Shown here piece after piece: positions 1 to 64,000 of a DNA stretch of 64,000 nt. Below the pieces are notes generated by a model that was not told the origin of the DNA, did no database searches, and was given only the letters and a program-made list of their open reading frames with translations. The number at the start of each line of letters is the position of its first letter. The first letter of the stretch is position 1. This DNA comes from Streptomyces canus. GTDB lineage: Bacteria > Actinomycetota > Actinomycetes > Streptomycetales > Streptomycetaceae. Made by a program: the position numbers and the translations under genes. Location of the stretch: NCBI RefSeq assembly GCF_041435015.1, contig NZ_CP107989.1, positions 1,860,001 through 1,924,000 of the forward strand, written 5' to 3'.

Positions 1-1
1 G

Positions 2-1348
2 TTCGCCCGCCGGGACTGGGAGGACGAGGACTTCGCCCAGATCGTGCACGACTCGGTGCGCGAGCACGCGCGGACCGAGTTCCGTGAGGAGGTCTGGCAG
101 CAGCTCGCCGAGGGGATGCGGTTCATCCCGGGCGACTTCGACGACGACACGGCGTTCAAGCAGCTGCGCCAGACCGTCGATGAGCTGGACAAGGCCCGCG
201 GCACCAGCGGCAACTACGCCTTCTACCTCTCCGTACCGCCGAAGTTCTTCCCGAAGGTCGTCCAGCAGCTCAAGAAGCACGGGCTGGCGAACGCGCCCGA
301 GGGCTCCTGGCGGCGCGCGGTCATCGAGAAGCCCTTCGGCCGCGACCTCAAGAGCGCCCGCGAGCTCAACGCCCTCGTGCACGACGTGTTCGACCCGGAC
401 CAGGTCTTCCGCATCGACCACTACCTCGGAAAGGAGACCGTCCAGAACATCCTGGCGCTGCGCTTCGCCAACCAGATGTACGAGCCCATCTGGAACCGGT
501 CGTACGTCGACCACGTGCAGATCACGATGGCCGAGGACATCGGCATCGGCGGCCGGGCCGGCTACTACGACGGCATCGGCGCCGCCCGTGACGTCATCCA
601 GAACCACCTGCTCCAGCTCATGGCCCTCACCGCCATGGAGGAACCGGCCTCCTTCGACGCCGAGTCGCTGCTCACCGAGAAGCTGAAGGTCCTCAGGGCC
701 GTGAAGCTGCCGGAGGACATCGGCGCGCATGCCGTGCGCGGGCAGTACGCGGGTGCCTGGCAGGGCGGCGAGAAGGTGCTCGGATACCTGGAGGAGGAGG
801 GCATCGACCCGGCCTCCACGACGGACACGTACGCGGCCATCAGGCTGAACGTCGACAACCGCCGCTGGGCGGGCGTCCCCTTCTACCTGCGCACCGGCAA
901 GCGGCTCGGCCGCCGGGTCACCGAGATCGCGGTCGTCTTCCAGACGGCCCCGCACTCGCCGTTCGACTCCACGGCCACCGAGGAGCTCGGCTCCAACGCG
1001 ATCGTCATCCGGGTGCAGCCCGACGAGGGCATGACGGTCCGGTTCGGGTCGAAGGTGCCGGGCACCTCGATGGAGATCCGGGACGTGACGATGGACTTCG
1101 CCTACGGCGAGTCGTTCACCGAGTCCAGCCCCGAGGCGTACGAGCGGCTCATCCTGGATGTCCTTCTCGGGGACGCCAACCTGTTCCCCCGCCACCAGGA
1201 AGTGGAAGAGTCCTGGAAGATCCTCGACCCGATCGAGGGGCACTGGGCGAACCACGGCCGTCCGGCGCAGTACGCGTCGGGTACCTGGGGACCCGAGGAA
1301 GCCGACGAGATGCTCGCACGAGACGGACGGAGCTGGCGCAGGCCATGA
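2..1348 (+). CDS. zwf: Glucose-6-phosphate 1-dehydrogenase, 5' end outside window
   Basis: Oxidises glucose-6-phosphate to 6-phosphoglucono-lactone with NADP+ in the cytoplasm, the entry step of the oxidative pentose-phosphate pathway. The frame is open from base 2, so the start and the N-terminal Rossmann part lie upstream. The active-site signature RIDHYLGKE is present, followed by the conserved FANQMYEPIWNR stretch and a C-terminal EAYERLILD block, all typical of G6PDH. The stop overlaps the start of opcA (ATGA), so the two are translationally coupled and head an operon with pgi and gndA. No frameshift or missing catalytic residue is seen. Confidence 0.97.
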   Translation, partial: FARRDWEDEDFAQIVHDSVREHARTEFREEVWQQLAEGMRFIPGDFDDDTAFKQLRQTVDELDKARGTSGNYAFYLSVPPKFFPKVVQQLKKHGLANAPEGSWRRAVIEKPFGRDLKSARELNALVHDVFDPDQVFRIDHYLGKETVQNILALRFANQMYEPIWNRSYVDHVQITMAEDIGIGGRAGYYDGIGAARDVIQNHLLQLMALTAMEEPASFDAESLLTEKLKVLRAVKLPEDIGAHAVRGQYAGAWQGGEKVLGYLEEEGIDPASTTDTYAAIRLNVDNRRWAGVPFYLRTGKRLGRRVTEIAVVFQTAPHSPFDSTATEELGSNAIVIRVQPDEGMTVRFGSKVPGTSMEIRDVTMDFAYGESFTESSPEAYERLILDVLLGDANLFPRHQEVEESWKILDPIEGHWANHGRPAQYASGTWGPEEADEMLARDGRSWRRP

Positions 1349-2280
1349 AGATCGACCTGACCGACACCACGGCAAGCAAGATCAACAAGGCGCTGGTGCA
1401 GGGTCGCCGCGCCATCGGCACACCGGCCGTGGGCATGGTCCTGACGATGGTGATCGTCACGGACGAGGAGAACGCCTACGACGCGATCAAGGCCGCCGAG
1501 GAGGCCTCGCACGAGCACCCCTCGCGCACCCTGGTCGTCATCAAGCGGCACGCCCGCACCCCGCGCGACCGCACCAACTCGCACCTCGACGCCGAGGTCC
1601 GGGTGGGCGCCGACGCCGGCACCGGCGAGACGGTCGTCCTGCGGACCTACGGCGAGGTCTCCGAGCACGCCGACTCCGTCGTGCTGCCGTTGCTGCTGCC
1701 GGACGCCCCGGTCGTCGTGTGGTGGCCGGTGGACGCGCCGGAGAACCCGGCGAAGGACCCGCTGGGCGCTCTGGCCCAGCGCCGGATCACCGATCTGTAC
1801 GCCGTCGAGAACCCCCTCGACGTCCTCGCGACCCGGGTCCGCTCCTACGCGCCCGGCGACACCGACCTCGCCTGGACCCGGCTGACCCCGTGGCGGTCGA
1901 TGCTCGCGGCGGCCCTGGACCAGGCCCGCACGGAGATCATCTCCGGGGCCGTGGAGGCCGAGGCCGACAACCCGGCCGCCGAGCTGCTCGCGCGCTGGCT
2001 GGAGGCGCGGCTGAAGGTGCGGATCGACCGCGTGGTCACCGCCGGTCCGGTCGTCACGGCCGTCCGCCTGGGCACGGCGAACGGCGAGGTCGTCATCGAC
2101 CGCCCCGAGGGCCCGCTGGCCACGCTGTCCCTGCCGGGCCAGCCCTCCCGCACCCTCGCGCTGAAGGTCCGCACCACCTCCGAACTCATCGCCGAGGAGC
2201 TGCGGCGCCTCGACGCGGACGAGATGTACGCCGTCGCTCTCCGGGGCGAGGCCACCAAGGAGACCCCCTCTCATGTCTGA
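1345..2280 (+). CDS. opcA: Glucose-6-phosphate dehydrogenase assembly protein OpcA
   Basis: A 311-residue OpcA, the actinobacterial/cyanobacterial factor needed for full assembly and activity of G6PDH. The ATG overlaps the zwf stop by four bases, which fits co-synthesis with its partner. The sequence has the family's [16 protein letters not shown] segment near residue 115 and the RRITD stretch shortly after it. Its 3' end overlaps pgi by eight bases. Identification rests on family recognition and on the invariant zwf-opcA pairing; no catalytic site is expected because the protein is an allosteric/assembly partner. Confidence 0.95.
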
Positions 2281-3925
2281 CTCTCCCAAGCTGACGCGCC
2301 GCCCCGAGTGGACGGCGCTGGAGGACCACCGCGCCGAGGGCGACCCCCATCTGCGTGAGCTGTTCGCGACGGACCCGGGGCGCGCGGAGCGGTACGTCGT
2401 GCGCGTCGGCGATCTGCGCATCGACTACTCCAAGCACCTGATCACCGACGAGACCCTGGCCCTGCTCCAGGAACTGGCCACCGCCACCGACGTGTTCGGG
2501 CTGCGGGACGCCATGTTCCGCGGTGAGCGGATCAACCTCACCGAGGACCGGGCGGTGCTGCACACGGCGCTGCGCGCTCCCGCAGGCGCCGTGGTCGAGG
2601 TGGACGGGGAGAACGTCGTGCCGCGGGTGCACGCCGTGCTCGACAGGATGAGCGACTTCGCGAACCGGGTCCGCTCCGGCGAGTGGACCGGCCACACCGG
2701 CAAGCGCATCAAGAACGTCGTCAACATCGGCATCGGCGGCTCCGACCTCGGTCCCGCGATGGCGTACGAGGCCCTGCGGGCCTACACGGCACGGGAGTTG
2801 ACCTTCCGTTTCGTGTCCAACGTGGACGGCGCCGACCTGCACGAGGCGGTGCGGGACCTGGACCCGGCGGAGACCCTGTTCATCGTCGCGTCCAAGACCT
2901 TCACCACGATCGAGACGATCACCAACGCCACCTCGGCCCGCACCTGGCTGCTCGACGGCCCGGGCGGACTCCGCGACGACAAGGCCGTCGCCAAGCACTT
3001 CGTCGCCCTGTCGACGAACGCCGAGAAGGTCACGGACTTCGGCATCGACCCGGACAACATGTTCGAGTTCTGGGACTGGGTCGGCGGCCGCTACTCCTAC
3101 GACTCGGCGATCGGCCTCTCCCTCATGATCGCCATCGGCCCCGACCACTTCCGGGAGATGCTCGACGGCTTCCGGATCGTCGACGAGCACTTCCAGAACG
3201 CGCCCGCCGAGGCCAACGCCCCGCTGATTCTCGGCCTGTTGGGCATCTGGTACGGAAACTTCCACAACGCCCAGTCGCACGCGGTACTGCCGTACTCCCA
3301 CTACCTGTCGAAGTTCACCGCCTATCTCCAGCAGCTGGACATGGAGTCCAACGGCAAGTCGGTGGACCGTGACGGCAACCCCGTGGAGTGGCAGACAGGG
3401 CCGGTGGTGTGGGGCACGCCCGGCACCAACGGGCAGCACGCCTACTACCAGTTGATCCACCAGGGCACCAAGCTCATCCCGGCCGACCTGATCGGCTTCG
3501 CCCGCCCGATCGACGAGCTGAGCGACGAACTCAAGGCGCAGCACGACCTGTTGATGGCCAACCTGTTCGCGCAGGGGCAGGCGCTCGCCTTCGGCAAGAC
3601 CGCGGAGGAGGTCCGCGCGGAGGGGGTCGCCGAGGAGCAGGTGGCGCACCGCACCTTCCGGGGCAACCACCCCACGACCACCATCCTGGCCAAGGAGCTC
3701 ACCCCGTCGGTCCTCGGCCAGCTGGTCGCCCTCTACGAGCACAAGGTGTTCGTCCAGGGCGCGATCTGGCACATCGACTCCTTCGACCAGTGGGGCGTCG
3801 AGCTCGGCAAGGTCCTGGCCCGGCGCGTCGAACCCGCCCTGACCGAGGGCGCAGACGTCCCCGGCCTCGACTCCTCCACCACCGCCCTGGTGGCCGCCTA
3901 CCGTGAACTGAAGGAAGTGCTCTGA
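2273..3925 (+). CDS. pgi: Glucose-6-phosphate isomerase
   Basis: Interconverts glucose-6-phosphate and fructose-6-phosphate. The 550-residue length is normal for bacterial Pgi. Visible signatures include [11 protein letters not shown] near residue 148, SKTFTTIET near 208 for sugar-phosphate binding, GGRYS near 276 and the C-terminal signature around residues 500-513 ([11 protein letters not shown]). Lying inside a pentose-phosphate operon, it is probably the second pgi of a Streptomyces genome and returns fructose-6-phosphate to the oxidative branch so that NADPH is made cyclically. It overlaps opcA and is followed after one base by gndA. Confidence 0.96.
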
Positions 3926-3926
3926 C

Positions 3927-4814
3927 ATGACAGCGATGCAGCTCGGCCTCATCGGCCTCGGCAAGATGGGCGGCAACATGCGCGAGCGCATCCGCCGCGC
4001 CGGCCACACCGTCATCGGCTACGACCGCAACCCCGACGTCTCCGACGTGGCGAGCCTGTCCGAGCTGGTCGACAAGCTCGAAGCGCCGCGCACGGTGTGG
4101 GTGATGGTCCCCGCCGGCGCCGCCACCCAGTCCGTCGTGGACGAGCTCGGCGAGCTCCTCTCCCCCGGTGACACCGTGGTCGACGGCGGCAACTCCCGCT
4201 GGAGCGACGACGAGAAGCACGCCGAGGAGCTGGGCGCCAAGGGCATCGGCTTCGTCGACGCCGGTGTCTCCGGCGGCGTGTGGGGCCTCCAGAACGGCTA
4301 CGCCCTGATGGTCGGCGGTGACAAGGAGCACGTGGACCGGCTCCAGCCGATCTTCCACGCGCTCAAGCCCGAGGGGCCGTACGGCTATGTCCACGCGGGC
4401 AAGGTCGGCGCCGGGCACTTCTCCAAGATGGTCCACAACGGCATCGAGTACGCCATGATGCAGGCCTACGCCGAGGGCTGGGAGCTGCTGGAGAAGGTCG
4501 AGTCGGTGGACAGCGTCCGGGAGGTGTTCCGCTCCTGGCAGGACGGAACCGTCATCCGCTCCTGGCTGCTCGACCTCGCGGTCAACGCCCTCGACGAGGA
4601 CGAGCACCTGGACAAGCTCAAGGGGTACGCACAGGACTCCGGCGAGGGCCGCTGGACCGTGGAGGCCGCCGTGGACAACGCGGTGCCGCTGCCGACGATC
4701 ACCGCCTCGCTCTTCGCACGGTTCGCGTCCCGCCAGGACGACTCCCCACAGATGAAGATGATCGCGGCGCTGCGCAACCAGTTCGGCGGGCACGCCGTCG
4801 AAGCGAAGAAGTAG
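3927..4814 (+). CDS. gndA: 6-phosphogluconate dehydrogenase, short (decarboxylating) form
   Basis: Oxidatively decarboxylates 6-phosphogluconate to ribulose-5-phosphate. At 295 residues it is the short single-domain class, not the roughly 470-residue E. coli Gnd. The N-terminal dinucleotide fold reads GLIGLGKMG, followed by VDGGNS and DAGVSGG, the substrate-binding signatures. The catalytic lysine lies in the GHFSKMVHNGIEY segment near residue 165. Short forms are often NAD-dependent, but cofactor preference cannot be fixed by eye. The ATG is one base after the pgi stop; an in-frame ATG three codons later (MQLGL) is an alternative start. Confidence 0.94.
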   Translation: MTAMQLGLIGLGKMGGNMRERIRRAGHTVIGYDRNPDVSDVASLSELVDKLEAPRTVWVMVPAGAATQSVVDELGELLSPGDTVVDGGNSRWSDDEKHAEELGAKGIGFVDAGVSGGVWGLQNGYALMVGGDKEHVDRLQPIFHALKPEGPYGYVHAGKVGAGHFSKMVHNGIEYAMMQAYAEGWELLEKVESVDSVREVFRSWQDGTVIRSWLLDLAVNALDEDEHLDKLKGYAQDSGEGRWTVEAAVDNAVPLPTITASLFARFASRQDDSPQMKMIAALRNQFGGHAVEAKK

Positions 4815-4821
4815 GCGCGCC

Positions 4822-5409
4822 GTGGGGGATCTTCTTCTGGTCCGCCACGGCGAGACGGAGTGGAGCGTGTCGGGACAGCACACCAGCTGGACCGACCTGC
4901 CCCTCACCCAGCACGGCGAGGAACAGGCCAAGTCACTCGCTCCGCTCCTCTCGGGCCGGACCTTCTCGCTCGCGCTGACCAGTCCGCTGGGCCGCGCGAT
5001 ACGCACCGCCGAACTGGCGGGCATCACCGGGGCCTCGACCGACCCCGACCTCCACGAGTGGGACTACGGCGCCTACGAGGGCGTCACCACCGTCGAGATC
5101 CACCGCACCCGCCCCGACTGGTACCTGTGGACCGACGGGGTCCCGCCCGGCCCGGAGGGGCACCCCGGCGAGTCCCCCGAGGAGGTCGGCCGGCGCGCCG
5201 ACCTGGTGCTGGCCCGGGTGGACGCCGCCCTCCCCGAAGGCGATGTGGTCCTGGTGGCCCACGCCCACTTCCTGCGGGTCCTGACGGCCCGCAGGCTCGG
5301 GCTGGCCCCGGCGGGGGGCCGGCTGTTCCAGCTGGCGACCGGGACGGTGAGCCGGCTGTCGACGGAACACGAGCGTCCGGTGCTCGCGGAGTGGAACACC
5401 AGGGCCTAG
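4822..5409 (+). CDS. Histidine phosphatase family protein (phosphoglycerate-mutase-like)
   Basis: A 195-residue branch-2-like histidine phosphatase. The N-terminal LLVRHGETEW motif carries the phospho-accepting His, followed by a conserved Arg at TSPLGRAIRTAE, Glu in LHEWDYGAYEG and the second His in VLVAHAHFLRVL. It starts with GTG eight bases after gndA, so it is the last gene of the pentose-phosphate operon and probably dephosphorylates a sugar phosphate. Substrate is unknown; phosphoglycerate mutase activity is unlikely because the sequence resembles the cofactor-independent acid phosphatase members of the family. A strong hairpin follows. Confidence 0.9.
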   Translation: MGDLLLVRHGETEWSVSGQHTSWTDLPLTQHGEEQAKSLAPLLSGRTFSLALTSPLGRAIRTAELAGITGASTDPDLHEWDYGAYEGVTTVEIHRTRPDWYLWTDGVPPGPEGHPGESPEEVGRRADLVLARVDAALPEGDVVLVAHAHFLRVLTARRLGLAPAGGRLFQLATGTVSRLSTEHERPVLAEWNTRA

Positions 5410-5422
5410 CACGGCAGTTGTG

Positions 5423-5454
5423 GACGGCCCGGGAACACGGACTCCCGGGCCGTC
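5423..5454 (+). terminator. Intrinsic terminator hairpin after the pentose-phosphate operon
   Basis: A perfect 12-bp inverted repeat (GACGGCCCGGGA / TCCCGGGCCGTC) with an 8-base loop sits 14 bases after the phosphatase stop. No U tract follows, as is common for Streptomyces terminators. Confidence 0.8.
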
Positions 5455-5508
5455 GTCGTCGGCAGGGCCTGTTGACACCGTGACGTGAGCGTTGGAGAGT
5501 CACGGCTG

Positions 5509-6972
5509 ATGGCGATCAACAACCTGACCCCGGCCGAACGGCGGGTGTGGCGTGCCTTCCCGAAGGGCGAGGCCGTGGACTTCCGTACGGCCGAGGACGA
5601 AGACGTGGCGGACGGCGCCGAGTGGGGTGCCGAACGCACGGTCCGGGCCGCCGTGTTGCGGGCGCTGATGCTCAACGGACCGCAGGAGGACGGGGAGATA
5701 CCCGCCCTCAAGCTCGCGGGCGCCCGGATCACCGGTGTGCTCGGGCTCCAGTACGGGACGGTCGACCACGCCGTACGCCTCAGCCACTGCCACTTCGACG
5801 ACGTACCGCTGCTGTACGGCTGCCGGCTGCGCCAGTTGAACCTCAGCAACTCCGTGCTGCCCGGACTGACCGCCGCCACGATGCACGTGGACGCCGTACT
5901 GCGGCTGACGGACTGCACGGTGAACGGCCCGGTGCGGCTCGGCGGGGCACAGATCGCCGGAGCGCTGTTCATGGACCGCGCCGAGATCATCGCGGTCGAC
6001 GCCGGCGAACCCGCGCTGCAGCTCAACCACATGACCATCGGCGACGACCTGTGGGCGCCGGGCCTGCGTGCCCACGGCGAGGTCCGCCTCAACGGCGCCA
6101 CCGTCGCCGGTTCCGTCAACCTCATCGACGCCCGGCTCAGCCACCCCGGCGACATCGTCCTCGACGCGCAGACCCTCGTCGTGGAGGGCGACGTCCATCT
6201 GCGGCGGGTGCACACCTTCGGCTGGATCGGCCTGCGGGGCGCACGGATCGCGGGCCGGCTCGACTTCTCGTACGCGCACCTGTCGAACCCGGGCGACGCG
6301 GCGCTCAGGGCGAACAGTTCCACCATCGGGGAGCTCTGGCTGCGCAAGGGGCCGCCCATCCAGGGCACCCTGAGCCTGCGCCGCGCCCAGATCGACGACC
6401 TGTTCCTGGAACCCGAGGTGGTGCCGGACGAGGTCCAGTTCAACAAGCTCGTCTACACCTCGCTCACCCCCCAGGAGCCCGCCGACCGCCGCCTACCGAT
6501 GCTGGAGCGGGACCGCGAGGGCTATGTCCCGCACGCCTACGAGCAGTTGACCGCCGCCTACCGCCGCATCGGCGACGACCGGGCCGCTCGGCTGGTCCAG
6601 CTCGCCAAGCAGCGTCGCCACCGCGCCACGCTCGCCTGGTACGGGCGGCTGTGGGGCCACGTCCAGGACGCCACCGTCGGCTACGGCTTCCACCCCCTGC
6701 GGGCCTGTGTCTGGCTGGTCTCCCTGCTCGCCGTCGGCACGGTCGCCTACGGCCTCCACCACCCGCCACCGCTCAAGGCGGACGAGGCCCCGCACTTCAA
6801 CGCGCTGTTCTACACCCTCGACCTGCTGCTGCCGGTGATCTCCTTCGGCCAGGAGAGCGCCTTCGCCCCGCAGGGGTGGTACCAGTCGCTGTCGTACGCG
6901 CTGGTCATCGCGGGCTGGATCCTCGCGACGACGGTCTTCGCCGGTGTGACGCGGACCGTCAACCGCCAATGA
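5509..6972 (+). CDS. Pentapeptide-like beta-helix protein with two C-terminal membrane segments
   Basis: A 487-residue protein of the group annotated in Streptomyces as membrane-associated oxidoreductase; no oxidoreductase motif is visible. Residues about 65-320 are a run of imperfect repeats rich in A/L-(x)-L/I-x-G spacing, suggesting a right-handed beta-helix of the pentapeptide/bactofilin kind. A basic linker follows (RHRATLAWYGRLWGH), then two hydrophobic segments near residues 410-430 and 460-480 that should anchor it in the membrane. The start was put at the ATG beginning MAINNLT; an in-frame GTG eight codons upstream also exists. Function unknown. Confidence 0.8.
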   Translation: MAINNLTPAERRVWRAFPKGEAVDFRTAEDEDVADGAEWGAERTVRAAVLRALMLNGPQEDGEIPALKLAGARITGVLGLQYGTVDHAVRLSHCHFDDVPLLYGCRLRQLNLSNSVLPGLTAATMHVDAVLRLTDCTVNGPVRLGGAQIAGALFMDRAEIIAVDAGEPALQLNHMTIGDDLWAPGLRAHGEVRLNGATVAGSVNLIDARLSHPGDIVLDAQTLVVEGDVHLRRVHTFGWIGLRGARIAGRLDFSYAHLSNPGDAALRANSSTIGELWLRKGPPIQGTLSLRRAQIDDLFLEPEVVPDEVQFNKLVYTSLTPQEPADRRLPMLERDREGYVPHAYEQLTAAYRRIGDDRAARLVQLAKQRRHRATLAWYGRLWGHVQDATVGYGFHPLRACVWLVSLLAVGTVAYGLHHPPPLKADEAPHFNALFYTLDLLLPVISFGQESAFAPQGWYQSLSYALVIAGWILATTVFAGVTRTVNRQ

Positions 6973-6979
6973 TCCCGGG

Positions 6980-7855
6980 TTACTTGGGGGCGCCGACCAC
7001 GCCCGCCAGTTCCGCGATGTCCCCGAGCATCCGCGCCGCGTCCGGCTCCCGCCCGGTGAATTGCCGGAACGCGTCCGCGGCCTGGAAGACGGCCATCCCG
7101 CCCCCGTCCAGAGTGGCGCAGCCGAGCGCACGGGCGGTCCGGAGCAGCTCCGTCTCCAGCGGGCGGTAGACCACCTCGGCGACCCACAGCTCGGGGCGGA
7201 GCAGGTCGGCCGGGAAGGGCAGGCCGGGGTGGGCGGCCATGCCGGTGGGGGTGGCGTGCACAATGCCGTCGGTGTCGGCGAGCAGCCGCGGCAGTCGGTC
7301 GGGGGTGGCCGCGGCCGCCCGGCCCTCGCCGAAGTGACGGTTCAGCGAGGCCGCGAGCTCCGCAGCCCGGTCGGCGAGCGCGTCGACGACGGTGACCCGC
7401 CCGGCGCCCAGGGTGAGCATGGCGTGCGCGACGGCCGCTCCCGCGCCGCCCGCCCCCAGCTGCACGACCCGTTCGAGCGGCACGTCGGGCAGCCCGCGCG
7501 CGAAGGACGCCGCGAAACCGGTGACGTCGGTGTTGTGGCCGGTCGCCCGGCCGTTCTCGAAGACCACGGTGTTGACCGCGCCGAGCGCCTCGGCCTGCGG
7601 AGCGAGCGCGTCCAGGTGCCCGATGACCAGCTGCTTGCACGGGTGGGTGATGTTCAGCCCGTCGAAGCCCAGGTCACGGGCGGCCCGCACCAGATCGCCG
7701 ACCGCCTCGGGGCGCACCCCGAGCACGTCGATGTCGATGAGCCGGTACACATAGCGCAGGCCCTGCCGGTCCGCCTCCCGCTCGTGCAGCGCCGGGCTCA
7801 GCGAGGGGCCGATGCCGGCGCCGATCAGTCCGACGAGAAACGAGTCCTTGGCCAC
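6980..7855 (-). CDS. Shikimate/quinate dehydrogenase (AroE family)
   Basis: A 291-residue member of the shikimate dehydrogenase family. The substrate loop GPSLSPALHE, the NITHPCKQ segment with the catalytic Lys, and the NAD(P) fold QLGAGGAGAAVA near residue 133 are intact. It is divergent from a TetR regulator and close to a ShiA-like transporter, so it is better explained as a catabolic quinate/shikimate dehydrogenase than as the housekeeping AroE. It would oxidise imported shikimate or quinate to dehydroshikimate/dehydroquinate. Coenzyme choice (NAD versus NADP) is not settled by sequence reading. Confidence 0.88.
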   Translation of the reverse strand: MAKDSFLVGLIGAGIGPSLSPALHEREADRQGLRYVYRLIDIDVLGVRPEAVGDLVRAARDLGFDGLNITHPCKQLVIGHLDALAPQAEALGAVNTVVFENGRATGHNTDVTGFAASFARGLPDVPLERVVQLGAGGAGAAVAHAMLTLGAGRVTVVDALADRAAELAASLNRHFGEGRAAAATPDRLPRLLADTDGIVHATPTGMAAHPGLPFPADLLRPELWVAEVVYRPLETELLRTARALGCATLDGGGMAVFQAADAFRQFTGREPDAARMLGDIAELAGVVGAPK

Positions 7856-7878
7856 GCGGACCTCCTGAGGCGAGCCTT

Positions 7879-7898
7879 AATGTACGAACCAGTACGTT
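7879..7898. promoter_or_regulatory. 20-bp palindromic operator between aroE-like and tetR genes
   Basis: The sequence AATGTAC-N6-GTACGTT is an almost perfect inverted repeat (one mismatched pair) in the divergent intergenic region, 23 bases from the dehydrogenase start. Size and symmetry are typical of a TetR-family binding site, so autoregulation and repression of the dehydrogenase by the adjacent TetR protein is the natural inference. Confidence 0.65.
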
Positions 7899-7985
7899 AG
7901 CTATATCAGCCGGGCTGCCGCCGGGGAAGACTCCCGCCGCGCCTTCTAGAATCTGCGGCACCGGCCGCACTCCCGAAGGAACCCG

Positions 7986-8651
7986 ATGACCAGCGTCGAC
8001 GAACCGGCACGACCGAACGGGCGGATCCGCGACGCCGCCCGCACCCAGGCCGAGATCCTCGACGTGGCGACCCAGGAGTTCGCGCGGGCCGGCTACGACG
8101 GGGCCCGCGTCGACGAGATCGCCGCCCGCACCCGCACCACCAAGCGGATGATCTACTACTACTTCGGCGGCAAGGAACAGCTGTTCACGGCCGTCCTGGA
8201 GCGGGCGTACACCGTGATCCGCGAGGCCGAGCAGGAGCTGGACGTCGAGCACCTGGACCCGGTCGCGGCGATCCGGCGCCTGGCCGAGGTGACCTTCGAC
8301 CACCATGAGCAGCACCCGGACTTCATCCGCCTGGTCAGCATCGAGAACATCCACGGGGCCGAGCACATCGCCGCCTCCGAGAAGCTCGGGAAGATCGGCT
8401 CGCCCGCGCTCGACGTGATCCGCCGCATCCTGGCCTCGGGGCAGGAGTCCGGTCTGTTCACCGCCGACGTGGACGCGGTCGACCTGCACGCGATGATCAG
8501 TTCGTTCTGCTTCTTCCGGGTCGCCAACCGGCACACCTTCGGCGCGCTGTTCGGGCGTGATCTGGTCGCCGCCGAGCAGCGGGAGCACTACCGGACCATG
8601 TTGGGAGACATGGTGATCGCCTACCTGACGGCGGACCGCGCGGCGGAGTGA
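7986..8651 (+). CDS. TetR/AcrR family transcriptional regulator
   Basis: A 221-residue repressor. The N-terminal helix-turn-helix spans roughly residues 12-60, with the TetR signature around FARAGYDGARVDEIAARTRTTKRMIYYYFG (cut here to its ends: FARAGYDG and MIYYYFG). The C-terminal half is the ligand-binding domain; its GAEHIAASEK region resembles regulators with PF17938-type domains. It is divergent from the shikimate/quinate dehydrogenase and co-oriented with the transporter gene. The likely effector is shikimate, quinate or a dehydro-derivative, an inference from neighbours only. Confidence 0.9.
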   Translation: MTSVDEPARPNGRIRDAARTQAEILDVATQEFARAGYDGARVDEIAARTRTTKRMIYYYFGGKEQLFTAVLERAYTVIREAEQELDVEHLDPVAAIRRLAEVTFDHHEQHPDFIRLVSIENIHGAEHIAASEKLGKIGSPALDVIRRILASGQESGLFTADVDAVDLHAMISSFCFFRVANRHTFGALFGRDLVAAEQREHYRTMLGDMVIAYLTADRAAE

Positions 8652-8718
8652 CCCGGCACGTCGCGACCCCTTGACACCCGGGAAACGCGGGCGCACCATC
8701 CTCGGCAACCGCTACTAA

Positions 8719-8746
8719 CTACCCAGTGGGTTAATTAGCTGGGTAG
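8719..8746. promoter_or_regulatory. Inverted repeat in the promoter of the shikimate-type transporter
   Basis: A perfect 8-bp inverted repeat CTACCCAG-N12-CTGGGTAG lies 31 bases upstream of the transporter start. The AT-rich centre (GGTTAATTAG) differs sharply from the flanking GC-rich DNA. It looks like an operator and does not match the palindrome at 7879-7898, so it may serve another regulator. Confidence 0.5.
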
Positions 8747-8776
8747 CTCCCGGAGTCCCCCCGAAGGAGCAACGCC

Positions 8777-10117
8777 GTGTCCGTCCCCGCCGAAGCCGTC
8801 GGGCAGCCGAAGAAGGCGGCGACCGCCGCCTGGATCGGCAGCGCCCTGGAGTACTACGACTTCTTCATCTACGGCAGTGCCGCAGCCCTGATCTTCCCGA
8901 AGGTGTTCTTCGACGAGTCCGACCCGGCCACCGCGACCCTGCTGTCGCTGGCCACGTTCGGTGTCGCCTACGCGGCCCGGCCGGTCGGCGCGCTCTTCCT
9001 CGGGCATTTCGGCGACCGGGTCGGCCGTAAGAAGATCATGGTCTTCACGCTGATTCTGATGGGCCTGTCGACGTTCCTCATCGGCTGTCTGCCGAGCCGC
9101 CACCAGGTCGGCACCCTCGCCCCGGTCCTGTTGGTCCTGTGCCGCGTCCTCCAGGGCATCTCCGCGGCCGGTGAGCAGGCCAGCGCCAACTCCATGAGCC
9201 TGGAACACGCGCCGGCGCACCGACGGGGCTTCTTCACGAGCTTCACGCTCAGCGGCACACAGGGCGGACAGCTGCTCGCCACACTGGTCTTCCTACCGGT
9301 CGCGGCGCTGCCCGAGGACCAGTTGCTGTCCTGGGGCTGGCGGGTGCCGTTCTGGCTGAGCGTGGCGGTCGCCGTGGTCGGCTTCGTCATCCGCCGCAAG
9401 CTGGACGAGACGCCGGCGTTCGAGCAGCAGGCCGCCTCCGAGGGTGTCCCGAAGCTTCCGCTGGTGGTCCTGCTGCGCGAGCACTGGGCCGATGTGCTCC
9501 GGGTGATCGGGGGCGCGCTGATCGCCTCGGTCTCCACGATCTTCACGGTGTGGGCGCTGGCGTACGCCACGAGCGACGCGGTCGGGATGAGCCGTTCCTC
9601 GATGCTGTGGGTGGGCGCGCTGGCCAACCTCGTCGCGCTCGCCGCGATCCCGCTGTGGGCCACGCTGTCGGACCGCATCGGCCGGCGTCCGGTCTTCCTG
9701 ATCGGCGCGGCGGGCAGCGCGGTGACGATGTTCCTCTACCTCTGGGCGATCTCCACGGGCAACTACCCGCTGACACTGCTGCTCGGCATCGTCGCCTTCG
9801 GCGTCGTCTACAGCGCCGCGAACGGGGTCTGGCCGTCCTTCTACGGCGAGATGTTCTCCACCAGGGTCCGGCTGTCGGGCATGGCGATCGGCACGCAGAT
9901 CGGTTTCGCGGTGGCCGGTTTCGCGGTCACCTTCGCGGCACGGATCGCGGGCCCCGACGGCACCGACTGGTCCTCGGTGGCGCTCTTCACCGCGGCCCTG
10001 TGCGTCCCCCCGTTGATCGCCGCCCTGACGGCCCGCGAGACCCACAAGGTCCCCACGGAGAACCTCGGCGAACGCTCCGGTCAGGAGGCGCCGCGCCCGG
10101 AGAAGGTGACGGCCTGA
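8777..10117 (+). CDS. MFS metabolite:H+ symporter (ShiA-like)
   Basis: A 446-residue, 12-helix transporter of the metabolite:H+ symporter family. The first helix has the family's GSALEYYDFFIYG signature, the helix 2-3 loop reads GHFGDRVGRKK, and the matching loop in the second half reads LSDRIGRRPV. Members transport shikimate, alpha-ketoglutarate, proline/betaine or citrate; the nearby shikimate/quinate dehydrogenase favours shikimate or quinate. It starts with GTG after an AGGAG ribosome site. A bidirectional hairpin follows. Confidence 0.88.
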   Translation: MSVPAEAVGQPKKAATAAWIGSALEYYDFFIYGSAAALIFPKVFFDESDPATATLLSLATFGVAYAARPVGALFLGHFGDRVGRKKIMVFTLILMGLSTFLIGCLPSRHQVGTLAPVLLVLCRVLQGISAAGEQASANSMSLEHAPAHRRGFFTSFTLSGTQGGQLLATLVFLPVAALPEDQLLSWGWRVPFWLSVAVAVVGFVIRRKLDETPAFEQQAASEGVPKLPLVVLLREHWADVLRVIGGALIASVSTIFTVWALAYATSDAVGMSRSSMLWVGALANLVALAAIPLWATLSDRIGRRPVFLIGAAGSAVTMFLYLWAISTGNYPLTLLLGIVAFGVVYSAANGVWPSFYGEMFSTRVRLSGMAIGTQIGFAVAGFAVTFAARIAGPDGTDWSSVALFTAALCVPPLIAALTARETHKVPTENLGERSGQEAPRPEKVTA

Positions 10118-10145
10118 CCCTCCTCCCCTCCGCCCTCCCCCACGT

Positions 10146-10181
10146 CGAGCCCCCGGGCGCCCTGCCGGCACCGGGGGCTCG
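10146..10181. terminator. Bidirectional terminator hairpin
   Basis: A perfect 11-bp stem (CGAGCCCCCGG / CCGGGGGCTCG) with a 14-base loop lies between two convergent genes, the transporter and the VOC protein. It can end transcription from both sides. Confidence 0.8.
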
Positions 10182-10202
10182 GGCCCGCCCGCTTCTCCAC
10201 GC

Positions 10203-10613
10203 CTACGCGTTCGACCAGCCCCGCGTGCACAGCACCAGCCGGTACCCGTCCGGGTCCTCCACCGTGACGCCCCACTCGTTCCAGTACGGGTTCGGCGACG
10301 ACACCCGTTTGCCGCCGCGGGCCTCGAGGCGGGCCACGAGGTCCTCCGGTACGGGCCCGTCGACGTAGATCACCAACAGGTCCTCCTCGGTGGGGCGGGG
10401 TTCGACCGGACGGCCCTGCTCGTGGACGAGTTCCAGGTGCCAGCCGGCGTCCGGCCACCCGAGCATCAGCAGGTCGTGCTCGCCGGGTTCGGGACCGCCC
10501 TCGGCACGCCACACGACACCGAGGCCGAGCCCCTCGACCCAGAACCGCTCGGCGGCGGCCAGGTCCCGGGACGGGCGGGCGATGCGGATGTGGCTGCGGC
10601 CGTTGACCGGCAT
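10203..10613 (-). CDS. VOC (glyoxalase/bleomycin resistance) superfamily protein
   Basis: A 136-residue single vicinal-oxygen-chelate domain. The two beta-alpha-beta-beta-beta modules are recognisable from HIRIARPSRDLAAAERFW at the start and WGVTVEDPDGYRLVL near the end, where the Glu is a usual metal ligand. Members include glyoxalases, dioxygenases and antibiotic-binding proteins; nothing here fixes the substrate. It is monocistronic and convergent with the transporter gene. Confidence 0.82.
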   Translation of the reverse strand: MPVNGRSHIRIARPSRDLAAAERFWVEGLGLGVVWRAEGGPEPGEHDLLMLGWPDAGWHLELVHEQGRPVEPRPTEEDLLVIYVDGPVPEDLVARLEARGGKRVSSPNPYWNEWGVTVEDPDGYRLVLCTRGWSNA

Positions 10614-10864
10614 GGTGACCTCTTCCCCTCGGTGTGCCGGTCAGCGTAGGCAGCCCCTGATCGCCGGCACATCGGCCAAGCGCCCTGCTCCCCGGGTCGT
10701 AGGACCACTCCCGCGTCCACGCACCGTTGACAGCCGACTTTTCCGGCAAGAACATCGGCACGAACAAGCAGAACAGACGCCGACGTCGTACGCCCACCCG
10801 CACAGACCACCGCGCACTCCGGCCGGATTCAGGGGCGGCCGGGGTGCGCGGGGTGTCCCGTCGG

Positions 10865-11314
10865 TCAGCCGCGGTCCGTCCGGGCCGCAATCCCGTACGC
10901 CCGCTCCACCCGCAACCGCAGCACCAGCCGCCGGTCACGGACCATCGCCGCGCGGTAGTCGTCCCAGTCGGGGTGCTCGCCCTGGACGTCCCGGTACAGG
11001 CGGACGAGTTCCTCGACCGTGTCGTCGTGCGGGTCGTTCGCCACGGGAGTGAGGTCGGCCGTGCCCTCGGCGACCGTGTACGCCCATCGGTCCGACGTCG
11101 TCACGTGGTACGAGGCGCGGGGGTCCCGGCGCAGGTTGCGGGTCTTGGCGCGGTCGTCGGTGAGGGAGACCCGGATGATCCGCTCGTCGGGGTAGTAGGC
11201 GTGGCTGACGTTCGACAGCTGGGGCCGGCCGTCGCGCTTGAGGGTGACCAGCACCCCGCCGTGGCCCTCGGAAAGCAGCCGGAGCAGTGCGTCCTGCGTC
11301 GCGTCCTGAGTCAT
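10865..11314 (-). CDS. PPOX-class F420-dependent oxidoreductase
   Basis: A 149-residue split-beta-barrel protein of the pyridoxamine 5'-phosphate oxidase-like, F420-binding type. Features are GGVLVTLKRDGRPQLSNVSH at the N-terminus for cofactor binding, the RVSLTDDRAKTRNLRRDPRAS stretch in the middle, and a C-terminal DYRAAMVRDRRLVLRLRVER helix-strand. The start was placed at the ATG of MTQDATQD because upstream in-frame residues look non-coding. F420-dependent members reduce biliverdin, nitroaromatics or aflatoxins; the substrate here is unknown. Confidence 0.85.
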   Translation of the reverse strand: MTQDATQDALLRLLSEGHGGVLVTLKRDGRPQLSNVSHAYYPDERIIRVSLTDDRAKTRNLRRDPRASYHVTTSDRWAYTVAEGTADLTPVANDPHDDTVEELVRLYRDVQGEHPDWDDYRAAMVRDRRLVLRLRVERAYGIAARTDRG

Positions 11315-11472
11315 GCCAGGATCAACCGGCCCGGCCGCACGCGGCATTCCCGCGACCGGCGATTCGCCGCCGACCCGCGTCTCGTCGCGGTTTCCTGAGC
11401 GACGATGATGTCTGAGGTGGTCCGGGCCGGGTATATCGGTCCGCACCTCGACGGATGCGACGGAGGAGAGCG

Positions 11473-12699
11473 ATGGCACAGCTTCGGCAAGAGGTCGATC
11501 CCGCTGAGGTGGGGCTGGACGGCAAGGCGCTGGACCGCCTCGACCAGCATTTCGCCCACTACGTCGACGAGGGCCGGATGCCCGGCTTCCTGGTGTCGGT
11601 CGCCCGAGGCGGACGCGTCGCCCACCTCACCACGCACGGCCACCGTGACCTCGCGGCCGGCCTGCCGGTCGAGCCCGACACCCTGTGGCGGATCTACTCG
11701 ATGACCAAACCGGTCACCTCGGTGGCCGCCCTCCTGCTGGTCGAGGAAGGACGGCTGTCGCTGGACGACCCGGTCGCCGAGTATCTGCCGGCGTTCGCGG
11801 AGCCCCGGGTCTACGTGGACGGTTCCGGCGAAAGCCTCACCACGCGCCCCGCCGACGGTCCGATCCTGGTCCGGCATCTGATGACCCACACCGCCGGTCT
11901 GACCTTCGCCTTCTACCACTGTCACCCGGTCGACGCCCTCTACCGCGAGGCCGGTCTGGAGTCGTCCGTGCTGCCGGGCTCCGACCTCGCCGAGACCGTC
12001 GCCGTGTACGCGAGCCTGCCGCTGCAGTTCGAGCCGGGCACGCAGTGGAACTACTCGGTCGCCTCCAACGTCCTGGGCCGGGTCATCGAGATCGCGTCCG
12101 GCCAGACCCTCGACGCCTTCCTCGCCGAGCGCGTCCTCGGGCCGCTCGGGATGACCGACGCCGGCTTCTGGGTGCCGGACGAACAGACGGACAGGCTCTC
12201 GGAGTTGTACGGCGAGAAGGACGACGGCACGATCGAGCCGGTCCCCGGACTGCCGCTGCGGGGCCGCCCCCGCCTGCTGTCCGGCAGCGGTGGCATGGTG
12301 GCGTCCGCGCACGACGTGCACCGCTTCGCGGAGCTGCTGCGCCGCCGCGGCGAACTGGACGGCACCCGTCTGCTGTCCGCCGAGACGGTGGACCTGATGA
12401 CCGCCAACCACCTCCCGGGCGGCGCCGACCTGCGCGCCTTCGGCGCCAAACCCGCCCACGACGAGCCCGGCAACGACGGCGTCGGCTTCGGCCTCGGCGT
12501 CTCCGTGGTGACCGACCCGGCCCGCACCCTGGCCCCTTCCGGCCTCGGCTCCTACGGCTGGAGCGGGGCGGCGTCCACGACCTTCTGGGTCGACCCGGGC
12601 CGCGATCTGACCGTGCAGTTCTTCACCCAGGTGCGGCCCAAAACGCTGAAGCTGTTTCCCGACCTCAAGCGGCTGGTCCACGAGGCGGTCGTGGACTAG
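11473..12699 (+). CDS. Serine hydrolase of the beta-lactamase (class C)/esterase family
   Basis: A 408-residue protein with the penicillin-binding fold. The catalytic SxxK tetrad is S-M-T-K in IYSMTKPVTS near residue 77, and the YxN-like element is Y-S-V in WNYSVASNV near residue 194. There is no signal peptide, so it is probably a cytoplasmic esterase rather than a beta-lactamase. The start is the ATG six codons into the open frame because GGAGGA lies just upstream. Its TAG stop sits inside a perfect palindrome shared with the convergent neighbour. Confidence 0.88.
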   Translation: MAQLRQEVDPAEVGLDGKALDRLDQHFAHYVDEGRMPGFLVSVARGGRVAHLTTHGHRDLAAGLPVEPDTLWRIYSMTKPVTSVAALLLVEEGRLSLDDPVAEYLPAFAEPRVYVDGSGESLTTRPADGPILVRHLMTHTAGLTFAFYHCHPVDALYREAGLESSVLPGSDLAETVAVYASLPLQFEPGTQWNYSVASNVLGRVIEIASGQTLDAFLAERVLGPLGMTDAGFWVPDEQTDRLSELYGEKDDGTIEPVPGLPLRGRPRLLSGSGGMVASAHDVHRFAELLRRRGELDGTRLLSAETVDLMTANHLPGGADLRAFGAKPAHDEPGNDGVGFGLGVSVVTDPARTLAPSGLGSYGWSGAASTTFWVDPGRDLTVQFFTQVRPKTLKLFPDLKRLVHEAVVD

Positions 12700-12717
12700 G
12701 CGACCCGGGTCGCCTAG
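12696..12717. terminator. Perfect 22-bp palindrome containing both convergent stop codons
   Basis: CTAGGCGACCC/GGGTCGCCTAG is a perfect palindrome. The TAG of the serine hydrolase (12697-12699) and the TAG of the convergent saccharopine-dehydrogenase-like gene (12714-12716) are its two arms. It is probably a compact bidirectional terminator. Confidence 0.7.
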
Positions 12718-13868
12718 TGATCGACCCGGAGCGTGAAGTGGACGCCGTCGCGGGCGAGTTCGCCCAGCCACTGCTCGGACCGGGCCGCCGTCTCCGCCGC
12801 CCGGTTCAGACCTGCCGGGAGGGAGCCGTCCAGGATGTGACCGATGCCGAGGGCGAGGGTGCGGGAGACACAGCGGGCCATGGCGCTGTCCTGCTCGTCG
12901 CCCACCAGGTCGAGGAGGTAGCCGCCGGACCAGGTGCGGCCGTCGTGCGCGCGTACGTCGAGGGAGACGGCGAGGACGACCCGGTCGCGGTCGGCGTCCG
13001 TCGTCGGGTACCTGGCCGCCAGTTCCTGGGCCAGGGCGGCGATCCGGGTGTCGTCGCCGGTCCTCAGCTCCTCGAAGACCGGCTCCCAGGCGCGCAGCCA
13101 GCCGTCCAGCCGCAGGGTCCCGCGCACGAAGGTCCGCGGTGTCCAGGCGGCCGGCAGTCCGTACTGCTCGACGAAGGGGACGCTGTCGCGGTTGGGGTAG
13201 ACCTCGAAGGTCTCGCCGTCCACGACATGGCGCCGGGTCGCCTCCCAGGGGCGGTCGGCGATGGTCGGGGTGCCGTTGTCGAGGTAACGGGCGGGCGAGC
13301 GCAAGGCGTTCAGGACTCCGGCGGGGGCCCAGCTGAAGCGGTACCTGAAGTCGTTCGGGACGGCGGGGACACCTCCGCAGTAGGAGGTGAGGGCGTACGA
13401 CGCCGGTGTCGCGTCACCGATCACACCGCGGGCCCGGGCGACCAGGCTGTGCGCGAAGAGGTGGTCGATGCCCGGGTCGAGGCCCGCCTCTGTGAGGACG
13501 ACGATCCCGGCCTTCTGCGCCTCCGGCACGTGTTCGAGGACGGCGTCGGACACATAGCTGGAGCAGGCGAAGTGGGCCTTTTCGCGTACGCAGGCGGCGA
13601 GGATCCCGGCGTGTTCGGGCGCGGGCAGCATCGACACGACGACGTCCCCCGGCGCCAGCGCGGCCGCGAGCGCGGACAGCGTGTAGGCGCGCGGCTCGGC
13701 CCGTCCGGTGAGCCCCAGTGCCGCGAGGGCCTCGGCGGCACGCTCCTCGGTGCGGTGCCACAGGCGGACCCGGTCGGCGGTGTCGCACAGCTCGGCCAGG
13801 CCGCTACCGGTGGAGAGCCCGGCGCCGATCCAGTGGACGGTGCCGGTCGCGGGAACCAGGTCAGACAC
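12714..13868 (-). CDS. Saccharopine dehydrogenase family protein (Lys9-like)
   Basis: A 384-residue protein with an N-terminal nucleotide-binding fold (VHWIGAGLSTGSGL) and a C-terminal saccharopine-dehydrogenase domain recognisable from GLDPGIDHLFAHSL, which carries family residues, and SYCGGVPAV. Such enzymes act on saccharopine or related imino-linked amino acids. The GTG start at 13868 overlaps the stop of the upstream gene by eight bases. With the Lys1-like gene before it, the pair resembles the two halves of a saccharopine route of lysine metabolism, but direction and substrate are inferred. Confidence 0.75.
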   Translation of the reverse strand: MSDLVPATGTVHWIGAGLSTGSGLAELCDTADRVRLWHRTEERAAEALAALGLTGRAEPRAYTLSALAAALAPGDVVVSMLPAPEHAGILAACVREKAHFACSSYVSDAVLEHVPEAQKAGIVVLTEAGLDPGIDHLFAHSLVARARGVIGDATPASYALTSYCGGVPAVPNDFRYRFSWAPAGVLNALRSPARYLDNGTPTIADRPWEATRRHVVDGETFEVYPNRDSVPFVEQYGLPAAWTPRTFVRGTLRLDGWLRAWEPVFEELRTGDDTRIAALAQELAARYPTTDADRDRVVLAVSLDVRAHDGRTWSGGYLLDLVGDEQDSAMARCVSRTLALGIGHILDGSLPAGLNRAAETAARSEQWLGELARDGVHFTLRVDH

Positions 13869-14925
13869 GGCGGAACTCCCCTTCGTCGATGCCGAGTTCA
13901 CGGCACGCCTGATGGAGCCGGTCCAGACAGCGCCCCCAGGGGCCGCCGACCCCGAACGCCGGCAGCAGGGGCAGCAGGGCCGCCGAGAAGTCGACGCTGG
14001 ACTCCTCCGGGAGCAGGGACGGCAGGTTGTCGATGGCGATCAGGTCGAGCGGGGGCTCCTTGTGCAGCCGGCGGACGGGCTCGGCCCACTCGGTGACGCG
14101 GTCGTAGACCGGCAGGACGTTCAGGGGTGATCCCACGTCGCAGGTGACGTCGGAGAGGGTGCGCAACCGGCGGGTCGGGTCGTCCAGGTCCGCCTCACGG
14201 ACGAAGGGCGGGACGGGAGTGGTGGCGAGGACGCAGTTCACGAGCAGGTCGTGGGCGAGCAGGGCGGGGCGGTCCAGGTTGCGGGTCTCCTCGAGGTCCC
14301 AGCAGGCCGGTTCGACCCCGGCGGCCCGGAGCGCGACGCGTGCGCCCCGGCCGCTGCGGCCCAGGGCCCCGATCACCAGCGCCCTGAACTCCTCGTCCCC
14401 GGCGACGGGCCGCAGGGCCTCCGTCAGCTCCTCCTGCGAGGTGGGTGTGAGGGGCGCGGACAGCCTGCCCCGGTGCTGGAGCACGGCCAGGGCCGCACCC
14501 AGGTAGCCGGCCCAGTAGCCGAAGGCGGCGAGCCTGCGGCCGTGGTCGTCGACCAGGTACTCCAGGTCGAGGAGCGCCCCTCCCCCGGCGGCGAACCGGC
14601 GCAGCAGTTCCGGGGCGCCCGGCTGCTCCTTGTAGGCGTGCCCGAAGAAGACGTGCCGGTGCGGCAGGGCGGCGGGCTCGTCGGGGAGTTCCTTCAGGCC
14701 TACGACCACGGCATCCAGCGGCGCCCGGGACGCCCACGAACCGGCGGGCGCGACTCCGCAGCCGGCCGCCTCGTACTCCTCGATCGGGAAGATCCGTTGC
14801 GGGGACTCCTCGACGGTCAGCGTCACCCCGCCGTCGACGAGCCGCCGGGCGTCGGACGGCACGACGGGCGTGCGTCGCTCGGTGGAACGGACCTCGTGGC
14901 GCAGCCACAGATGGAGCTCGGTCAT
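13861..14925 (-). CDS. Saccharopine dehydrogenase (lysine-forming)-like, AlaDH/PNT fold
   Basis: A 354-residue relative of NAD+-dependent, L-lysine-forming saccharopine dehydrogenase (Lys1). The N-terminal half has the alanine dehydrogenase/transhydrogenase pattern with LRHEVRSTERRTPVVPSDA and FPIEEYEAAGC, and the second half has a Rossmann core (ALVIGALGRSGRGARVAL) near residue 180. Start and stop both overlap neighbouring genes, so it is the middle of a tightly coupled three-gene unit after the FAD oxidoreductase. Lys1-type chemistry joins lysine and 2-oxoglutarate or the reverse. Confidence 0.78.
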   Translation of the reverse strand: MTELHLWLRHEVRSTERRTPVVPSDARRLVDGGVTLTVEESPQRIFPIEEYEAAGCGVAPAGSWASRAPLDAVVVGLKELPDEPAALPHRHVFFGHAYKEQPGAPELLRRFAAGGGALLDLEYLVDDHGRRLAAFGYWAGYLGAALAVLQHRGRLSAPLTPTSQEELTEALRPVAGDEEFRALVIGALGRSGRGARVALRAAGVEPACWDLEETRNLDRPALLAHDLLVNCVLATTPVPPFVREADLDDPTRRLRTLSDVTCDVGSPLNVLPVYDRVTEWAEPVRRLHKEPPLDLIAIDNLPSLLPEESSVDFSAALLPLLPAFGVGGPWGRCLDRLHQACRELGIDEGEFRRV

Positions 14926-16070
14926 ACGCGGTTGGCCTCCGGGCGCGGGGCGTCGGCCGCGAACCGGCCGGCGCTGAGCGGGCTGATGTCCACGAAGGGT
15001 ACGCGGCCGAGGTACAGGTCGCGGACGACCTCGCCGACGGCCGGTCCCTGGAGGAAACCGTGGCCGGAGAAGCCGGTCGCGTACAGGAAGCGGGACACCG
15101 AAGTGGCCTCGCCGATCAGGGCGTTGTGGTCCGGGGTGAGCTCGTACAGGCCGGCCCAGCCGCCGGTGCGGCGCAGGTCGAGGAGGGCGGGGGCGCGATG
15201 AGTCATGGCCTCGGCGAGGCGGGGGATCCAGCGGTCGTGGGTGGCGGTGTCGAAGCCGGGTGTCTCGTCGGGGTCGGACATGCCGAGGAGGAGGCCGGGG
15301 CCCTCGGCGTGGAAGTAGAGGCTGCTGGTGAAGTCGATGGTCATGGGGAGGTCGGGCGGCAGCCCCTCGACCGGTTCGGTGACCGCGATCTGGCGGCGCA
15401 GCGGCTCGACCGGCAGGTCCACGCCGACCATCGCGCCGACGGCCCGCGACCAGGCGCCGGCCGCGCAGATCACCGTGTCGGTGGCGATCCGGCCCCTGCT
15501 CGTCACGACGCCCGTGATGTCGTCGCCGCGCAGGTCGATGCCGGTGACCTGGGTGTGCCGCAGGATCGTCGCACCGTGGCGGCGGGCGTCGGCGGCGTAG
15601 CCGTACACGACGGACTCGGGGGTGCAGTGGCCGTCCTCGGGTGAGAAGGCGGCGGCGAGCAGGCCGTCGGTGGTGATGAGGGGGGACAGCCGGCGCGCCT
15701 CGGCCGGGTCGGTCATGCGGCTCGGGACGCCGAGGGAGTTCTGGAGGCGCACGCTCTCCTCGAAAGAGGTGACCTCCTCCGGGCTCGACAGGAGGAACAG
15801 ATAGCCGACCCGGTGCAGCCCGATGTCCTGCCCCGTCTCCTCCTCGAAGCGGCCGAACGCCTCCAGGCTGCGCGCCCCGAGCCGGATGTTGAGCTCGTCG
15901 GAGAACTGCGCCCGCACCCCGCCCGCGGCCTTCGAGGTGGAGCCGGAGGCGAGGTCGTCGCGCTCGACGAGCACCACGTCCCGTACGCCCGCGCGCGCCA
16001 GGTGGCGGGCGATGCTCGTGCCCATGACTCCGCCGCCGATCACGACGACGTCGGCCGTGTCCGTGCTCAC
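14922..16070 (-). CDS. FAD-dependent amino-acid/sarcosine oxidase-like oxidoreductase (DAO family)
   Basis: A 382-residue flavoprotein. The FAD dinucleotide fold VVIGGGVMGTSIARHLA is at residues about 9-25, followed by LVERDDLASGSTSKAAGG; the C-terminal DAO motif is GFSGHGFLQGPAVGE. It resembles the beta subunit of sarcosine oxidase, pipecolate oxidase and L-amino-acid dehydrogenases. Beside the Lys1- and Lys9-like enzymes a role in oxidising a cyclic or secondary amine such as pipecolate is plausible. The gene overlaps the next by four bases and follows an ornithine cyclodeaminase remnant. Confidence 0.85.
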   Translation of the reverse strand: MSTDTADVVVIGGGVMGTSIARHLARAGVRDVVLVERDDLASGSTSKAAGGVRAQFSDELNIRLGARSLEAFGRFEEETGQDIGLHRVGYLFLLSSPEEVTSFEESVRLQNSLGVPSRMTDPAEARRLSPLITTDGLLAAAFSPEDGHCTPESVVYGYAADARRHGATILRHTQVTGIDLRGDDITGVVTSRGRIATDTVICAAGAWSRAVGAMVGVDLPVEPLRRQIAVTEPVEGLPPDLPMTIDFTSSLYFHAEGPGLLLGMSDPDETPGFDTATHDRWIPRLAEAMTHRAPALLDLRRTGGWAGLYELTPDHNALIGEATSVSRFLYATGFSGHGFLQGPAVGEVVRDLYLGRVPFVDISPLSAGRFAADAPRPEANRV

Positions 16071-16504
16071 CGGCGCTCCCCCTTCGCCGCCTGCACCGCG
16101 TCCTGGATGCCGAGGCCGACGCTGTTGCAGTGGACGATGTCACCGGGGGCCGCCCGGGCCACGGCTCGTCCGGTCAGGACGTCGCCGAGCCCGACGAGAT
16201 CGGTCAGCAGCCCTGTCCTGAGCGCGTCCACGACCGGCCCGGCGTGCTCCGCCGCGGTCACCGGGTCGTCCACGACGACGGCCGCGGATCGCCGTGGGCC
16301 GTCGGTGTCTCGGCGGGGTGGGCGCGGTCTCGCGGAGCCGGGCTCCACAGCCGTACGGATTTCAGGTCCCGCACCCGGGCGATCACCCGCACATGGGCCA
16401 GGGTCCGGGTGCGGGAGCCCAGCAATGCCAGGTCGATGCTGCCGGGCGTGGCGGCGCGTCGACGTGACCTGCGGTCCGGAGAGGAAGAGGACGTCGTCGG
16501 TCAT
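16067..16504 (-). pseudogene. Ornithine cyclodeaminase remnant, internally deleted and frameshifted
   Basis: Reading downstream from ATG 16504 gives a normal-looking start (MTDDVLFLSGPQV), then a jump. A second frame resumes at ATPGSIDLALLGSRTRTLAHV and runs through ARVRDLKSVRLWSPAPRDRA, the Rossmann region of ornithine cyclodeaminase/mu-crystallin. The first frame then resumes at VVVDDPVTAAEHAGPVVDAL and ends with GDIVHCNSVGLGIQDAV, the family's C-terminal signature. About 100-180 residues of the usual 330 are missing. The stop overlaps the FAD oxidoreductase start (ATGA), so it was once the first gene of that operon and may have lost its function recently. Confidence 0.75.
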
Positions 16505-16549
16505 TCCCTCTTCCTGTCCGGATTTCCCGCCCCGGAATCAGTCCGGTGA

Positions 16550-17209
16550 TCAGGACAGGTGGGCCACCGCGTCCAGGTGGGGCAGGACGTGGTCCAGCCG
16601 CTCCCGCTTGGTGCGCAGATAGGTGATGTTGCTCTCGCACGGCGTGATGAGCAGCGGTACCGTCTCGGCGACCTTGATGCCGTGCCGCAGCAGCGCCTCA
16701 CGCTTGCGCGGATTGTTGGACATCAGGCGGACCGAGTTCACGCCCAGGTCGTGGAATATCCCGGCGGCGACACCGTAGTCCCGGGAGTCGACCGGCAGAC
16801 CGAGCGCGAGGTTGGCCTCGACGGTGTCCAGACCCTCCGCCTGGAGCGCCATCGCCCGCAGCTTGGCGAGCAGTCCGATGCCCCGGCCCTCGTGGCCCCG
16901 CAGGTAGACGACGATGCCGCTGCCCTCCTTGACCACGGCCCGCAGCGCGGCATCCAGCTGGTCGCCGCACTCGCAGTGCTGGGAGCCGAACGCGTCACCG
17001 GTCAGGCATTCCGAATGCAACCGGACGAGGACGTCGTCCGAGCCGATGTCACCGTAGACCAGGGCGACCTGTTCGTCACCGCGGTCGTGATCGAGGTATC
17101 CGACCGCCTGGAATTTCCCGTACACGGTGGGCAGCGGGGCATTCACCACGCGTTCCACGCCGGTGCGCTGTGGTGCCTTCTTGCCGAGGACGCCAACTTT
17201 ATCTGTCAT
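16550..17209 (-). CDS. ribA: GTP cyclohydrolase II paralogue with Met120 (FAPy-forming type)
   Basis: A 219-residue, stand-alone GTP cyclohydrolase II. Zinc ligands are the cysteines of HSECLTGDAFGSQHCECG (residues 66-82), and LRGHEGRGIGL holds the catalytic Arg region. At residue 120 it has Met (KLRAMALQ) where E. coli RibA has Tyr105 (KIRAYALQ). In S. coelicolor SCO6655 the same Tyr-to-Met change was shown to make the enzyme open GTP but retain the formyl group, giving FAPy instead of the riboflavin precursor APy. It is divergent, 38 bp away, from a creatininase-family gene. A role outside riboflavin synthesis is therefore likely. Confidence 0.93.
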   Translation of the reverse strand: MTDKVGVLGKKAPQRTGVERVVNAPLPTVYGKFQAVGYLDHDRGDEQVALVYGDIGSDDVLVRLHSECLTGDAFGSQHCECGDQLDAALRAVVKEGSGIVVYLRGHEGRGIGLLAKLRAMALQAEGLDTVEANLALGLPVDSRDYGVAAGIFHDLGVNSVRLMSNNPRKREALLRHGIKVAETVPLLITPCESNITYLRTKRERLDHVLPHLDAVAHLS

Positions 17210-17247
17210 GATCTGTTTCCTAAGCAGAGACGAAAGGCCGTGAAAAG

Positions 17248-18000
17248 ATGAGCGGTTCGGGAATACGGTCGGCGGCGTACGGTCTGGTGCCGACGGACAC
17301 TACGGAAGACGTACGGACGCGGGGGGCGGGCGTCTCAACGCAGGTCGCCGTCCTTCCGGTCGGAAGCTTCGAACAACACGGTGCGTACCTTCCCCTGGCG
17401 ACCGACACGCTCGTCGCCTGTGCCGTCGCGCGGGAGATCGCCGCGGCGTACCCGGTGCACCTCCTCCCCCCGGTGACGATCTCCTGCTCGCACGAGCACG
17501 CGGCCTGGCCGGGGACCGTCAGCATCTCCTCCGTCACCCTTCATGCGGTGGTACGGGACATCGCTGCCTCGCTGCGCCGCTCGGGCGTCGAGGCGCTGGT
17601 CGTGGTCAACGGACACGGCGGCAACTACGTGCTGGGCAATGTCGTCCAGGAGGCCTCCGCTCGCGGGGAGCGGATGGCGCTCTTCCCGGCAGCGGAGGAC
17701 TGGGAGGCCGCCCGTCTGGAGGCCGGGGTGGTCACCTCGCTGCTCACCGACATGCACGCGGGGGAAATCGAGACCTCCATTCTTCTGCACACCGATCCGG
17801 AATGTGTCCGATCCGGTTACGAGACCTCCGATTTCGTCGCGGACGACCGTCGTCATCTCCTCACCCTCGGTATGTCCGGTTACACCGATTCCGGTGTCAT
17901 CGGGCGCCCTTCACTGGGCTCGGCGGAAAAGGGCAAAGCCTTGCTGGAGAGCCTCGCGGCGTCCTTCGGTGCGTATTTCTCGACGCTCACCGGGGAGTAG
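17248..18000 (+). CDS. Creatininase-family amidohydrolase, candidate FAPy deformylase
   Basis: A 250-residue metal-dependent amidohydrolase of the creatininase family. Likely metal ligands are Glu42, His44 and Asp53 in SFEQHGAYLPLATDT, with further conserved NGHGGNY near residue 124 and DMHAGEIETS near 169. The family contains creatininase, MftE of mycofactocin synthesis and the archaeal ArfB, which removes the formyl group from FAPy monophosphate. Being divergent from a FAPy-forming RibA, an ArfB-like deformylase role is a strong hypothesis. Its last 121 bp overlap the convergent flippase gene, an unusually long antisense overlap. Confidence 0.88.
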   Translation: MSGSGIRSAAYGLVPTDTTEDVRTRGAGVSTQVAVLPVGSFEQHGAYLPLATDTLVACAVAREIAAAYPVHLLPPVTISCSHEHAAWPGTVSISSVTLHAVVRDIAASLRRSGVEALVVVNGHGGNYVLGNVVQEASARGERMALFPAAEDWEAARLEAGVVTSLLTDMHAGEIETSILLHTDPECVRSGYETSDFVADDRRHLLTLGMSGYTDSGVIGRPSLGSAEKGKALLESLAASFGAYFSTLTGE

Positions 18001-19406
18001 CGGTTCGCCGGGCGCAGACCCTGGTACCAGCGGACGACCAGGACGACCGCGCCCGGCAGGCTCGCCACGAAGCTGAGGACGCCGTACACGACGGCGGTCG
18101 CGAGACCGGCGCCGGCGCCGAGGCCCATGGCGGCGAACGCCCAGGCGGTGACGCCCTCCCGGGGGCCGAACCCGCCGACGTTCAGGGGCAGTCCCATGGC
18201 GAGCAGCGCGAGCACGGCCAGGGGCAGCAGTTCGGCCACGGAGGCGTCGGAGCCCGCGATGCGGGCGGCGAGCACGAACATCCCGAGGTGGCCGGCGAGG
18301 ACGACGGCCGAAGAGAGCGCGACGCCGGGCCAGTTGCGGCGGGACAGCAGTCCCTCGCGGGCCTCGGCGAGGGTCGCGCGCAGGAGCCGGCCACGGCGGG
18401 AGGAAGGGGTCCGGTTCATCCGCAGGGCCACGACGACGGCGAGGGCGCCCAGGGCGGCGAGGCCGACGGCGGGGGCGAGGTGGCGGGCCTCGCCCAGCAC
18501 CGGGGACTCCATGGTGAGCAGCACGGCACCGCCGACGACCGCCAACGCGATCTGTCCGGCGACCCGTTCGAGGACGACCGCCCGTACACCGCGGCCCATG
18601 TCACCGGTGCTCTGCCCGTGCCGCACCGCGCGGTGCACATCGCCGAGGACACCGCCGGGCAGGGCCGCGTTCAGGAACAGGGCACGGTAGTAGTCGGCCA
18701 CGGCCTCGCCGAGCGGCAGCCGGATGCGCAGCCCGCGGGCCACCAACTGCCAACGCCAGGCGCTGAACACGGTGGTCAGCACGCCGATCACGAGCGCCGC
18801 CAGCAGTGCTAGGCCGTCGATCCGGCGCAGCCCGTCCAGGAAGACGCCGGTGCCGAGGCGCCACAACAGGACCGCGAGGATGGTGACGCCCGCGACGGTG
18901 CCGATGTGGGTGCGCAGGGCGCGGGAGTTGAGGACTCCTCGCAGCGCGGAACGCCACCGGGGGGTCTGAGCGGTCCCGGGCCGTGCCGCGGTCACGATCA
19001 CGCCGATCCGGTCCCGGGAGACGGCGGCGTCGGTCAGGTCCGCGACGGACTCTCCCGTTGCCTCCAGGATCCGGGCCCTGGCCACGAGCGCCTCGGCCCG
19101 CGCCGTGAGCACCTCGTCGCGCGTCTGGACGACTTCGGCCCGGAGCGTGAGGGCCCGTTGGGAGAGGGTGCCCGGCTCGGGCGTCTCCGCGGGTCGCCGG
19201 ACGGGCAGCCGCGCCGTGCCGTGGCCGGTGCCCTGGCCAGTGCTGCGGACCGGGAGGCTCGCCCTGCTCCGGTCGGAGCTACGGACCGGGAGGGCCCTCC
19301 GCTCGCCCGCCCCGGCGTCGTCGCCGCGCGTCGAGTGGTCCTCCTCCCGGCGTCCGGTGCGCTCCGCACGCCGCCCGGTGTCCGGCCGCACCGTCTCCAG
19401 GCTCAT
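17880..19406 (-). CDS. Lysylphosphatidylglycerol synthetase-like integral membrane protein (UPF0104/flippase domain)
   Basis: A 508-residue protein with a basic, low-complexity cytoplasmic N-terminus of about 165 residues (repeated LPVRS motifs and an alpha-helical stretch of ALVARARIL type), followed by eight or so membrane segments. The membrane part has the UPF0104 signatures LNAALPGGVLGDVHRAVRHG and LPLNVGGFGPREG. Related domains flip lipids across the membrane in MprF or accompany glycolipid genes. It ends a four-gene overlapping operon after the methyltransferase. Function is probably export or flipping of a lipid-linked product. Confidence 0.82.
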   Translation of the reverse strand: MSLETVRPDTGRRAERTGRREEDHSTRGDDAGAGERRALPVRSSDRSRASLPVRSTGQGTGHGTARLPVRRPAETPEPGTLSQRALTLRAEVVQTRDEVLTARAEALVARARILEATGESVADLTDAAVSRDRIGVIVTAARPGTAQTPRWRSALRGVLNSRALRTHIGTVAGVTILAVLLWRLGTGVFLDGLRRIDGLALLAALVIGVLTTVFSAWRWQLVARGLRIRLPLGEAVADYYRALFLNAALPGGVLGDVHRAVRHGQSTGDMGRGVRAVVLERVAGQIALAVVGGAVLLTMESPVLGEARHLAPAVGLAALGALAVVVALRMNRTPSSRRGRLLRATLAEAREGLLSRRNWPGVALSSAVVLAGHLGMFVLAARIAGSDASVAELLPLAVLALLAMGLPLNVGGFGPREGVTAWAFAAMGLGAGAGLATAVVYGVLSFVASLPGAVVLVVRWYQGLRPANRYSPVSVEKYAPKDAARLSSKALPFSAEPSEGRPMTPESV

Positions 19407-20406
19407 GACGCTCCGCCCGTCGGCCGGCACAGCGCCAGCAGGTCGCTGTGGTGGACGACGACCTTCAACTCGCCCGCGCGGCAGGCCTCCAGGCGGTCCC
19501 GGAGGTAGCGCTCGGCGGGCTCCTTCAGCTCGGGGCGCTCCTCGACGGCCGCGCCGACCCAGCCGCGCAGCCACTGGGCGGTGAGCGCGGACTCGGCGGG
19601 TCCGAGGCGCCAGGCGCTCGGGTGCAGCCGTACCGTCGCGCCCCGTTCGGAGAACGCCTCGCAGGCGACGGTGACGGCGTCCGGGCCGAGCAGTCCGCCG
19701 CGCCGCTGGTGGGCGTTGAACGCGTCGGCGATCTCGTCGTCCAGCGGGTCGGACGGGGTGAGTTCGACGCGGCCCGCCACGGACAGGGTGAGCAGGGCCG
19801 GGCAGCCGGCGCCCGTGCAGGCCGTGGCGAGGGTCTCGATCTCCTCGCGGGTGAGGACGTCGAGGAGCGCGGAGGCCGTCACCAGGGAGGCACCTGCGAG
19901 GGCGTCCGGGGTGAGCAGGCCGACGTCGCCGCGGCGGGTCTCGACGGTGACCCGGCTGCCGTCGGCGGCGGAGCGCGGGGAGGCGACCGCCGCGAAGTGC
20001 AGGAGGTAGGGGTCCCGGTCGTGCAGGATCCAGTGCTGGGGGCCGTCCAGGCGGGGCGCCAGCCAGCGGCCCATCGAGCCGGTACCGCAGCCCAGGTCGT
20101 GGATGACGAGGCCGGCCTTGCCCGGTAGGTTCGCCAGGCGGATCCGCAGCGGGTCGATCAGATCGCCCGCCCGCGCGGCCGCATCGGGCCCCTCCCGAAG
20201 CTCGAGCCACTCGGGGGCATAACGCGGAGCGTCGTCGGGACCCGCGTCCCTGAGCCGTACGGTGGGACGCTCGCCGGGGTGGGTGCTGGGACCGGCCCCG
20301 GGGATGACCGATTCCGCGTCGGAAGGAACTCCGGGCCTCACCGACGCCACCTCTCGCGGCCCCGGCTGTGCCGGGATCTTCCCGCTCTGCTTGATCGCCG
20401 TCTTCC

Positions 20407-20410
<4 letters not shown>
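19403..20410 (-). CDS. SAM-dependent methyltransferase
   Basis: A 335-residue class I methyltransferase. Motif I is VIHDLGCGTGSMG near residue 100, followed by an acidic residue at the end of strand 2 (ILHDRDPY) and a DVLTREEIE segment near 180. The first 80 residues are Pro/Gly-rich and probably disordered. It overlaps its neighbours by four bases on both sides, so it belongs to the PTPS-glycosyltransferase-flippase operon. Substrate is unknown; in this context it could methylate a glycosylated pterin- or pyrimidine-like intermediate. Confidence 0.85.
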
Positions 20411-22097
<1,687 letters not shown>

Positions 22098-22102
22098 TCA
22101 GG

Positions 22103-23083
22103 TCAGGCGCTCTTGCCGTACCTCACGAGGTGACAGAGGGCCGGAATTTCCCCACGGGCCAGCTTCGGCATCACCTCGGGGAGTTCCTCGAACGCGCTTT
22201 CCCCCGTGATGAGGGCGTCGAGCGCCGGATCGGCAAGCAGCTTCAGCGCGAGGGCGAGCCGGTCGCCGAAGCTACGGTTGCCGCGCGCCGGGGACACGGT
22301 GCCGACCTGGCTGCTGCGGATGACGAGCCGCCGGGAGTGGAAGGCCTCGCCGAGCGGGAGGGCGACCTTGCGGTCGCCGTACCAGCTCAGTTCGAGGACC
22401 GTGCCCTCGGCGCTGAGGAGTTCCAGGGAGCGGGCCAGGCCCTGTTCGGTGGCGCTGGCGTGGACGACCAGGTCGCAGTCGCCGAGGGCGTCCGCGGGGG
22501 ACGCGAAGCCGACACCGAGGGCCTCGGCGGTCTTGGCGCGGGCGGGGTCGGCGTCCACCAACTGGACCCGGACGCCGGGAAAGCGGGCCAGCAGCGCGGC
22601 GACCGAGCAGCCGACCATGCCGCCGCCGACCACCGCGATCCGGTCGCCGATCAGGGGGGCCGCGTCCCAGAGGGCGTTCACGGCGGTCTCGACCGTGCCG
22701 GCGAGGACGGCCCGTGCGGCGGGCACGTCGTCCGGTACGACCGTCACGGCGCTCGCGGGAACTACGTACCGCGTCTGATGCGGGTACAGACAGAAGACGG
22801 TCCTGCCCTTCACCGCGGCAGGGCCCTCCTCCACCACTCCGACGCTGAGGTAGCCGTACTTCACCGGTCCCGGGAAGTCGCCCTCCTGGAACGGTGCCCG
22901 CATGGTCGCGTACTGGCTCTCGGGCACCCCGCCGCGGAACACGAGTGTCTCCGTGCCCCTGCTGACTCCTGAGTACAGCGAGCGGACCAGCACCTCGTCC
23001 TCACGCGGGGCCGGAAGGGTGACCTCCCGTATCTCGCCCTCGCCCGGAGAGCGGAGCCAGAACGCGCGTGCGGCGGCCTTCAT
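22103..23083 (-). CDS. Medium-chain dehydrogenase/reductase, zinc-free type
   Basis: A 326-residue MDR-family enzyme. It has the GroES-like N-domain and a nucleotide fold at [18 protein letters not shown] near residue 148. The usual catalytic-zinc Cys is replaced: the segment reads [15 protein letters not shown], as in BchC-like and other zinc-less members. The acidic residue ending strand 2 (LVDADPARA) favours NAD(H). It precedes the PTPS-like gene by 116 bp on the same strand and is divergent from the phosphatidyltransferase gene. Likely an oxidation or reduction step of the same pathway; substrate unknown. Confidence 0.82.
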
Positions 23084-23203
23084 CGAGAACCTCCTGAACG
23101 ATCGGGAACCCGGGCACGTACCTCGTCACGTACCGAGATGTGCACAGGCCGCGCACAGTACGCGGCCTTGATCGACTCTGTCATCTGGCCGGAGGAATGT
23201 GCG

Positions 23204-24001
23204 GTGGCCCTGAACAACACTTACGAAGCAAGGCTGGTCCAGCAGGAGACCGCTGTGGGAGCGGGTCTGCAGATCCTGTTGCTGGCCCTGCTCGGCACGG
23301 CGATAGGCATGGGGCCCGCGGGCTGGCTGACCGGCCTCGCCTTCGCCGTCGCCACCTGGGCCGTGCTCTCCAGGGCGTTGCACCGCACCCGGCCTCGCTC
23401 CTTCGGACCGGCCAACCGCGTGACCCTCGGCCGGGCGACCCTCGTCGGCGGAGTGACCGCGCTGGTCGCGGACTCCTTCCAGGACTCCCCGCCGGTGACG
23501 CTGTTCGTGGGCCTGACCGCGGTGGCCCTGATCCTCGACGGCGTCGACGGCAAGGTCGCCCGCGCCACGGGCACCTCGACCCCGCTGGGCGCGCGCTTCG
23601 ACATGGAGGTCGACGCGTTCCTGATCCTGGTGCTCAGTGTGTACGTCTCGATGTCGCAGGGTCCGTGGGTCCTGCTGATCGGCGCCATGCGCTACGGCTT
23701 CGTCGCCGCGGCCCGTGTCTGGAACTGGCTGAACGCCCCCCTGCCGCCGAGCATGGCCCGCAAGACGGTGGCCGCACTCCAGGGGATCCTGCTGCTCGTG
23801 GCCGCGTCCGGGTACCTGCCGTACGCGGCGACCTTCGGGGTCGTGGCCGTCGCTCTGGGGACGCTGGTCTGGTCGTTCGGCCGGGACATCCTGTGGCTGT
23901 GGCGCACGCACCGGGCGGACCAGGCGGCGGTGGGCGAGTTGCTGGCGTTGGAGTTCGCGGCGGTGGAGCGGGAACGGGAGCCGGAGGCGGTGGCCTCCTG
24001 A
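23204..24001 (+). CDS. CDP-alcohol phosphatidyltransferase
   Basis: A 265-residue membrane enzyme. The CDP-alcohol phosphotransferase signature D-x2-D-G-x2-A-R-x8-G-x3-D-x3-D is complete (LDGVDGKVAR ... GARFDMEVD, residues about 111-136), so it should be active. Several membrane helices flank it, including one at the N-terminus near residues 15-45. The GTG start has GGAGGA upstream. It is divergent from the dehydrogenase of the putative glycolipid cluster and could attach the head group or lipid anchor of that product. The acceptor is not predictable; it is shorter than and distinct from PgsA and PssA. Confidence 0.85.
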   Translation: MALNNTYEARLVQQETAVGAGLQILLLALLGTAIGMGPAGWLTGLAFAVATWAVLSRALHRTRPRSFGPANRVTLGRATLVGGVTALVADSFQDSPPVTLFVGLTAVALILDGVDGKVARATGTSTPLGARFDMEVDAFLILVLSVYVSMSQGPWVLLIGAMRYGFVAAARVWNWLNAPLPPSMARKTVAALQGILLLVAASGYLPYAATFGVVAVALGTLVWSFGRDILWLWRTHRADQAAVGELLALEFAAVEREREPEAVAS

Positions 24002-24020
24002 AGCCCTGCCGGCTCGAAGG

Positions 24021-24470
24021 TCAGCTTTTGAGCGGCACCCGGTACACCATCGACTCCCGCTGCCGGAAGCCCTGCCGCTCGTACAGCCGGTTGGCCGCCG
24101 CCCGGTCCGGGCGGGAGGTCAGATCGACGGTACGGGCCCCGGCCTCCCGGGCGAGCCGGATGGCCTCCCTGATCAGCAGTCCGGCGATGCCCTGGCCGCG
24201 TGCCGCGTGATCGACGATCACGTCCTCGATACGGGCCCGCAGTCCCGCGGGCGCGGGGAACATGACCAGGGTGAGCGTGCCGACGACCGACCCCGCCGAC
24301 GACCTGGCGATCAGCATGGTGTTGGTGTCACAGGCCAGGATGCGGTCGAGCGCCGCGAGGTCGAGCGCCTCGGCCGTCGAGGACAGCTGCGGCAGCATCC
24401 GCCCAAAGGCGTCGACAAGCTCCTGATCCGCGTCCCGGGCGATCTCCACCCGGATGTCCTGAGTCTCCAT
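24021..24470 (-). CDS. GNAT family N-acetyltransferase
   Basis: A 149-residue GNAT enzyme. The acetyl-CoA pyrophosphate loop is in VDHAARGQGIAGLLIREAI (Q/RxxGxA pattern: RGQGIA), with a typical strand-helix ending RPDRAAANRLYERQGF. Substrate is unknown. It is convergent with the phosphatidyltransferase gene and lies downstream of the transporter operon on the same strand, separated by a 370-bp region with repeats. The ATG at 24470 was chosen because it begins the conserved core with a plausible ten-residue lead. Confidence 0.85.
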   Translation of the reverse strand: METQDIRVEIARDADQELVDAFGRMLPQLSSTAEALDLAALDRILACDTNTMLIARSSAGSVVGTLTLVMFPAPAGLRARIEDVIVDHAARGQGIAGLLIREAIRLAREAGARTVDLTSRPDRAAANRLYERQGFRQRESMVYRVPLKS

Positions 24471-24683
24471 GGGGTGGACCCTATCGCCGAGAGCTCCTCG
24501 TGACGGCGGATCGAGCGGCCACGCCGACGGAGCCGTCCAGCGGGTTCGCGGCCAGGCGCGAGAGCGGTCCGCTGGGTTCCCGGCCGGGTTACCTGACCCG
24601 CAACGGTTTCCTGACCTGCGTACTGTCCCCGACGGGTCCTCGCCCCGCGCCAGGACCGGCACCCGCAGAACGGCGAGCCCGAC

Positions 24684-24873
24684 CGCCTCGCCCCTGTCAC
24701 AGGGTCCTACCGCCGCGGCCACAACCCGATCGCCGCGACCGAAACCGTGCCCGGCCGGTCCTCCCTCCGTGTCGGGGCCGACCCCGCGCAACGGCCGGCC
24801 CGACCAGAGCCAGAGCGCCTCGCCCCTGCCGCAGGGTCCTACCGCCGCGGCCACAACCCGATCGCCGCGACCG
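24684..24873. repeat. Two 58-bp direct repeats, one covering the end of an MFS remnant
   Basis: Copies at 24684-24741 and 24816-24873 match at 56 of 58 positions. Each contains a small hairpin (CCCTG-3 nt-CAGGG); the only differences are in its loop (TCA versus CCG). The second copy includes the last codons and stop of the MFS remnant, so the first copy is a duplicated gene end. The stretch 24471-24838 holds no convincing gene otherwise. Confidence 0.8.
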
Positions 24874-25181
24874 GTACCGCTGCCGGCACCAGCCACGGCA
24901 CCGCGGTCGGCAGTCCGGCGGTCAGCAGTGAGCCGGTGACGGAGCTGCCGAGCAGGAAGCGCCCCGCCCACCACGAACAGCCCCTGCTGACTGAAGGTCC
25001 TCAGTCCCAGCACGAACCCGACCAGCCAGCCGGCCATGCCGACGGCCTGCCCCAGGTGCTCGGACAGAAAGGGCAGCACGGCGAAGAAGCCGATGTTGAA
25101 GGCGAGTTGGGTGACCATCAGCAGCCGTAGCAGCGGGGAAAGCTGGACTGTCCTCCGCAGATCGACCGGCGTGGACGTCAT
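24839..25181 (-). pseudogene. MFS transporter reduced to its two ends
   Basis: The ATG at 25181 overlaps the stop of the permease gene and begins a normal MFS N-terminus: first helix around RLLMVTQLAFNIGFFAVLPF and second around MAGWLVGFVLGLRTFSQQGLF. After about 75 residues the reading changes frame. A second frame gives SVTGSLLTAGLPTAVPWL and ends with AAIGLWPRR and TAG at 24839-24841, which looks like the last helix and tail of such a transporter. About 300 residues are missing. It was probably the exporter encoded at the end of the ABC operon. Confidence 0.65.
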
Positions 25182-26920
25182 CCGGCCTCCTCCCGCGCGC
25201 GCCGTCGCGGCCACCGCACCCCGCCCGCCGCACTCACCGCCAGCGCGCCCAGCAGGGCGAGGGCGGCGGCGGGGGCGAGGACGGCCCAGGGCGCACGTTC
25301 GGCGTAGGGCTGGTTCTCGGCGAGGAGCAGGCCCCACTCCGGGGAGGGCGGCTGGGCGCCCAGGCCGAGGAAGCCGAGGGAGGCGAGGGCCAGGGCGACA
25401 CCGGGCAGGCGCAGCAGGGCGTGTCGGGTGACGGGCGGCAGGATCGCGGGCAGCACTTCGTGTCGCAGGAGGTACCAGCGGCTCGCGCCCAGACCTCGGG
25501 TGGCCGTCAGATGCGGGGTGGCCTGTTCCTGGCGGAGCAGCGAGGAGGTGTGCGTGGCGAGCGCCGCCCAGGAGACGGTGGTCACGGCGATCGCGGGCGT
25601 GGCGGTGCCGCTCCCGGCGACGGCGGTCACGAGCAGCGCGGCGAGCACCGGCGGTACGGCGTTGACGGTGTCGACGAGCGGCCCGGACAGCCGGGGCAGC
25701 AGGCCGAGCAGGACGCCGACGACCAGTGCGGTGGCACTGATGACGAGGGCGACCAGCAGGGTGTCGAGGGCACCGTGACCGACCCGGGCGAGCAGGTCCC
25801 GGCCCAGCGCGTCGGTGCCGAACGGGTGCGCCCAGGAGGGGGATTGGAGTCGGCCGCCGGGGTCCAGGGCGAGCGGGTCGCGGAGCAGGCCGAGCGCGAT
25901 GACGGCGATCAGGAGGCCGCCGTACACGAGAGGCAGGGCGCTGCGGTCGGACCGTCGCGGCCGGTGCAGGGAATTCAGGGCGCCGTCGCGCAGGGCCGGA
26001 CCGGTCAGGCGGCGGACGGCGAGTGCCGCGAGGCCGGTGGCGGTGACGGCGAGGAGCAGGAGGGCGAGGGTGCCCGCCTGGAGTACGGGCAGGTCCTGTG
26101 CGAGGGCGGCCTGCAGGGTGGTGCGGCCGAGGCCCGGGATGTCGTAGATCTGCTCCACGGCGACGGAACCGGCCGTGAGGCCCACGACGAACAGGCCCAG
26201 GTTGGGCAGCAGGGCGGGGACACAGCGGCGGACCGCCTTGGCGGCAAGGCTTCGGCCCGGCAGGCCGCGGGCCTCCGCGGCCTGCGCCCAGGGTTCGGCG
26301 AAGGCACCGGGCAGCAGGTCGTCGAGGAGGCGCCCGAGCACGGCCCCGGCGGGCAGGCCGAGGGCGAGGGCGGGCAGGACCGTCCAGCGGGGTCCGTACC
26401 AGCCGAGGGCGGGCAGCCAGCCGAGTTGCACGCCGACGACGGTGGCCAGCACGGAGGCGGTGAGGAACTCGGGCAGTGCGGCAAGCATCGCCGAGGCGCT
26501 GCCCTGGGCCCGTCCCTCGTCGAGGCGTCGGTGCGCGCCGAGCCACAGCGTGCGGGCGCACACCAGGGCGGCGGTGGCGGCGGCGATCACGAGCGCCACC
26601 GTGACCAGTAGCAGGGTCGCCCCGAGAGCCTGGACGACGCTCGGGGTGACCTCCGTGCCGTTCAGCCAGGACCGGCCGGCGTCCCCGCGGGGCAGGCCGC
26701 CGAGCCATTGACCGAGCAGGTGCAAGGGGCCTTCTTCCAGGCCGAGTTGGGCCCGGATATCGGCCAGCACCCGCGGCGTCGGGTCGCGGTCCGCCGAGCG
26801 GGCCTTGAGCACGGTGAGCGCCGGGTCGGTGCGGGACAGCCAGGGCAGCAGGCCGATCCCGCAGACGAGGGCGGCCCCGAGCAGGACCCGCCACAGCAGG
26901 GTGGCCGTTCGGTGCCGCAT
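25178..26920 (-). CDS. ABC transporter permease, two-domain fusion (DppB+DppC type)
   Basis: A 580-residue protein in which two peptide/nickel-type permeases are fused. The first half has GAGRSW-like periplasmic sequence and the permease loop EARGLPGRSLAAKAVRRC (EAA-type) near residue 235. The second half has GTDALGRDLLARVGHG and the second EAA loop TATRGLGASRWYLLRHEVLPAILP near 480. Family members import di/oligopeptides, nickel or metallophores together with a type-5 solute-binding protein, encoded just upstream. No ATPase gene is present between this gene and the MFS remnant, so the transporter is incomplete here. Confidence 0.88.
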   Translation of the reverse strand: MRHRTATLLWRVLLGAALVCGIGLLPWLSRTDPALTVLKARSADRDPTPRVLADIRAQLGLEEGPLHLLGQWLGGLPRGDAGRSWLNGTEVTPSVVQALGATLLLVTVALVIAAATAALVCARTLWLGAHRRLDEGRAQGSASAMLAALPEFLTASVLATVVGVQLGWLPALGWYGPRWTVLPALALGLPAGAVLGRLLDDLLPGAFAEPWAQAAEARGLPGRSLAAKAVRRCVPALLPNLGLFVVGLTAGSVAVEQIYDIPGLGRTTLQAALAQDLPVLQAGTLALLLLAVTATGLAALAVRRLTGPALRDGALNSLHRPRRSDRSALPLVYGGLLIAVIALGLLRDPLALDPGGRLQSPSWAHPFGTDALGRDLLARVGHGALDTLLVALVISATALVVGVLLGLLPRLSGPLVDTVNAVPPVLAALLVTAVAGSGTATPAIAVTTVSWAALATHTSSLLRQEQATPHLTATRGLGASRWYLLRHEVLPAILPPVTRHALLRLPGVALALASLGFLGLGAQPPSPEWGLLLAENQPYAERAPWAVLAPAAALALLGALAVSAAGGVRWPRRRAREEAG

Positions 26921-26923
26921 GGA

Positions 26924-28411
26924 TCAGCGTCGCGTTCCGGTGCCGACCAGCGTCCGCTCGTACGGGTCGAGGAGCACACCCCGCACGTCGGTGGCGACGC
27001 CGACGATGATCTCCTGGTGGGCCAGCGGGACCACGGCGTCGGTGCCGAGGATCGCCGCTTCGGCGCGCATGGCGGCGTCCTGGCGTTCACCGGTGTCGGC
27101 CACGGCGTCGGCCTCGGCGACCGCCCGGTCGGCCTTCTTGTCGCACAGGCGGGCGAGGTTGTAGCCGCCGGCGCAGGTGTAGTCGCTCGCGAGGACGCCG
27201 ACGGGGTCGCCGGTGTCGACGAGGCTGTTGCGGGCGCCGATGAACGCGTCGAACTTCCCGTCGAGCGCGTCGCTTTCGAGACGTGAGTACTCGCGCACCT
27301 CCAGGGTGACCTTGAACCCGGCCTTCTGGAGCTGCTGTTGGAGGACCTGGGCGACCTCGGGGAGCTCGGGCCGGTTGTCGTAGGTGGCGAGGGTGACGGC
27401 GGTGCCGTTCGGCTTGGCGGCCCTCGCGCGTCCGGTGGGCTGTACGCGTTTGCCCTCGGCCCAGGTCACGGCCGGTCCGTAGAGGCCGGCGCCGGGATCG
27501 GCGTACCCCTCGAACACGCCCTTGACGACGGCGGAGCTGTCGACGGCCTCGCGGGCGGCGGCGCGCAGCTTCGGGTCCTTGAACGGGCCCGACCGGGTGT
27601 TGAGTTGCAGGCTCGTGGTGCGGGTGGTCGCGGTCCGCTCGAGGGTGGCCTGGTCGAGGGTGGCGGCCTGGGCGACGGGAATCGCCTCGGCGATGTCGAC
27701 CTGGCCGGTGCGCACGGCGTTGGCGCGGGCGGTGCCGTCGGCGATGAAGCGGGCGTCGATGCCGGAGGCCTGGGCGCGGCCGCCCCAGTAGTCGTCGAAG
27801 CGGTCGAGGGCGGCGGAGGTGGAGCCGTTGACCTTGGTGAGCTCGAAGGGGCCGGTCGCGGTGCCGACCGGGTCGGCGCCGTCCTTGTATGCCTTCGGGG
27901 AGAGCACGCCGAGGCTGGGGCTGGACAGGCGCAGGGGCAGGACGGGGTCGGGGTTCGTGGTGGTGATCCGTACGGCGGTGCTCTGCGTCGTGACCGCGAG
28001 GGTGACGCCGGAGAGGGCGGCCGGGGCGGGCTTGGCCTCGGTGGCGTGGGTGAGTGCGGCGGCGACCGCGGCCGGGGTGACCTCGGAACCGTCCTGGAAG
28101 GTGGCCTCGCGCAGGGTGAACAGCCAGGTGCGGTCGTTCTCACGGCGCCAGGACTCGGCGAGCGCGGGAGCGGCGGCGCCGTTGGCGTCGAGGGCGGTCA
28201 GGCCCTCGGTGACACCGAGGCGGCTGAGGAGGGTGGCGTCGGCACCGTACGGCGAGAGGTTCTCGGCGGGCGGGAAGGCGAGGGCGACGCGGAGGCGGGA
28301 GCCGTCGCCTCCGGGGGCGCCGCCGTCGGAGCCTTCAGAACCCGCGGAGGCGAAACAGGCGGTGAGGACGGGGGCGAGCAGCAGGGAGCCAAGCAGGTGA
28401 CGGCGTCGCAT
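26924..28411 (-). CDS. ABC transporter substrate-binding lipoprotein, family 5 (peptide/nickel)
   Basis: A 495-residue extracellular binding protein. A twin-Arg-like MRRRHLLGSLLLAPVLTAC start carries a lipobox (LTAC, Cys near residue 19). Family 5 features follow: LGVTEGLTALDANG, AESWRRENDRTWLFTLREATFQDGS, ATGPFELTKVN, and a C-terminal DTGDPVGVLASDY segment. Ligand could be a peptide, opine-type metallophore or nickel chelate. It lies between an acetyltransferase gene (7 bp upstream) and the fused permease (3 bp downstream), in one operon. Confidence 0.9.
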   Translation of the reverse strand: MRRRHLLGSLLLAPVLTACFASAGSEGSDGGAPGGDGSRLRVALAFPPAENLSPYGADATLLSRLGVTEGLTALDANGAAAPALAESWRRENDRTWLFTLREATFQDGSEVTPAAVAAALTHATEAKPAPAALSGVTLAVTTQSTAVRITTTNPDPVLPLRLSSPSLGVLSPKAYKDGADPVGTATGPFELTKVNGSTSAALDRFDDYWGGRAQASGIDARFIADGTARANAVRTGQVDIAEAIPVAQAATLDQATLERTATTRTTSLQLNTRSGPFKDPKLRAAAREAVDSSAVVKGVFEGYADPGAGLYGPAVTWAEGKRVQPTGRARAAKPNGTAVTLATYDNRPELPEVAQVLQQQLQKAGFKVTLEVREYSRLESDALDGKFDAFIGARNSLVDTGDPVGVLASDYTCAGGYNLARLCDKKADRAVAEADAVADTGERQDAAMRAEAAILGTDAVVPLAHQEIIVGVATDVRGVLLDPYERTLVGTGTRR

Positions 28412-28418
28412 GGTTGTC

Positions 28419-28961
28419 CTATCGCCCCATCGGTATCTCGAAGTGGACGACGCCGCTCGCGCCGCCCGTGGTCTCGCGTTCGTCGTGGACGACCTTGCCG
28501 AGCGTGCGCCAGAAGGGTTCGGCGCCCGGGACCGCGGGGTCGGTGTGCAGATACACGGAGCGGTAGCCGCCGTCGGCGGTCGCGAAGGCGAGCAGCTCGT
28601 CGACCAGGCGGCGCGCGAGGCCGCGCCTGCGGTGCTCGGGGCGGACGTAGATCCGGCGCAGCTGGGCGGTCTCGCCGGAGGGGTAGCGCTCGGCCAGCTC
28701 GCGCGGGTTCGGCGGGTGGGCGGGGCCGCGGGAGTCGAGGGCGGCGGTGGCCACGACGGTCCCGTCCTGCGGGGCGAGGGCGACAAGGAGGGTGTGGCGG
28801 GCCGGGACGAGATAGGCGGCGGCCGGGTCGATGATGTCGCCGTGCCAGCGCGGCACGTACCCGGTTCCGAAGTCGCGGTAGACGGTGTCGAGCATCACGG
28901 CTCGCGCACCTCCGAGGTCGTCCGGGCACGCGGCCCTGATGCTGTAGTTATGCACTTGCAC
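28419..28961 (-). CDS. GNAT family N-acetyltransferase at the head of the ABC operon
   Basis: A 180-residue acetyltransferase. The acetyl-CoA loop is RPEHRRRGLARRLVDELL near residue 107, preceded by AQLRRIYV, which is standard for GNAT strand 4/helix 3. The start codon is GTG (GTG CAA GTG CAT). It opens the operon for the binding protein and permease, and is divergent from the CooC/MinD-like ATPase gene with a 110-bp intergenic region. It may modify the transported ligand or protect the cell from it; not determinable. Confidence 0.82.
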   Translation of the reverse strand: MQVHNYSIRAACPDDLGGARAVMLDTVYRDFGTGYVPRWHGDIIDPAAAYLVPARHTLLVALAPQDGTVVATAALDSRGPAHPPNPRELAERYPSGETAQLRRIYVRPEHRRRGLARRLVDELLAFATADGGYRSVYLHTDPAVPGAEPFWRTLGKVVHDERETTGGASGVVHFEIPMGR

Positions 28962-29001
28962 ATCTTATGCATTAAGCCTTCCAGCTTGATCGCGGGGCGA
29001 T

Positions 29002-29031
29002 TTGACAGTGATCGAATGGACGCCATAGAAC
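29002..29031 (+). promoter_or_regulatory. Putative sigma-70-type promoter for the CooC/MinD-like ATPase gene
   Basis: TTGACA at 29002-29007 is followed after 18 bases by TAGAAC at 29026-29031, a good Streptomyces -10. Transcription would start near 29038, 34 bases ahead of the GTG start. Confidence 0.5.
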
Positions 29032-29040
29032 CTACCAACA

Positions 29041-29055
29041 TGACATCCATTTTCA
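29041..29055. promoter_or_regulatory. Possible Zur-type operator over the transcription start
   Basis: TGACATCCATTTTCA matches 12 of 15 positions of a TGAAAATCATTTTCA-like Zur box as known from Streptomyces. It overlaps the expected transcription start of the ATPase gene and lies close to a metal/peptide uptake operon. The right half is perfect, the left half poor. Confidence 0.35.
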
Positions 29056-29071
29056 AAAAGGTGGAGCGGTA

Positions 29072-30028
29072 GTGCGTATCGCGTTCGTCGGCAAGGGCGG
29101 CAGCGGCAAGACCACCCTGTCGGCGCTCTTCTCCCGCCAACTGGCCCGTTCCGGCGCACCGGTGCTGGCCGTGGACGGCGACATCAACCAGCATCTCGCC
29201 GAGGCGCTGGGCCACGACGGCGACGACCTGGGTGCCCCTCCGCTGGGCGCGCACATGGCCGACATCAAGGACTACCTGCGCGGCGCCAACCCGCGCATCG
29301 CCTCCCGCGAGGCGATGATCAAGACGACCCCGCCGGGCCGCGGCTCACGTCTGCTTCGGCTGCTGGGCGATGACGAACTGCACGCCAGACACGTCCGGCG
29401 GGTGGGTGACGTCCCGCTGATGGTGACGGGCGAGTTCGACGAGAGCGATCTCGGCGTGGCCTGCTACCACTCCAAGCTGGGCGGGGTGGAGCTGTACCTC
29501 AACCACCTGGTCGACGGCCCCGGCGAGTACGTCGTCGTCGACATGACGGCCGGCGCGGACGCGTTCGCCTCGGGCCTGTTCACCCGCTTCGACCTGACCT
29601 TCCTGGTGGCCGAACCCACCCGCAAGGGCGTCTCGGTCTACCGCCAGTACCGGGACCACGCACGGGAGTTCGGGGTCCGGATCGCCGTGATCGGCAACAA
29701 GGTGACCGGCGAGGACGACCTCCTCTTCCTCAAGGAACATGTCGGCGACGACCTGTTGACCCACCTGGTCCACTCGTCCTGGGTTCGCGCCGCCGAACAG
29801 GGCCGGAATGCAGGTGACTTGGGCAGTCTGGAGCCCCACAACCGGCACGCCCTGACGATCCTGCGCGAGGCCGTCGACTCCCACCCCCGCGACTGGTCGG
29901 CGCTCCACCACCACGCGGTCGAGTTCCACTTGCGCAACGCCCGCTCCTGGGCGAACGAGGCGACCGGCCTCGATCTCGCGGCCCAGGTGGACCCGGGCTT
30001 CGTACCGGGTCCCGCCTCCCTCGGCTGA
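29072..30028 (+). CDS. CooC/MinD-like P-loop ATPase (SIMIBI class)
   Basis: A 318-residue ATPase of the MinD/ParA/CooC group. The deviant Walker A with signature lysine is at the N-terminus (VGKGGSGKTTLSALF, residues 6-20), DGDIN is the switch-I-like site, and VVVDMTAGAD near residue 155 is the Walker B region. CooC-type members insert nickel into CO dehydrogenase; others act as chromosome or metallo-enzyme maturation factors. No CO dehydrogenase is nearby. The GTG start follows GGTGGAG. It forms an operon with an SCO5389-like gene 45 bp downstream. Confidence 0.88.
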   Translation: MRIAFVGKGGSGKTTLSALFSRQLARSGAPVLAVDGDINQHLAEALGHDGDDLGAPPLGAHMADIKDYLRGANPRIASREAMIKTTPPGRGSRLLRLLGDDELHARHVRRVGDVPLMVTGEFDESDLGVACYHSKLGGVELYLNHLVDGPGEYVVVDMTAGADAFASGLFTRFDLTFLVAEPTRKGVSVYRQYRDHAREFGVRIAVIGNKVTGEDDLLFLKEHVGDDLLTHLVHSSWVRAAEQGRNAGDLGSLEPHNRHALTILREAVDSHPRDWSALHHHAVEFHLRNARSWANEATGLDLAAQVDPGFVPGPASLG

Positions 30029-30073
30029 CCCCCTCCTTTCAGATCACGACAACAGGACAGGAACCCCCCTCAC

Positions 30074-30466
30074 ATGTCTCTCGACGTCTCCCCCAAGCTC
30101 CTCGCCGAAGCCGAACAGGGCGACATCCGCGAGGAGGACTTCGTGGCCACGGTCCGCACGTCCCTCCCCTACGCCTACGACCTGATCGCCTCCCTGGCCA
30201 CTGAACTGCGCGACGGCACGGTGGAGTTCACCGACAACCAGACCCCTCCCCCGTCCGAGCGGGAACGCGGCCAACTCCTGCGCGCCCTCGCCAGCGACGC
30301 CATCCGCGGCAGCCTGGAACGCCACTTCGGCGTGGCCCTGGCCTTCCAGAACTGCCACCGGGTGGCGGCGTTCCGCCCCGAGTCCCTGGACAGCGAGGCA
30401 TACGCCCGCTTCACGTCGGTGCGCTCGCAGGTGCTGAACCAGTCGCCGGAGTTCAGGGACTGCTGA
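30074..30466 (+). CDS. SCO5389 family protein of unknown function
   Basis: A 130-residue small protein starting MSLDVSPKLL and ending in a variable tail. The central NQTPPPSERERGQLLRALASDAIRG and HFGVALAFQNCHRVA blocks are those of the actinobacterial SCO5389 family as I remember it. No membrane segment, signal peptide or metal motif is visible. It follows the CooC/MinD-like ATPase and is probably co-transcribed with it. No function is known. Confidence 0.75.
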   Translation: MSLDVSPKLLAEAEQGDIREEDFVATVRTSLPYAYDLIASLATELRDGTVEFTDNQTPPPSERERGQLLRALASDAIRGSLERHFGVALAFQNCHRVAAFRPESLDSEAYARFTSVRSQVLNQSPEFRDC

Positions 30467-30905
30467 GAACCCCGCGAGCGGACTGCCATGCTCGCGCCCA
30501 CTCGACGCCCGTGGGGTCGAGTGGACGCGGCCGGTCTTCGCAACCGTGGCCGAGGATCACAGCAGGCGAGCGGACGTCGGGAACGGGTGGGCCACGATCT
30601 CCGACCCGCCCCCGTCGTCCACCAACGCGAGGCGGTGGCGGACGGCGGGGCGGGGGCTGAGCGGAATCGTCCCGCGCGGCCCCATGTCCGTCGGCACTCC
30701 GGCTGTCCCGGATCCCACGGAGGTCCTGGAGGAGGTCCGCGGGTTCTGATCCCAGATGGATCTTCAGCGAGTCGGTACCGGCGATCTGGACCGTCCGCCG
30801 ACGCGCTCGGCCGATGGTCAGCTCGGTCGTCCCGATGATTCCGACCAGGCGGCTGACCACCTCGCCGTACTCCTCGATGGGGAAGGCACGGATGTGCTGT
30901 CCCTG
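30467..30905. other. Region without an intact gene
   Basis: No convincing start, ribosome site or family match is seen. On the minus strand a stretch near 30705-30885 reads without stops as EEYGEVVSRLVGIIGTTELT and onward, which looks non-random, but I cannot assign it. It precedes a helicase remnant, so the whole block may be decayed DNA. Confidence 0.4.
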
Positions 30906-31379
30906 CGCGGCCGAGCTCCGGTCGGTGCGGCCTCGGGCGTCCATGAGGCTGAACTCGATGCTCTCGTCACCCAGGTGCGGGCGTGGATGGATGCGGGCGT
31001 GGGCGCCGGAGAGATAGGAGTCAGCGCCCGGTTCAAGAAGTCATGTGTGAAGACGGTGGCCCACCTGAAGGCTGCCGGCCTCCCCTCCATACCGCTGTGT
31101 GCCGTCGGCACCGCGGGCGAAGCGGAAGCCGTCCGGGTCGGGACCATGCACTCGTTCAAAGTTCTGGAGTTCCGCTGCGTCGCTGTCGTCGGCGTCAACG
31201 GGGACGCACTGCCGTTCCTGAAACCGGTCACGCCTGCCGACATGGACCCCCAGCAGCACGAGGCGAACATGATGTCCGAGCGCTGCCTGCTGTTCGTGGC
31301 CTGCACGAGGGCCCGCGACAGTCTGTACGTGTCCTGGTCCGGGAATCCGAGCCCGTTCCTGACAGAGGCGGGTGTGTGA
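30906..31379 (+). pseudogene. C-terminal remnant of a UvrD/Rep-type DNA helicase
   Basis: The frame carries the last part of a superfamily-1 helicase: ALVTQVRAWMDAGVGAGEIGV (motif IV region), MHSFKVLEFRCVAVVGVN (motif V, with Val where KGLEF has Gly) and RCLLFVACTRARDSLYVSWSG (motif VI, the Arg finger TRARD). The Walker A and B motifs and several hundred N-terminal residues are absent, so it is a decayed fragment. It lies directly upstream, convergent with a DUF262/HNH nuclease gene, and may be a leftover of a larger defence or mobile cassette. Confidence 0.75.
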
Positions 31380-31404
31380 AGCGGCGGGCCCGCCGGGCGA
31401 CCAC

Positions 31405-33330
31405 TTACCGAATGCTCTGCAAGAGTTGCCCGGTGGCCGTAACGGTCCAGAACGACCATCCATTGCGGTTCGGATTGACGTGCGGGTTGAGGGCCCGTAC
31501 CAAGGCAACCGCCGCCCCACTGGGTGTCTCGTACTCGCCTCGGCCGGGACCGGAGGGGATCGTCAGGGTGCGGGACGACGGGTCGTAGTAAGCATCCACA
31601 CGCCGTCCTTCGTAGATCGCGTGGATCTCGACGCCCTGCTCCGTGCGGAGTTCTTGAACTCCCGCTCCGACAAGCGTGGGTGCGGCTGGATCCTCTGCGA
31701 TCACTTCCTCGTCGGCAGGCAGTTCGTCGGTGTCCGGGTGGGCGGCTTGCCCGGCGTAGGAGGGAAGTCCCAACAACTCGTTGAGGACGTCAGCCAGCAA
31801 GTGCCTGCGCCCGGCCAGAAAGTCGGGGAACCGTTCCAGGGACCGCAGCTCGGGATCCTCCGGAATCCACTGTTCGGCCAGGCGCTCACCCGCAATCCCC
31901 GCCATGTACTCGGCTGGGAGCTTCGAGGAGATCATCTTGTTCGTCTGACCGGTGACGAAGGCCAGGTTGGCGAGACTGTTCCACTCCTCCTTCGCGTACA
32001 CCGGCTGGACCCGGGCGCGGGGGAACACGTGGTGGAACTCGATCTTGGCCCCGCTGTTCATCGGCTGGTCACTGATGGCGATGTTGGTCGCCCAGTCCCG
32101 CGCCCTGCCCCGCAGCGCGGCGATGTAGAGCAGCTTGAAGAAGGGATGCGTGGAGTACTTCTGCTCCAGATCCCTCGCCTGAAGCGGGCTGTCCACGGAC
32201 CGGGTGCCGGAGGCGCGTCGGATGAGTTCGGTGAACAGGCCCTCTCCTTCACGCGTCCTGATCAGCCTGGCCTCCGCGTCCAGCTTGCCCTCGACCTGGA
32301 GCGAGTAGTGGCTGAAGCCCATCGCTGTGTACACCCACCGGCGCAGCAACTGGGCTTCGCCGGCACGTAGCTTGCCGTCCCGGTGGTGCAGCAGCAGGGC
32401 CGGCACGATGGTGACATTCGGCGACGAGAGGATCTCGGAACGGGGGATCGAGCACTCTCCCCGCAGGAAGTCGACGGCGAAGCGCAACGCTCGCTCGGTG
32501 GCCTGCCACGCCTCCTTCAGCGCAGCTTCGTCCACGTCCGCGCCGATGAGCTTGATGTGATGAGCGCCGGTTCCCGACAGGAGGCTCATGAGGCGGAGCA
32601 CGGCCTCCCTGTTCAGAGCGAAGTTGCTGTCCTGGAGCTCTTGGTGGAAGGCGTCCATGGTGTCCAGGCCTTCGGACCAACGGGCAGCGATGGCGCTGTA
32701 CACGAGATCACCCTTGGACAGCCGCCGACCGCCCTTGTTGAGCCGGGCGAAGAGTTCAGCCACCTCCTCGTAGTCGTCGGACTCGTAGGTGATCACAGCG
32801 ATCTGGTGATTCCGGATGTTGTTCACCTTTTGCATCCGCTGTGTCCACTCGTGGAAGTGCGGATCGTCGAGCGGTACTCCAGCCTTGAGCAGGACTTGGT
32901 AGAACTGCGTGTTCTCCTGCAACAGAGTCGATACGGGGAACAGCAGCGGGTCCTTGCGCTGGACCGCGCTCGGATTGACGAACTCCTCGGTGCGCACGTC
33001 GAAACGCAGATCGATGAGACGGCCGTCCGCCTTGGACTCCGGTCGGCAGACCCAGGCAAGGGACGTCAGCCGCTGTTGGCCGTCCAGCAGGTACAGGGGT
33101 TGGTGCGTGGACTTGGCGGCCTGGACCACGGCAGCGGTCTTGAAGGGGACCGTCAGGTTGGTCTTCCAGAGCAGCAGAGCGCCTACCGGGTACCCCCGGT
33201 AAAGGGAGTCGAAGAGGTCGCGCACATCGGGCCTCATCCAGACGAAGTCCCGCTGGATGGAGGGGATGACGACCCTGCCGTTCAGCAGATCCTCCACCTG
33301 GGAAATGATCTTCTCGTTCGCCAGCCCCAT
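31405..33330 (-). CDS. DUF262/DUF1524 (HNH) protein, GmrSD-like type IV restriction nuclease
   Basis: A 641-residue protein. The DUF262 domain (residues about 5-230) has the family's IPSIQRDFVW and YLLDGQQRLTSL motifs, the latter tied to ParB-like NTP binding. DUF1524 follows at about 400-530 with an HNH-type core (EFHHVFPRARVQ, then NSLANLAF). The last 70 residues (YYDPSSRTLTIPSG to the end) resemble a DUF4357/RAMA module. GmrSD-like enzymes cut modified phage DNA. G+C is lower than in the neighbours, which suggests transfer. The ATG at 33330 (MGLANEK) was preferred to an upstream in-frame start. Confidence 0.85.
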   Translation of the reverse strand: MGLANEKIISQVEDLLNGRVVIPSIQRDFVWMRPDVRDLFDSLYRGYPVGALLLWKTNLTVPFKTAAVVQAAKSTHQPLYLLDGQQRLTSLAWVCRPESKADGRLIDLRFDVRTEEFVNPSAVQRKDPLLFPVSTLLQENTQFYQVLLKAGVPLDDPHFHEWTQRMQKVNNIRNHQIAVITYESDDYEEVAELFARLNKGGRRLSKGDLVYSAIAARWSEGLDTMDAFHQELQDSNFALNREAVLRLMSLLSGTGAHHIKLIGADVDEAALKEAWQATERALRFAVDFLRGECSIPRSEILSSPNVTIVPALLLHHRDGKLRAGEAQLLRRWVYTAMGFSHYSLQVEGKLDAEARLIRTREGEGLFTELIRRASGTRSVDSPLQARDLEQKYSTHPFFKLLYIAALRGRARDWATNIAISDQPMNSGAKIEFHHVFPRARVQPVYAKEEWNSLANLAFVTGQTNKMISSKLPAEYMAGIAGERLAEQWIPEDPELRSLERFPDFLAGRRHLLADVLNELLGLPSYAGQAAHPDTDELPADEEVIAEDPAAPTLVGAGVQELRTEQGVEIHAIYEGRRVDAYYDPSSRTLTIPSGPGRGEYETPSGAAVALVRALNPHVNPNRNGWSFWTVTATGQLLQSIR

Positions 33331-33433
33331 GCCGTCCCCAACCTGCGAGTGCTGTAAGAGAGACACGATATCCACTCGTGGAACGGGCCACCGAATTGCT
33401 TGGACTCTTCGACGGTCCCTGCACAAAGCAGGC

Positions 33434-33471
33434 GCGCGGTGGGCGCGGTTACGTGACCGCGCCCACCGCGC
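33434..33471 (-). terminator. Very strong hairpin downstream of the EF-G paralogue
   Basis: A perfect 16-bp stem (GCGCGGTGGGCGCGGT / ACCGCGCCCACCGCGC) with a 6-base loop lies 20 bases after the stop of the EF-G-like gene. It would also shield the divergent DUF262 gene from read-through. Confidence 0.85.
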
Positions 33472-33491
33472 CTCCGAGGCTCGCAGGCCGG

Positions 33492-35528
33492 CTACCGCCG
33501 GGCCACCGCCTCGGCGGGAGCCGGCGCGTAGCCCGTCGGACGGGCCGTGAAGGTGCCGCGGCCCTGGGTGCGGCTGCGCAACCTCGTCGCGTAGCCGAAG
33601 AGTTCGGCCAGGGGCACGGTCGCCGTGACGACCGCCGAGCCGCCGCGCGTGACCGAGCCCGAGACCCGGCCGCGGCGTGCGGCGAGGTCGCCGAGCACCG
33701 CGCCGACGGCGTCCTCGGGGACGGTGACCGTCACCTCGACGACCGGCTCCAGGAGGACCATCGCGCAGGCGCGCAGGGCCTCCCGGAGACCGAACCGGCC
33801 CGCCGTGCGGAAGGCCGTGTCCGAGGAGTCCTTCACATGGGTCGACCCGTCGGTGAGCGTGACCCGCAGCCCGGTCACCTGGTGCCCGCCGAGAGGGCCC
33901 TCGGCCAGGGCATCCCGGCAGCCGGCCTCGACCGCGCGGGCGTACTCCTGCGGGACGCGCCCGCCGACGACGGCCGAGCGGAACTCGAACCCTTCGGCCG
34001 ACGGCTCCACGTCGAGCACGACATGCGCGAACTGCCCCGCCCCGCCGTCCTGTTTGACGTGCCGGAAGACCGACCCGGACACCCCGCGTCCGACCGTCTC
34101 GCGGTAACTCACCCTCGGACGGCCGACGTTGAGGGTCAGGCCATGCTCGCGCCGCACCTTCTCCACAGCGACCTCCAGATGCAGTTCACCCATGCCCGAG
34201 AGCAGGGTCTGACCGGTCTCGACGTCCGTGCGGACACCGAGCGACGGGTCCTCCTCGGCCAGTCGGGCGAGCGCCGAGGCCAACCGGTCGGTGTCGACGG
34301 ACCGCTCCGCCTCGACCGCCACCGACACGACCGGCTCCGCCACACCAGCCGGTTCGAGCACGAGCGGGGCGTCCGGCGCGCACAGGGTCGAGCCGGCGCG
34401 GGCCGACTTCAGCCCGACGACGGCGATGATGTCGCCGGCGACCGCCCGTTCCAACTGGGCGTGCCGGTCGGCCTGTACGCGCAGGATCCGCCCGATGCGC
34501 TCGGTGCGCCGCGCGCCCGCGTCCCACACCGTGGCTCCCTTCTCGATCGTTCCCGAGTACACGCGTACGTACGTCAGCCGTCCCGTCGGGGTGGCGTTCA
34601 CCTTGAACGCCAGTGCCGCGAAGGGCGCCGCCGGGTCGCAGGGCCGCTCCTCGCCGTTCTCACCACGTACGGCGGGCACGTCGAGCGGCGACGGCAGATA
34701 TGCCACGACGGCGTCCAGCAGCGGTTCGACGCCGCGGTTGCGGTAGGCCGAGCCGCACAGGACGACCACGCCGTCGCCGCTGCGGGTGAGGTCCCGCAGG
34801 GCGGCGGTGAGGGTGCCGGCGGAGAGGGTCTCCCGGTCGCAGAACTCCTCCAGGGCAGCCGGGTGGCGTTCGGCGACCGCTTCCTCCAGCAGCCGACGTC
34901 GCCGTAGGGCCTCCTCACGCAGACCGTCCGGCACGGGTCCCTCGTCGGCAGTGTTGGTGTCGTCAGCCCAGGTCAGCGCCCGCATCCTCAGCAGATCGAC
35001 GACTCCGGTGAAGCCGTCCTCGCTGCCGATGGGCAACTGCACGACCAGCGGGGCCGGATGCAGCCGCCGCCGGATCGACTCGACGGCCGTGTCCAGGTCG
35101 GCGCCCGCGCGGTCCAGCTTGTTGACGAACGCGATCCTCGGCACACCGTGCCGGTCCGCCTGCCGCCACACCGATTCGCTCTGCGGCTCCACGCCCGCGA
35201 CCGCGTCGAACACCGCGACCGCCCCGTCCAGCACCCTGAGCGAGCGCTCCACCTCGTCGGCGAAGTCGACGTGCCCCGGGGTGTCGATCAGATTGAGGCG
35301 ATGTCCGTCCCACGCGCAGCTCACGGCCGCGGCGAAGATGGTGATGCCGCGGTCCCGCTCCTGCGGGTCGAAGTCGGTGACGGTGGTGCCGTCGTGGACC
35401 TCGCCACGCTTGTGCGTGGTTCCGGTGGCGAACAGGATCCGCTCGGTGACGGTGGTCTTGCCCGCGTCGACGTGGGCGAGGATCCCGAGATTGCGGACGG
35501 CGAGCGGGTTGGGGTTGTTGGTGCGCAC
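33492..35528 (-). CDS. Elongation factor G paralogue
   Basis: A 678-residue translational GTPase with all five G motifs: AHVDAGKTT (G1), RGITI (G2), DTPGH (G3), NKLD (G4) and CGSAY (G5). Domains II-V follow, with GMGELHLEV in domain III and the C-terminal RGTF region. It is isolated from the rpsL-rpsG-fusA-tuf operon, so it is the second EF-G of Streptomyces (the S. coelicolor SCO6589 type). Possible roles are an alternative elongation/recycling factor or protection of ribosomes from an antibiotic. The GTG start has GAAAGG 8 bases upstream. Confidence 0.93.
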
Positions 35529-35828
35529 GGCCCATGGCCTTTCGGGTGCTGTGATGACAGGGCTGCGCAATGACCCGTACGACGACATGACGGCACGTCA
35601 CATACGTGTGCTACGGCGGTGCTTGACCGTTCAGACAGTCGTCACGGGTGTCCGGAGCCGGCCGCGCAGCGGGCACCGGAGGGTCGAGGACACGAGGATC
35701 ACGTCGTACGACGTCCGGGGGACGGCGACAGCTGTGCGCACGCACATGGCCGTACTCCCCTCACTCGTCGTTCCTGGTCATGGCGAGTGTAGGGAGCCGG
35801 CCAGTTCGGCGCACGGGGATTTCCGCGA
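35529..35828. other. Intergenic region between EF-G paralogue and serine hydrolase
   Basis: About 300 bp upstream of the EF-G paralogue. No gene is supported. It should contain its promoter and leader, with a possible cis-acting leader because of its length; no clear hairpin-terminator pair was recognised. Confidence 0.4.
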
Positions 35829-36941
35829 TCAGCGGAGCAGCCCCTGGAGTCCGTCGTAGGCGGACATGACGAGGTCCAACCCCCGGGTGTCCTGGGCGGG
35901 TTCGCGCATCTGGTTGGTCGCGTACGCCACCACCATGCGGGCGTCGGGGTCGATCATGACGAGGGAGCCGCCCCAGCCGCCCCAGCCGAAGGTGTTGCCG
36001 AAGAGGCCGTAGCCCAGGCCGTACCGCTGCGCCATGCCGATCACGCGGTCCTCGCCGCTGAACTGCTCCTCCCGGGCCCGCCCGGCACCCGCCGCCGACA
36101 GCAGCCGTACGCCCCGGACCGTGCCTTCGCAGGCGAGCGCGGACTGGACGAGCGCGATGGAGCGGGCATTGCCGAACCCGCTGGCGGCGGGGATCTGGGC
36201 ACGCCGCCAGGCCACGCTGTTTCCGTCCCGGACGCGCAGGGCGGTCACAGTGGAGGGTGTCTCGTCGGGACCGGGGGTGGCGGCGCCCGCGGTGTAGTCC
36301 TCGTCCCGACCGGGCGGGGGGACCGTGAGGGCGACGCGGTGATCGTGTTCGGCGGAGAGTCCGATGTGGAAGTCGGCGTCGAGGGGGCCGGTCACCTCGT
36401 CGGCCAGGAACTCACCCACGGTGCGGCCGGTGATCCTGCGCAGGACCTCGCCGACCAGGAATCCCTGGGTGAGCGAGTGGTAGCCGGCCGCGGTGCCGGG
36501 CTCCCAGATCGGTGGCTGGGCGGCGAGCCGGGCGGTGGCGGAGGTCCAGTCGTAGATCTCCTCGACCGGGCCCTCCCAGTGGGGCAGTCCCGCGGTGTGC
36601 GAGAGCAGATGCCGTACCAGCACCTTCTCCTTGCCGGCGGCGGCGAACTCCTGCCAGTACCGGGCGACCGGGGCGTCCACGTCGAGCTCGCCGCGGTCGG
36701 CGAGGATCAGGGCGCACAGTGCCGTCATCGTCTTGGTCGTGGAGAAGACGTTGGTGAGCGTGTCCCGCTCCCACAGGGCCGTCCGGGCTGCGTCGGCGAA
36801 GCCGCCCCAGACGTCCACCACCGGTTCACCGTCCACGAAGACGGCCACGGATCCGCCGACATCCCCCTCGTCCAGCAGCGCTGCCAGCTTGTTGGGGACG
36901 GCGGAGAACAGATCGTCGTACGTGCCCTGGATGTCGGCCAT
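35829..36941 (-). CDS. Serine hydrolase, beta-lactamase/EstB-like esterase
   Basis: A 370-residue cytoplasmic member of the class C beta-lactamase fold. The nucleophile motif SxxK is S-T-T-K in VFSTTKTMTAL near residue 68, and the Tyr element is Y-H-S in AGYHSLTQGF near 160. FGWGGWGGSL near the C-terminus resembles the EstB-type W-G-G triad replacing KTG. No signal peptide. Likely an esterase with broad specificity, unrelated in context to its neighbours. Confidence 0.9.
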   Translation of the reverse strand: MADIQGTYDDLFSAVPNKLAALLDEGDVGGSVAVFVDGEPVVDVWGGFADAARTALWERDTLTNVFSTTKTMTALCALILADRGELDVDAPVARYWQEFAAAGKEKVLVRHLLSHTAGLPHWEGPVEEIYDWTSATARLAAQPPIWEPGTAAGYHSLTQGFLVGEVLRRITGRTVGEFLADEVTGPLDADFHIGLSAEHDHRVALTVPPPGRDEDYTAGAATPGPDETPSTVTALRVRDGNSVAWRRAQIPAASGFGNARSIALVQSALACEGTVRGVRLLSAAGAGRAREEQFSGEDRVIGMAQRYGLGYGLFGNTFGWGGWGGSLVMIDPDARMVVAYATNQMREPAQDTRGLDLVMSAYDGLQGLLR

Positions 36942-37013
36942 GCCGGGTATTGAGCCTCTGGCGGGCGGGCCGGGTCAAGCGAATTAAGGCGCGCCGGTCC
37001 GGCCGTAACGCGA

Positions 37014-37038
37014 AAGACCCCACGTGAAGTGGGGTCTT
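37014..37038 (-). terminator. Terminator of the tRNA-Leu gene
   Basis: AAGACCCCAC-GTGAA-GTGGGGTCTT forms a perfect 10-bp stem 14 bases beyond the tRNA 3' end, with AT-rich ends. It fits a Rho-independent terminator reading on the minus strand. Confidence 0.85.
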
Positions 37039-37051
37039 GCTGGTTGGTTGT

Positions 37052-37139
37052 TGGTGTCCGAGGGGGGACTTGAACCCCCACGCCCGATAAAGGGCACTAG
37101 CACCTCAAGCTAGCGCGTCTGCCATTCCGCCACCCGGAC
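37052..37139 (-). tRNA. tRNA-Leu, anticodon GAG
   Basis: The minus strand folds as a class II tRNA. Acceptor stem 5'-GTCCGGG pairs with CTCGGAC (one G-U); the anticodon arm CTAGC-TTGAGGT-GCTAG gives anticodon GAG; the variable arm GCCC-TTTATC-GGGC makes it a leucine tRNA; the T arm is GGGGGTTCAAGTCCCCC. Discriminator A and 3' CCA are encoded. It reads CUC/CUU codons. Confidence 0.95.
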
Positions 37140-37269
37140 CAGGTGTCTGCCGCCTTGACGGGGGTGTTCCCCGCGGCGACATGGACAACAATACCAAGCT
37201 TTCGGAGTGCCCTTCACCTGCATATCCGCCCTCCCCGAGTACCTCCGGGAGCCTCGCCAGGCCCCGTGA

Positions 37270-37290
37270 CGACAGTATTCTGTATACTGT
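37270..37290. promoter_or_regulatory. GntR-type operator, site 1 (PAS gene)
   Basis: CGACAG-TATT-CTGTAT followed by ACTGT; the inner ACAGTAT-N5-ATACTGT is a perfect inverted repeat. It lies 33 bases ahead of the PAS gene and matches operators at five other promoters of the oxalate island. Confidence 0.75.
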
Positions 37291-37322
37291 TGGCCACCAA
37301 ATGGCCCCTGTTCGGAGGCGAC

Positions 37323-37751
37323 ATGGCAGATCTGGATCCCGCGGTGGTGCTCGGCATGGCAGACCAGACACCCGACGGCATAGTGATCATCGACAGCGAA
37401 GGGCTGATCCGCTACTGGAACCGGGGCGCGGAGCGCATCTTCGGATTTCCGGCGGCCGACGTGGCCGGTCGGAGCCTGGACGTCATCATTCCCGAGAGGC
37501 ACCGCAAGCGGCACCAGGACGGGTTCGAGGCGGCCATGGAGCGGGGGTCCAGCAAGTACGGGGACGCGGATCTGCTGAACGTCCCGGCGCTGGCCGCGGA
37601 CGGCCGCAAGCTGTCCATCGAGTTCAGCGTGGTGCTGCTGGCGGGCCCCGACGGCAGCAGCTACTGCGGCGCGGTGATCCGGGACGTCACCGCGCGACGC
37701 GAGCGGGAGCGGGAGCTGATGCGGCGCCGGGCCGAGACGACGACGGTCTGA
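37323..37751 (+). CDS. Single PAS-domain protein
   Basis: A 142-residue protein that is almost only a PAS domain with a C-terminal PAC motif. It has DQTPDGIVIIDSEGLIRYWN at the start, RGAERIFGFPAADVAGRSL in the middle and SYCGAVIRDVTARRERERE at the end, continuing into a charged helix. There is no kinase, cyclase or DNA-binding output domain. Start: ATG with GGAGG upstream. Its promoter carries the oxalate-island operator, so it is probably a co-regulated sensor that signals through a partner. Ligand (heme, flavin, small acid) not predictable. Confidence 0.85.
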   Translation: MADLDPAVVLGMADQTPDGIVIIDSEGLIRYWNRGAERIFGFPAADVAGRSLDVIIPERHRKRHQDGFEAAMERGSSKYGDADLLNVPALAADGRKLSIEFSVVLLAGPDGSSYCGAVIRDVTARRERERELMRRRAETTTV

Positions 37752-37774
37752 GCCCCGCCGGACAGCGCGGAAGG

Positions 37775-37798
37775 GGCCGTGGCCTTGGGGCCACGGCC
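37775..37798. terminator. Bidirectional terminator between PAS gene and frc1
   Basis: GGCCGTGGCC-TTGG-GGCCACGGCC, a perfect 10-bp stem with a 4-base loop, sits between two convergent genes. Confidence 0.8.
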
Positions 37799-37817
37799 GC
37801 TTCGCGTCGGCTCTACG

Positions 37818-39074
37818 TCAGACGATGACCCCGCTCTCCTTCAGTCGGCCGATGGTCTCCTCGTCGTAGCCCAGTTCCACCAGTACCTCGGAGCTGTGCT
37901 CGCCCAGCAGCGGGGCGCCGACGACCTCCGGCTTGAAGGAGGAGAACTTCACCGGGCTGCCGACGGTCAGATAGGTGCCGCGGCCCTTCTGCTCGACCTC
38001 GACGACCGTGCCGCTGTTGCGCAGGTCCTCGTCGTAGGCGATCTCCTTCATGCTCATCACCGGGGCGCAGGGCACCTCCCACTCCCGCAGGACGTCCACC
38101 GCCTCGTACTTGGTCTTGTCCGCGAGCCACTTCTCGATCTCCTCGAAGATCTCGAAGATGTGCGACTGACGGGCTCGCGCGGTGGCGTACTCCGGGTCCT
38201 CGGCCCACTCGGGGTGGCCGATCACCTCGGCGGTGCGCTTCCAGTTCTGCTCCTGGACCGTGAAGTAGATGTAGGCGTTCGGGTCGGTCTCCCAGCCCTT
38301 GCACTTGAGGACCCAGCCGGGCTGGCCGCCGCCGCCCGCGTTGCCGCCGCGCGGCACCACGTCGGTGAACTCGCCGTTCGGGTACTGCGGGTACTCCTCC
38401 AGGTAGCCGACCCGCTCCAGGCGCTGCTGGTCGCGCAGCTTGACGCGGCAGAGGTTGAGCACGGCGTCCTGCATCGAGACGGAGACCTTCTGCCCGCGGC
38501 CGGTCCTCCCCCGGTCGATGATCGCGGTGAGGATGCCGATCGCCAGGTGCATACCGGTGTTGGTGTCGCCGATGGCGGCGCCGGAGATGGTGGGAGGACC
38601 GTCCCAGAAGCCGGTGGTGGAGGCGGCGCCGCCCGCGCACTGGGCGACGTTCTCGTAGACCTTGAGGTCGTTCCAGGACGACTGGTCGTTGAAGCCCTTC
38701 ACCGAGCCGAAGATCAGGCGCGGGTTGAGCTCCTGGATGCGCTCCCAGGTGAAGCCCATGCGGTCCAGGGCGCCCGGCGCGAAGTTCTCCACCAGGACGT
38801 CGGCGTCCTTGATGAGCTTCTCCAGGACCTCCTTGCCCTCGGCGGTCTTGGTGTTGATGGCGAGGGAGCGCTTGTTGCTGTTGAGCATCGTGAAGTAGAG
38901 CGCGTCCAGGTCCTCGATGTCCCTGAGCTGACGGCGCGTCACATCGCCGCCGTTCGGGCGCTCCACCTTCAGGACGTCGGCGCCGAACCAGGCGAGCATC
39001 TGCGTGCAGGCGGGACCGGCCTGGACCCCGGTGAAGTCGATCACCTTGATTCCGGCGAGCGGCTTTTCACTCAT
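37818..39074 (-). CDS. frc: Formyl-CoA:oxalate CoA-transferase (CaiB/BaiF family), copy 1
   Basis: A 418-residue class III CoA-transferase. The nucleophilic Asp is in IGDTNTGMH (Asp near residue 169 in the O. formigenes numbering), and the glycine loop GGGGQPGW, which is a hallmark of Frc, is complete. N-terminal [23 protein letters not shown] is the CoA-binding part. It moves CoA from formyl-CoA to oxalate, making oxalyl-CoA and formate. The gene lies 47 bp downstream of oxc on the same strand, so the two are likely one operon. Of the three Frc-like proteins here this one best fits the canonical enzyme. Confidence 0.92.
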
Positions 39075-39121
39075 GTGTGCTTCCTTTTCGTGAAGTTGCG
39101 CGGTCTAGGAGGTCTAGGCGG

Positions 39122-40870
39122 TCACTTCTTGGCCGGCGTGATGTTGCCGACGGTGATGCCCTTGGGGTTGAGGTGCGAGATGTGGCCGCTCTCGGTGCCG
39201 GCCGAGGGGTCGATCACGCAGTCGATGAGCGCCGGTCCGCCGGAGGCGAGGGCCTCGGTGAGCGCGGCGGTGACCTCGGCGGGCGTGGTGGCCCGGTAGC
39301 CCTTGCCACCGAAAGCCTCGATGAGCAGGTCGTGGCGGGCCGCCGACATCAGGGTCGTGGGCGAGGGCGCGTCGTCGTAGGGGTTGGTGTCGTCGCCGCG
39401 GTAGACACCGCCGTTGTTCATGATCACGGTGACGACGGGCAGCTTGTAGCGGCAGATCGTCTCGATCTCGATGCCGCTGAACCCGAAGGCGCTGTCGCCC
39501 TCGATGGCCACGACCGGGGCGCCGCTCTCGACGGCGGCGGCGATCGCGTAGCCCATGCCGATGCCCATGACGCCCCAGGTGCCGCTGTCGAGGCGGTGTC
39601 GCGGCACGTGCATGTCGATGACATTGCGCGCGATGTCCAGGGCGTTGGCGCCCTCGTTGACGATGTACGTCTCCGGGTGCGCGCGCACGACGTCGCGTAC
39701 GGCCTTCAGCGCGCCCATGAACTGCATCGGGTGCGGGTCGGCCTCCAGGCGCTTGGCCATCTTGGCGACGTTCTGCGCCGAACGCGCCCCGAGCTCCTCG
39801 CGCCAGGCCGAAGGGGCCGTGATCTGGCCGGGCTTGGTGCGTTCGGCAAGTGCGTCGAGCACCGACTCGATGTCACCGACGAGGGGTGCGGAGATGGGCC
39901 GGTTGCTGTCCATCTCCTTCGGGTCGATGTCGATCTGGACGAACTTGGCGTCGGGGTTCCACCCCGCCTGGCCATGGCCAAGGAGCCAGTTGAGGCGGGC
40001 GCCGATCAGCATCACGACGTCGGCCTTCTTCAGCGCCAGCGAACGGGCGGTGGCCGCGGACTGGGGGTGGTCGTCGGGCAGCAGGCCCTTCGCCATCGAC
40101 ATCGGTACGTACGGAATGCCGGTCGACTCGATGAACTGCCGTACCTTGGCGTCCGCCTGGGCGTACGCGGCGCCCTTGCCCAGCACCACCAGGGGGCGCT
40201 CGGCGGAGGCAAGGAGCTCGATCGCCCGTTCCACGGCCTCCGGAGCGGGCAGCTGGCGCGGCGCGGGGTCGACGAGACGGCTCAGCGTCCGGTCGCCCTC
40301 CTCCTTGGGCATGATGGCGCCGAGCACCGCCGCGGGGATGTCGAGATAGACACCTCCGGGGCGCCCGGAGATCGCGGTGCGCAGGGCGCGGGCGATGCCC
40401 CGGCCGATGTCCTCCACCCGGCTGACCCGGTAGGCGGCCTTCACGAAGGGCTGCGCGGCGGCGAGTTGGTCCATCTCCTCGTAGTCGCCCTGTTTGAGGT
40501 CGACGAGGTGGCGCTCGCTGGAGCCGGAGATCTGGACCATCGGGAAGCAGTTGGTGGTCGCGTTGGCCAGGGCGACCAGGCCGTTGAGGAAGCCCGGGGC
40601 CGAGACCGTGAGGGCCACGCCGGGTTTCTTGTTGAGGTAGCCGGCGATGGCGGCCGCGTGTCCGGCGTTGCTCTCGTGGCGGAAGCCGATGTAGCGGATG
40701 CCCTGCGCCTGGGCGAGACGGGCCAGGTCGGTGATCGGGATGCCGACCACCCCGTAGATGGTGTCGACGTCGTTCATCCTGAGCGCGTCGACGACCAGGT
40801 GGTACCCGTCGGTGAGCTCGGTCGGAACGTCGGCTGCTGCCGCGGTCTCCAGTGTCGAGGGGGCGGTCAT
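39122..40870 (-). CDS. oxc: Oxalyl-CoA decarboxylase
   Basis: Decarboxylates oxalyl-CoA to formyl-CoA and CO2 with thiamine diphosphate. The 582-residue length fits. HESNAGHAAAIAGYL near residue 60 has the TPP-activating Glu; the TPP motif GDSAFGFSG...IMNNGGVYRG is intact near residues 450-485. It also binds ADP as an activator in characterised enzymes. Start: ATG of MTAPSTL after AGGAGG; the open frame continues upstream but without a better site. Divergent from the oxalyl-CoA synthetase gene, with two matching palindromes between them. Confidence 0.96.
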   Translation of the reverse strand: MTAPSTLETAAAADVPTELTDGYHLVVDALRMNDVDTIYGVVGIPITDLARLAQAQGIRYIGFRHESNAGHAAAIAGYLNKKPGVALTVSAPGFLNGLVALANATTNCFPMVQISGSSERHLVDLKQGDYEEMDQLAAAQPFVKAAYRVSRVEDIGRGIARALRTAISGRPGGVYLDIPAAVLGAIMPKEEGDRTLSRLVDPAPRQLPAPEAVERAIELLASAERPLVVLGKGAAYAQADAKVRQFIESTGIPYVPMSMAKGLLPDDHPQSAATARSLALKKADVVMLIGARLNWLLGHGQAGWNPDAKFVQIDIDPKEMDSNRPISAPLVGDIESVLDALAERTKPGQITAPSAWREELGARSAQNVAKMAKRLEADPHPMQFMGALKAVRDVVRAHPETYIVNEGANALDIARNVIDMHVPRHRLDSGTWGVMGIGMGYAIAAAVESGAPVVAIEGDSAFGFSGIEIETICRYKLPVVTVIMNNGGVYRGDDTNPYDDAPSPTTLMSAARHDLLIEAFGGKGYRATTPAEVTAALTEALASGGPALIDCVIDPSAGTESGHISHLNPKGITVGNITPAKK

Positions 40871-40968
40871 GGTCCGAGGTCCTCCTTGGGCAGGTCCTGC
40901 CGGAGCGGCTACTTCTCTCACCATCCGCAGCGCGCTCGTCCGCGTCCAAGACCCATCGGCGACCAGCC

Positions 40969-40985
40969 GATAAACGGCGTCTATC
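40969..40985. promoter_or_regulatory. GATA-type operator, copy A, between oxc and oxalyl-CoA synthetase
   Basis: GATAAAC-GGC-GTCTATC is a near-perfect palindrome (flanks extend it to CGATA...TATCG). A sister site at 41018-41034 lies 49 bp away. Confidence 0.6.
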
Positions 40986-41002
40986 GAGGGCTGGTCAGGG
41001 GC

Positions 41003-41034
41003 TTGACACCTGCCGTTGATAGACAGCTGTTATC
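41003..41034. promoter_or_regulatory. Promoter-like element with GATA-type operator, copy B
   Basis: TTGACA at 41003-41008 points to a promoter toward the synthetase gene, with TGTTAT at 41028-41033 as a possible -10 after a long 19-base spacer. The palindrome GATAGAC-AGC-TGTTATC at 41018-41034 overlaps this -10, and resembles copy A. A LysR- or GntR-type regulator bound at both sites could control both divergent genes. Confidence 0.5.
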
Positions 41035-41125
41035 GGCCGTTCGCCAGCGGGTATTGGACGCGCACCGGGTGCCACCGCACGCTCGCAGTGGATGTTTCGT
41101 CGGACCTGTGCGAGGGGGTGGGGTC

Positions 41126-42709
41126 ATGGCCGTTCCGGCCGCGGCATCCGTGCGTGACGCGAACCGGTACCGGCCTTCGGAGGTCGCGGGCCTGGTCGAC
41201 CTCCTCGACCGGCAGGTACGTGAACGCCCCGACGCCCGGGCCCTCGTGGTGACCGGCGAGCGTGTGCACCTGTCGTACCGGGGGCTCGCGTCCCTGGCCG
41301 ACGACGTGGCCGGCCGGCTCGGTGGTGCGGGGCTGCGCCCCGGTGACGCGGTCGGCCTGATCTGTGCCAACACGGCGGAGTTCGTCGTCGGGTTGCTCGG
41401 CGCGGCGCGGGCCGGGCTGGTGGCGGCTCCGCTGGATCCCGCGCTGCCCGAGTCGCAACTGTCCGCGCGTCTGCTGGCGTTGGGTGCGCGGGCGGTCCTC
41501 CTCGATGCGTCCGCGCCCGGTGTCGTCCCGGTTCCGGTGCCGGCCTGGCCGCTGCGGGTGGACGTCTCCCGTGCGGCCATGACTGCGGTGGTGCTCGAAC
41601 CCGGTGTCTGTGAAGTGCCGCAAGGCTGTGGCGCGGCCGGTGAGTTGTCGGACCGGGACGCCCTCGTGCTGTTCACCGCCGGCACCACCGACCGGGCGAA
41701 GATGGTCCCGTTGACGCACGCCAATGTGGCCGCCTCGCTTCGGAACATCTGCGCCACCTATGAATTGGGCCCCGGGGACGCGACGGTCGCGGTGATGCCG
41801 TTCTTCCACGGCCACGGGCTGTTCGCCGCGCTGCTGGCGTCCCTGGCGAGCGGGGGCTGTGTGCTGCTGCCCGAGCGGGGGCGGTTCTCGGCGGGCACGT
41901 TCTGGGACGACATGCGGGCCGTGGGCGCCACGTGGTTCACGGCGGTGCCGGCGATCCACGAGATCCTTCTGGACCGGTCGGAGCGGGAGTACCCGGGTCC
42001 GCAGGCGCCGCCGCTGAAGTTCGTCCGCAGTTGCAGCGCGCCCCTCAATACGGCCACGCAGCGGGCGCTGGAGCGCACGTTCGGCGCGCCGCTGCTGTCC
42101 GGGTACGGGATGACCGAGTCCTCGCACCAGGCGACCAGCGAACCGCTGCCGCAGCGGGGAGCGCTCAGGCAGGGGTCGGTGGGCCGGCCGACCGGGGTCG
42201 AGGTGCGGGTCGTGGACCGGGGCGGGCGTCCCTGTCCGGTGGGTGTCGAGGGCGAGGTGTGGGTGCAGGGGCCCACGGTCGCCCGGGGCTATCTCGCCGA
42301 CGGGGACGAGTCGGCGCGGACCTTCGTCGACGGGTGGCTGCGCACCGGTGATCTGGGCGCGCTGGACGAGGACGGGTACCTCTCGCTGACCGGGCGGATC
42401 AAGAACCTCATCAACCGGGGTGGGGAGAAGATCTCGCCCGAGCATGTCGAGGACATCCTGGCCGGCTGCCCCGGGGTCGCGGAGGCGGCCGTGTTCGCCG
42501 TGCCCGACGGGGTCTACGGGCAGCGGGTCGGCGCGGCCGTGGTGGTGCGCGAGGCCGACGGCGTCGGCCGCGAGGAGATCCTGCGGTACTGCCGTGACCG
42601 GCTGGCCCCGTTCGAGGTGCCGGACCGGCTCGAGCTGGTCGCCGCACTGCCGTACACCGCGAAGGGAGGCCTGGACCGGAAGGCGGTACAGGCGCGGTAC
42701 GCACCCTGA
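41126..42709 (+). CDS. AMP-forming acyl-CoA synthetase, oxalyl-CoA synthetase (AAE3)-like
   Basis: A 527-residue ANL-family ligase. The ATP loop reads FTAGTTDRAKMVPLTH (the usual form is SGTTG-P-K), the A5 region GYGMTES is standard, A7/A8 are WLRTGDLGALDEDGYLSLTGRIKNLINRGGEKISP, and the catalytic A10 lysine is in LPYTAKGGLDRKAV. It resembles plant/yeast AAE3 (Pcs60), which makes oxalyl-CoA from oxalate, CoA and ATP. Divergence from oxc supports that role. Start: ATG at 41126 following a GGGGGTGGGG ribosome site. Confidence 0.85.
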   Translation: MAVPAAASVRDANRYRPSEVAGLVDLLDRQVRERPDARALVVTGERVHLSYRGLASLADDVAGRLGGAGLRPGDAVGLICANTAEFVVGLLGAARAGLVAAPLDPALPESQLSARLLALGARAVLLDASAPGVVPVPVPAWPLRVDVSRAAMTAVVLEPGVCEVPQGCGAAGELSDRDALVLFTAGTTDRAKMVPLTHANVAASLRNICATYELGPGDATVAVMPFFHGHGLFAALLASLASGGCVLLPERGRFSAGTFWDDMRAVGATWFTAVPAIHEILLDRSEREYPGPQAPPLKFVRSCSAPLNTATQRALERTFGAPLLSGYGMTESSHQATSEPLPQRGALRQGSVGRPTGVEVRVVDRGGRPCPVGVEGEVWVQGPTVARGYLADGDESARTFVDGWLRTGDLGALDEDGYLSLTGRIKNLINRGGEKISPEHVEDILAGCPGVAEAAVFAVPDGVYGQRVGAAVVVREADGVGREEILRYCRDRLAPFEVPDRLELVAALPYTAKGGLDRKAVQARYAP

Positions 42710-42820
42710 CGGGGCAGTCGGGGCAGGGCCCGAGGAGGCCGTCTCGGGGGCGGCGCACCGACGGGGCCGTCTCGGAGGCAGGGCCGACGGGGCAGTCGGG
42801 GCAGCGCCCGCCGTGCCCGG
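42710..42820. repeat. Degenerate ~80-bp units at the left of the tandem array
   Basis: Imperfect copies of the array's motif (GGGGCAGTCGGGGCAG..., GCGGCCTGCCGGAG) start right after the synthetase stop. They are too diverged to align exactly by eye. No gene is supported. Confidence 0.6.
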
Positions 42821-43454
42821 CGGGGAGCGGCCTGCCGGAGACAGCGCCCGACGAGGCAGACGGCGCAGCACCCGACCTGCCCGGCGGCAAGCGGCCTGCC
42901 GGAGGCAACTCCCGATCAGGCAGGCCTGGGAGCAGCACCCCGACGGGGCAATCGCGACAGGGCCCGCGGTGCCCAACGGGAACGGCTTGTCGGAGGCAGC
43001 GCCCTGACAGGCAGTCTTGAGGGCAGCGCCGCGACGGCGGAGCAGGACCCGCCACGCCTGCCGGGGAGCGGCCTGCCGGAGACAGCGCCCGACGAGGCAG
43101 ACGGCGCAGCACCCGACCTGCCCGGCGGCAAGCGGCCTGCCGGAGGCAACTCCCGATCAGGCAGGCCTGGGAGCAGCACCCCGACGGGGCAATCGCGACA
43201 GGGCCCGCGGTGCCCAACGGGAACGGCTTGTCGGAGGCAGCGCCCTGACAGGCAGTCTTGAGGGCAGCGCCGCGACGGCGGAGCAGGACCCGCCACGCCT
43301 GCCGGGGAGCGGCCTGCCGGAGACAGCGCCCGACGAGGCAGACGGCGCAGCACCCGACCTGCCCGGCGGCAAGCGGCCTGCCGGAGGCAACTCCCGATCA
43401 GGCAGGCCTGGGAGCAGCACCCCGACGGGGCAATCGCGACAGGGCCCGCGGTGC
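42821..43454. repeat. 241-bp tandem repeat array, 2.6 identical copies
   Basis: Copies begin at 42821, 43062 and 43303, the last being cut at 43454. The copies appear identical by eye. Each 241-bp unit is itself built of three imperfect ~80-bp subunits marked by GCGGCCTGCCGGAG and CGCCCGACGAGGCAG-like words. Open frames cross it on both strands but 241 is not a multiple of three, so each copy shifts frame; coding is unlikely. It lies between the oxalyl-CoA synthetase and lysR genes. Confidence 0.95.
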
Positions 43455-43676
43455 TCGGCAGGGAGCGGCCTGCCGGAGGAGCGCCCCGACCAGGCACGCT
43501 TGGGAGCAACGCCCCGACAGGGCAGTCGCGGCAGCGCCCGCGGTGCTCGGCAGGGAGCGGCCGGGAAGGAGTTCGTCCCGGACAGGCCCGCCCGCCGCCG
43601 CGCTGCCGTACACCGCGAAACGAGATCCGGACCGGAGAGAAAGCAGCGCCGGCCGGACACCGCACCCCGGCGGAGC
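43455..43676. repeat. Array tail with a duplicated 3' end of the acyl-CoA synthetase gene
   Basis: Further degenerate units run to about 43560. At 43600-43635 the sequence GCGCTGCCGTACACCGCGAA and the following GATCCGGACCGG repeat the end of the synthetase gene (42650-42681, the A10 motif LPYTAK), with changes. So a gene-end copy brackets the array. Confidence 0.75.
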
Positions 43677-44609
43677 TCAGCGCACCCGGTGTTCGGTGGG
43701 TAGGGGGCGGGCGAAGAAGTCGTCCAGGGAGAGGCCGGTCGCCGCGTTGACGAACGCGCGGGCGGCGACCGACCCGGGGGTCGCCGCGTGGATCGCGACA
43801 GAGACCTGGGCTCCGGCCTCCGGGTCGATCAGCGGGAGGGCTCTCGTCCGGCCGACCACCGGCATCGCGCGCAGCCAGGTGTGGGGCACGATGCTCGCCC
43901 AGCCACCGCCGCCCACGTGCGCGTAGAGGGAGGCGATCGAGTCCGTCTCGACCTGCGGGGTCACCACGTACCCCTTCTCCGCGAACACGGTGTCGACGAT
44001 CTGGCGGATCCGCATGTCCGGCGTCAGCAGCGCGAGCGGCAACTGGGCCGCGTCCGCCCAGGACACGGTGGCGGACTGGGCCACCAGCTGGTCGTCGGAG
44101 ACCAGGAGCATGTACCGCTCCTGGTAGAGGGGGACGACCTGGAGGCCCTCCTGGTCGTCCGGGTCGAAGTGGGCGATGGCCACGTCGAGTTCGTAGTCGC
44201 GCAGCTGGCGATGGAGTTCCTTCGTCGACAGCCGGGAGCGGACCTGGACCTTGGCCAGCGGGTGCGCCGCGCAGAAGGCGGCCACGGGAAGGGCGAGGGT
44301 CGTGGACGCGGTGGGGTCGGTGCCGAGCCGCAGGGTCCCCGTGATGCCGGACTGCACGGCGGCCACCTCGGCCTTGAAGGCGTCCTGTTCGGCGAGGATC
44401 CGCTTGGCCCACACCACGAGCCGCTCGCCCTCCGGGGTGAGGCCCTGGTAGTTGTGGCCGCGGTTGATCAGCGTGACGTTCAGCTCCCGCTCCAGTTTGG
44501 CGATCGCCGCCGAGAGCGCGGGCTGGGAGACGTAGCAGGATTCCGCCGCCCGGGCGAAGTGCCGTTCCCTCGCCACCGCCACGAAGTATTCGAGCTGCCG
44601 GAACAGCAT
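43677..44609 (-). CDS. LysR family transcriptional regulator
   Basis: A 310-residue LysR protein. The N-terminal winged helix reads MLFRQLEYFVAVARERHFARAAE and SQPALSAAIAKLEREL, and the effector domain follows from GTLRLGTDPTASTTLALPV. ATG 44609 was chosen since GAGGAG lies just upstream; an alternative ATG is seven codons earlier. It lies after the formate dehydrogenase operon on the same strand but has its own intergenic region with a shared operator. It could respond to oxalate, formate or a CoA intermediate. Confidence 0.88.
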   Translation of the reverse strand: MLFRQLEYFVAVARERHFARAAESCYVSQPALSAAIAKLERELNVTLINRGHNYQGLTPEGERLVVWAKRILAEQDAFKAEVAAVQSGITGTLRLGTDPTASTTLALPVAAFCAAHPLAKVQVRSRLSTKELHRQLRDYELDVAIAHFDPDDQEGLQVVPLYQERYMLLVSDDQLVAQSATVSWADAAQLPLALLTPDMRIRQIVDTVFAEKGYVVTPQVETDSIASLYAHVGGGGWASIVPHTWLRAMPVVGRTRALPLIDPEAGAQVSVAIHAATPGSVAARAFVNAATGLSLDDFFARPLPTEHRVR

Positions 44610-44644
44610 GAGCGGCTCCTCCCTGCCCATGGGATCACTGCCTC

Positions 44645-44658
44645 CATACTGTATGCAG
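44645..44658. promoter_or_regulatory. GntR-type operator variant, site 2 (lysR)
   Basis: CATAC-T-GTATG is a perfect palindrome, followed by CAGT. It uses the same CATAC/GTATG half-sites as the other island operators but with a tighter spacing. It is 36 bases upstream of the lysR start. Confidence 0.5.
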
Positions 44659-44692
44659 TGTGAAGTGATGTACAGGGAGGAGACCGCACGGG

Positions 44693-44905
44693 TCAGCGCA
44701 GAAGCTTCACCGCGGCCACCACCAGGGGGTCCAGGCCGTCCACCCCGGCATCGACGAACTCGTGGAGCCGCGTGCGCATGCGCGGGTCCCAGAACCTGCC
44801 GATGTGCCCCGCGATCGCCTCCGCGGCGTCCTCCCCCGGCAGGTGACCGAGGTTCCTGGCGATGTCGTTGGCCATCCTGCACTCCGCCGGCACGGTCGCG
44901 GTCAT
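44693..44905 (-). CDS. Formate dehydrogenase delta subunit
   Basis: A 70-residue small subunit (FdsD family). The text MANDIARNLGHLPGEDAAEAIAGHI and HIGRFWDPRMRTRL is typical; FdsD helps assemble or stabilise soluble NAD-dependent formate dehydrogenases. The start is one base away from the alpha-subunit stop, so it is co-translated as the last gene of the four-gene operon. Confidence 0.9.
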   Translation of the reverse strand: MTATVPAECRMANDIARNLGHLPGEDAAEAIAGHIGRFWDPRMRTRLHEFVDAGVDGLDPLVVAAVKLLR

Positions 44906-44906
44906 C

Positions 44907-47719
44907 TCAGTCCACCACCGTCACGAGGTCGTTCCCGGCGGCTTCGGTCTCGCTCGACCGGCCCGGGCGGGCGAGCGCCACCTGTACGGCAGTCACCTTG
45001 TACTCCGGGCAGTTGGTCGCCCAGTCGGAGTTCTCCGTGGTCACCACGTTGGCGCCGGTGACGGGGTGGTGGAACGTGGTGTACACGACCCCGGTCGGCA
45101 TGCGGTCGGAGAGCTCCGCGCGCAGGGTGGTCCGGCCGACGCGGCTGGCCAGGGTGACCATGTCGCCGTGGTTGATGCCGCGGTCCTCGGCGTCGTGGGG
45201 GTGCAGCTCCAGTACGTCCTCGGGGTGCCAGGCGACGTTGCCGGTACGGCGGGTCTGCGCGCCGACGTTGTACTGGCTGAGGATGCGGCCCGTGGTGAGG
45301 ACCAGCGGGAAGCGCCGGGTGCTGCGTTCGTTGGTCGGCACGTAGGAGGTGACCACGAACTTGCCCTTGCCGCGCACGAATTCGTCCACGTGCATGACGG
45401 GCGTGCCCTCCGGGGCCTCCTCGTTGCACGGCCACTGGACGCTGCCGAGCTTGTCGAGGAGGTCGAAGGAGACTCCGGTGAACGTCGGTGTGACCGACGC
45501 GATCTCGTCCATGATCTGGCCCGGATGGTCGTACGACATCTCGTAGCCCATGGCCGTGGCGATCTCGCTGACGATCTGCCATTCGTGCTTGCCCGTCTTC
45601 GGCTTCATCACCGCGCGCACCCGGTTGATGCGGCGTTCCGCGTTGGTGAAGGTGCCGTCCTTCTCCAGGAAGGACGCCCCGGGCAGGAAGACGTGCGCGA
45701 ACTTGGCCGTCTCGTTGAGGAACAGGTCCTGGACGACGACGAGTTCCATCGCTTCGAGGGCCGCGGTGACGTGCTTGAGATTGGGGTCGGACTGGGCGAT
45801 GTCCTCGCCGTGGACGAACAGGCCGCGGAAGGTGCCGTCGATGGCCGCGTCGAACATGTTGGGGATGCGAAGTCCCGGCTCGGCGAGGAGGGTTCCGCCC
45901 CAGAGGTTCTCGAAGACGGTCCGGACGGCGTCGTCGGAGACGTGCCGGTAGCCGGGGAGTTCATGGGGGAACGAGCCCATGTCGCAGGAGCCCTGCACGT
46001 TGTTCTGGCCGCGCAGCGGGTTCACTCCGACGCCGTCACGGCCGATGTTCCCGCACGCCATCGCGAGGTTGGCCATTCCCATGACCATGGTCGAGCCCTG
46101 GCTGTGCTCGGTGACGCCGAGGCCGTAGTAGATGGCGCCGTTGGGCGCTTCGGCGTACAGCCGTGCGGCGGCCCGGAGTTCGGCGGCCGGCACTCCGGTG
46201 ATCTCCTCGACGGACTCCGGACTGTTCTCCGGGCGGGCGATGAACTCGGCCCAGTCGTCAAAGCCTTCGCACCTTGCGTCGACGAAGGACCGGTCGACCA
46301 GGCCCTCGGTGACGACGACGTGCGCCATCGCGTTGACCACGGCGACGTTGGTGCTGGGCCGGAGCTGGAGGTGGTGCCGCGCCTCGATGTGCGGGGAGCG
46401 CACGAGGTCGATGCGGCGCGGGTCCACGACGATCAACTGGGCGCCCTCGCGCAGCCGGCGCTTCATCCGGGAGGCGAACACCGGGTGGCCGTCGGTGGGG
46501 TTGGCGCCGATCACCATGATGACGTCGGCCTCGGCGACCGAGCGGAAGTCCTGGGTGCCCGCCGACTCGCCGAAGGTCTGCTTGAGGCCGTATCCCGTCG
46601 GGGAGTGGCAGACGCGGGCGCAGGTGTCGACGTTGTTGTTGCCGAAGGCCGCGCGGACCATCTTCTGTACGACGTAGACCTCTTCGTTGGTGCACCGCGA
46701 GGAGGTGATCCCGCCGATCGCGCTCGCTCCGTGCCGGTCCTGGATCTCGCGCATCCGCCGGGCGACCGTGCCGATCGCCTCGTCCCACTCGACCTCGCGC
46801 CAGGGGTCGGTGATCCGGTCGCGGACCATGGGCTTGAGTTGGCGGTCGGGGTGGGTGGCGTAGCCGAAGGCGAAGCGGCCCTTGACGCAGGAGTGGCCCT
46901 CGTTGGCGCCGCCGTCCTTGTACGGCACCATACGCACGAGTTCGTCGCCGCGCAGCTCGGCCTTGAAGGAGCAGCCGACCCCGCAGTACGCACAGGTGGT
47001 CACCACCGACCGGGTGGGCATGCCCAGTTCGACGACCGAGCGCTCCTGGAGCGTGGACGTCGGGCAGGCCTGGACGCAGGCCCCGCAGGAGACGCACTCG
47101 GAGTCCATGAAGGTCTCACCGGCGCCCGGCGAGACCTTGGAGTCGAAGCCGCGGCCCTCGATGGTGAGGGCGAAGGTGCCCTGGACCTCGCCGCAGGCGC
47201 GGACGCAGCGGGAGCAGGCGATGCACTTGGAGGGGTCGAAGTCGAAGTACGGGTTGGAGGTGTCCTTCTCGGCGACGAGGTGGTTCTCGCCCTCGTAGCC
47301 GTAGCGGACCTGTCGGAGGCCCACCACCCCTGCCATGTCCTGGAGTTCGCAGTCCCCGTTGGCCGGGCAGGTCAGGCAGTCCAGGGGGTGGTCGGAGATG
47401 TAGAGCTCCATGACGCCCTGGCGGAGCTTCTCCACCTTCGGTGTCTGGGTGCTCACCTTCATGCCGTCGGCGCACGGGGTGGTGCAGGACGCCGGGGTGC
47501 CGCGCCGGCCGTCGATCTCCACCACGCACAGCCGGCAGGAGCCGAACGCCTCCAGGCTGTCGGTGGCGCAGAGTTTGGGTATGTCGACGCCGGCCTGTGC
47601 GGCCGCGCGCATCACCGAGGTGCCCTCGGGGACGGTCACCGGCAGGCCGTCCACCTCGACGGACACCGTCGCCGGGCCGGGCCGCTCGGGGGTTCCGAAG
47701 TCGGGTTCCTTGAGGAGTG

Positions 47720-47723
<4 letters not shown>
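44907..47723 (-). CDS. NAD-dependent formate dehydrogenase alpha subunit, Cys type
   Basis: A 938-residue molybdenum/tungsten-bis-MGD enzyme. N-terminal [2Fe-2S] ferredoxin cysteines (SCRLCVVE), an HPLDCLTC cluster, two [4Fe-4S] sites (CIACSRCVRAC, CVSCGACVQAC) and the MopB cluster CAYCGVGC...GHSCVKG follow in order. The active-site metal ligand is Cys in ARVCHSPTGYG, not selenocysteine. The C-terminal MopB-CT domain has QYNVGAQTRR. It oxidises formate to CO2 and passes electrons via the beta/gamma subunits to NAD+. The ATG overlaps the beta-subunit stop. Confidence 0.95.
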
Positions 47724-49329
<1,606 letters not shown>

Positions 49330-49333
<4 letters not shown>

Positions 49334-49809
49334 GAGGAGACCGTCCCGTTGAGGATCGAGCCCAGCTTGGCCGGGCCAACTCGTCCGTACAGCCGTCCGT
49401 CGGCTTCCACCGACGGCCCGAGCGCGCAATTGCCGAGGCAGAAGACCTGCTCGACGGTGACCGAGCCGTCCGCCGCCGTCTCACCCAGGGGCAGTCCGGA
49501 CTGGCGCGCGTAGTTCACCAGTTGGTCGGCGCCCAGTGCCTGGCAGGCCTCGGCGCGGCAGATGCGTACGGTGGTACGGCCCGCGGGCTCGCGACGGAAG
49601 TCGTGGTAGAAGGTCACCACTCCATGGACGTCCGCCCTGGAGAGGTTGAGCTCCTCGGCGAGTACCGGCACGGCCTCCTGCGGCACATGGCCCAACTCGG
49701 CCTGGACGGCGTGCAGTACGGGCAGCAGTGCTCCACGCTCGCCCCGGTGACGGGCCACCACCCTCCGGACCACGCTCTCGACCGTCACGTCACTTCCGCT
49801 GGTCGTCAT
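49330..49809 (-). CDS. Formate dehydrogenase gamma subunit (NuoE-like)
   Basis: A 159-residue subunit with a thioredoxin-like fold and one [2Fe-2S] cluster; the four Cys are in CRAEACQALG and VFCLGNCALGPS. It leads the operon gamma-beta-alpha-delta. The start MTTSGSD at 49809 is preferred; a longer frame would run through the operator at 49874-49889 and encode unrelated residues. Confidence 0.93.
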
Positions 49810-49873
49810 GATCGCTTCGCCTTCCGTCACACGGGTCCCCGGCGAGGGATGCAGGAGACTCCGACCATACTCC

Positions 49874-49889
49874 ATACAGACTTCTGTAT
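49874..49889. promoter_or_regulatory. GntR-type operator, site 3 (formate dehydrogenase operon)
   Basis: ATACAG-ACTT-CTGTAT: perfect half-sites with a 4-base spacer. It lies 64 bases ahead of the gamma-subunit start, in the interval shared with the divergent gntR1 gene. It is the clearest copy and defines the consensus. Confidence 0.8.
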
Positions 49890-49993
49890 ACACAACCCTG
49901 CCGCACAGCGGGCAGACGGAGAAGTGTGGACACCGGACTGCGCGTCAGGTGTGCCCACCAGGGCGAATCCCGCGGCGACGCCCGCCATGTTGC

Positions 49994-50013
49994 ATACCAA
50001 AACCTGTATGCTG
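49994..50013. promoter_or_regulatory. GntR-type operator, site 4 (gntR1)
   Basis: GCATACCA-AAAC-CTGTATGC: inverted repeat GCATAC/GTATGC with 8 bases between. The right half is identical to the consensus; the left has two changes. It is 82 bases upstream of the gntR1 start, so this regulator may control itself. Confidence 0.7.
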
Positions 50014-50095
50014 ACGCGGCCGTTCGGCGACCCTCCGCACGGCCCCACTCGGCAAGGCCGCCATTGCGTGACACCGGCGGCAGAACGGGACAACC

Positions 50096-50785
50096 ATGCG
50101 CGAGGCACTCACGGCCGCAGCATCCCGGCGCGTCACCCGCCCGGCACCGCTGCGTCAGGCCGTGTACGACGCCCTGACCGAGCTGATCGTCAACGGCTCC
50201 CTCAAGCCGGGCCAGCATCTGGTCGAGGCCGAGCTCGCCGAACACCTCGGCGTCAGCCGCCAGCCGGTCCGCGAGGCTCTCCAGCGGCTCCAGACCGCCG
50301 GCTGGGTCGATCTGCGGCCCGCCCAGGGCGCCTTCGTCCACTCCCCCACGGAGGAGGAGGCCGCCCAGCTCCTCGGCGTCCGCTCGGTCCTGGAGACCTA
50401 CTCGGCCCAGCTCGCCGCGAAGAACGCGAAGCCCGAGGACATCGCGCGTCTTGACGAACTCCAGCTGGACGGGGTCGCCGCTCTCGCCGACGACGACGTC
50501 GAGCGCCTGGTCGCGGCCAACACCGCGCTGCACGACTTCATCACCGCCGTCGCCGACAACGCCGTGCTGGCCGAACTGATCGCCCAGGTCGGCCAGAAGG
50601 TCCGGTGGTACTACACGCCCATCGCCAAACCCCGCGGCAAGGAGGCCTGGAACGAGCACACCCAGCTCATCAGGGCCATCGCCAAGGGCGACGCGGAGCA
50701 GGCGGGCGAGGTCATGCGCAAGCACACCGAGCGCACGACCGACTTCTACCGCAGGCAGATCGCGGCCAGGGCGAACCAGGACTGA
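50096..50785 (+). CDS. FCD-type GntR regulator 1
   Basis: A 229-residue FadR-subfamily regulator. The winged helix (residues 18-85) contains LAEHLGVSRQPVREALQRLQ, with the wing GAFVH. The C-terminal FCD domain binds a small carboxylic acid through a metal site; His residues in NTALHDFITAV and NEHTQLIRAI fit its ligands. Near-identical helices in gntR2 and gntR3 mean all three may bind the same operator. Divergent from the formate dehydrogenase operon. Confidence 0.92.
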   Translation: MREALTAAASRRVTRPAPLRQAVYDALTELIVNGSLKPGQHLVEAELAEHLGVSRQPVREALQRLQTAGWVDLRPAQGAFVHSPTEEEAAQLLGVRSVLETYSAQLAAKNAKPEDIARLDELQLDGVAALADDDVERLVAANTALHDFITAVADNAVLAELIAQVGQKVRWYYTPIAKPRGKEAWNEHTQLIRAIAKGDAEQAGEVMRKHTERTTDFYRRQIAARANQD

Positions 50786-50803
50786 CGTTTTCCCTGGCAC
50801 GGT

Positions 50804-51610
50804 TCAGGACGCGGCGAGGGAGCCGGCGGGGCGGCGGGCGCTCCCGAGGTCGAGGGCCGGCGGGCGGCGGGTCTCGGCGGCGGCCCGCAGTTCGAGCAGC
50901 CACGGCAGGACCGTGCGCAGCAGGATGTCGAGTCCGCCGCCGTCCGCTCCGAGCATCGCTTCCGCGGGCACCCGCACCGGGTCGGCGAACACCGTCGAGG
51001 TCGCGCTGCCGCGGGGTCCCGCGGCGCCGGGCCTGGCCGGGACGAACAGGTCCGGGGCATGCGCCGGGACCGCCCAGAGCGTCAGCCCGTCGGGGGCGGC
51101 GAGGGGCCGGGAGGACCAGACGTACAGGTCGGCCTCCCCCGCCGCGACCACCCGCTGCTTGCGGGCCCGCAGGGCTACCACGTCACCGGAACGGGTGGCC
51201 ACGGAGTGCGGCACGAAGAGCTGAGTCTCGGATGTCGAGCCGTCACCTCCGGCCTCCGACTCCCCCTCCGACTCGGCGAGCGCAAGACTGGCGAGGTGGC
51301 GTCCGGCGGCGATCTCGCCCCGTGTCCAAGGGCCGCCGTATGCCTCGATGACGGCGACCGCCGTGTAGTGGGACTGGAGGACGGCCGCCGTCGCCGGGCA
51401 GACGCGCGCGGTCCGCGCGACCACGTCGACGGCTGCCGGCAACCCCCGCCCCCCGCCGCCGAATTCGGTGGAGACGGTGAGCCCCAGCAGCCCGGCGCGG
51501 CCGAGGGCCGTCACGGCGCCTCGAGGGAACCTGCCCTGGACGGCGGTTGCTTCGGCGACGGGTCCGACGACACTGGTCAGGACTTCGGAGAGAGCGGTGC
51601 GGTACAACAC
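50804..51610 (-). CDS. Short acyl-CoA dehydrogenase-like protein
   Basis: A 268-residue protein resembling only the N-terminal and middle domains of acyl-CoA dehydrogenases (LGLTVSTEFGGGGRGL; DVVALRARKQRVVAAG; FADPVRVPAEAMLGADGGG). The C-terminal helical domain with the catalytic base and tetramer contacts (about 120 residues) is missing. It ends with a short unrelated Ala/Arg-rich tail. It may be a decayed gene or a non-catalytic relative. Its promoter region shares the operator at 51660 with gntR2. Confidence 0.7.
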   Translation of the reverse strand: MLYRTALSEVLTSVVGPVAEATAVQGRFPRGAVTALGRAGLLGLTVSTEFGGGGRGLPAAVDVVARTARVCPATAAVLQSHYTAVAVIEAYGGPWTRGEIAAGRHLASLALAESEGESEAGGDGSTSETQLFVPHSVATRSGDVVALRARKQRVVAAGEADLYVWSSRPLAAPDGLTLWAVPAHAPDLFVPARPGAAGPRGSATSTVFADPVRVPAEAMLGADGGGLDILLRTVLPWLLELRAAAETRRPPALDLGSARRPAGSLAAS

Positions 51611-51659
51611 GGGGCGACCCCCTCGGGCGTGGCTGCTGGTCCACTGTCGAATGATGATT

Positions 51660-51677
51660 GCATACAGTATTCTGCAT
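51660..51677. promoter_or_regulatory. GntR-type operator, site 5 (acyl-CoA dehydrogenase-like / gntR2)
   Basis: GC-ATACAG-TATT-CTGCAT, one mismatch from the consensus. It lies between the divergent acyl-CoA dehydrogenase-like and gntR2 genes. Confidence 0.75.
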
Positions 51678-51750
51678 GGGAAGGTCGCCGCGCCAGGGGT
51701 CAGCCGGGCAATTTCCGGGACCCATCAGCCGAACGAGGGAGACAGGGCCC

Positions 51751-52443
51751 ATGCCCGACACACCCACCGTGACAGCCCGTGGCCCGATCAACAGGCCCAC
51801 CCCGCTCCGCCAGGCCGTGTACGAGGCCCTCACCGAACTGATCATCAACGGCTCGCTGAAACCCGGCCAGCACCTCGTCGAGGCCGAGCTGGCGGAGAGC
51901 CTCGGCGTGAGCCGGCAGCCGATCCGTGAGGCGTTGCAGCGGCTCCAGACCGCCGGCTGGGTCGACCTGCGCCCTTCGCAGGGGGCCTTCGTCCACTCCC
52001 CCACCACGCAGGAGTGCGCCCAACTCCTCAGCGTCCGGGCACTCCTGGAGACCCACTCCGCGCGCGGCGCGGCCCGGCACGCCACCGCCCGTGACGTCGC
52101 CCGGCTGTGGGAACTCCAGCAGACAGGTCTGGCCGCCCTCGCGGCCGGGGACGCCCGGGCCATCGTGGAGGCGAACGCCGCCCTCCACGGCCACATCACC
52201 CTGTTGTCCCGCAACGCGGTCCTCGCCGAACTCATCCCCCAGGTCGACCGGCGGGTGCGCTGGTACTACATGCCCATCGCCAAGCCCCGCGGCAAGGACG
52301 CCTGGAACGAGCACGCGAGGATCATCGAGGCCATCGGCGAGGGTGCCGCCGACCGCGCCGAGGAGCTCATGCGCCGGCACACCCGCAACACCACCGACTT
52401 CTACTGCGAGCAGATCGCCGCGGTGGTCGGGCGGGACGACTGA
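51751..52443 (+). CDS. FCD-type GntR regulator 2
   Basis: A 230-residue paralogue of gntR1. The helix-turn-helix LAESLGVSRQPIREALQRLQ differs from gntR1 by a few residues only, and the FCD domain keeps AALHGHITLL and NEHARIIEAI. Start: ATG after GGGAGA. An in-frame ATG near 51676 lies in the operator and was rejected. Likely a repressor or activator of the same oxalate regulon. Confidence 0.92.
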   Translation: MPDTPTVTARGPINRPTPLRQAVYEALTELIINGSLKPGQHLVEAELAESLGVSRQPIREALQRLQTAGWVDLRPSQGAFVHSPTTQECAQLLSVRALLETHSARGAARHATARDVARLWELQQTGLAALAAGDARAIVEANAALHGHITLLSRNAVLAELIPQVDRRVRWYYMPIAKPRGKDAWNEHARIIEAIGEGAADRAEELMRRHTRNTTDFYCEQIAAVVGRDD

Positions 52444-52480
52444 CCCCGGCCGACCACCACCGCCAACGGGCTTGGACGGC

Positions 52481-52537
52481 TCAGGAGTTCGGCTCGATCT
52501 CCCGCAGCAGCCCCGTCGTCACATCGAAGACGAACCG
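52481..52537 (-). pseudogene. Detached C-terminal tail of the beta-carbonic anhydrase
   Basis: The minus strand reads RFVFDVTTGLLREIEPNS and stops at 52481. This matches the usual end of Rv1284-type carbonic anhydrases (RGFVFDVATGKLNEV). It is the tail missing from the gene ending at 52838, from which it is separated by about 350 bp. Confidence 0.75.
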
Positions 52538-52891
52538 TTCCTGTGGACTGAGCGGGAGTGAGTCCGTTCAGCCGCGCGCCCCGAACGGTCTTGGGCGAGC
52601 TGGTCCCCGGCGTACTCGACCCCGGGTGGCGACACGCATCCTGTGCGTGGTCCGAGCCCGGGAGGCCAGTTCCCTCACGACCTGGCCATGTGGGTACGGC
52701 CAGAGGCGACGGGGAGGCCCTGAACCATCCTCAGGTGGAGCAGGGGCCCCGCACGCTGACGCCGTACCCGGTGTCCCAGGTCGCACGACCACGCTAGCCC
52801 AAACAGCCCAGGGCGCCGCAAGCCCGCAAGTGGACGATCACACGATCGAGCTAATGCGGCCTTGTGTGCATTCCCTGGTGAGCAGCACGGA
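52538..52891. mobile_element. About 354-bp insertion inside the carbonic anhydrase gene
   Basis: This block lies between the conserved DVRG of the gene and its expected FVFDV continuation. It has no recognisable gene, and I find no clear terminal inverted repeats or target duplication. It may be a small non-autonomous element, or scrambled DNA after a deletion/insertion event. Confidence 0.45.
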
Positions 52892-53359
52892 CCCCCGCAC
52901 ATCGTCGGTGTGTGGGAGGAACGGCGAGGTGCGCACGCGTTGCATGGACTGCCGTACGTCCTGGTCGACGTCCCGGAAGGCCTCCACCGCCCACGCGGGA
53001 CGCTGACCGACCTCCAGTTCCAGTTCGTGCCGGAAGTCCTCGGTCAGGGTCTGGAGACCGCAGCCGGTGTGGTGGATGAGCGCCACACTGCGGGTACCGA
53101 GCGCACGCTGACTGATCGTCAGGGAACGGATCGTGTCGTCGGTGACGACTCCCCCGGCGTTGCGGATGGTGTGACAGTCGCCGAGCTCCAGTCCGAGCGC
53201 GGCGTGCAGGTCGAGGCGGGCGTCCATGCACGCCACGTCGGCCACGCGCAGAACGGGGCGTGCGCCCATGCCGGGGTCGGTGAAGCGGGCGGCGTAGGCG
53301 CGGTTGGCCTCCACGAGCCGGTCGGTGACCGTCGCGGTTCGGGGTGCTGAAGTCGACAT
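52838..53359 (-). CDS. Beta-carbonic anhydrase, C-terminus replaced
   Basis: A 173-residue beta-class enzyme that interconverts CO2 and bicarbonate. Zinc ligands Cys44 (CMDARLD, with the Asp46/Arg48 dyad) and His97/Cys100 (HHTGCG) are intact. IRNAGGVVTDD is the family signature. The last 18 residues (SVLLTRECTQGRISSIV) are not native: the true tail lies 350 bp downstream. The catalytic core is complete, so it may still work. In an oxalate/formate island it would hydrate CO2 from Oxc and formate dehydrogenase. Confidence 0.85.
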   Translation of the reverse strand: MSTSAPRTATVTDRLVEANRAYAARFTDPGMGARPVLRVADVACMDARLDLHAALGLELGDCHTIRNAGGVVTDDTIRSLTISQRALGTRSVALIHHTGCGLQTLTEDFRHELELEVGQRPAWAVEAFRDVDQDVRQSMQRVRTSPFLPHTDDVRGSVLLTRECTQGRISSIV

Positions 53360-53388
53360 GCGGGGCTACCTCACTCCGGTCGGGACGG

Positions 53389-54618
53389 TCAGATGACGCC
53401 TTGCTCCTTGAGCTGCGGCAACTCCTCGTCGCTGAGTCCGAGTTCGTTGATGTAGATCTCTTCGTTGTGCTGGCCGAGGAGGGGTGGGGTGGTGATGGTG
53501 GTGGGGGAGTCGGAGAGTTTGAGGGGGTTGCCGACGGTGGTGAAGGTGCCGCGCTGGGGGTGTCCGACTTCGACGATCATGTCGTTGTCGGCGAGGGAAG
53601 GGTCCTCGATGATCTCTTTCGGGGACAGGATCGGCCCGCACGGAATGTTGTGGCGGTTGAGTTGTTCCAGGACCTGCCATTTGGGCAGGGTCGCGGTCCA
53701 TTCCTCGATCAGCTGGAACATCTTGGCCAGCTTGGGCAGGCGGGCCTCGGGGGTGGCCCACTCGGGGTCTTCGGCGAGTTCGGGCCGGCCGATCAGCGCG
53801 GACAGCGGCTGCCAGCCTTGCGGCTGGACGATGACGTACACGTAGTCGTTCGGCCCGCCCGGCGCGCACCGCACGGCCCAGCCGGGCTGCCCGCCCCCCG
53901 ACGCGTTGCCCGAACGCGGCACCTCCTCGGTGAAGTCGTCGTTGGGGTACTCCGTCAGCGGGCCGTGTGCCAGGCGCTGCTGGTCCCGGAGTTTGACCCG
54001 GCACAGGTTCAGCACCGCGTGCTGCATCGCCACGTTCACCCGCTGGCCCCTGCCCGTTTTCTCGCGCTGGAGCAGCGCGGCCAGGATGCCCGCGACCGCG
54101 TGGATCCCGGTCCCGGAGTCACCGATCTGCGCACCGGTCGCCAGCGGCGGCCCGTCCTCGAAACCGGTGGTGGCCATCGACCCGCCCATCGCCTGCGCGA
54201 CCACCTCATACGCCTTGAAGTCGGTGTAGGGGCCGTCCCCGAAACCCTTGATCGAGGCATACACGATCCGCGGGTTGATCTCCCTGATCCGCTCCCAGGA
54301 GAACCCCATCCGCTCCACCGCACCCGGCGCGAAGTTCTCCACCAACACATCCGCACCCCGGATCAGCGCGGTCAGGATCTGCTGCCCCCGCCCGGTCTTG
54401 GTGTTCAGCGTGATACTGCGCTTGTTGCAGTTGAGCATCGTGAAATACAGCGAGTCCGCGTCCGGGACATCCCGCAGCTGCCGGCGTGTGATGTCCCCGC
54501 CCGGCGCCTCCACCTTCACCACATCCGCCCCCAGCCACGCCAGCAACTGCGTCGCCGACGGACCCGACTGCACATGCGTCATATCCAGCACCCGCACACC
54601 ATCAAGAGCCAACGTCAT
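53389..54618 (-). CDS. CaiB/BaiF CoA-transferase, frc copy 2
   Basis: A 409-residue class III CoA-transferase. The nucleophilic Asp is in [10 protein letters not shown]; the glycine loop is SGGGQPGW, one Ser for the first Gly of the canonical GGGGQ in copy 1. It is almost identical to copy 3 (58549-59781), differing at a few residues plus the last nine. It probably uses oxalate as acceptor, with formyl-CoA or succinyl-CoA as donor. It is the last gene after aldDH, sucD and sucC on the same strand. Confidence 0.88.
53418..54615. repeat. Left arm of a 1198-bp inverted repeat (frc2)
   Basis: Base-for-base equal in length to 58555-59752 in opposite orientation, with few substitutions. The arms bracket 3.9 kb holding aldDH, sucD, sucC and a divergent promoter region. 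Confidence 0.9.
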
Positions 54619-54701
54619 GCTCGCCACCCCATCTCTGCGTCGTCGTGTGTTCGCCGGTGGCCGGGCGGCCGCCCCTTCACGGGGCGCCGCCCGGACTCGC
54701 C

Positions 54702-56258
54702 TCACGGCATCAGCTGGTACTCGGGGAAGTTGCCGGGCAGTCGCTCGCCGGCCGGGCCCCGGGTGACCGCGCGCACCAGCAGCTCGCCGCCGACGAAAGC
54801 GCCGCGCCAGGAGGCGCCGAACCCGCCGAACAGTTCGTCCCGGTCACCGCGCGAACGCGGCTTGCCGTGACCGACCTTGAACGCGCGGATCTGCGGGGCG
54901 AGCCGGTCGAAGGTGGCCCGGTCGTCGGTGGACAGGGTGGCCACCAGGGCGCCGTTGGAGGCGTTCATCGCGGCGAGCAGTTCCGCCTCGGTGTCGACCA
55001 GGACGATGGTGTCGACCGGGCCGAAGGGCTCCGCGTGGTGGAGGGGCGAGGACGGCGGCGGGTTGAGGAGGGTGACGGGCTGGACGTACGCGGAGGTGTC
55101 CTGGCCGGACAGGAAGCGGGCGTCCGCCTCGCTGCCGCGGTGGACCGGGACGGCTCCGCGGTCGATGGCCTCGGCGACCTGGTCGCGCAGTTCCTTCGCC
55201 TTCGCCGCGTTGATCACCGGTCCGAAGTCCAGTGCCGGGTAGGGGTCGTCCGCGTGCTCGACGGCGAGCGGGTGCCCCAGGCGCAGGGTGCGCACCGCGG
55301 GAAGGTAGGCCGACAGGAACTCGTCGAACAGCTCGCGCTGGACGACGAACCGCGGGTAGGCGGTGCAGCGCTGTTTGCCGTAGTCGAAGAGCTTGGGGAT
55401 GACGGCGGTCAGCGCGTCCCAGTCGGTGTGGTTCCAGATGCCCCAGGTGTTGAGTCCCTCCTGTTCGAGGACATGACGCTTGCCGAGGTCGGCTACGGCC
55501 GTGGCGACGGCGGCTCCGGTGTCGCGGCCGCCGACGAAGGAGACACAGCCGATCTCGGGCGCCCGCACCAGCGCCTGAGACAGCTCTCCCCCGCTGCCGC
55601 TGACGAGGGTGACGGGGAGGCCCTCGCGGGCGGCCAGCGCGCAGGCCAGGGTGAGACAGGCGACGCCGCCGTCGGTCGGGGTCTTGGCGATGACCGCGTT
55701 GCCCGCCAGGGCCTGAACCAGCATGGCGTGAACGAGCACGCTCATCGGGTAGTTCCAGCTCGCGATGTTGGACACCGGACCGTCCAGCGGGACCCGGCCC
55801 TCGACCATCGGCTCGATGCCGTCGACGTACCAGCGCACGCCGTCGATGGCCCGGTCGACGTCCGCCTGCGCGAGACGCCAGGGCTTGCCGATCTCCCAGA
55901 CCAGCAGGAGCGCGAGGAGTTCGCGGTGCTGGGTGAGGGCGTCGAGGGTGGCCGCGACGCGGGCCCGGCGCTCTTCGAGCCGTATGTACCGCCAGGCGCG
56001 GTGCTGGTCGAGGGAGGCGCGGACGGCCTGGTGGGCGGCTTCCCGGTCCAGGCGCGGCGGCCCGGCGATCGGGCTGCCGTCGACGGGGCTGGTGGCGGGC
56101 AGGGCCCGGCCGTCGGCCCGCCAGGCGGAGGCCCAGAGGTTGAGGACGCGGTCGTCCCGGAAGGCCTCGGGGGCGACGGCGAGGCAGCGCTGCCAGGCGT
56201 CGTTCCAGGAGGTACCGGACTTCACCACGAGCTGGGTGGAGTTGAGGGTGGTGGTCAT
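54702..56258 (-). CDS. Aldehyde dehydrogenase superfamily protein
   Basis: A 518-residue NAD(P)-dependent aldehyde dehydrogenase. The catalytic Cys is in [13 protein letters not shown] and the general-base Glu in [21 protein letters not shown] is the cofactor site. It lies between sucD and frc2 in one operon. Because oxalyl-CoA is made here, it might interconvert oxalyl-CoA and glyoxylate, providing a carbon-assimilation route; this is inference. Other substrates such as glyoxal or glycolaldehyde are possible. Start: ATG 56258 with GGAGAC upstream. Confidence 0.88.
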
Positions 56259-56351
56259 GCGATGTCTCCGCTCTCGGTGCACGGTCGGGGGCGGGGTAGG
56301 GGGACGCGGCGGAGCGGGACTGATCTCCGTCCGCCGCCGTGTGGTTCCGGG

Positions 56352-57266
56352 TCAGGCCCGAGGTGTCTCGCGGGCCGTGTCCTCGCGGTCCGTGTCCAGC
56401 AGGGCGAGCACGAGGCGGGCCGTCTCGGTGGGTGTGTTCCCGACCTTGACGCCGACCGCCTCCAGCGCCGCCTTCTTCGCCTGCGCGGTGCCCGCCGAAC
56501 CGGACACGATGGCGCCCGCGTGGCCCATGGTCCTGCCCTCGGGCGCGGTGAATCCGGCGATGTAGCCGACGACGGGCTTGGTGACGTGCTCATGGATGTA
56601 CGTGGCCGCCCGCTCCTCGGCGTCCCCGCCGATCTCCCCGATGAGGACGATCAGTTCGGTGTCGGGGTCGTCCTGGAAGGCCGCGAGGCAGTCGATGTGG
56701 GTGGTGCCGACGACGGGGTCTCCGCCGATGCCGACACAGGTGGAGAAGCCGATGTCGCGCAGCTCGTACATGAGTTGGTAGGTGAGCGTGCCCGACTTGG
56801 ACACCAGACCGACTCGGCCGGAGCGGGTGATGTCCGCGGGGATGATGCCCGCGTTGGACTGGCCGGGGGTGATCAGGCCGGGGCAGTTGGGGCCGACGAT
56901 CCGTGTTCCCTTCTTCTTCGCGTACGAGGTGAAGGCGACGGAGTCGTGGACGGGGATGCCTTCCGTGATGACGACGACCAGTCCGATTCCCGCGTCGGCG
57001 GCCTCGACAACCGCCGCTTTGGCGAAGGCGGGTGGTACGAACACGACGGTGACGTCGGCTCCGGTTGCCCGCATGGCGTCGGCGACCGAGCCGAAGACGG
57101 GGACGAGACGGTCGTCGAAGTCGACCGTCTGGCCGGCCTTGCGCGGGTTGACGCCGCCGACCACGTTGGTGCCCGCCGCGAGCATGCGCCGGGTGTGTTT
57201 CATGCCCTCGCCGCCGGTCATGCCCTGGACGAGGACCCTGGACTCCTTGGTCAGGAAGATGGCCAT
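56352..57266 (-). CDS. sucD: Succinate-CoA ligase alpha subunit
   Basis: A 304-residue CoA-binding subunit. The phospho-accepting His is in [13 protein letters not shown] near residue 248; the CoA site has [14 protein letters not shown] and the central block [10 protein letters not shown]. It runs with SucC: succinate + ATP + CoA to succinyl-CoA. It ends near residue 304 with a short acidic tail. Set in the oxalate island, it would recycle succinyl-CoA as CoA donor for the Frc-like proteins. Confidence 0.92.
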
Positions 57267-57277
57267 GTCCCGCTCCT

Positions 57278-58408
57278 TCAACTGGCTGTGGCGAGTTCGG
57301 CGGCACGGCGGGCGGCGCCGTCCATGGTCGTGGCCTGCTGGACCAGGGGGTGGGCGTGCCCGTCGAGGACGGCCCGGCCGCGGGCGGCGTTGTTGCCGTC
57401 GAGGCGTACGACGAGCGGCTTGGTGAGCCGGACCTCGTCCAGGGCCCGGACGATGCCGGCGGCGACCGCGTCGCAGGCGGTGATGCCGCCGAAGACGTTG
57501 ACGAACACGGACTTCACCGCCGGGTCCGACAGGATGACCCCCAGTCCGTCGGCCATGACCTGGGCCGAGGCACCGCCGCCGATGTCGAGGAAGTTGGCGG
57601 GACGGGCTCCGCAGCCGGCGACCACGTCGAGGGTCGACATGACCAGGCCGGCGCCGTTGCCGATGACGCCGACCTCGCCGTCGAGCTTGACGTAGTTGAG
57701 GCCCTTCGCGGCGGCGGCCGCCTCCAGCGGATCGTCGTACACGATGCTCTCGGTACTCCAACGGGCCTGCCGGAAACGGGCGTTGTCGTCGAGGGTGACC
57801 TTGCCGTCGAGGGCGAGGATGTGCCCCTGGCGGGTGCGGACGAGCGGGTTGACCTCGACGAGGACCGCGTCCTGGCGGACCAGTACCTCCCACAGCCGTA
57901 CGAGAACGTCGACGGTCTGCGGTGGCAGTCCGGCCGCCTCGGCGATCTCGCCCGCCTTCGCCGAGGTGACACCTTCGGCGGGGTCGATGTGGATACGGGC
58001 GACCGCCTCCGGGCGGGCCGCGGCGACCTCCTCTATGTCCATGCCGCCCTCCGCCGAGGCGATGGCCAGGAACCGGCCCGCGGCCCGGTCGAGAACGTAG
58101 GCGACGTAGAACTCGGTCTCGATGTCGACGGGTTGGGCCAGCATGACCTCGCCGACCGTGTGTCCCTTGATGTCCATGCCGAGGATCCGGCGTGCCGCCC
58201 GCTCGGCCTCGGCCGGATCGGCGGCGAGCCGGACACCGCCCACCTTGCCCCGGCCTCCGGTTTTGACCTGCGCCTTGACGACGACGCTGCCGCCGAGCCG
58301 GCGGGCGATCGCACGGGCTGCCTGGGGTGAGTCGGTGACCTCCGCCCTGGGCACCGGGATCCCGCGTTCTTCGAAAAGCCCCCGGGCTTCGTGCTCGTAC
58401 AGGTCCAT
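57278..58408 (-). CDS. sucC: Succinate-CoA ligase beta subunit
   Basis: A 376-residue ATP-grasp subunit beginning [12 protein letters not shown]. Conserved [18 protein letters not shown] (ATP lid), EVNPLVRT and [11 protein letters not shown] are present. It is slightly shorter than the housekeeping form and lies 11 bp upstream of sucD. It heads the operon sucC-sucD-aldDH-frc2 and is divergent from frc3, with the shared operator between. Confidence 0.92.
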
Positions 58409-58493
58409 GCTTGGGCTCCCGTCTCAAAGTGCACGACTCAAAAGTGCTGCACGCCCCCTGGACATCACCCATCGGATGCGGGATAACAATCTT

Positions 58494-58517
58494 CATACAG
58501 TATTCGTCGACTGTATG
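58494..58517. promoter_or_regulatory. GntR-type operator, site 6 (sucC / frc3)
   Basis: CATACAG-N10-CTGTATG: perfect 7-bp half-sites with a longer gap than in other sites (10 against 4). It may represent two overlapping half-operators. It lies in the divergent region, 86 bases from sucC and 32 from frc3. Confidence 0.7.
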
Positions 58518-58548
58518 CAATGTGCCAAGCATGGCCGTGAGGTGATCC

Positions 58549-59781
58549 GTGACGACGTTGGCTCTTGATGGTGTGCGGGTGCTGGATATGACGCATGTGC
58601 AGTCGGGTCCGTCGGCGACGCAGTTGCTGGCGTGGCTGGGGGCGGATGTGGTGAAGGTGGAGGCGCCGGGCGGGGACATCACGCGCCGGCAGCTGCGGGA
58701 TGTCCCGGACGCGGACTCGCTGTATTTCACGATGCTCAACTGCAACAAGCGCAGTATCACGCTGAACACCAAGACCGGGCGGGGGCAGCAGATCCTGACC
58801 GCGCTGATCCGGGGTGCGGATGTGTTGGTGGAGAACTTCGCGCCGGGTGCGGTGGAGCGGATGGGGTTCTCCTGGGAGCGGATCAGGGAGATCAACCCGC
58901 GGATCGTGTATGCCTCGATCAAGGGTTTCGGGGACGGCCCCTACACCAACTTCAAGGCGTATGAGGTGGTCGCGCAGGCGATGGGCGGGTCGATGGCCAC
59001 CACCGGTTTCGAGGACGGGCCGCCGCTGGCGACCGGTGCGCAGATCGGTGACTCCGGGACCGGGATCCACGCGGTCGCGGGCATCCTGGCCGCGCTGCTG
59101 CAGCGCGAGAAAACGGGCAGGGGCCAGCGGGTGAACGTGGCGATGCAGCACGCGGTGCTGAACCTGTGCCGGGTCAAACTCCGCGACCAGCAGCGCCTGG
59201 CACACGGCCCGCTGACGGAGTACCCCAACGACGACTTCACCGACGAAGTGCCGCGTTCGGGCAACGCGTCGGGGGGCGGGCAGCCCGGCTGGGCCGTGCG
59301 GTGCGCGCCGGGCGGGCCGAACGACTACGTGTACGTCATCGTCCAGCCGCAAGGCTGGCAGCCGCTGTCCGCGCTGATCGGCCGGCCCGAACTCGCCGAA
59401 GACCCCGAGTGGGCCACCCCCGAGGCCCGCCTGCCCAAGCTGGCCAAGATGTTCCAGCTGATCGAGGAATGGACCGCGACCCTGCCCAAATGGCAGGTCC
59501 TGGAACAACTCAACCGCCACAACATCCCGTGCGGGCCGATCCTGTCCCCGAAAGAGATCATCGAGGACCCTTCCCTCGCCGACAACGACATGATCGTCGA
59601 AGTCGGACACCCCCAGCGCGGCACCTTCACCACCGTCGGCAACCCCCTCAAACTCTCCGACTCCCCCACCACCATCACCACCCCACCCCTCCTCGGCCAG
59701 CACAACGAAGAGATCTACATCAACGAACTCGGACTCAGCGACGAGGAGTTGCGTCTGCTCAGGTCGGGCGGGGTGATCTGA
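58549..59781 (+). CDS. CaiB/BaiF CoA-transferase, frc copy 3
   Basis: A 410-residue near twin of copy 2, with GTG start (MTTLALDG). Differences: one added N-terminal Thr, Asn for Asp at PYTNFK, Asp for Glu at FTDEVP, and the tail RLLRSGGVI for PQLKEQGVI. The nucleophile in [10 protein letters not shown] and loop SGGGQPGW are the same. It leads the two OFA transporters by 174 bp on the same strand, giving an uptake-plus-activation unit. Confidence 0.9.
58555..59752. repeat. Right arm of the 1198-bp inverted repeat (frc3)
   Basis: Partner of 53418-54615. Same length and no indels seen. Confidence 0.9.
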
Positions 59782-59842
59782 CGTGGTGAACAGGAGCCAC
59801 ATCCCGGGGCCCTTGGGCGGTGGTCCATGACGTGAATGAGCA

Positions 59843-59877
59843 CGGGGTCCTGCGGCGGTGCGCGTCGGCGGACCCCG
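59843..59877 (+). terminator. Possible hairpin between frc3 and the OFA genes
   Basis: CGGGGTCC-N19-GGACCCCG, an 8-bp stem with a long loop. It could be a weak terminator or attenuator that lowers transporter expression relative to frc3. Confidence 0.35.
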
Positions 59878-59955
59878 GGGATCCGTGCGCGCACGAAAGG
59901 AATTTGGACAGGGGGCGCTGGCCAGATCTTTCGACGCAAGGAGTGCTTGAAGACT

Positions 59956-61347
59956 ATGACAACTGTCGACTATTCGTCGTCCGCCGCCTTCAGGGAGGTG
60001 ACGGACCGCAACGGCCGCGTGTACCGGATCGGCGAGACAGACCGGCACATCATGGGACGGCCACGATGGACCATGGTGCTCTTCCCGTGGATGGGCATGC
60101 TGGGCATCAGTTCCTCGGAGTACGCGTTCACGTCGGCCGAGGACACACTGCACGAGGCGCATCTGTGGAGCAGTGGGCACATCTTCTGGCTGATGGGCGT
60201 CTGGGTGTTCTTCCAGGCGGCCGTGGCCTTCCCGGCCGGGCAGTTGCGGGAGAGCGGAAAGCTCCCGGCCCGCTACGCGATGATGCTCGGCGCGGTGGGC
60301 ACCATCCTCGGCTACATCTCGCTGGCGTTCGCGCCGAACGTGATCGTCGCCTACCTGGGCTTCGGCGTGTGCAGCGGTATCGGCGCCGGTCTGGTCTACG
60401 CGACCTGCGTGAACATGGTCGGCAAGTGGTTCCCGGAGCGCAAGGGCGGCAAGACCGGCATGGTCAACGGCGGTTTCGCCTATGGCTCGGTGCCCTTCGT
60501 CTTCCTGTTCACCTCGTACATGGACCTGAGCAACTACCGGGGCGTCCTGGTGACGGTGGGCCTCGTCTGCTGTGCCGTGGTGGCGTTCGCGGGCTGGTTC
60601 TTCAAGGACCCGCCGAAGAACTGGTGGCCCCCGCACGTCGACCCGCTCCGGCAGACCGACGACCCGAAGATCCGGCGGGCGCTGGAGAAGAACCCGCCGG
60701 CCGTCAAGCAGTACACCCCGAAGGAAGCGGCGCGTACGCCCGTCCTGTGGATGATGTGGTTCTGCCTGCTGTGCACGGCCGGGATCAACATCTTCGGCAT
60801 CGCCTTCCAGGTGCCGTTCGGCAAGGACATGGGCTTCGCGGGCGGGATCGTGGCCACAGCGATGTCGCTGAAGGCGATCGTCAACGGCACCGGGCGCGGG
60901 GTGATCGGCTGGATCTCCGACAAGTTCGGCCGGCGCAACACGCTGATCATCGTGTGTCTGGTGCTGGGCACCGCGCAGTTCGGTGTGCTGGTCTCGGGCC
61001 AGATGGGCAGCATGCCGTTCTTCCTCTTCTGCTCCATGGTCTCCGGCTTCGGCGGCGGCGCGATCTTCCCGCTGTTCGCCGCGATGACGGCCGACTACTT
61101 CGGTGAGAACAACAACGCCTCCAACTACGGCATGGTCTACAGCTCGAAGCTCATCTCGGGCCTCGTGGGCTCCGGTGTCGGCTCGATCGTGGTCGGCGCC
61201 TGGGACTACCAGGGCGCGTTCGTCCTGGCCGGCTCCATCGGCCTGGCGTCCGCGGTCCTCGCGCTGTTCCTGAAGGCGCCCGGCAGGCCCCGGACCAGCC
61301 GTCGGACCGTACCCAACCCGCAACCGCTCGGCGAGGAAATGGCCTGA
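59956..61347 (+). CDS. OFA family MFS transporter 1 (oxalate/formate antiporter-like)
   Basis: A 463-residue, 12-helix transporter. OFA signatures are visible: LGFGVCSGIGAGLVYATCVNMVGKWFPERKGGKTGMVNGGF and SGFGGGAIFPLFAAMTADYFGENN, the latter in helix 11. A cytosolic loop ends FFKDPPKNWWPP. The N-terminal DRNGRVYRIGETDRHIMG stretch is shared with transporter 2. It should import oxalate, perhaps in exchange for formate. Start at ATG 59956 after AAGGAG. Confidence 0.92.
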   Translation: MTTVDYSSSAAFREVTDRNGRVYRIGETDRHIMGRPRWTMVLFPWMGMLGISSSEYAFTSAEDTLHEAHLWSSGHIFWLMGVWVFFQAAVAFPAGQLRESGKLPARYAMMLGAVGTILGYISLAFAPNVIVAYLGFGVCSGIGAGLVYATCVNMVGKWFPERKGGKTGMVNGGFAYGSVPFVFLFTSYMDLSNYRGVLVTVGLVCCAVVAFAGWFFKDPPKNWWPPHVDPLRQTDDPKIRRALEKNPPAVKQYTPKEAARTPVLWMMWFCLLCTAGINIFGIAFQVPFGKDMGFAGGIVATAMSLKAIVNGTGRGVIGWISDKFGRRNTLIIVCLVLGTAQFGVLVSGQMGSMPFFLFCSMVSGFGGGAIFPLFAAMTADYFGENNNASNYGMVYSSKLISGLVGSGVGSIVVGAWDYQGAFVLAGSIGLASAVLALFLKAPGRPRTSRRTVPNPQPLGEEMA

Positions 61348-61348
61348 C

Positions 61349-62764
61349 ATGACGGCAGATCCGTACGCAGCCCGCACCGAGACCGACAAGAGCGCACACT
61401 CCACCGCCGCACCACGTCCCTACCGAGAAGTGACCGACGCCAACGGCCGCGTCTACCGCATCGGCGAGACCGACCGGGACATCCTCGGCCACTCACGCAC
61501 ACTCATGGTGTATCTCCCCTGGATCACCATGATGGCCATCAGCGTCTTCGAGTACGCGTACGGCTCGGCCGAGGACACCCTGTCCCACGCCCACGGCTGG
61601 ACGCAGAGCAACACCTTCTGGATCCTCAGTGTCTGGGTCTTCTTCCAGGCCGGCATCGCCTTCCCGGCGGGCTGGCTGCGGGAGAAGGGCATCCTGACCG
61701 CCCGCAAGGCCATGTACATCGGCTCGGGCATGTGTCTGGTCGGGTTCCTCGCCCTGTCGCACCTCGACAACGTGCTGCTGGCGATCCTGGGCTTCGGCGT
61801 CGTCGGAGGTATCGGCGCCGGACTGGTCTACGCGACCTGCATCAACATGGTCGGCAAATGGTTCCCCGAACGCCGGGGGGCGAAGACCGGCTTCGTCAAC
61901 GGCGGCTTCGCGTACGGATCACTGCCCTTCATCTTCATCTTCAACTACGGCTTCGACACCGCGAACTACCACCGCGTGCTGGACCTCATCGGCGGCTACA
62001 TCCTGATCGTGGTCGTCGGGTGCGCGTTCTTCTTCAAGGACCCGCCGAAGAACTGGTGGCCCGCGAACATCGACCCGCTCACCCACGGCGGCAGCGAGAA
62101 GGGGGCCGGCGCTCTCGCCAAGAACCCTCCGGCGGTACGGCAGTACACGCCGAAGGAGGCCATAAGGACCGGCATGCTTCCCCTCATGTGGGTCGCCCTC
62201 GTCATGACCGCGGGGGTGTCGATCTTCGGGATCTCCTTCCAGGTCGACTATGCCAAGGACGTGGGTTTCGGCCCGCTGGTGGCGGCCTCCTCCATGGGTG
62301 TCATGGCGGTCATCAACGGCGTCGGGCGCGGGGTGGTGGGCTGGCTGTCCGACAAGTGGGGCCGTAAGTCCACGCTGGTGTTCGTGATCGTCGTGCTGGG
62401 TCTCGCCCAGTTCGGAGTGATCTGGGCGGGCGACATCAGGAGCGAGTCGCTGTTCCTGGTCTTCGCGTTCCTCTCCGGATTCGGCGGCGGCGCGTTCTAC
62501 CCGCTGTTCGCGGCGCTGACCCCCGACTACTTCGGGGAGAACTTCAACGCCTCCAACTACGGGCTGGTGTACAGCGGCAAGCTGATCAGCGGCCTGTTCG
62601 GCGGCGGCCTCGGCTCCATGGTCGTCGCGGCCTGGGGCTACGACGGGGCGTACGCCCTGGCCGGCGCCACCTCGATGGTCGCGGCGGCGATCGCCCTGCT
62701 GCTACGCCAGCCGGGACGGCCCCGGGGCGGCACCTCGGCACCGCAGCCGCAAACCGCGGTCTGA
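61349..62764 (+). CDS. OFA family MFS transporter 2
   Basis: A 471-residue paralogue, one base after transporter 1. It repeats the same landmarks (ETDRDILGHSR, GLVYATCINMVGKWFPERRGAKTG, FLSGFGGGAFYPLFAALTPDYFGENF), yet is clearly diverged, so the duplication is old. The two could form a pair with different affinity, or oxalate import and formate export. A strong terminator follows. Confidence 0.92.
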   Translation: MTADPYAARTETDKSAHSTAAPRPYREVTDANGRVYRIGETDRDILGHSRTLMVYLPWITMMAISVFEYAYGSAEDTLSHAHGWTQSNTFWILSVWVFFQAGIAFPAGWLREKGILTARKAMYIGSGMCLVGFLALSHLDNVLLAILGFGVVGGIGAGLVYATCINMVGKWFPERRGAKTGFVNGGFAYGSLPFIFIFNYGFDTANYHRVLDLIGGYILIVVVGCAFFFKDPPKNWWPANIDPLTHGGSEKGAGALAKNPPAVRQYTPKEAIRTGMLPLMWVALVMTAGVSIFGISFQVDYAKDVGFGPLVAASSMGVMAVINGVGRGVVGWLSDKWGRKSTLVFVIVVLGLAQFGVIWAGDIRSESLFLVFAFLSGFGGGAFYPLFAALTPDYFGENFNASNYGLVYSGKLISGLFGGGLGSMVVAAWGYDGAYALAGATSMVAAAIALLLRQPGRPRGGTSAPQPQTAV

Positions 62765-62780
62765 GCGGGGAAGTTCGGAC

Positions 62781-62832
62781 GGATCAGGCGGCCCTCCGCC
62801 TCGGCGCTCGCCGGGGTAGGGCCGCCTGATCC
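62781..62832 (+). terminator. Terminator after the OFA operon
   Basis: A perfect 15-bp stem GGATCAGGCGGCCCT / AGGGCCGCCTGATCC with a 22-base loop, 17 bases after the stop. Confidence 0.8.
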
Positions 62833-62839
62833 GATGGTT

Positions 62840-63113
62840 CGGTGCCCGGTGGCCCGCCCGCGGGGCCCAGAGGTTCAGCGGTCCGGAGGCGGGGAGGAGT
62901 CTCTTGCGGGGCTGCTGCCGGTGCTTCGGAGCAGCGGGGGTGCGGCTTTCGGCGGCCCGGCCGCGGTGCCCCGGCTGGTTGCAGGAGACCGTGCGGGTGA
63001 TCATGCGGCTGCCGGGGAGGCGTTTCGCGGGTGCGGCGCAGGTAGCCGTGGGTTTCCAGTTCCCGCAAGGCGGCGAGCGCGGCAGTGACCGCAAGCGAAA
63101 ACCGCTGGCCCGG
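62840..63113 (-). pseudogene. Remnant of a helix-turn-helix regulator
   Basis: The minus strand contains AALRELETHGYLRRTRE, a recognition-helix region of a common Streptomyces helix-turn-helix protein. After that the reading shifts frame and continues as GSRMITRTVSCNQPGHRG. The front half of the gene is missing. It is therefore a frameshifted fragment. Boundaries are approximate. Confidence 0.5.
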
Positions 63114-63119
63114 GTTGAG

Positions 63120-63385
63120 TTCGCTGCCTGGATGCCAGGCGGCCCGGCGGCCAGGCGGCCCGGCTGCCTGGATACCCGGCGCTGGACGGTCCGGCGGTCC
63201 GACGGCTTGGCGGTCCGGCGGCTCCGCGGCTTGACGGTCCGACAGCTCTGCGGCTTGAAAGTCCGGCAGCTCTGCGGCCTGACGGTCCGGCGGCTTGGCG
63301 GCCCGGCAGCCCGGCAGCCCGGCAGCCCGGCAGCAGCCTGTCGCCTCGCGGTCGCGGTCGCCGCCGCCGCCGCCGCCGCCGCGGA
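63120..63385. repeat. Tandem short repeats and GCC run
   Basis: Three 24-bp units of the form CGGTCCGRCAGCTCTGCGGCTTGA occupy 63211-63282, a partial unit follows, then several CCCGGCAG octamers at about 63302-63330 and a (GCC)n tract near 63358-63382. No gene is supported here. Confidence 0.85.
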
Positions 63386-63397
63386 CAGGATCGGACG

Positions 63398-64000
63398 CTA
63401 CTTCTCGCGGTCGTGGTACATCTTCCGCGTGTGTTCGGTGTGTTGGCGCATGACGGCGGTGGCGCGCTGCTCGTCGCGGTCGGCGATCGCGGCGATCAGT
63501 TCACGGTGTTCGATCCAGGACTGACGGCCACGCTGCCGGGCGATCGGCGTGTAATACCAGCGCACCCGACGATCCACCTGCCCCGCCAACTCCGCCAGAA
63601 CCGCGTTACCCGCCAACTCCATGATCGTCGCGTGCAGACGGGCGTTCAACGCCACCGCGGCATCCACATCGTCCGCCGCGACCGCACTCTCACCCTGCGC
63701 ACACAGCTCCTCCAGCACCGCGACACCAGCCTTGCCCGCATTCGCCGCCGCCAGCCGCGCCGCCTCGGCCTCCAACAACGTCCGCACCGTGAGAAGCTGA
63801 TCAGCCTCCTCATCCGTCGGCTCATGCACAAACGCACCCTGCGCAGGCCGCAAGTCCACCCAACCCTCGGTGTTCAACCGCTGCAAAGCCTCACGCACCG
63901 GCTGCCGCGACACCCCCAGATGCCCGGCCAACTCACTCTCCACCAGATGCTGACCCGGCTGCAGAGCACGAGTCGTGATCAGTTCGAGCAACGCCCCATA
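63398..64000 (-). CDS. FCD-type GntR regulator 3, 5' end outside window
   Basis: The visible 200 residues cover most of the DNA-binding domain and the full FCD domain. LAGHLGVSRQPVREALQRLN matches gntR1 and gntR2 almost exactly; the FCD part has NARLHATIMELAGNAVLAEL and EHRELIAAIADRD. The start and promoter lie beyond the right edge. It is the third regulator of this type in 14 kb and probably binds the same operator. Confidence 0.92.
   Translation of the reverse strand, partial: YGALLELITTRALQPGQHLVESELAGHLGVSRQPVREALQRLNTEGWVDLRPAQGAFVHEPTDEEADQLLTVRTLLEAEAARLAAANAGKAGVAVLEELCAQGESAVAADDVDAAVALNARLHATIMELAGNAVLAELAGQVDRRVRWYYTPIARQRGRQSWIEHRELIAAIADRDEQRATAVMRQHTEHTRKMYHDREK

Follow-up and report, generated by a model that had tools for sequence, protein, structure and literature searches.

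A conserved Streptomyces gene cluster that may encode a dedicated GTP-derived pathway

Introduction

Do eight neighbouring genes of Streptomyces canus form one dedicated pathway that starts from GTP, and by which enzymes would the GTP ring be opened? We addressed these questions in the window, that is, the whole stretch of 64,000 nucleotides that was analysed, and in related loci of other genomes. We put the probability that the genes constitute one dedicated GTP-derived pathway, with the steps proposed below, at roughly 0.65.

Results

Gene content of the locus

Reading frames and family searches placed all eight genes where they had been noted earlier, at 16550-24001 of the window. The minus strand carries a GTP cyclohydrolase II (GCHII) of the SCO6655 type (16550..17209; PF00925, 220 bits against a cut-off of 23), a flippase-like membrane protein (UPF0104/LPG_synthase_TM, 17880..19406; PF03706, 118 bits), a class I SAM methyltransferase without a curated subfamily (19403..20410; PF13649, 24 bits, below the cut-off of 27), a GT4 glycosyltransferase (20407..21591; PF00534, 104 bits), a PTPS-IV protein with a TTG start (the SCO6650 counterpart, 21588..21986; PF01242, 82 bits) and a weakly BchC-like MDR-superfamily oxidoreductase without zinc-ligand motifs (22103..23083; TIGR01202, 48 bits against a cut-off of 291). 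The plus strand carries a creatininase-family hydrolase, the proposed formamidase for the formylated pyrimidine FAPy (17248..18000; PF02633, 209 bits), and a CDP-alcohol phosphatidyltransferase (23138..24001; PF01066, 53 bits). Stop/start overlaps of 4 bp join PTPS-IV to GT4 (21588-21591), GT4 to the methyltransferase (20407-20410) and the methyltransferase to the flippase-like gene (19403-19406), while the creatininase and flippase-like genes converge with a 121 bp overlap (17880-18000) and GCHII and creatininase diverge 38 bp apart. The family matches, coordinates and 4 bp overlaps bear out the gene list and overlapping operon of the earlier note. The CDP-alcohol transferase contains DGxxDGxxAR...GxxxDxxxD, which we take to be the motif of its family, the AlphaFold model of the methyltransferase (pLDDT 70) resembles class I methyltransferases, and the solved structures nearest to GT4 are the predicted glycosyltransferases 3c4q/3c48 and the D-inositol 3-phosphate glycosyltransferase 7qsg.

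Tyr loss in GCHII and the creatininase-family partner

Alignment to 2bz0 supported the earlier observation that Met120 of the window GCHII (codon 16850-16852) occupies the position of Tyr105 in the E. coli enzyme. The window enzyme therefore lacks the Tyr associated with the diaminopyrimidine APy as GCHII product, and its three zinc cysteines are retained. Across 95 cluster GCHIIs, Tyr was kept in 21 and replaced by M, L, H or Q in 74. A creatininase gene was found near 74/74 of the non-Tyr enzymes, 73 within the fetched locus and one, at locus L177 (a Leu-type GCHII that had seemed to lack it), about 10 kb away, compared to 0/21 of the Tyr-bearing enzymes, all of which (21/21) were accompanied by a RibD reductase. 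On the tree, the loss of Tyr and the change in creatininase status map to a single shared branch, once each; their covariation therefore counts as one evolutionary event, and an independent-pairs test, with just one pair, gave no statistic. Cluster GCHIIs as a whole are scattered over several separate parts of the tree, which indicates that the slot was filled more than once. Expression of SCO6655 shows a negative correlation (r -0.61) with predicted riboflavin flux, and so does that of SCO2687 (r -0.52) (PMC2853524).

In profile searches the creatininase protein fell below the cut-offs of the MftE, creatininase, IolN and ArfB models, and no BrbF model was among its matches; it is nearer to mycofactocin MftE (127 bits) than to archaeal ArfB (38 bits against a cut-off of 180), both scores being under cut-off. 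The ExH, D, H and HAGExET residues of the family, presumably ligands, are present, and E42, H44, D53, H123 and E175 are invariant across five aligned sequences; its AlphaFold model (pLDDT 52) was too low in confidence for use. The gene lies on the opposite strand to GCHII, at most 255 bp away, in 61/61 Streptomyces loci, and at the opposite cluster end from GCHII in 11/13 loci outside Streptomyces, the other two having the pair adjacent and about 10 kb apart, respectively. It is also present in two near-identical Haloarcula loci. A paralogue (56-62% identity), apart from other cluster genes, occurs in 12/150 Streptomyces genomes; GCHII was detected in 11 of them, with Tyr at all readable sites.

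These data bear on the strongest competing explanation, to which we give about one chance in five: the creatininase protein acts on another amide of the pathway, and the Tyr was lost through neutral drift within a single duplicated lineage. The single shared branch, the greater closeness to MftE than to ArfB, the paralogues in genomes where Tyr-type GCHII alone was read and the non-adjacency of the two genes in most non-Streptomyces loci all fit it. Against it stand a site that is never Y in 74 sequences, with zinc cysteines kept throughout a 31-row GCHII alignment, the constant opposite-strand pairing in Streptomyces and the bacterial precedent of BrbF, a creatininase-family protein whose FAPy formamidase activity is described as biochemically demonstrated in passages of PMC9478397.

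Conservation and gene order

All eight families were present in 56/56 uncut Streptomyces loci. Among 150 Streptomyces genomes, PTPS-IV was found in 67; cluster-type GCHII and PTPS-IV occurred together in 66, neither occurred in 82 and one alone in 2. Given these complete loci and this co-occurrence, the eight-gene grouping exceeds chance. Other actinobacteria, proteobacteria and haloarchaea (the latter two sampled on plasmids only) also carry the series MDR>PTPS>GT4>MT (MT, methyltransferase), for the most part with its order kept. Among pairs with both genes detected, those lying on the same strand, in the same order and within 3.5 kb numbered, for MDR>PTPS, PTPS>GT and GT>MT, respectively, 67/67, 66/66 and 64/64 in Streptomyces, 36/37, 37/37 and 23/28 in other actinobacteria, 11/11, 9/10 and 9/10 on proteobacterial plasmids, and 9/9, 5/5 and 5/5 on haloarchaeal plasmids; loci were retrieved by PTPS or MDR, so that retention of those two is partly due to selection. 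Linkage in other genomes, on which the earlier proposal had been made to depend, thus spans three phyla.

The accessory genes vary more widely. Among uncut loci, no GCH was detected within the fetched flanks of 8/28 other actinobacterial, 4/11 proteobacterial and 5/9 haloarchaeal clusters; the nine haloarchaeal loci further included four without a detected GT4, none with a flippase-like gene and six with a CDP-alcohol transferase. In four haloarchaeal loci, which come from two genera and of which one locus has no PTPS, a GTP cyclohydrolase III (GCH III) gene (family assignment checked for locus L182) overlaps MDR by 4-8 bp.

This variation is relevant to a second alternative, which we rate slightly below the first: a membrane glycophospholipid pathway for which GCHII and creatininase merely provide a precursor used elsewhere. 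Four of the eight genes (GT4, CDP-alcohol transferase, flippase-like, methyltransferase) suit lipid or polysaccharide work, and the MDR-PTPS-GT-MT core does occur without any GCH; however, MDR and PTPS persist in haloarchaea where lipid genes are missing (in part a result of how loci were found), and GTP-opening enzymes of different origin occupy the same place.

PTPS-IV, MDR and RibD

A close counterpart of the window PTPS is S. coelicolor SCO6650 (PDB 3d7j, E 1.8e-79). FGPAQ, named as the PTPS-IV signature in parts of PMC5445326, is present in the window protein and in 121/135 PTPS frames, and is missing from the nine haloarchaeal frames and five others, some of them cut or divergent. Measured against the three zinc His and catalytic Cys of PTPS/QueD, the window protein keeps H14, H28 and Glu120, has HGA in place of HGH, and lacks the catalytic Cys, with Gly22/Ala24 in its stead. 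Position 30 is Ala in 117/118 readable bacterial cluster sequences and His in 8/8 readable haloarchaeal ones. A role in queuosine synthesis was rejected, as the QueD model scored 37 bits against a cut-off of 89 and the motif is absent.

Zinc alcohol dehydrogenases carry Cys and GHE motifs; in the window MDR enzyme SGVSRGTET and KYGYLSVG replace them, and both are replaced in the MDR variants listed, which cover 71 and 85 of 129 sequences, respectively. Some Cys stands in the first block in 8/129 sequences, five of which read TLCSG.

RibD is missing from 47/56 uncut Streptomyces loci, and the window's genome has no match to cluster RibD at E <= 1e-10, with 15 other RibD_C matches. In rhizobial clusters a cytochrome b561-type gene (group tested by family) adjoins RibD, and a Thiodictyon cluster has an annotated cytochrome b, neighbours that hint at electron transfer. 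Several of the other recurrent neighbour groups resemble antisense frames or unrelated genes.

That the genes supply ordinary riboflavin or F420 biosynthesis is very improbable, despite the GCHII and RibD families and a passage of PMC5041015 that, citing unpublished data, places PTPS-IV in the F420 pathway of archaea. The F420 model TIGR03551 is found in 150/150 Streptomyces (147 over cut-off) and PTPS-IV in 67, a phylogenetic profile on which the F420 role was rejected as unlikely in that genus (archaea lying outside the profile). The three scanned RibD proteins lack a deaminase domain, the plasmid gene tables listed, themselves incomplete, hold no lumazine or riboflavin synthase, and the window's genome encodes two GCHIIs of the Tyr type at other places.

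Discussion

Judging from enzyme families and precedent, we propose that GCHII with the Tyr-to-Met change would open GTP and halt at FAPy, from which the creatininase-family protein would strip the formyl group to give APy; in other lineages APy may come from a Tyr-bearing GCHII, or the start may be FAPy made by an archaeal GCH III. The earlier prediction of a dedicated, conserved pathway opening with such a split of GTP ring opening is strengthened by the 74/74 versus 0/21 distribution of creatininase, the GCH III loci and the BrbF precedent. A RibD_C reductase that lacks a deaminase domain, found in many of the other lineages and also in some of the Streptomyces clusters, may turn the ribosyl into a ribityl chain. 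PTPS-IV, with its zinc site and Cys lost, might bind the 2-amino-4-oxo ring, which the retained Glu would be expected to hold, and aid remodelling of the ring or side chain, and the MDR enzyme could oxidise or reduce a side-chain or sugar carbon. By family, GT4 would be responsible for glycosylation and the methyltransferase for methylation; coupling of the product to a phospho-alcohol or lipid, and its transfer across the membrane, would probably fall to the CDP-alcohol transferase and the flippase-like protein.

Tentatively, such a product might be a diaminopyrimidine or ribityl-pterin that carries a sugar and a methyl group, is perhaps anchored in the membrane and redox-active, and is common to actinobacteria, proteobacteria and haloarchaea. 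It would then add another class to the GTP-derived cofactors and metabolites, separate from riboflavin, F420, folate-type pterins, molybdopterin and 7-deazaguanines. The earlier note knew of no described product of such a cluster, and our search of open-licence papers likewise found none. If the proposal holds, nearly half of Streptomyces, together with relatives in other phyla and archaea, would make a GTP-derived small molecule undescribed in the open-licence literature searched, and PTPS-IV, a large group of proteins for which queuosine-enzyme annotations are now common, would gain a function. The two-gene split between GCHII and creatininase offers an inexpensive and decisive entry point.

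Among the nearest known systems is the SCO6650/SCO6655 region of S. coelicolor, studied by the Bandarian group, in which SCO6655 reportedly makes FAPy and SCO6650, the window PTPS counterpart with a solved structure (3d7j), is said to lack zinc and PTPS activity; to our knowledge, that work gave no product, cross-phylum comparison or survey of Tyr and creatininase. Pterin glycoside pathways resemble the window cluster in combining a GTP-derived ring with a glycosyltransferase, and differ in using GTP cyclohydrolase I and an active PTPS. The PTPS-IV gene neighbourhood is already partly in print: passages of the AGeNNT study describe 561 PTPS-IV sequences sharing PF00925 and PF01872 nearby and the FGPAQ signature with the loci examined here, call the PF00925 enzyme GTP cyclohydrolase I/FolE2, and make no mention of GT4, MDR, methyltransferase, creatininase, GCH III or the active-site link (PMC5445326). 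As portrayed in passages of PMC9478397, archaeal ArfA/ArfB and bacterial BrbF, annotated as creatininase family and here likened to the window hydrolase by family, not sequence, follow the division of labour proposed for the window, with one enzyme making FAPy and a second deformylating it, but those systems serve riboflavin, whereas the window pair accompanies PTPS-IV, MDR, GT4 and a methyltransferase.

Gene layout and GCHII active site

Gene and family-model matches placed all eight genes of the cluster at window positions 16550-24001, where the earlier note had located them. Five genes form a row on the minus strand, encoding MDR, PTPS-IV, GT4, a methyltransferase (MT) and a flippase-like protein, the last four being consecutively joined by 4-bp overlaps, and GCHII lies downstream, likewise on the minus strand. 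Between the flippase-like gene and GCHII, in the opposite orientation, sits the creatininase gene; it is separated from GCHII by 38 bp and shares 121 bp at its 3′ end with the 3′ end of the flippase-like gene, while the CDP-alcohol phosphatidyltransferase (CDP) gene is divergent from MDR. Saccharopine-dehydrogenase-like and DAO-family oxidase genes (window 12714-16070) adjoin the cluster, outside the conserved set scored.

The Tyr-to-Met change in SCO6655 is said, in Bandarian's papers, to make the reaction stop at FAPy. The window GCHII has Met120 at E. coli Tyr105, as previously proposed and as borne out by alignment to 2bz0, and the two further GCHII matches in this 10.68-Mb genome both have Tyr. 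Outside the window, at G000:C1:5413907-5415773 (L120, L003), a Tyr-type GCHII, kin in the tree to the GCHII type of RibD-bearing clusters, and a RibD_C gene lie on opposite strands, separated by about 0.7 kb. Since this pair also exists outside the cluster, Tyr GCHII and RibD_C may have been recruited into clusters as a pair.

Linkage across lineages

Counting the window's genome, PTPS-IV was detected in 67 of the 150 genomes sampled from the genus. The remaining 66 PTPS-IV genomes contributed one stretch apiece (L197-L262), together with two second copies (L180, L263), and ten of the 66 loci were dropped because contig ends cut them, leaving 56 with at least 7 kb of flank. The expectation that the neighbourhood is conserved across Streptomyces held: MDR, PTPS, GT, MT, flippase-like, CDP, GCHII and creatininase genes were present in 56/56 uncut loci, and RibD in 9/56. 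L262 (from G085), one of the cut loci, contained MDR, PTPS and a weak RibD match only.

Class-wide, PTPS-IV occurred in 57/394 sampled genomes (E ≤ 1e-26). A separate search supplied one of the 39 other actinobacterial loci, and the remaining 38 are all the places found in 37 genomes of other genera; the 28 uncut among the 39 carried MDR (28), PTPS (28), GT (28), MT (22), flippase-like (24), CDP (24), GCHII (20), RibD (13) and creatininase (10). Proteobacteria and Halobacteria were sampled on plasmids only, using 11 of 12 and 10 of 12 records (9 of the latter uncut), the three omitted being second records of species already taken. The 11 proteobacterial loci carried MDR (11), PTPS (11), MT (11), GT (10), RibD (10), GCHII (7), CDP (7), flippase-like (6) and creatininase (0); the 9 uncut haloarchaeal loci, MDR (9), PTPS (8), MT (8), CDP (6), GT (5), GCH III (4) and creatininase (2); and four actinobacterial plasmid loci, GCHII, creatininase and RibD (2 each). 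Gene order was maintained between groups. Because every locus was located via PTPS or MDR, whichever of the two served for this is present by selection, and detection was by single-query tblastn, which divergent MT, flippase-like or CDP genes may escape.

A gene annotated as cytochrome b adjoins RibD in rhizobial and Thiodictyon clusters (L116:13055-13582, L138:13011-13544, L187:14024-14563, L114:12528-13085); the L116 protein matches PF01292, a family shared by seven loci. Sulfatase-annotated or DUF3604 genes lie near alphaproteobacterial clusters (L116:3472-5115, L115:14843-17260), and the L116 protein matched no Pfam family at the threshold applied.

Tyr loss and the creatininase-family hydrolase

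In the Tyr/CREATININASE test, the FAPy proposal predicts a deformylase alongside any cluster GCHII that no longer deformylates. All 61 Streptomyces proteins among 95 cluster GCHIIs, the window's included, have Met and are accompanied by creatininase. In 13 proteins from actinobacteria other than Streptomyces the site is L, H, M or Q, with creatininase inside the locus in 12 and about 10 kb off in L177. Tyr is kept in the other 21 (14 actinobacterial, 7 alphaproteobacterial), where creatininase was found in 0/21 and RibD in 21/21, versus RibD alongside 10/74 non-Tyr GCHIIs. GCHII and creatininase are opposite-strand neighbours in 61/61 Streptomyces loci and flank the cluster, one at either end, in 11/13 non-Tyr loci elsewhere. 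In a tree built from 53 cluster GCHIIs (out of 95) and two housekeeping GCHIIs, Tyr loss and creatininase each amounted to one change, both on one branch (99/85), and the covariation is thus without independent replication within GCHII. That the site varies among four residues yet is never Tyr in that clade favours a function for Tyr loss.

Across the genus, cluster-type GCHII (E ≤ 1e-78) and PTPS-IV each occurred in 67 genomes (both in 66, neither in 82). G085 had PTPS-IV without cluster-type GCHII, and in G102, an assembly of about 1,420 contigs, GCHII (Met) shares a 3.3-kb contig with creatininase and part of a flippase gene. Creatininase (E ≤ 1e-40) was found in 79/150 genomes: all but one of the 67 with PTPS-IV, plus G102 and 12 whose paralogue is remote from other cluster genes. 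GCHII was found in 11 of these 12, all recognisable sites being Tyr, which speaks against an obligatory association of this hydrolase group with FAPy. The paralogue at L268:9584-11507, the only one of the 12 whose neighbours were read, adjoins a frame resembling a helix-turn-helix regulator.

PTPS-IV residues

The window PTPS is the counterpart of SCO6650 (structure 3d7j). Excluding six frames from stand-alone paralogues, 120 bacterial cluster frames were compared. The zinc site could be read in 118 of them: all 118 have H14 and H28, and position 30 was Ala in 117 and Val in one. All 8 readable of nine haloarchaeal frames have His at position 30. Given these changed zinc-site residues, bacterial PTPS-IV is very unlikely to act as an ordinary PTPS, although Glu120, presumed to hold the ring, is retained in 120/120 frames. 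Stand-alone paralogues in Streptomyces, plasmid-borne or second copies, occur in L118, L139, L140, L180 and L263 (position about 10000); MDR, GT4 and MT had no match in these loci, and the annotated plasmid-borne ones have cupin and MBL-fold genes nearby.

Comparison with published systems

PTPS-IV has been attributed to archaeal F420 from unpublished data (PMC5041015); such a role in Streptomyces is opposed by the genus profile, where the F420 marker (TIGR03551) is present in 150/150 genomes versus 67/150 for PTPS-IV. AGeNNT placed PF00925, there named GTP cyclohydrolase I/FolE2, and PF01872 near 561 PTPS-IV sequences (PMC5445326). Expression of SCO6655 was negatively correlated with predicted riboflavin flux (r −0.61), as was that of the other GCHII, SCO2687 (r −0.52) (PMC2853524), and SCO6652 is tabulated in a transcriptome study of mycelial stages (PMC3610822). 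No description of the cluster product was found in the open-licence papers searched.

As a line of evidence separate from the Tyr test, GCH III, which produces FAPy (PMC9478397), overlaps MDR by 4-8 bp in three mutually alike Haloarcula loci and one Natrarchaeobaculum locus, the latter without a PTPS match. The L182 protein scored 276 bits with PF05165 and also exceeded the cut-off of the NCBIfam model, and the other three were assigned by annotation and tblastn. Two other Haloarcula loci, near-identical to each other, carry creatininase. With GCH III beside MDR and cluster GCHIIs spread over several distinct parts of the tree, one cluster slot is taken by GTP-opening enzymes of different origin. 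For the hydrolase, BrbF of Sinorhizobium, annotated as a creatininase, frees formate from FAPy (PMC9478397), a precedent for the proposed role of the cluster enzyme.
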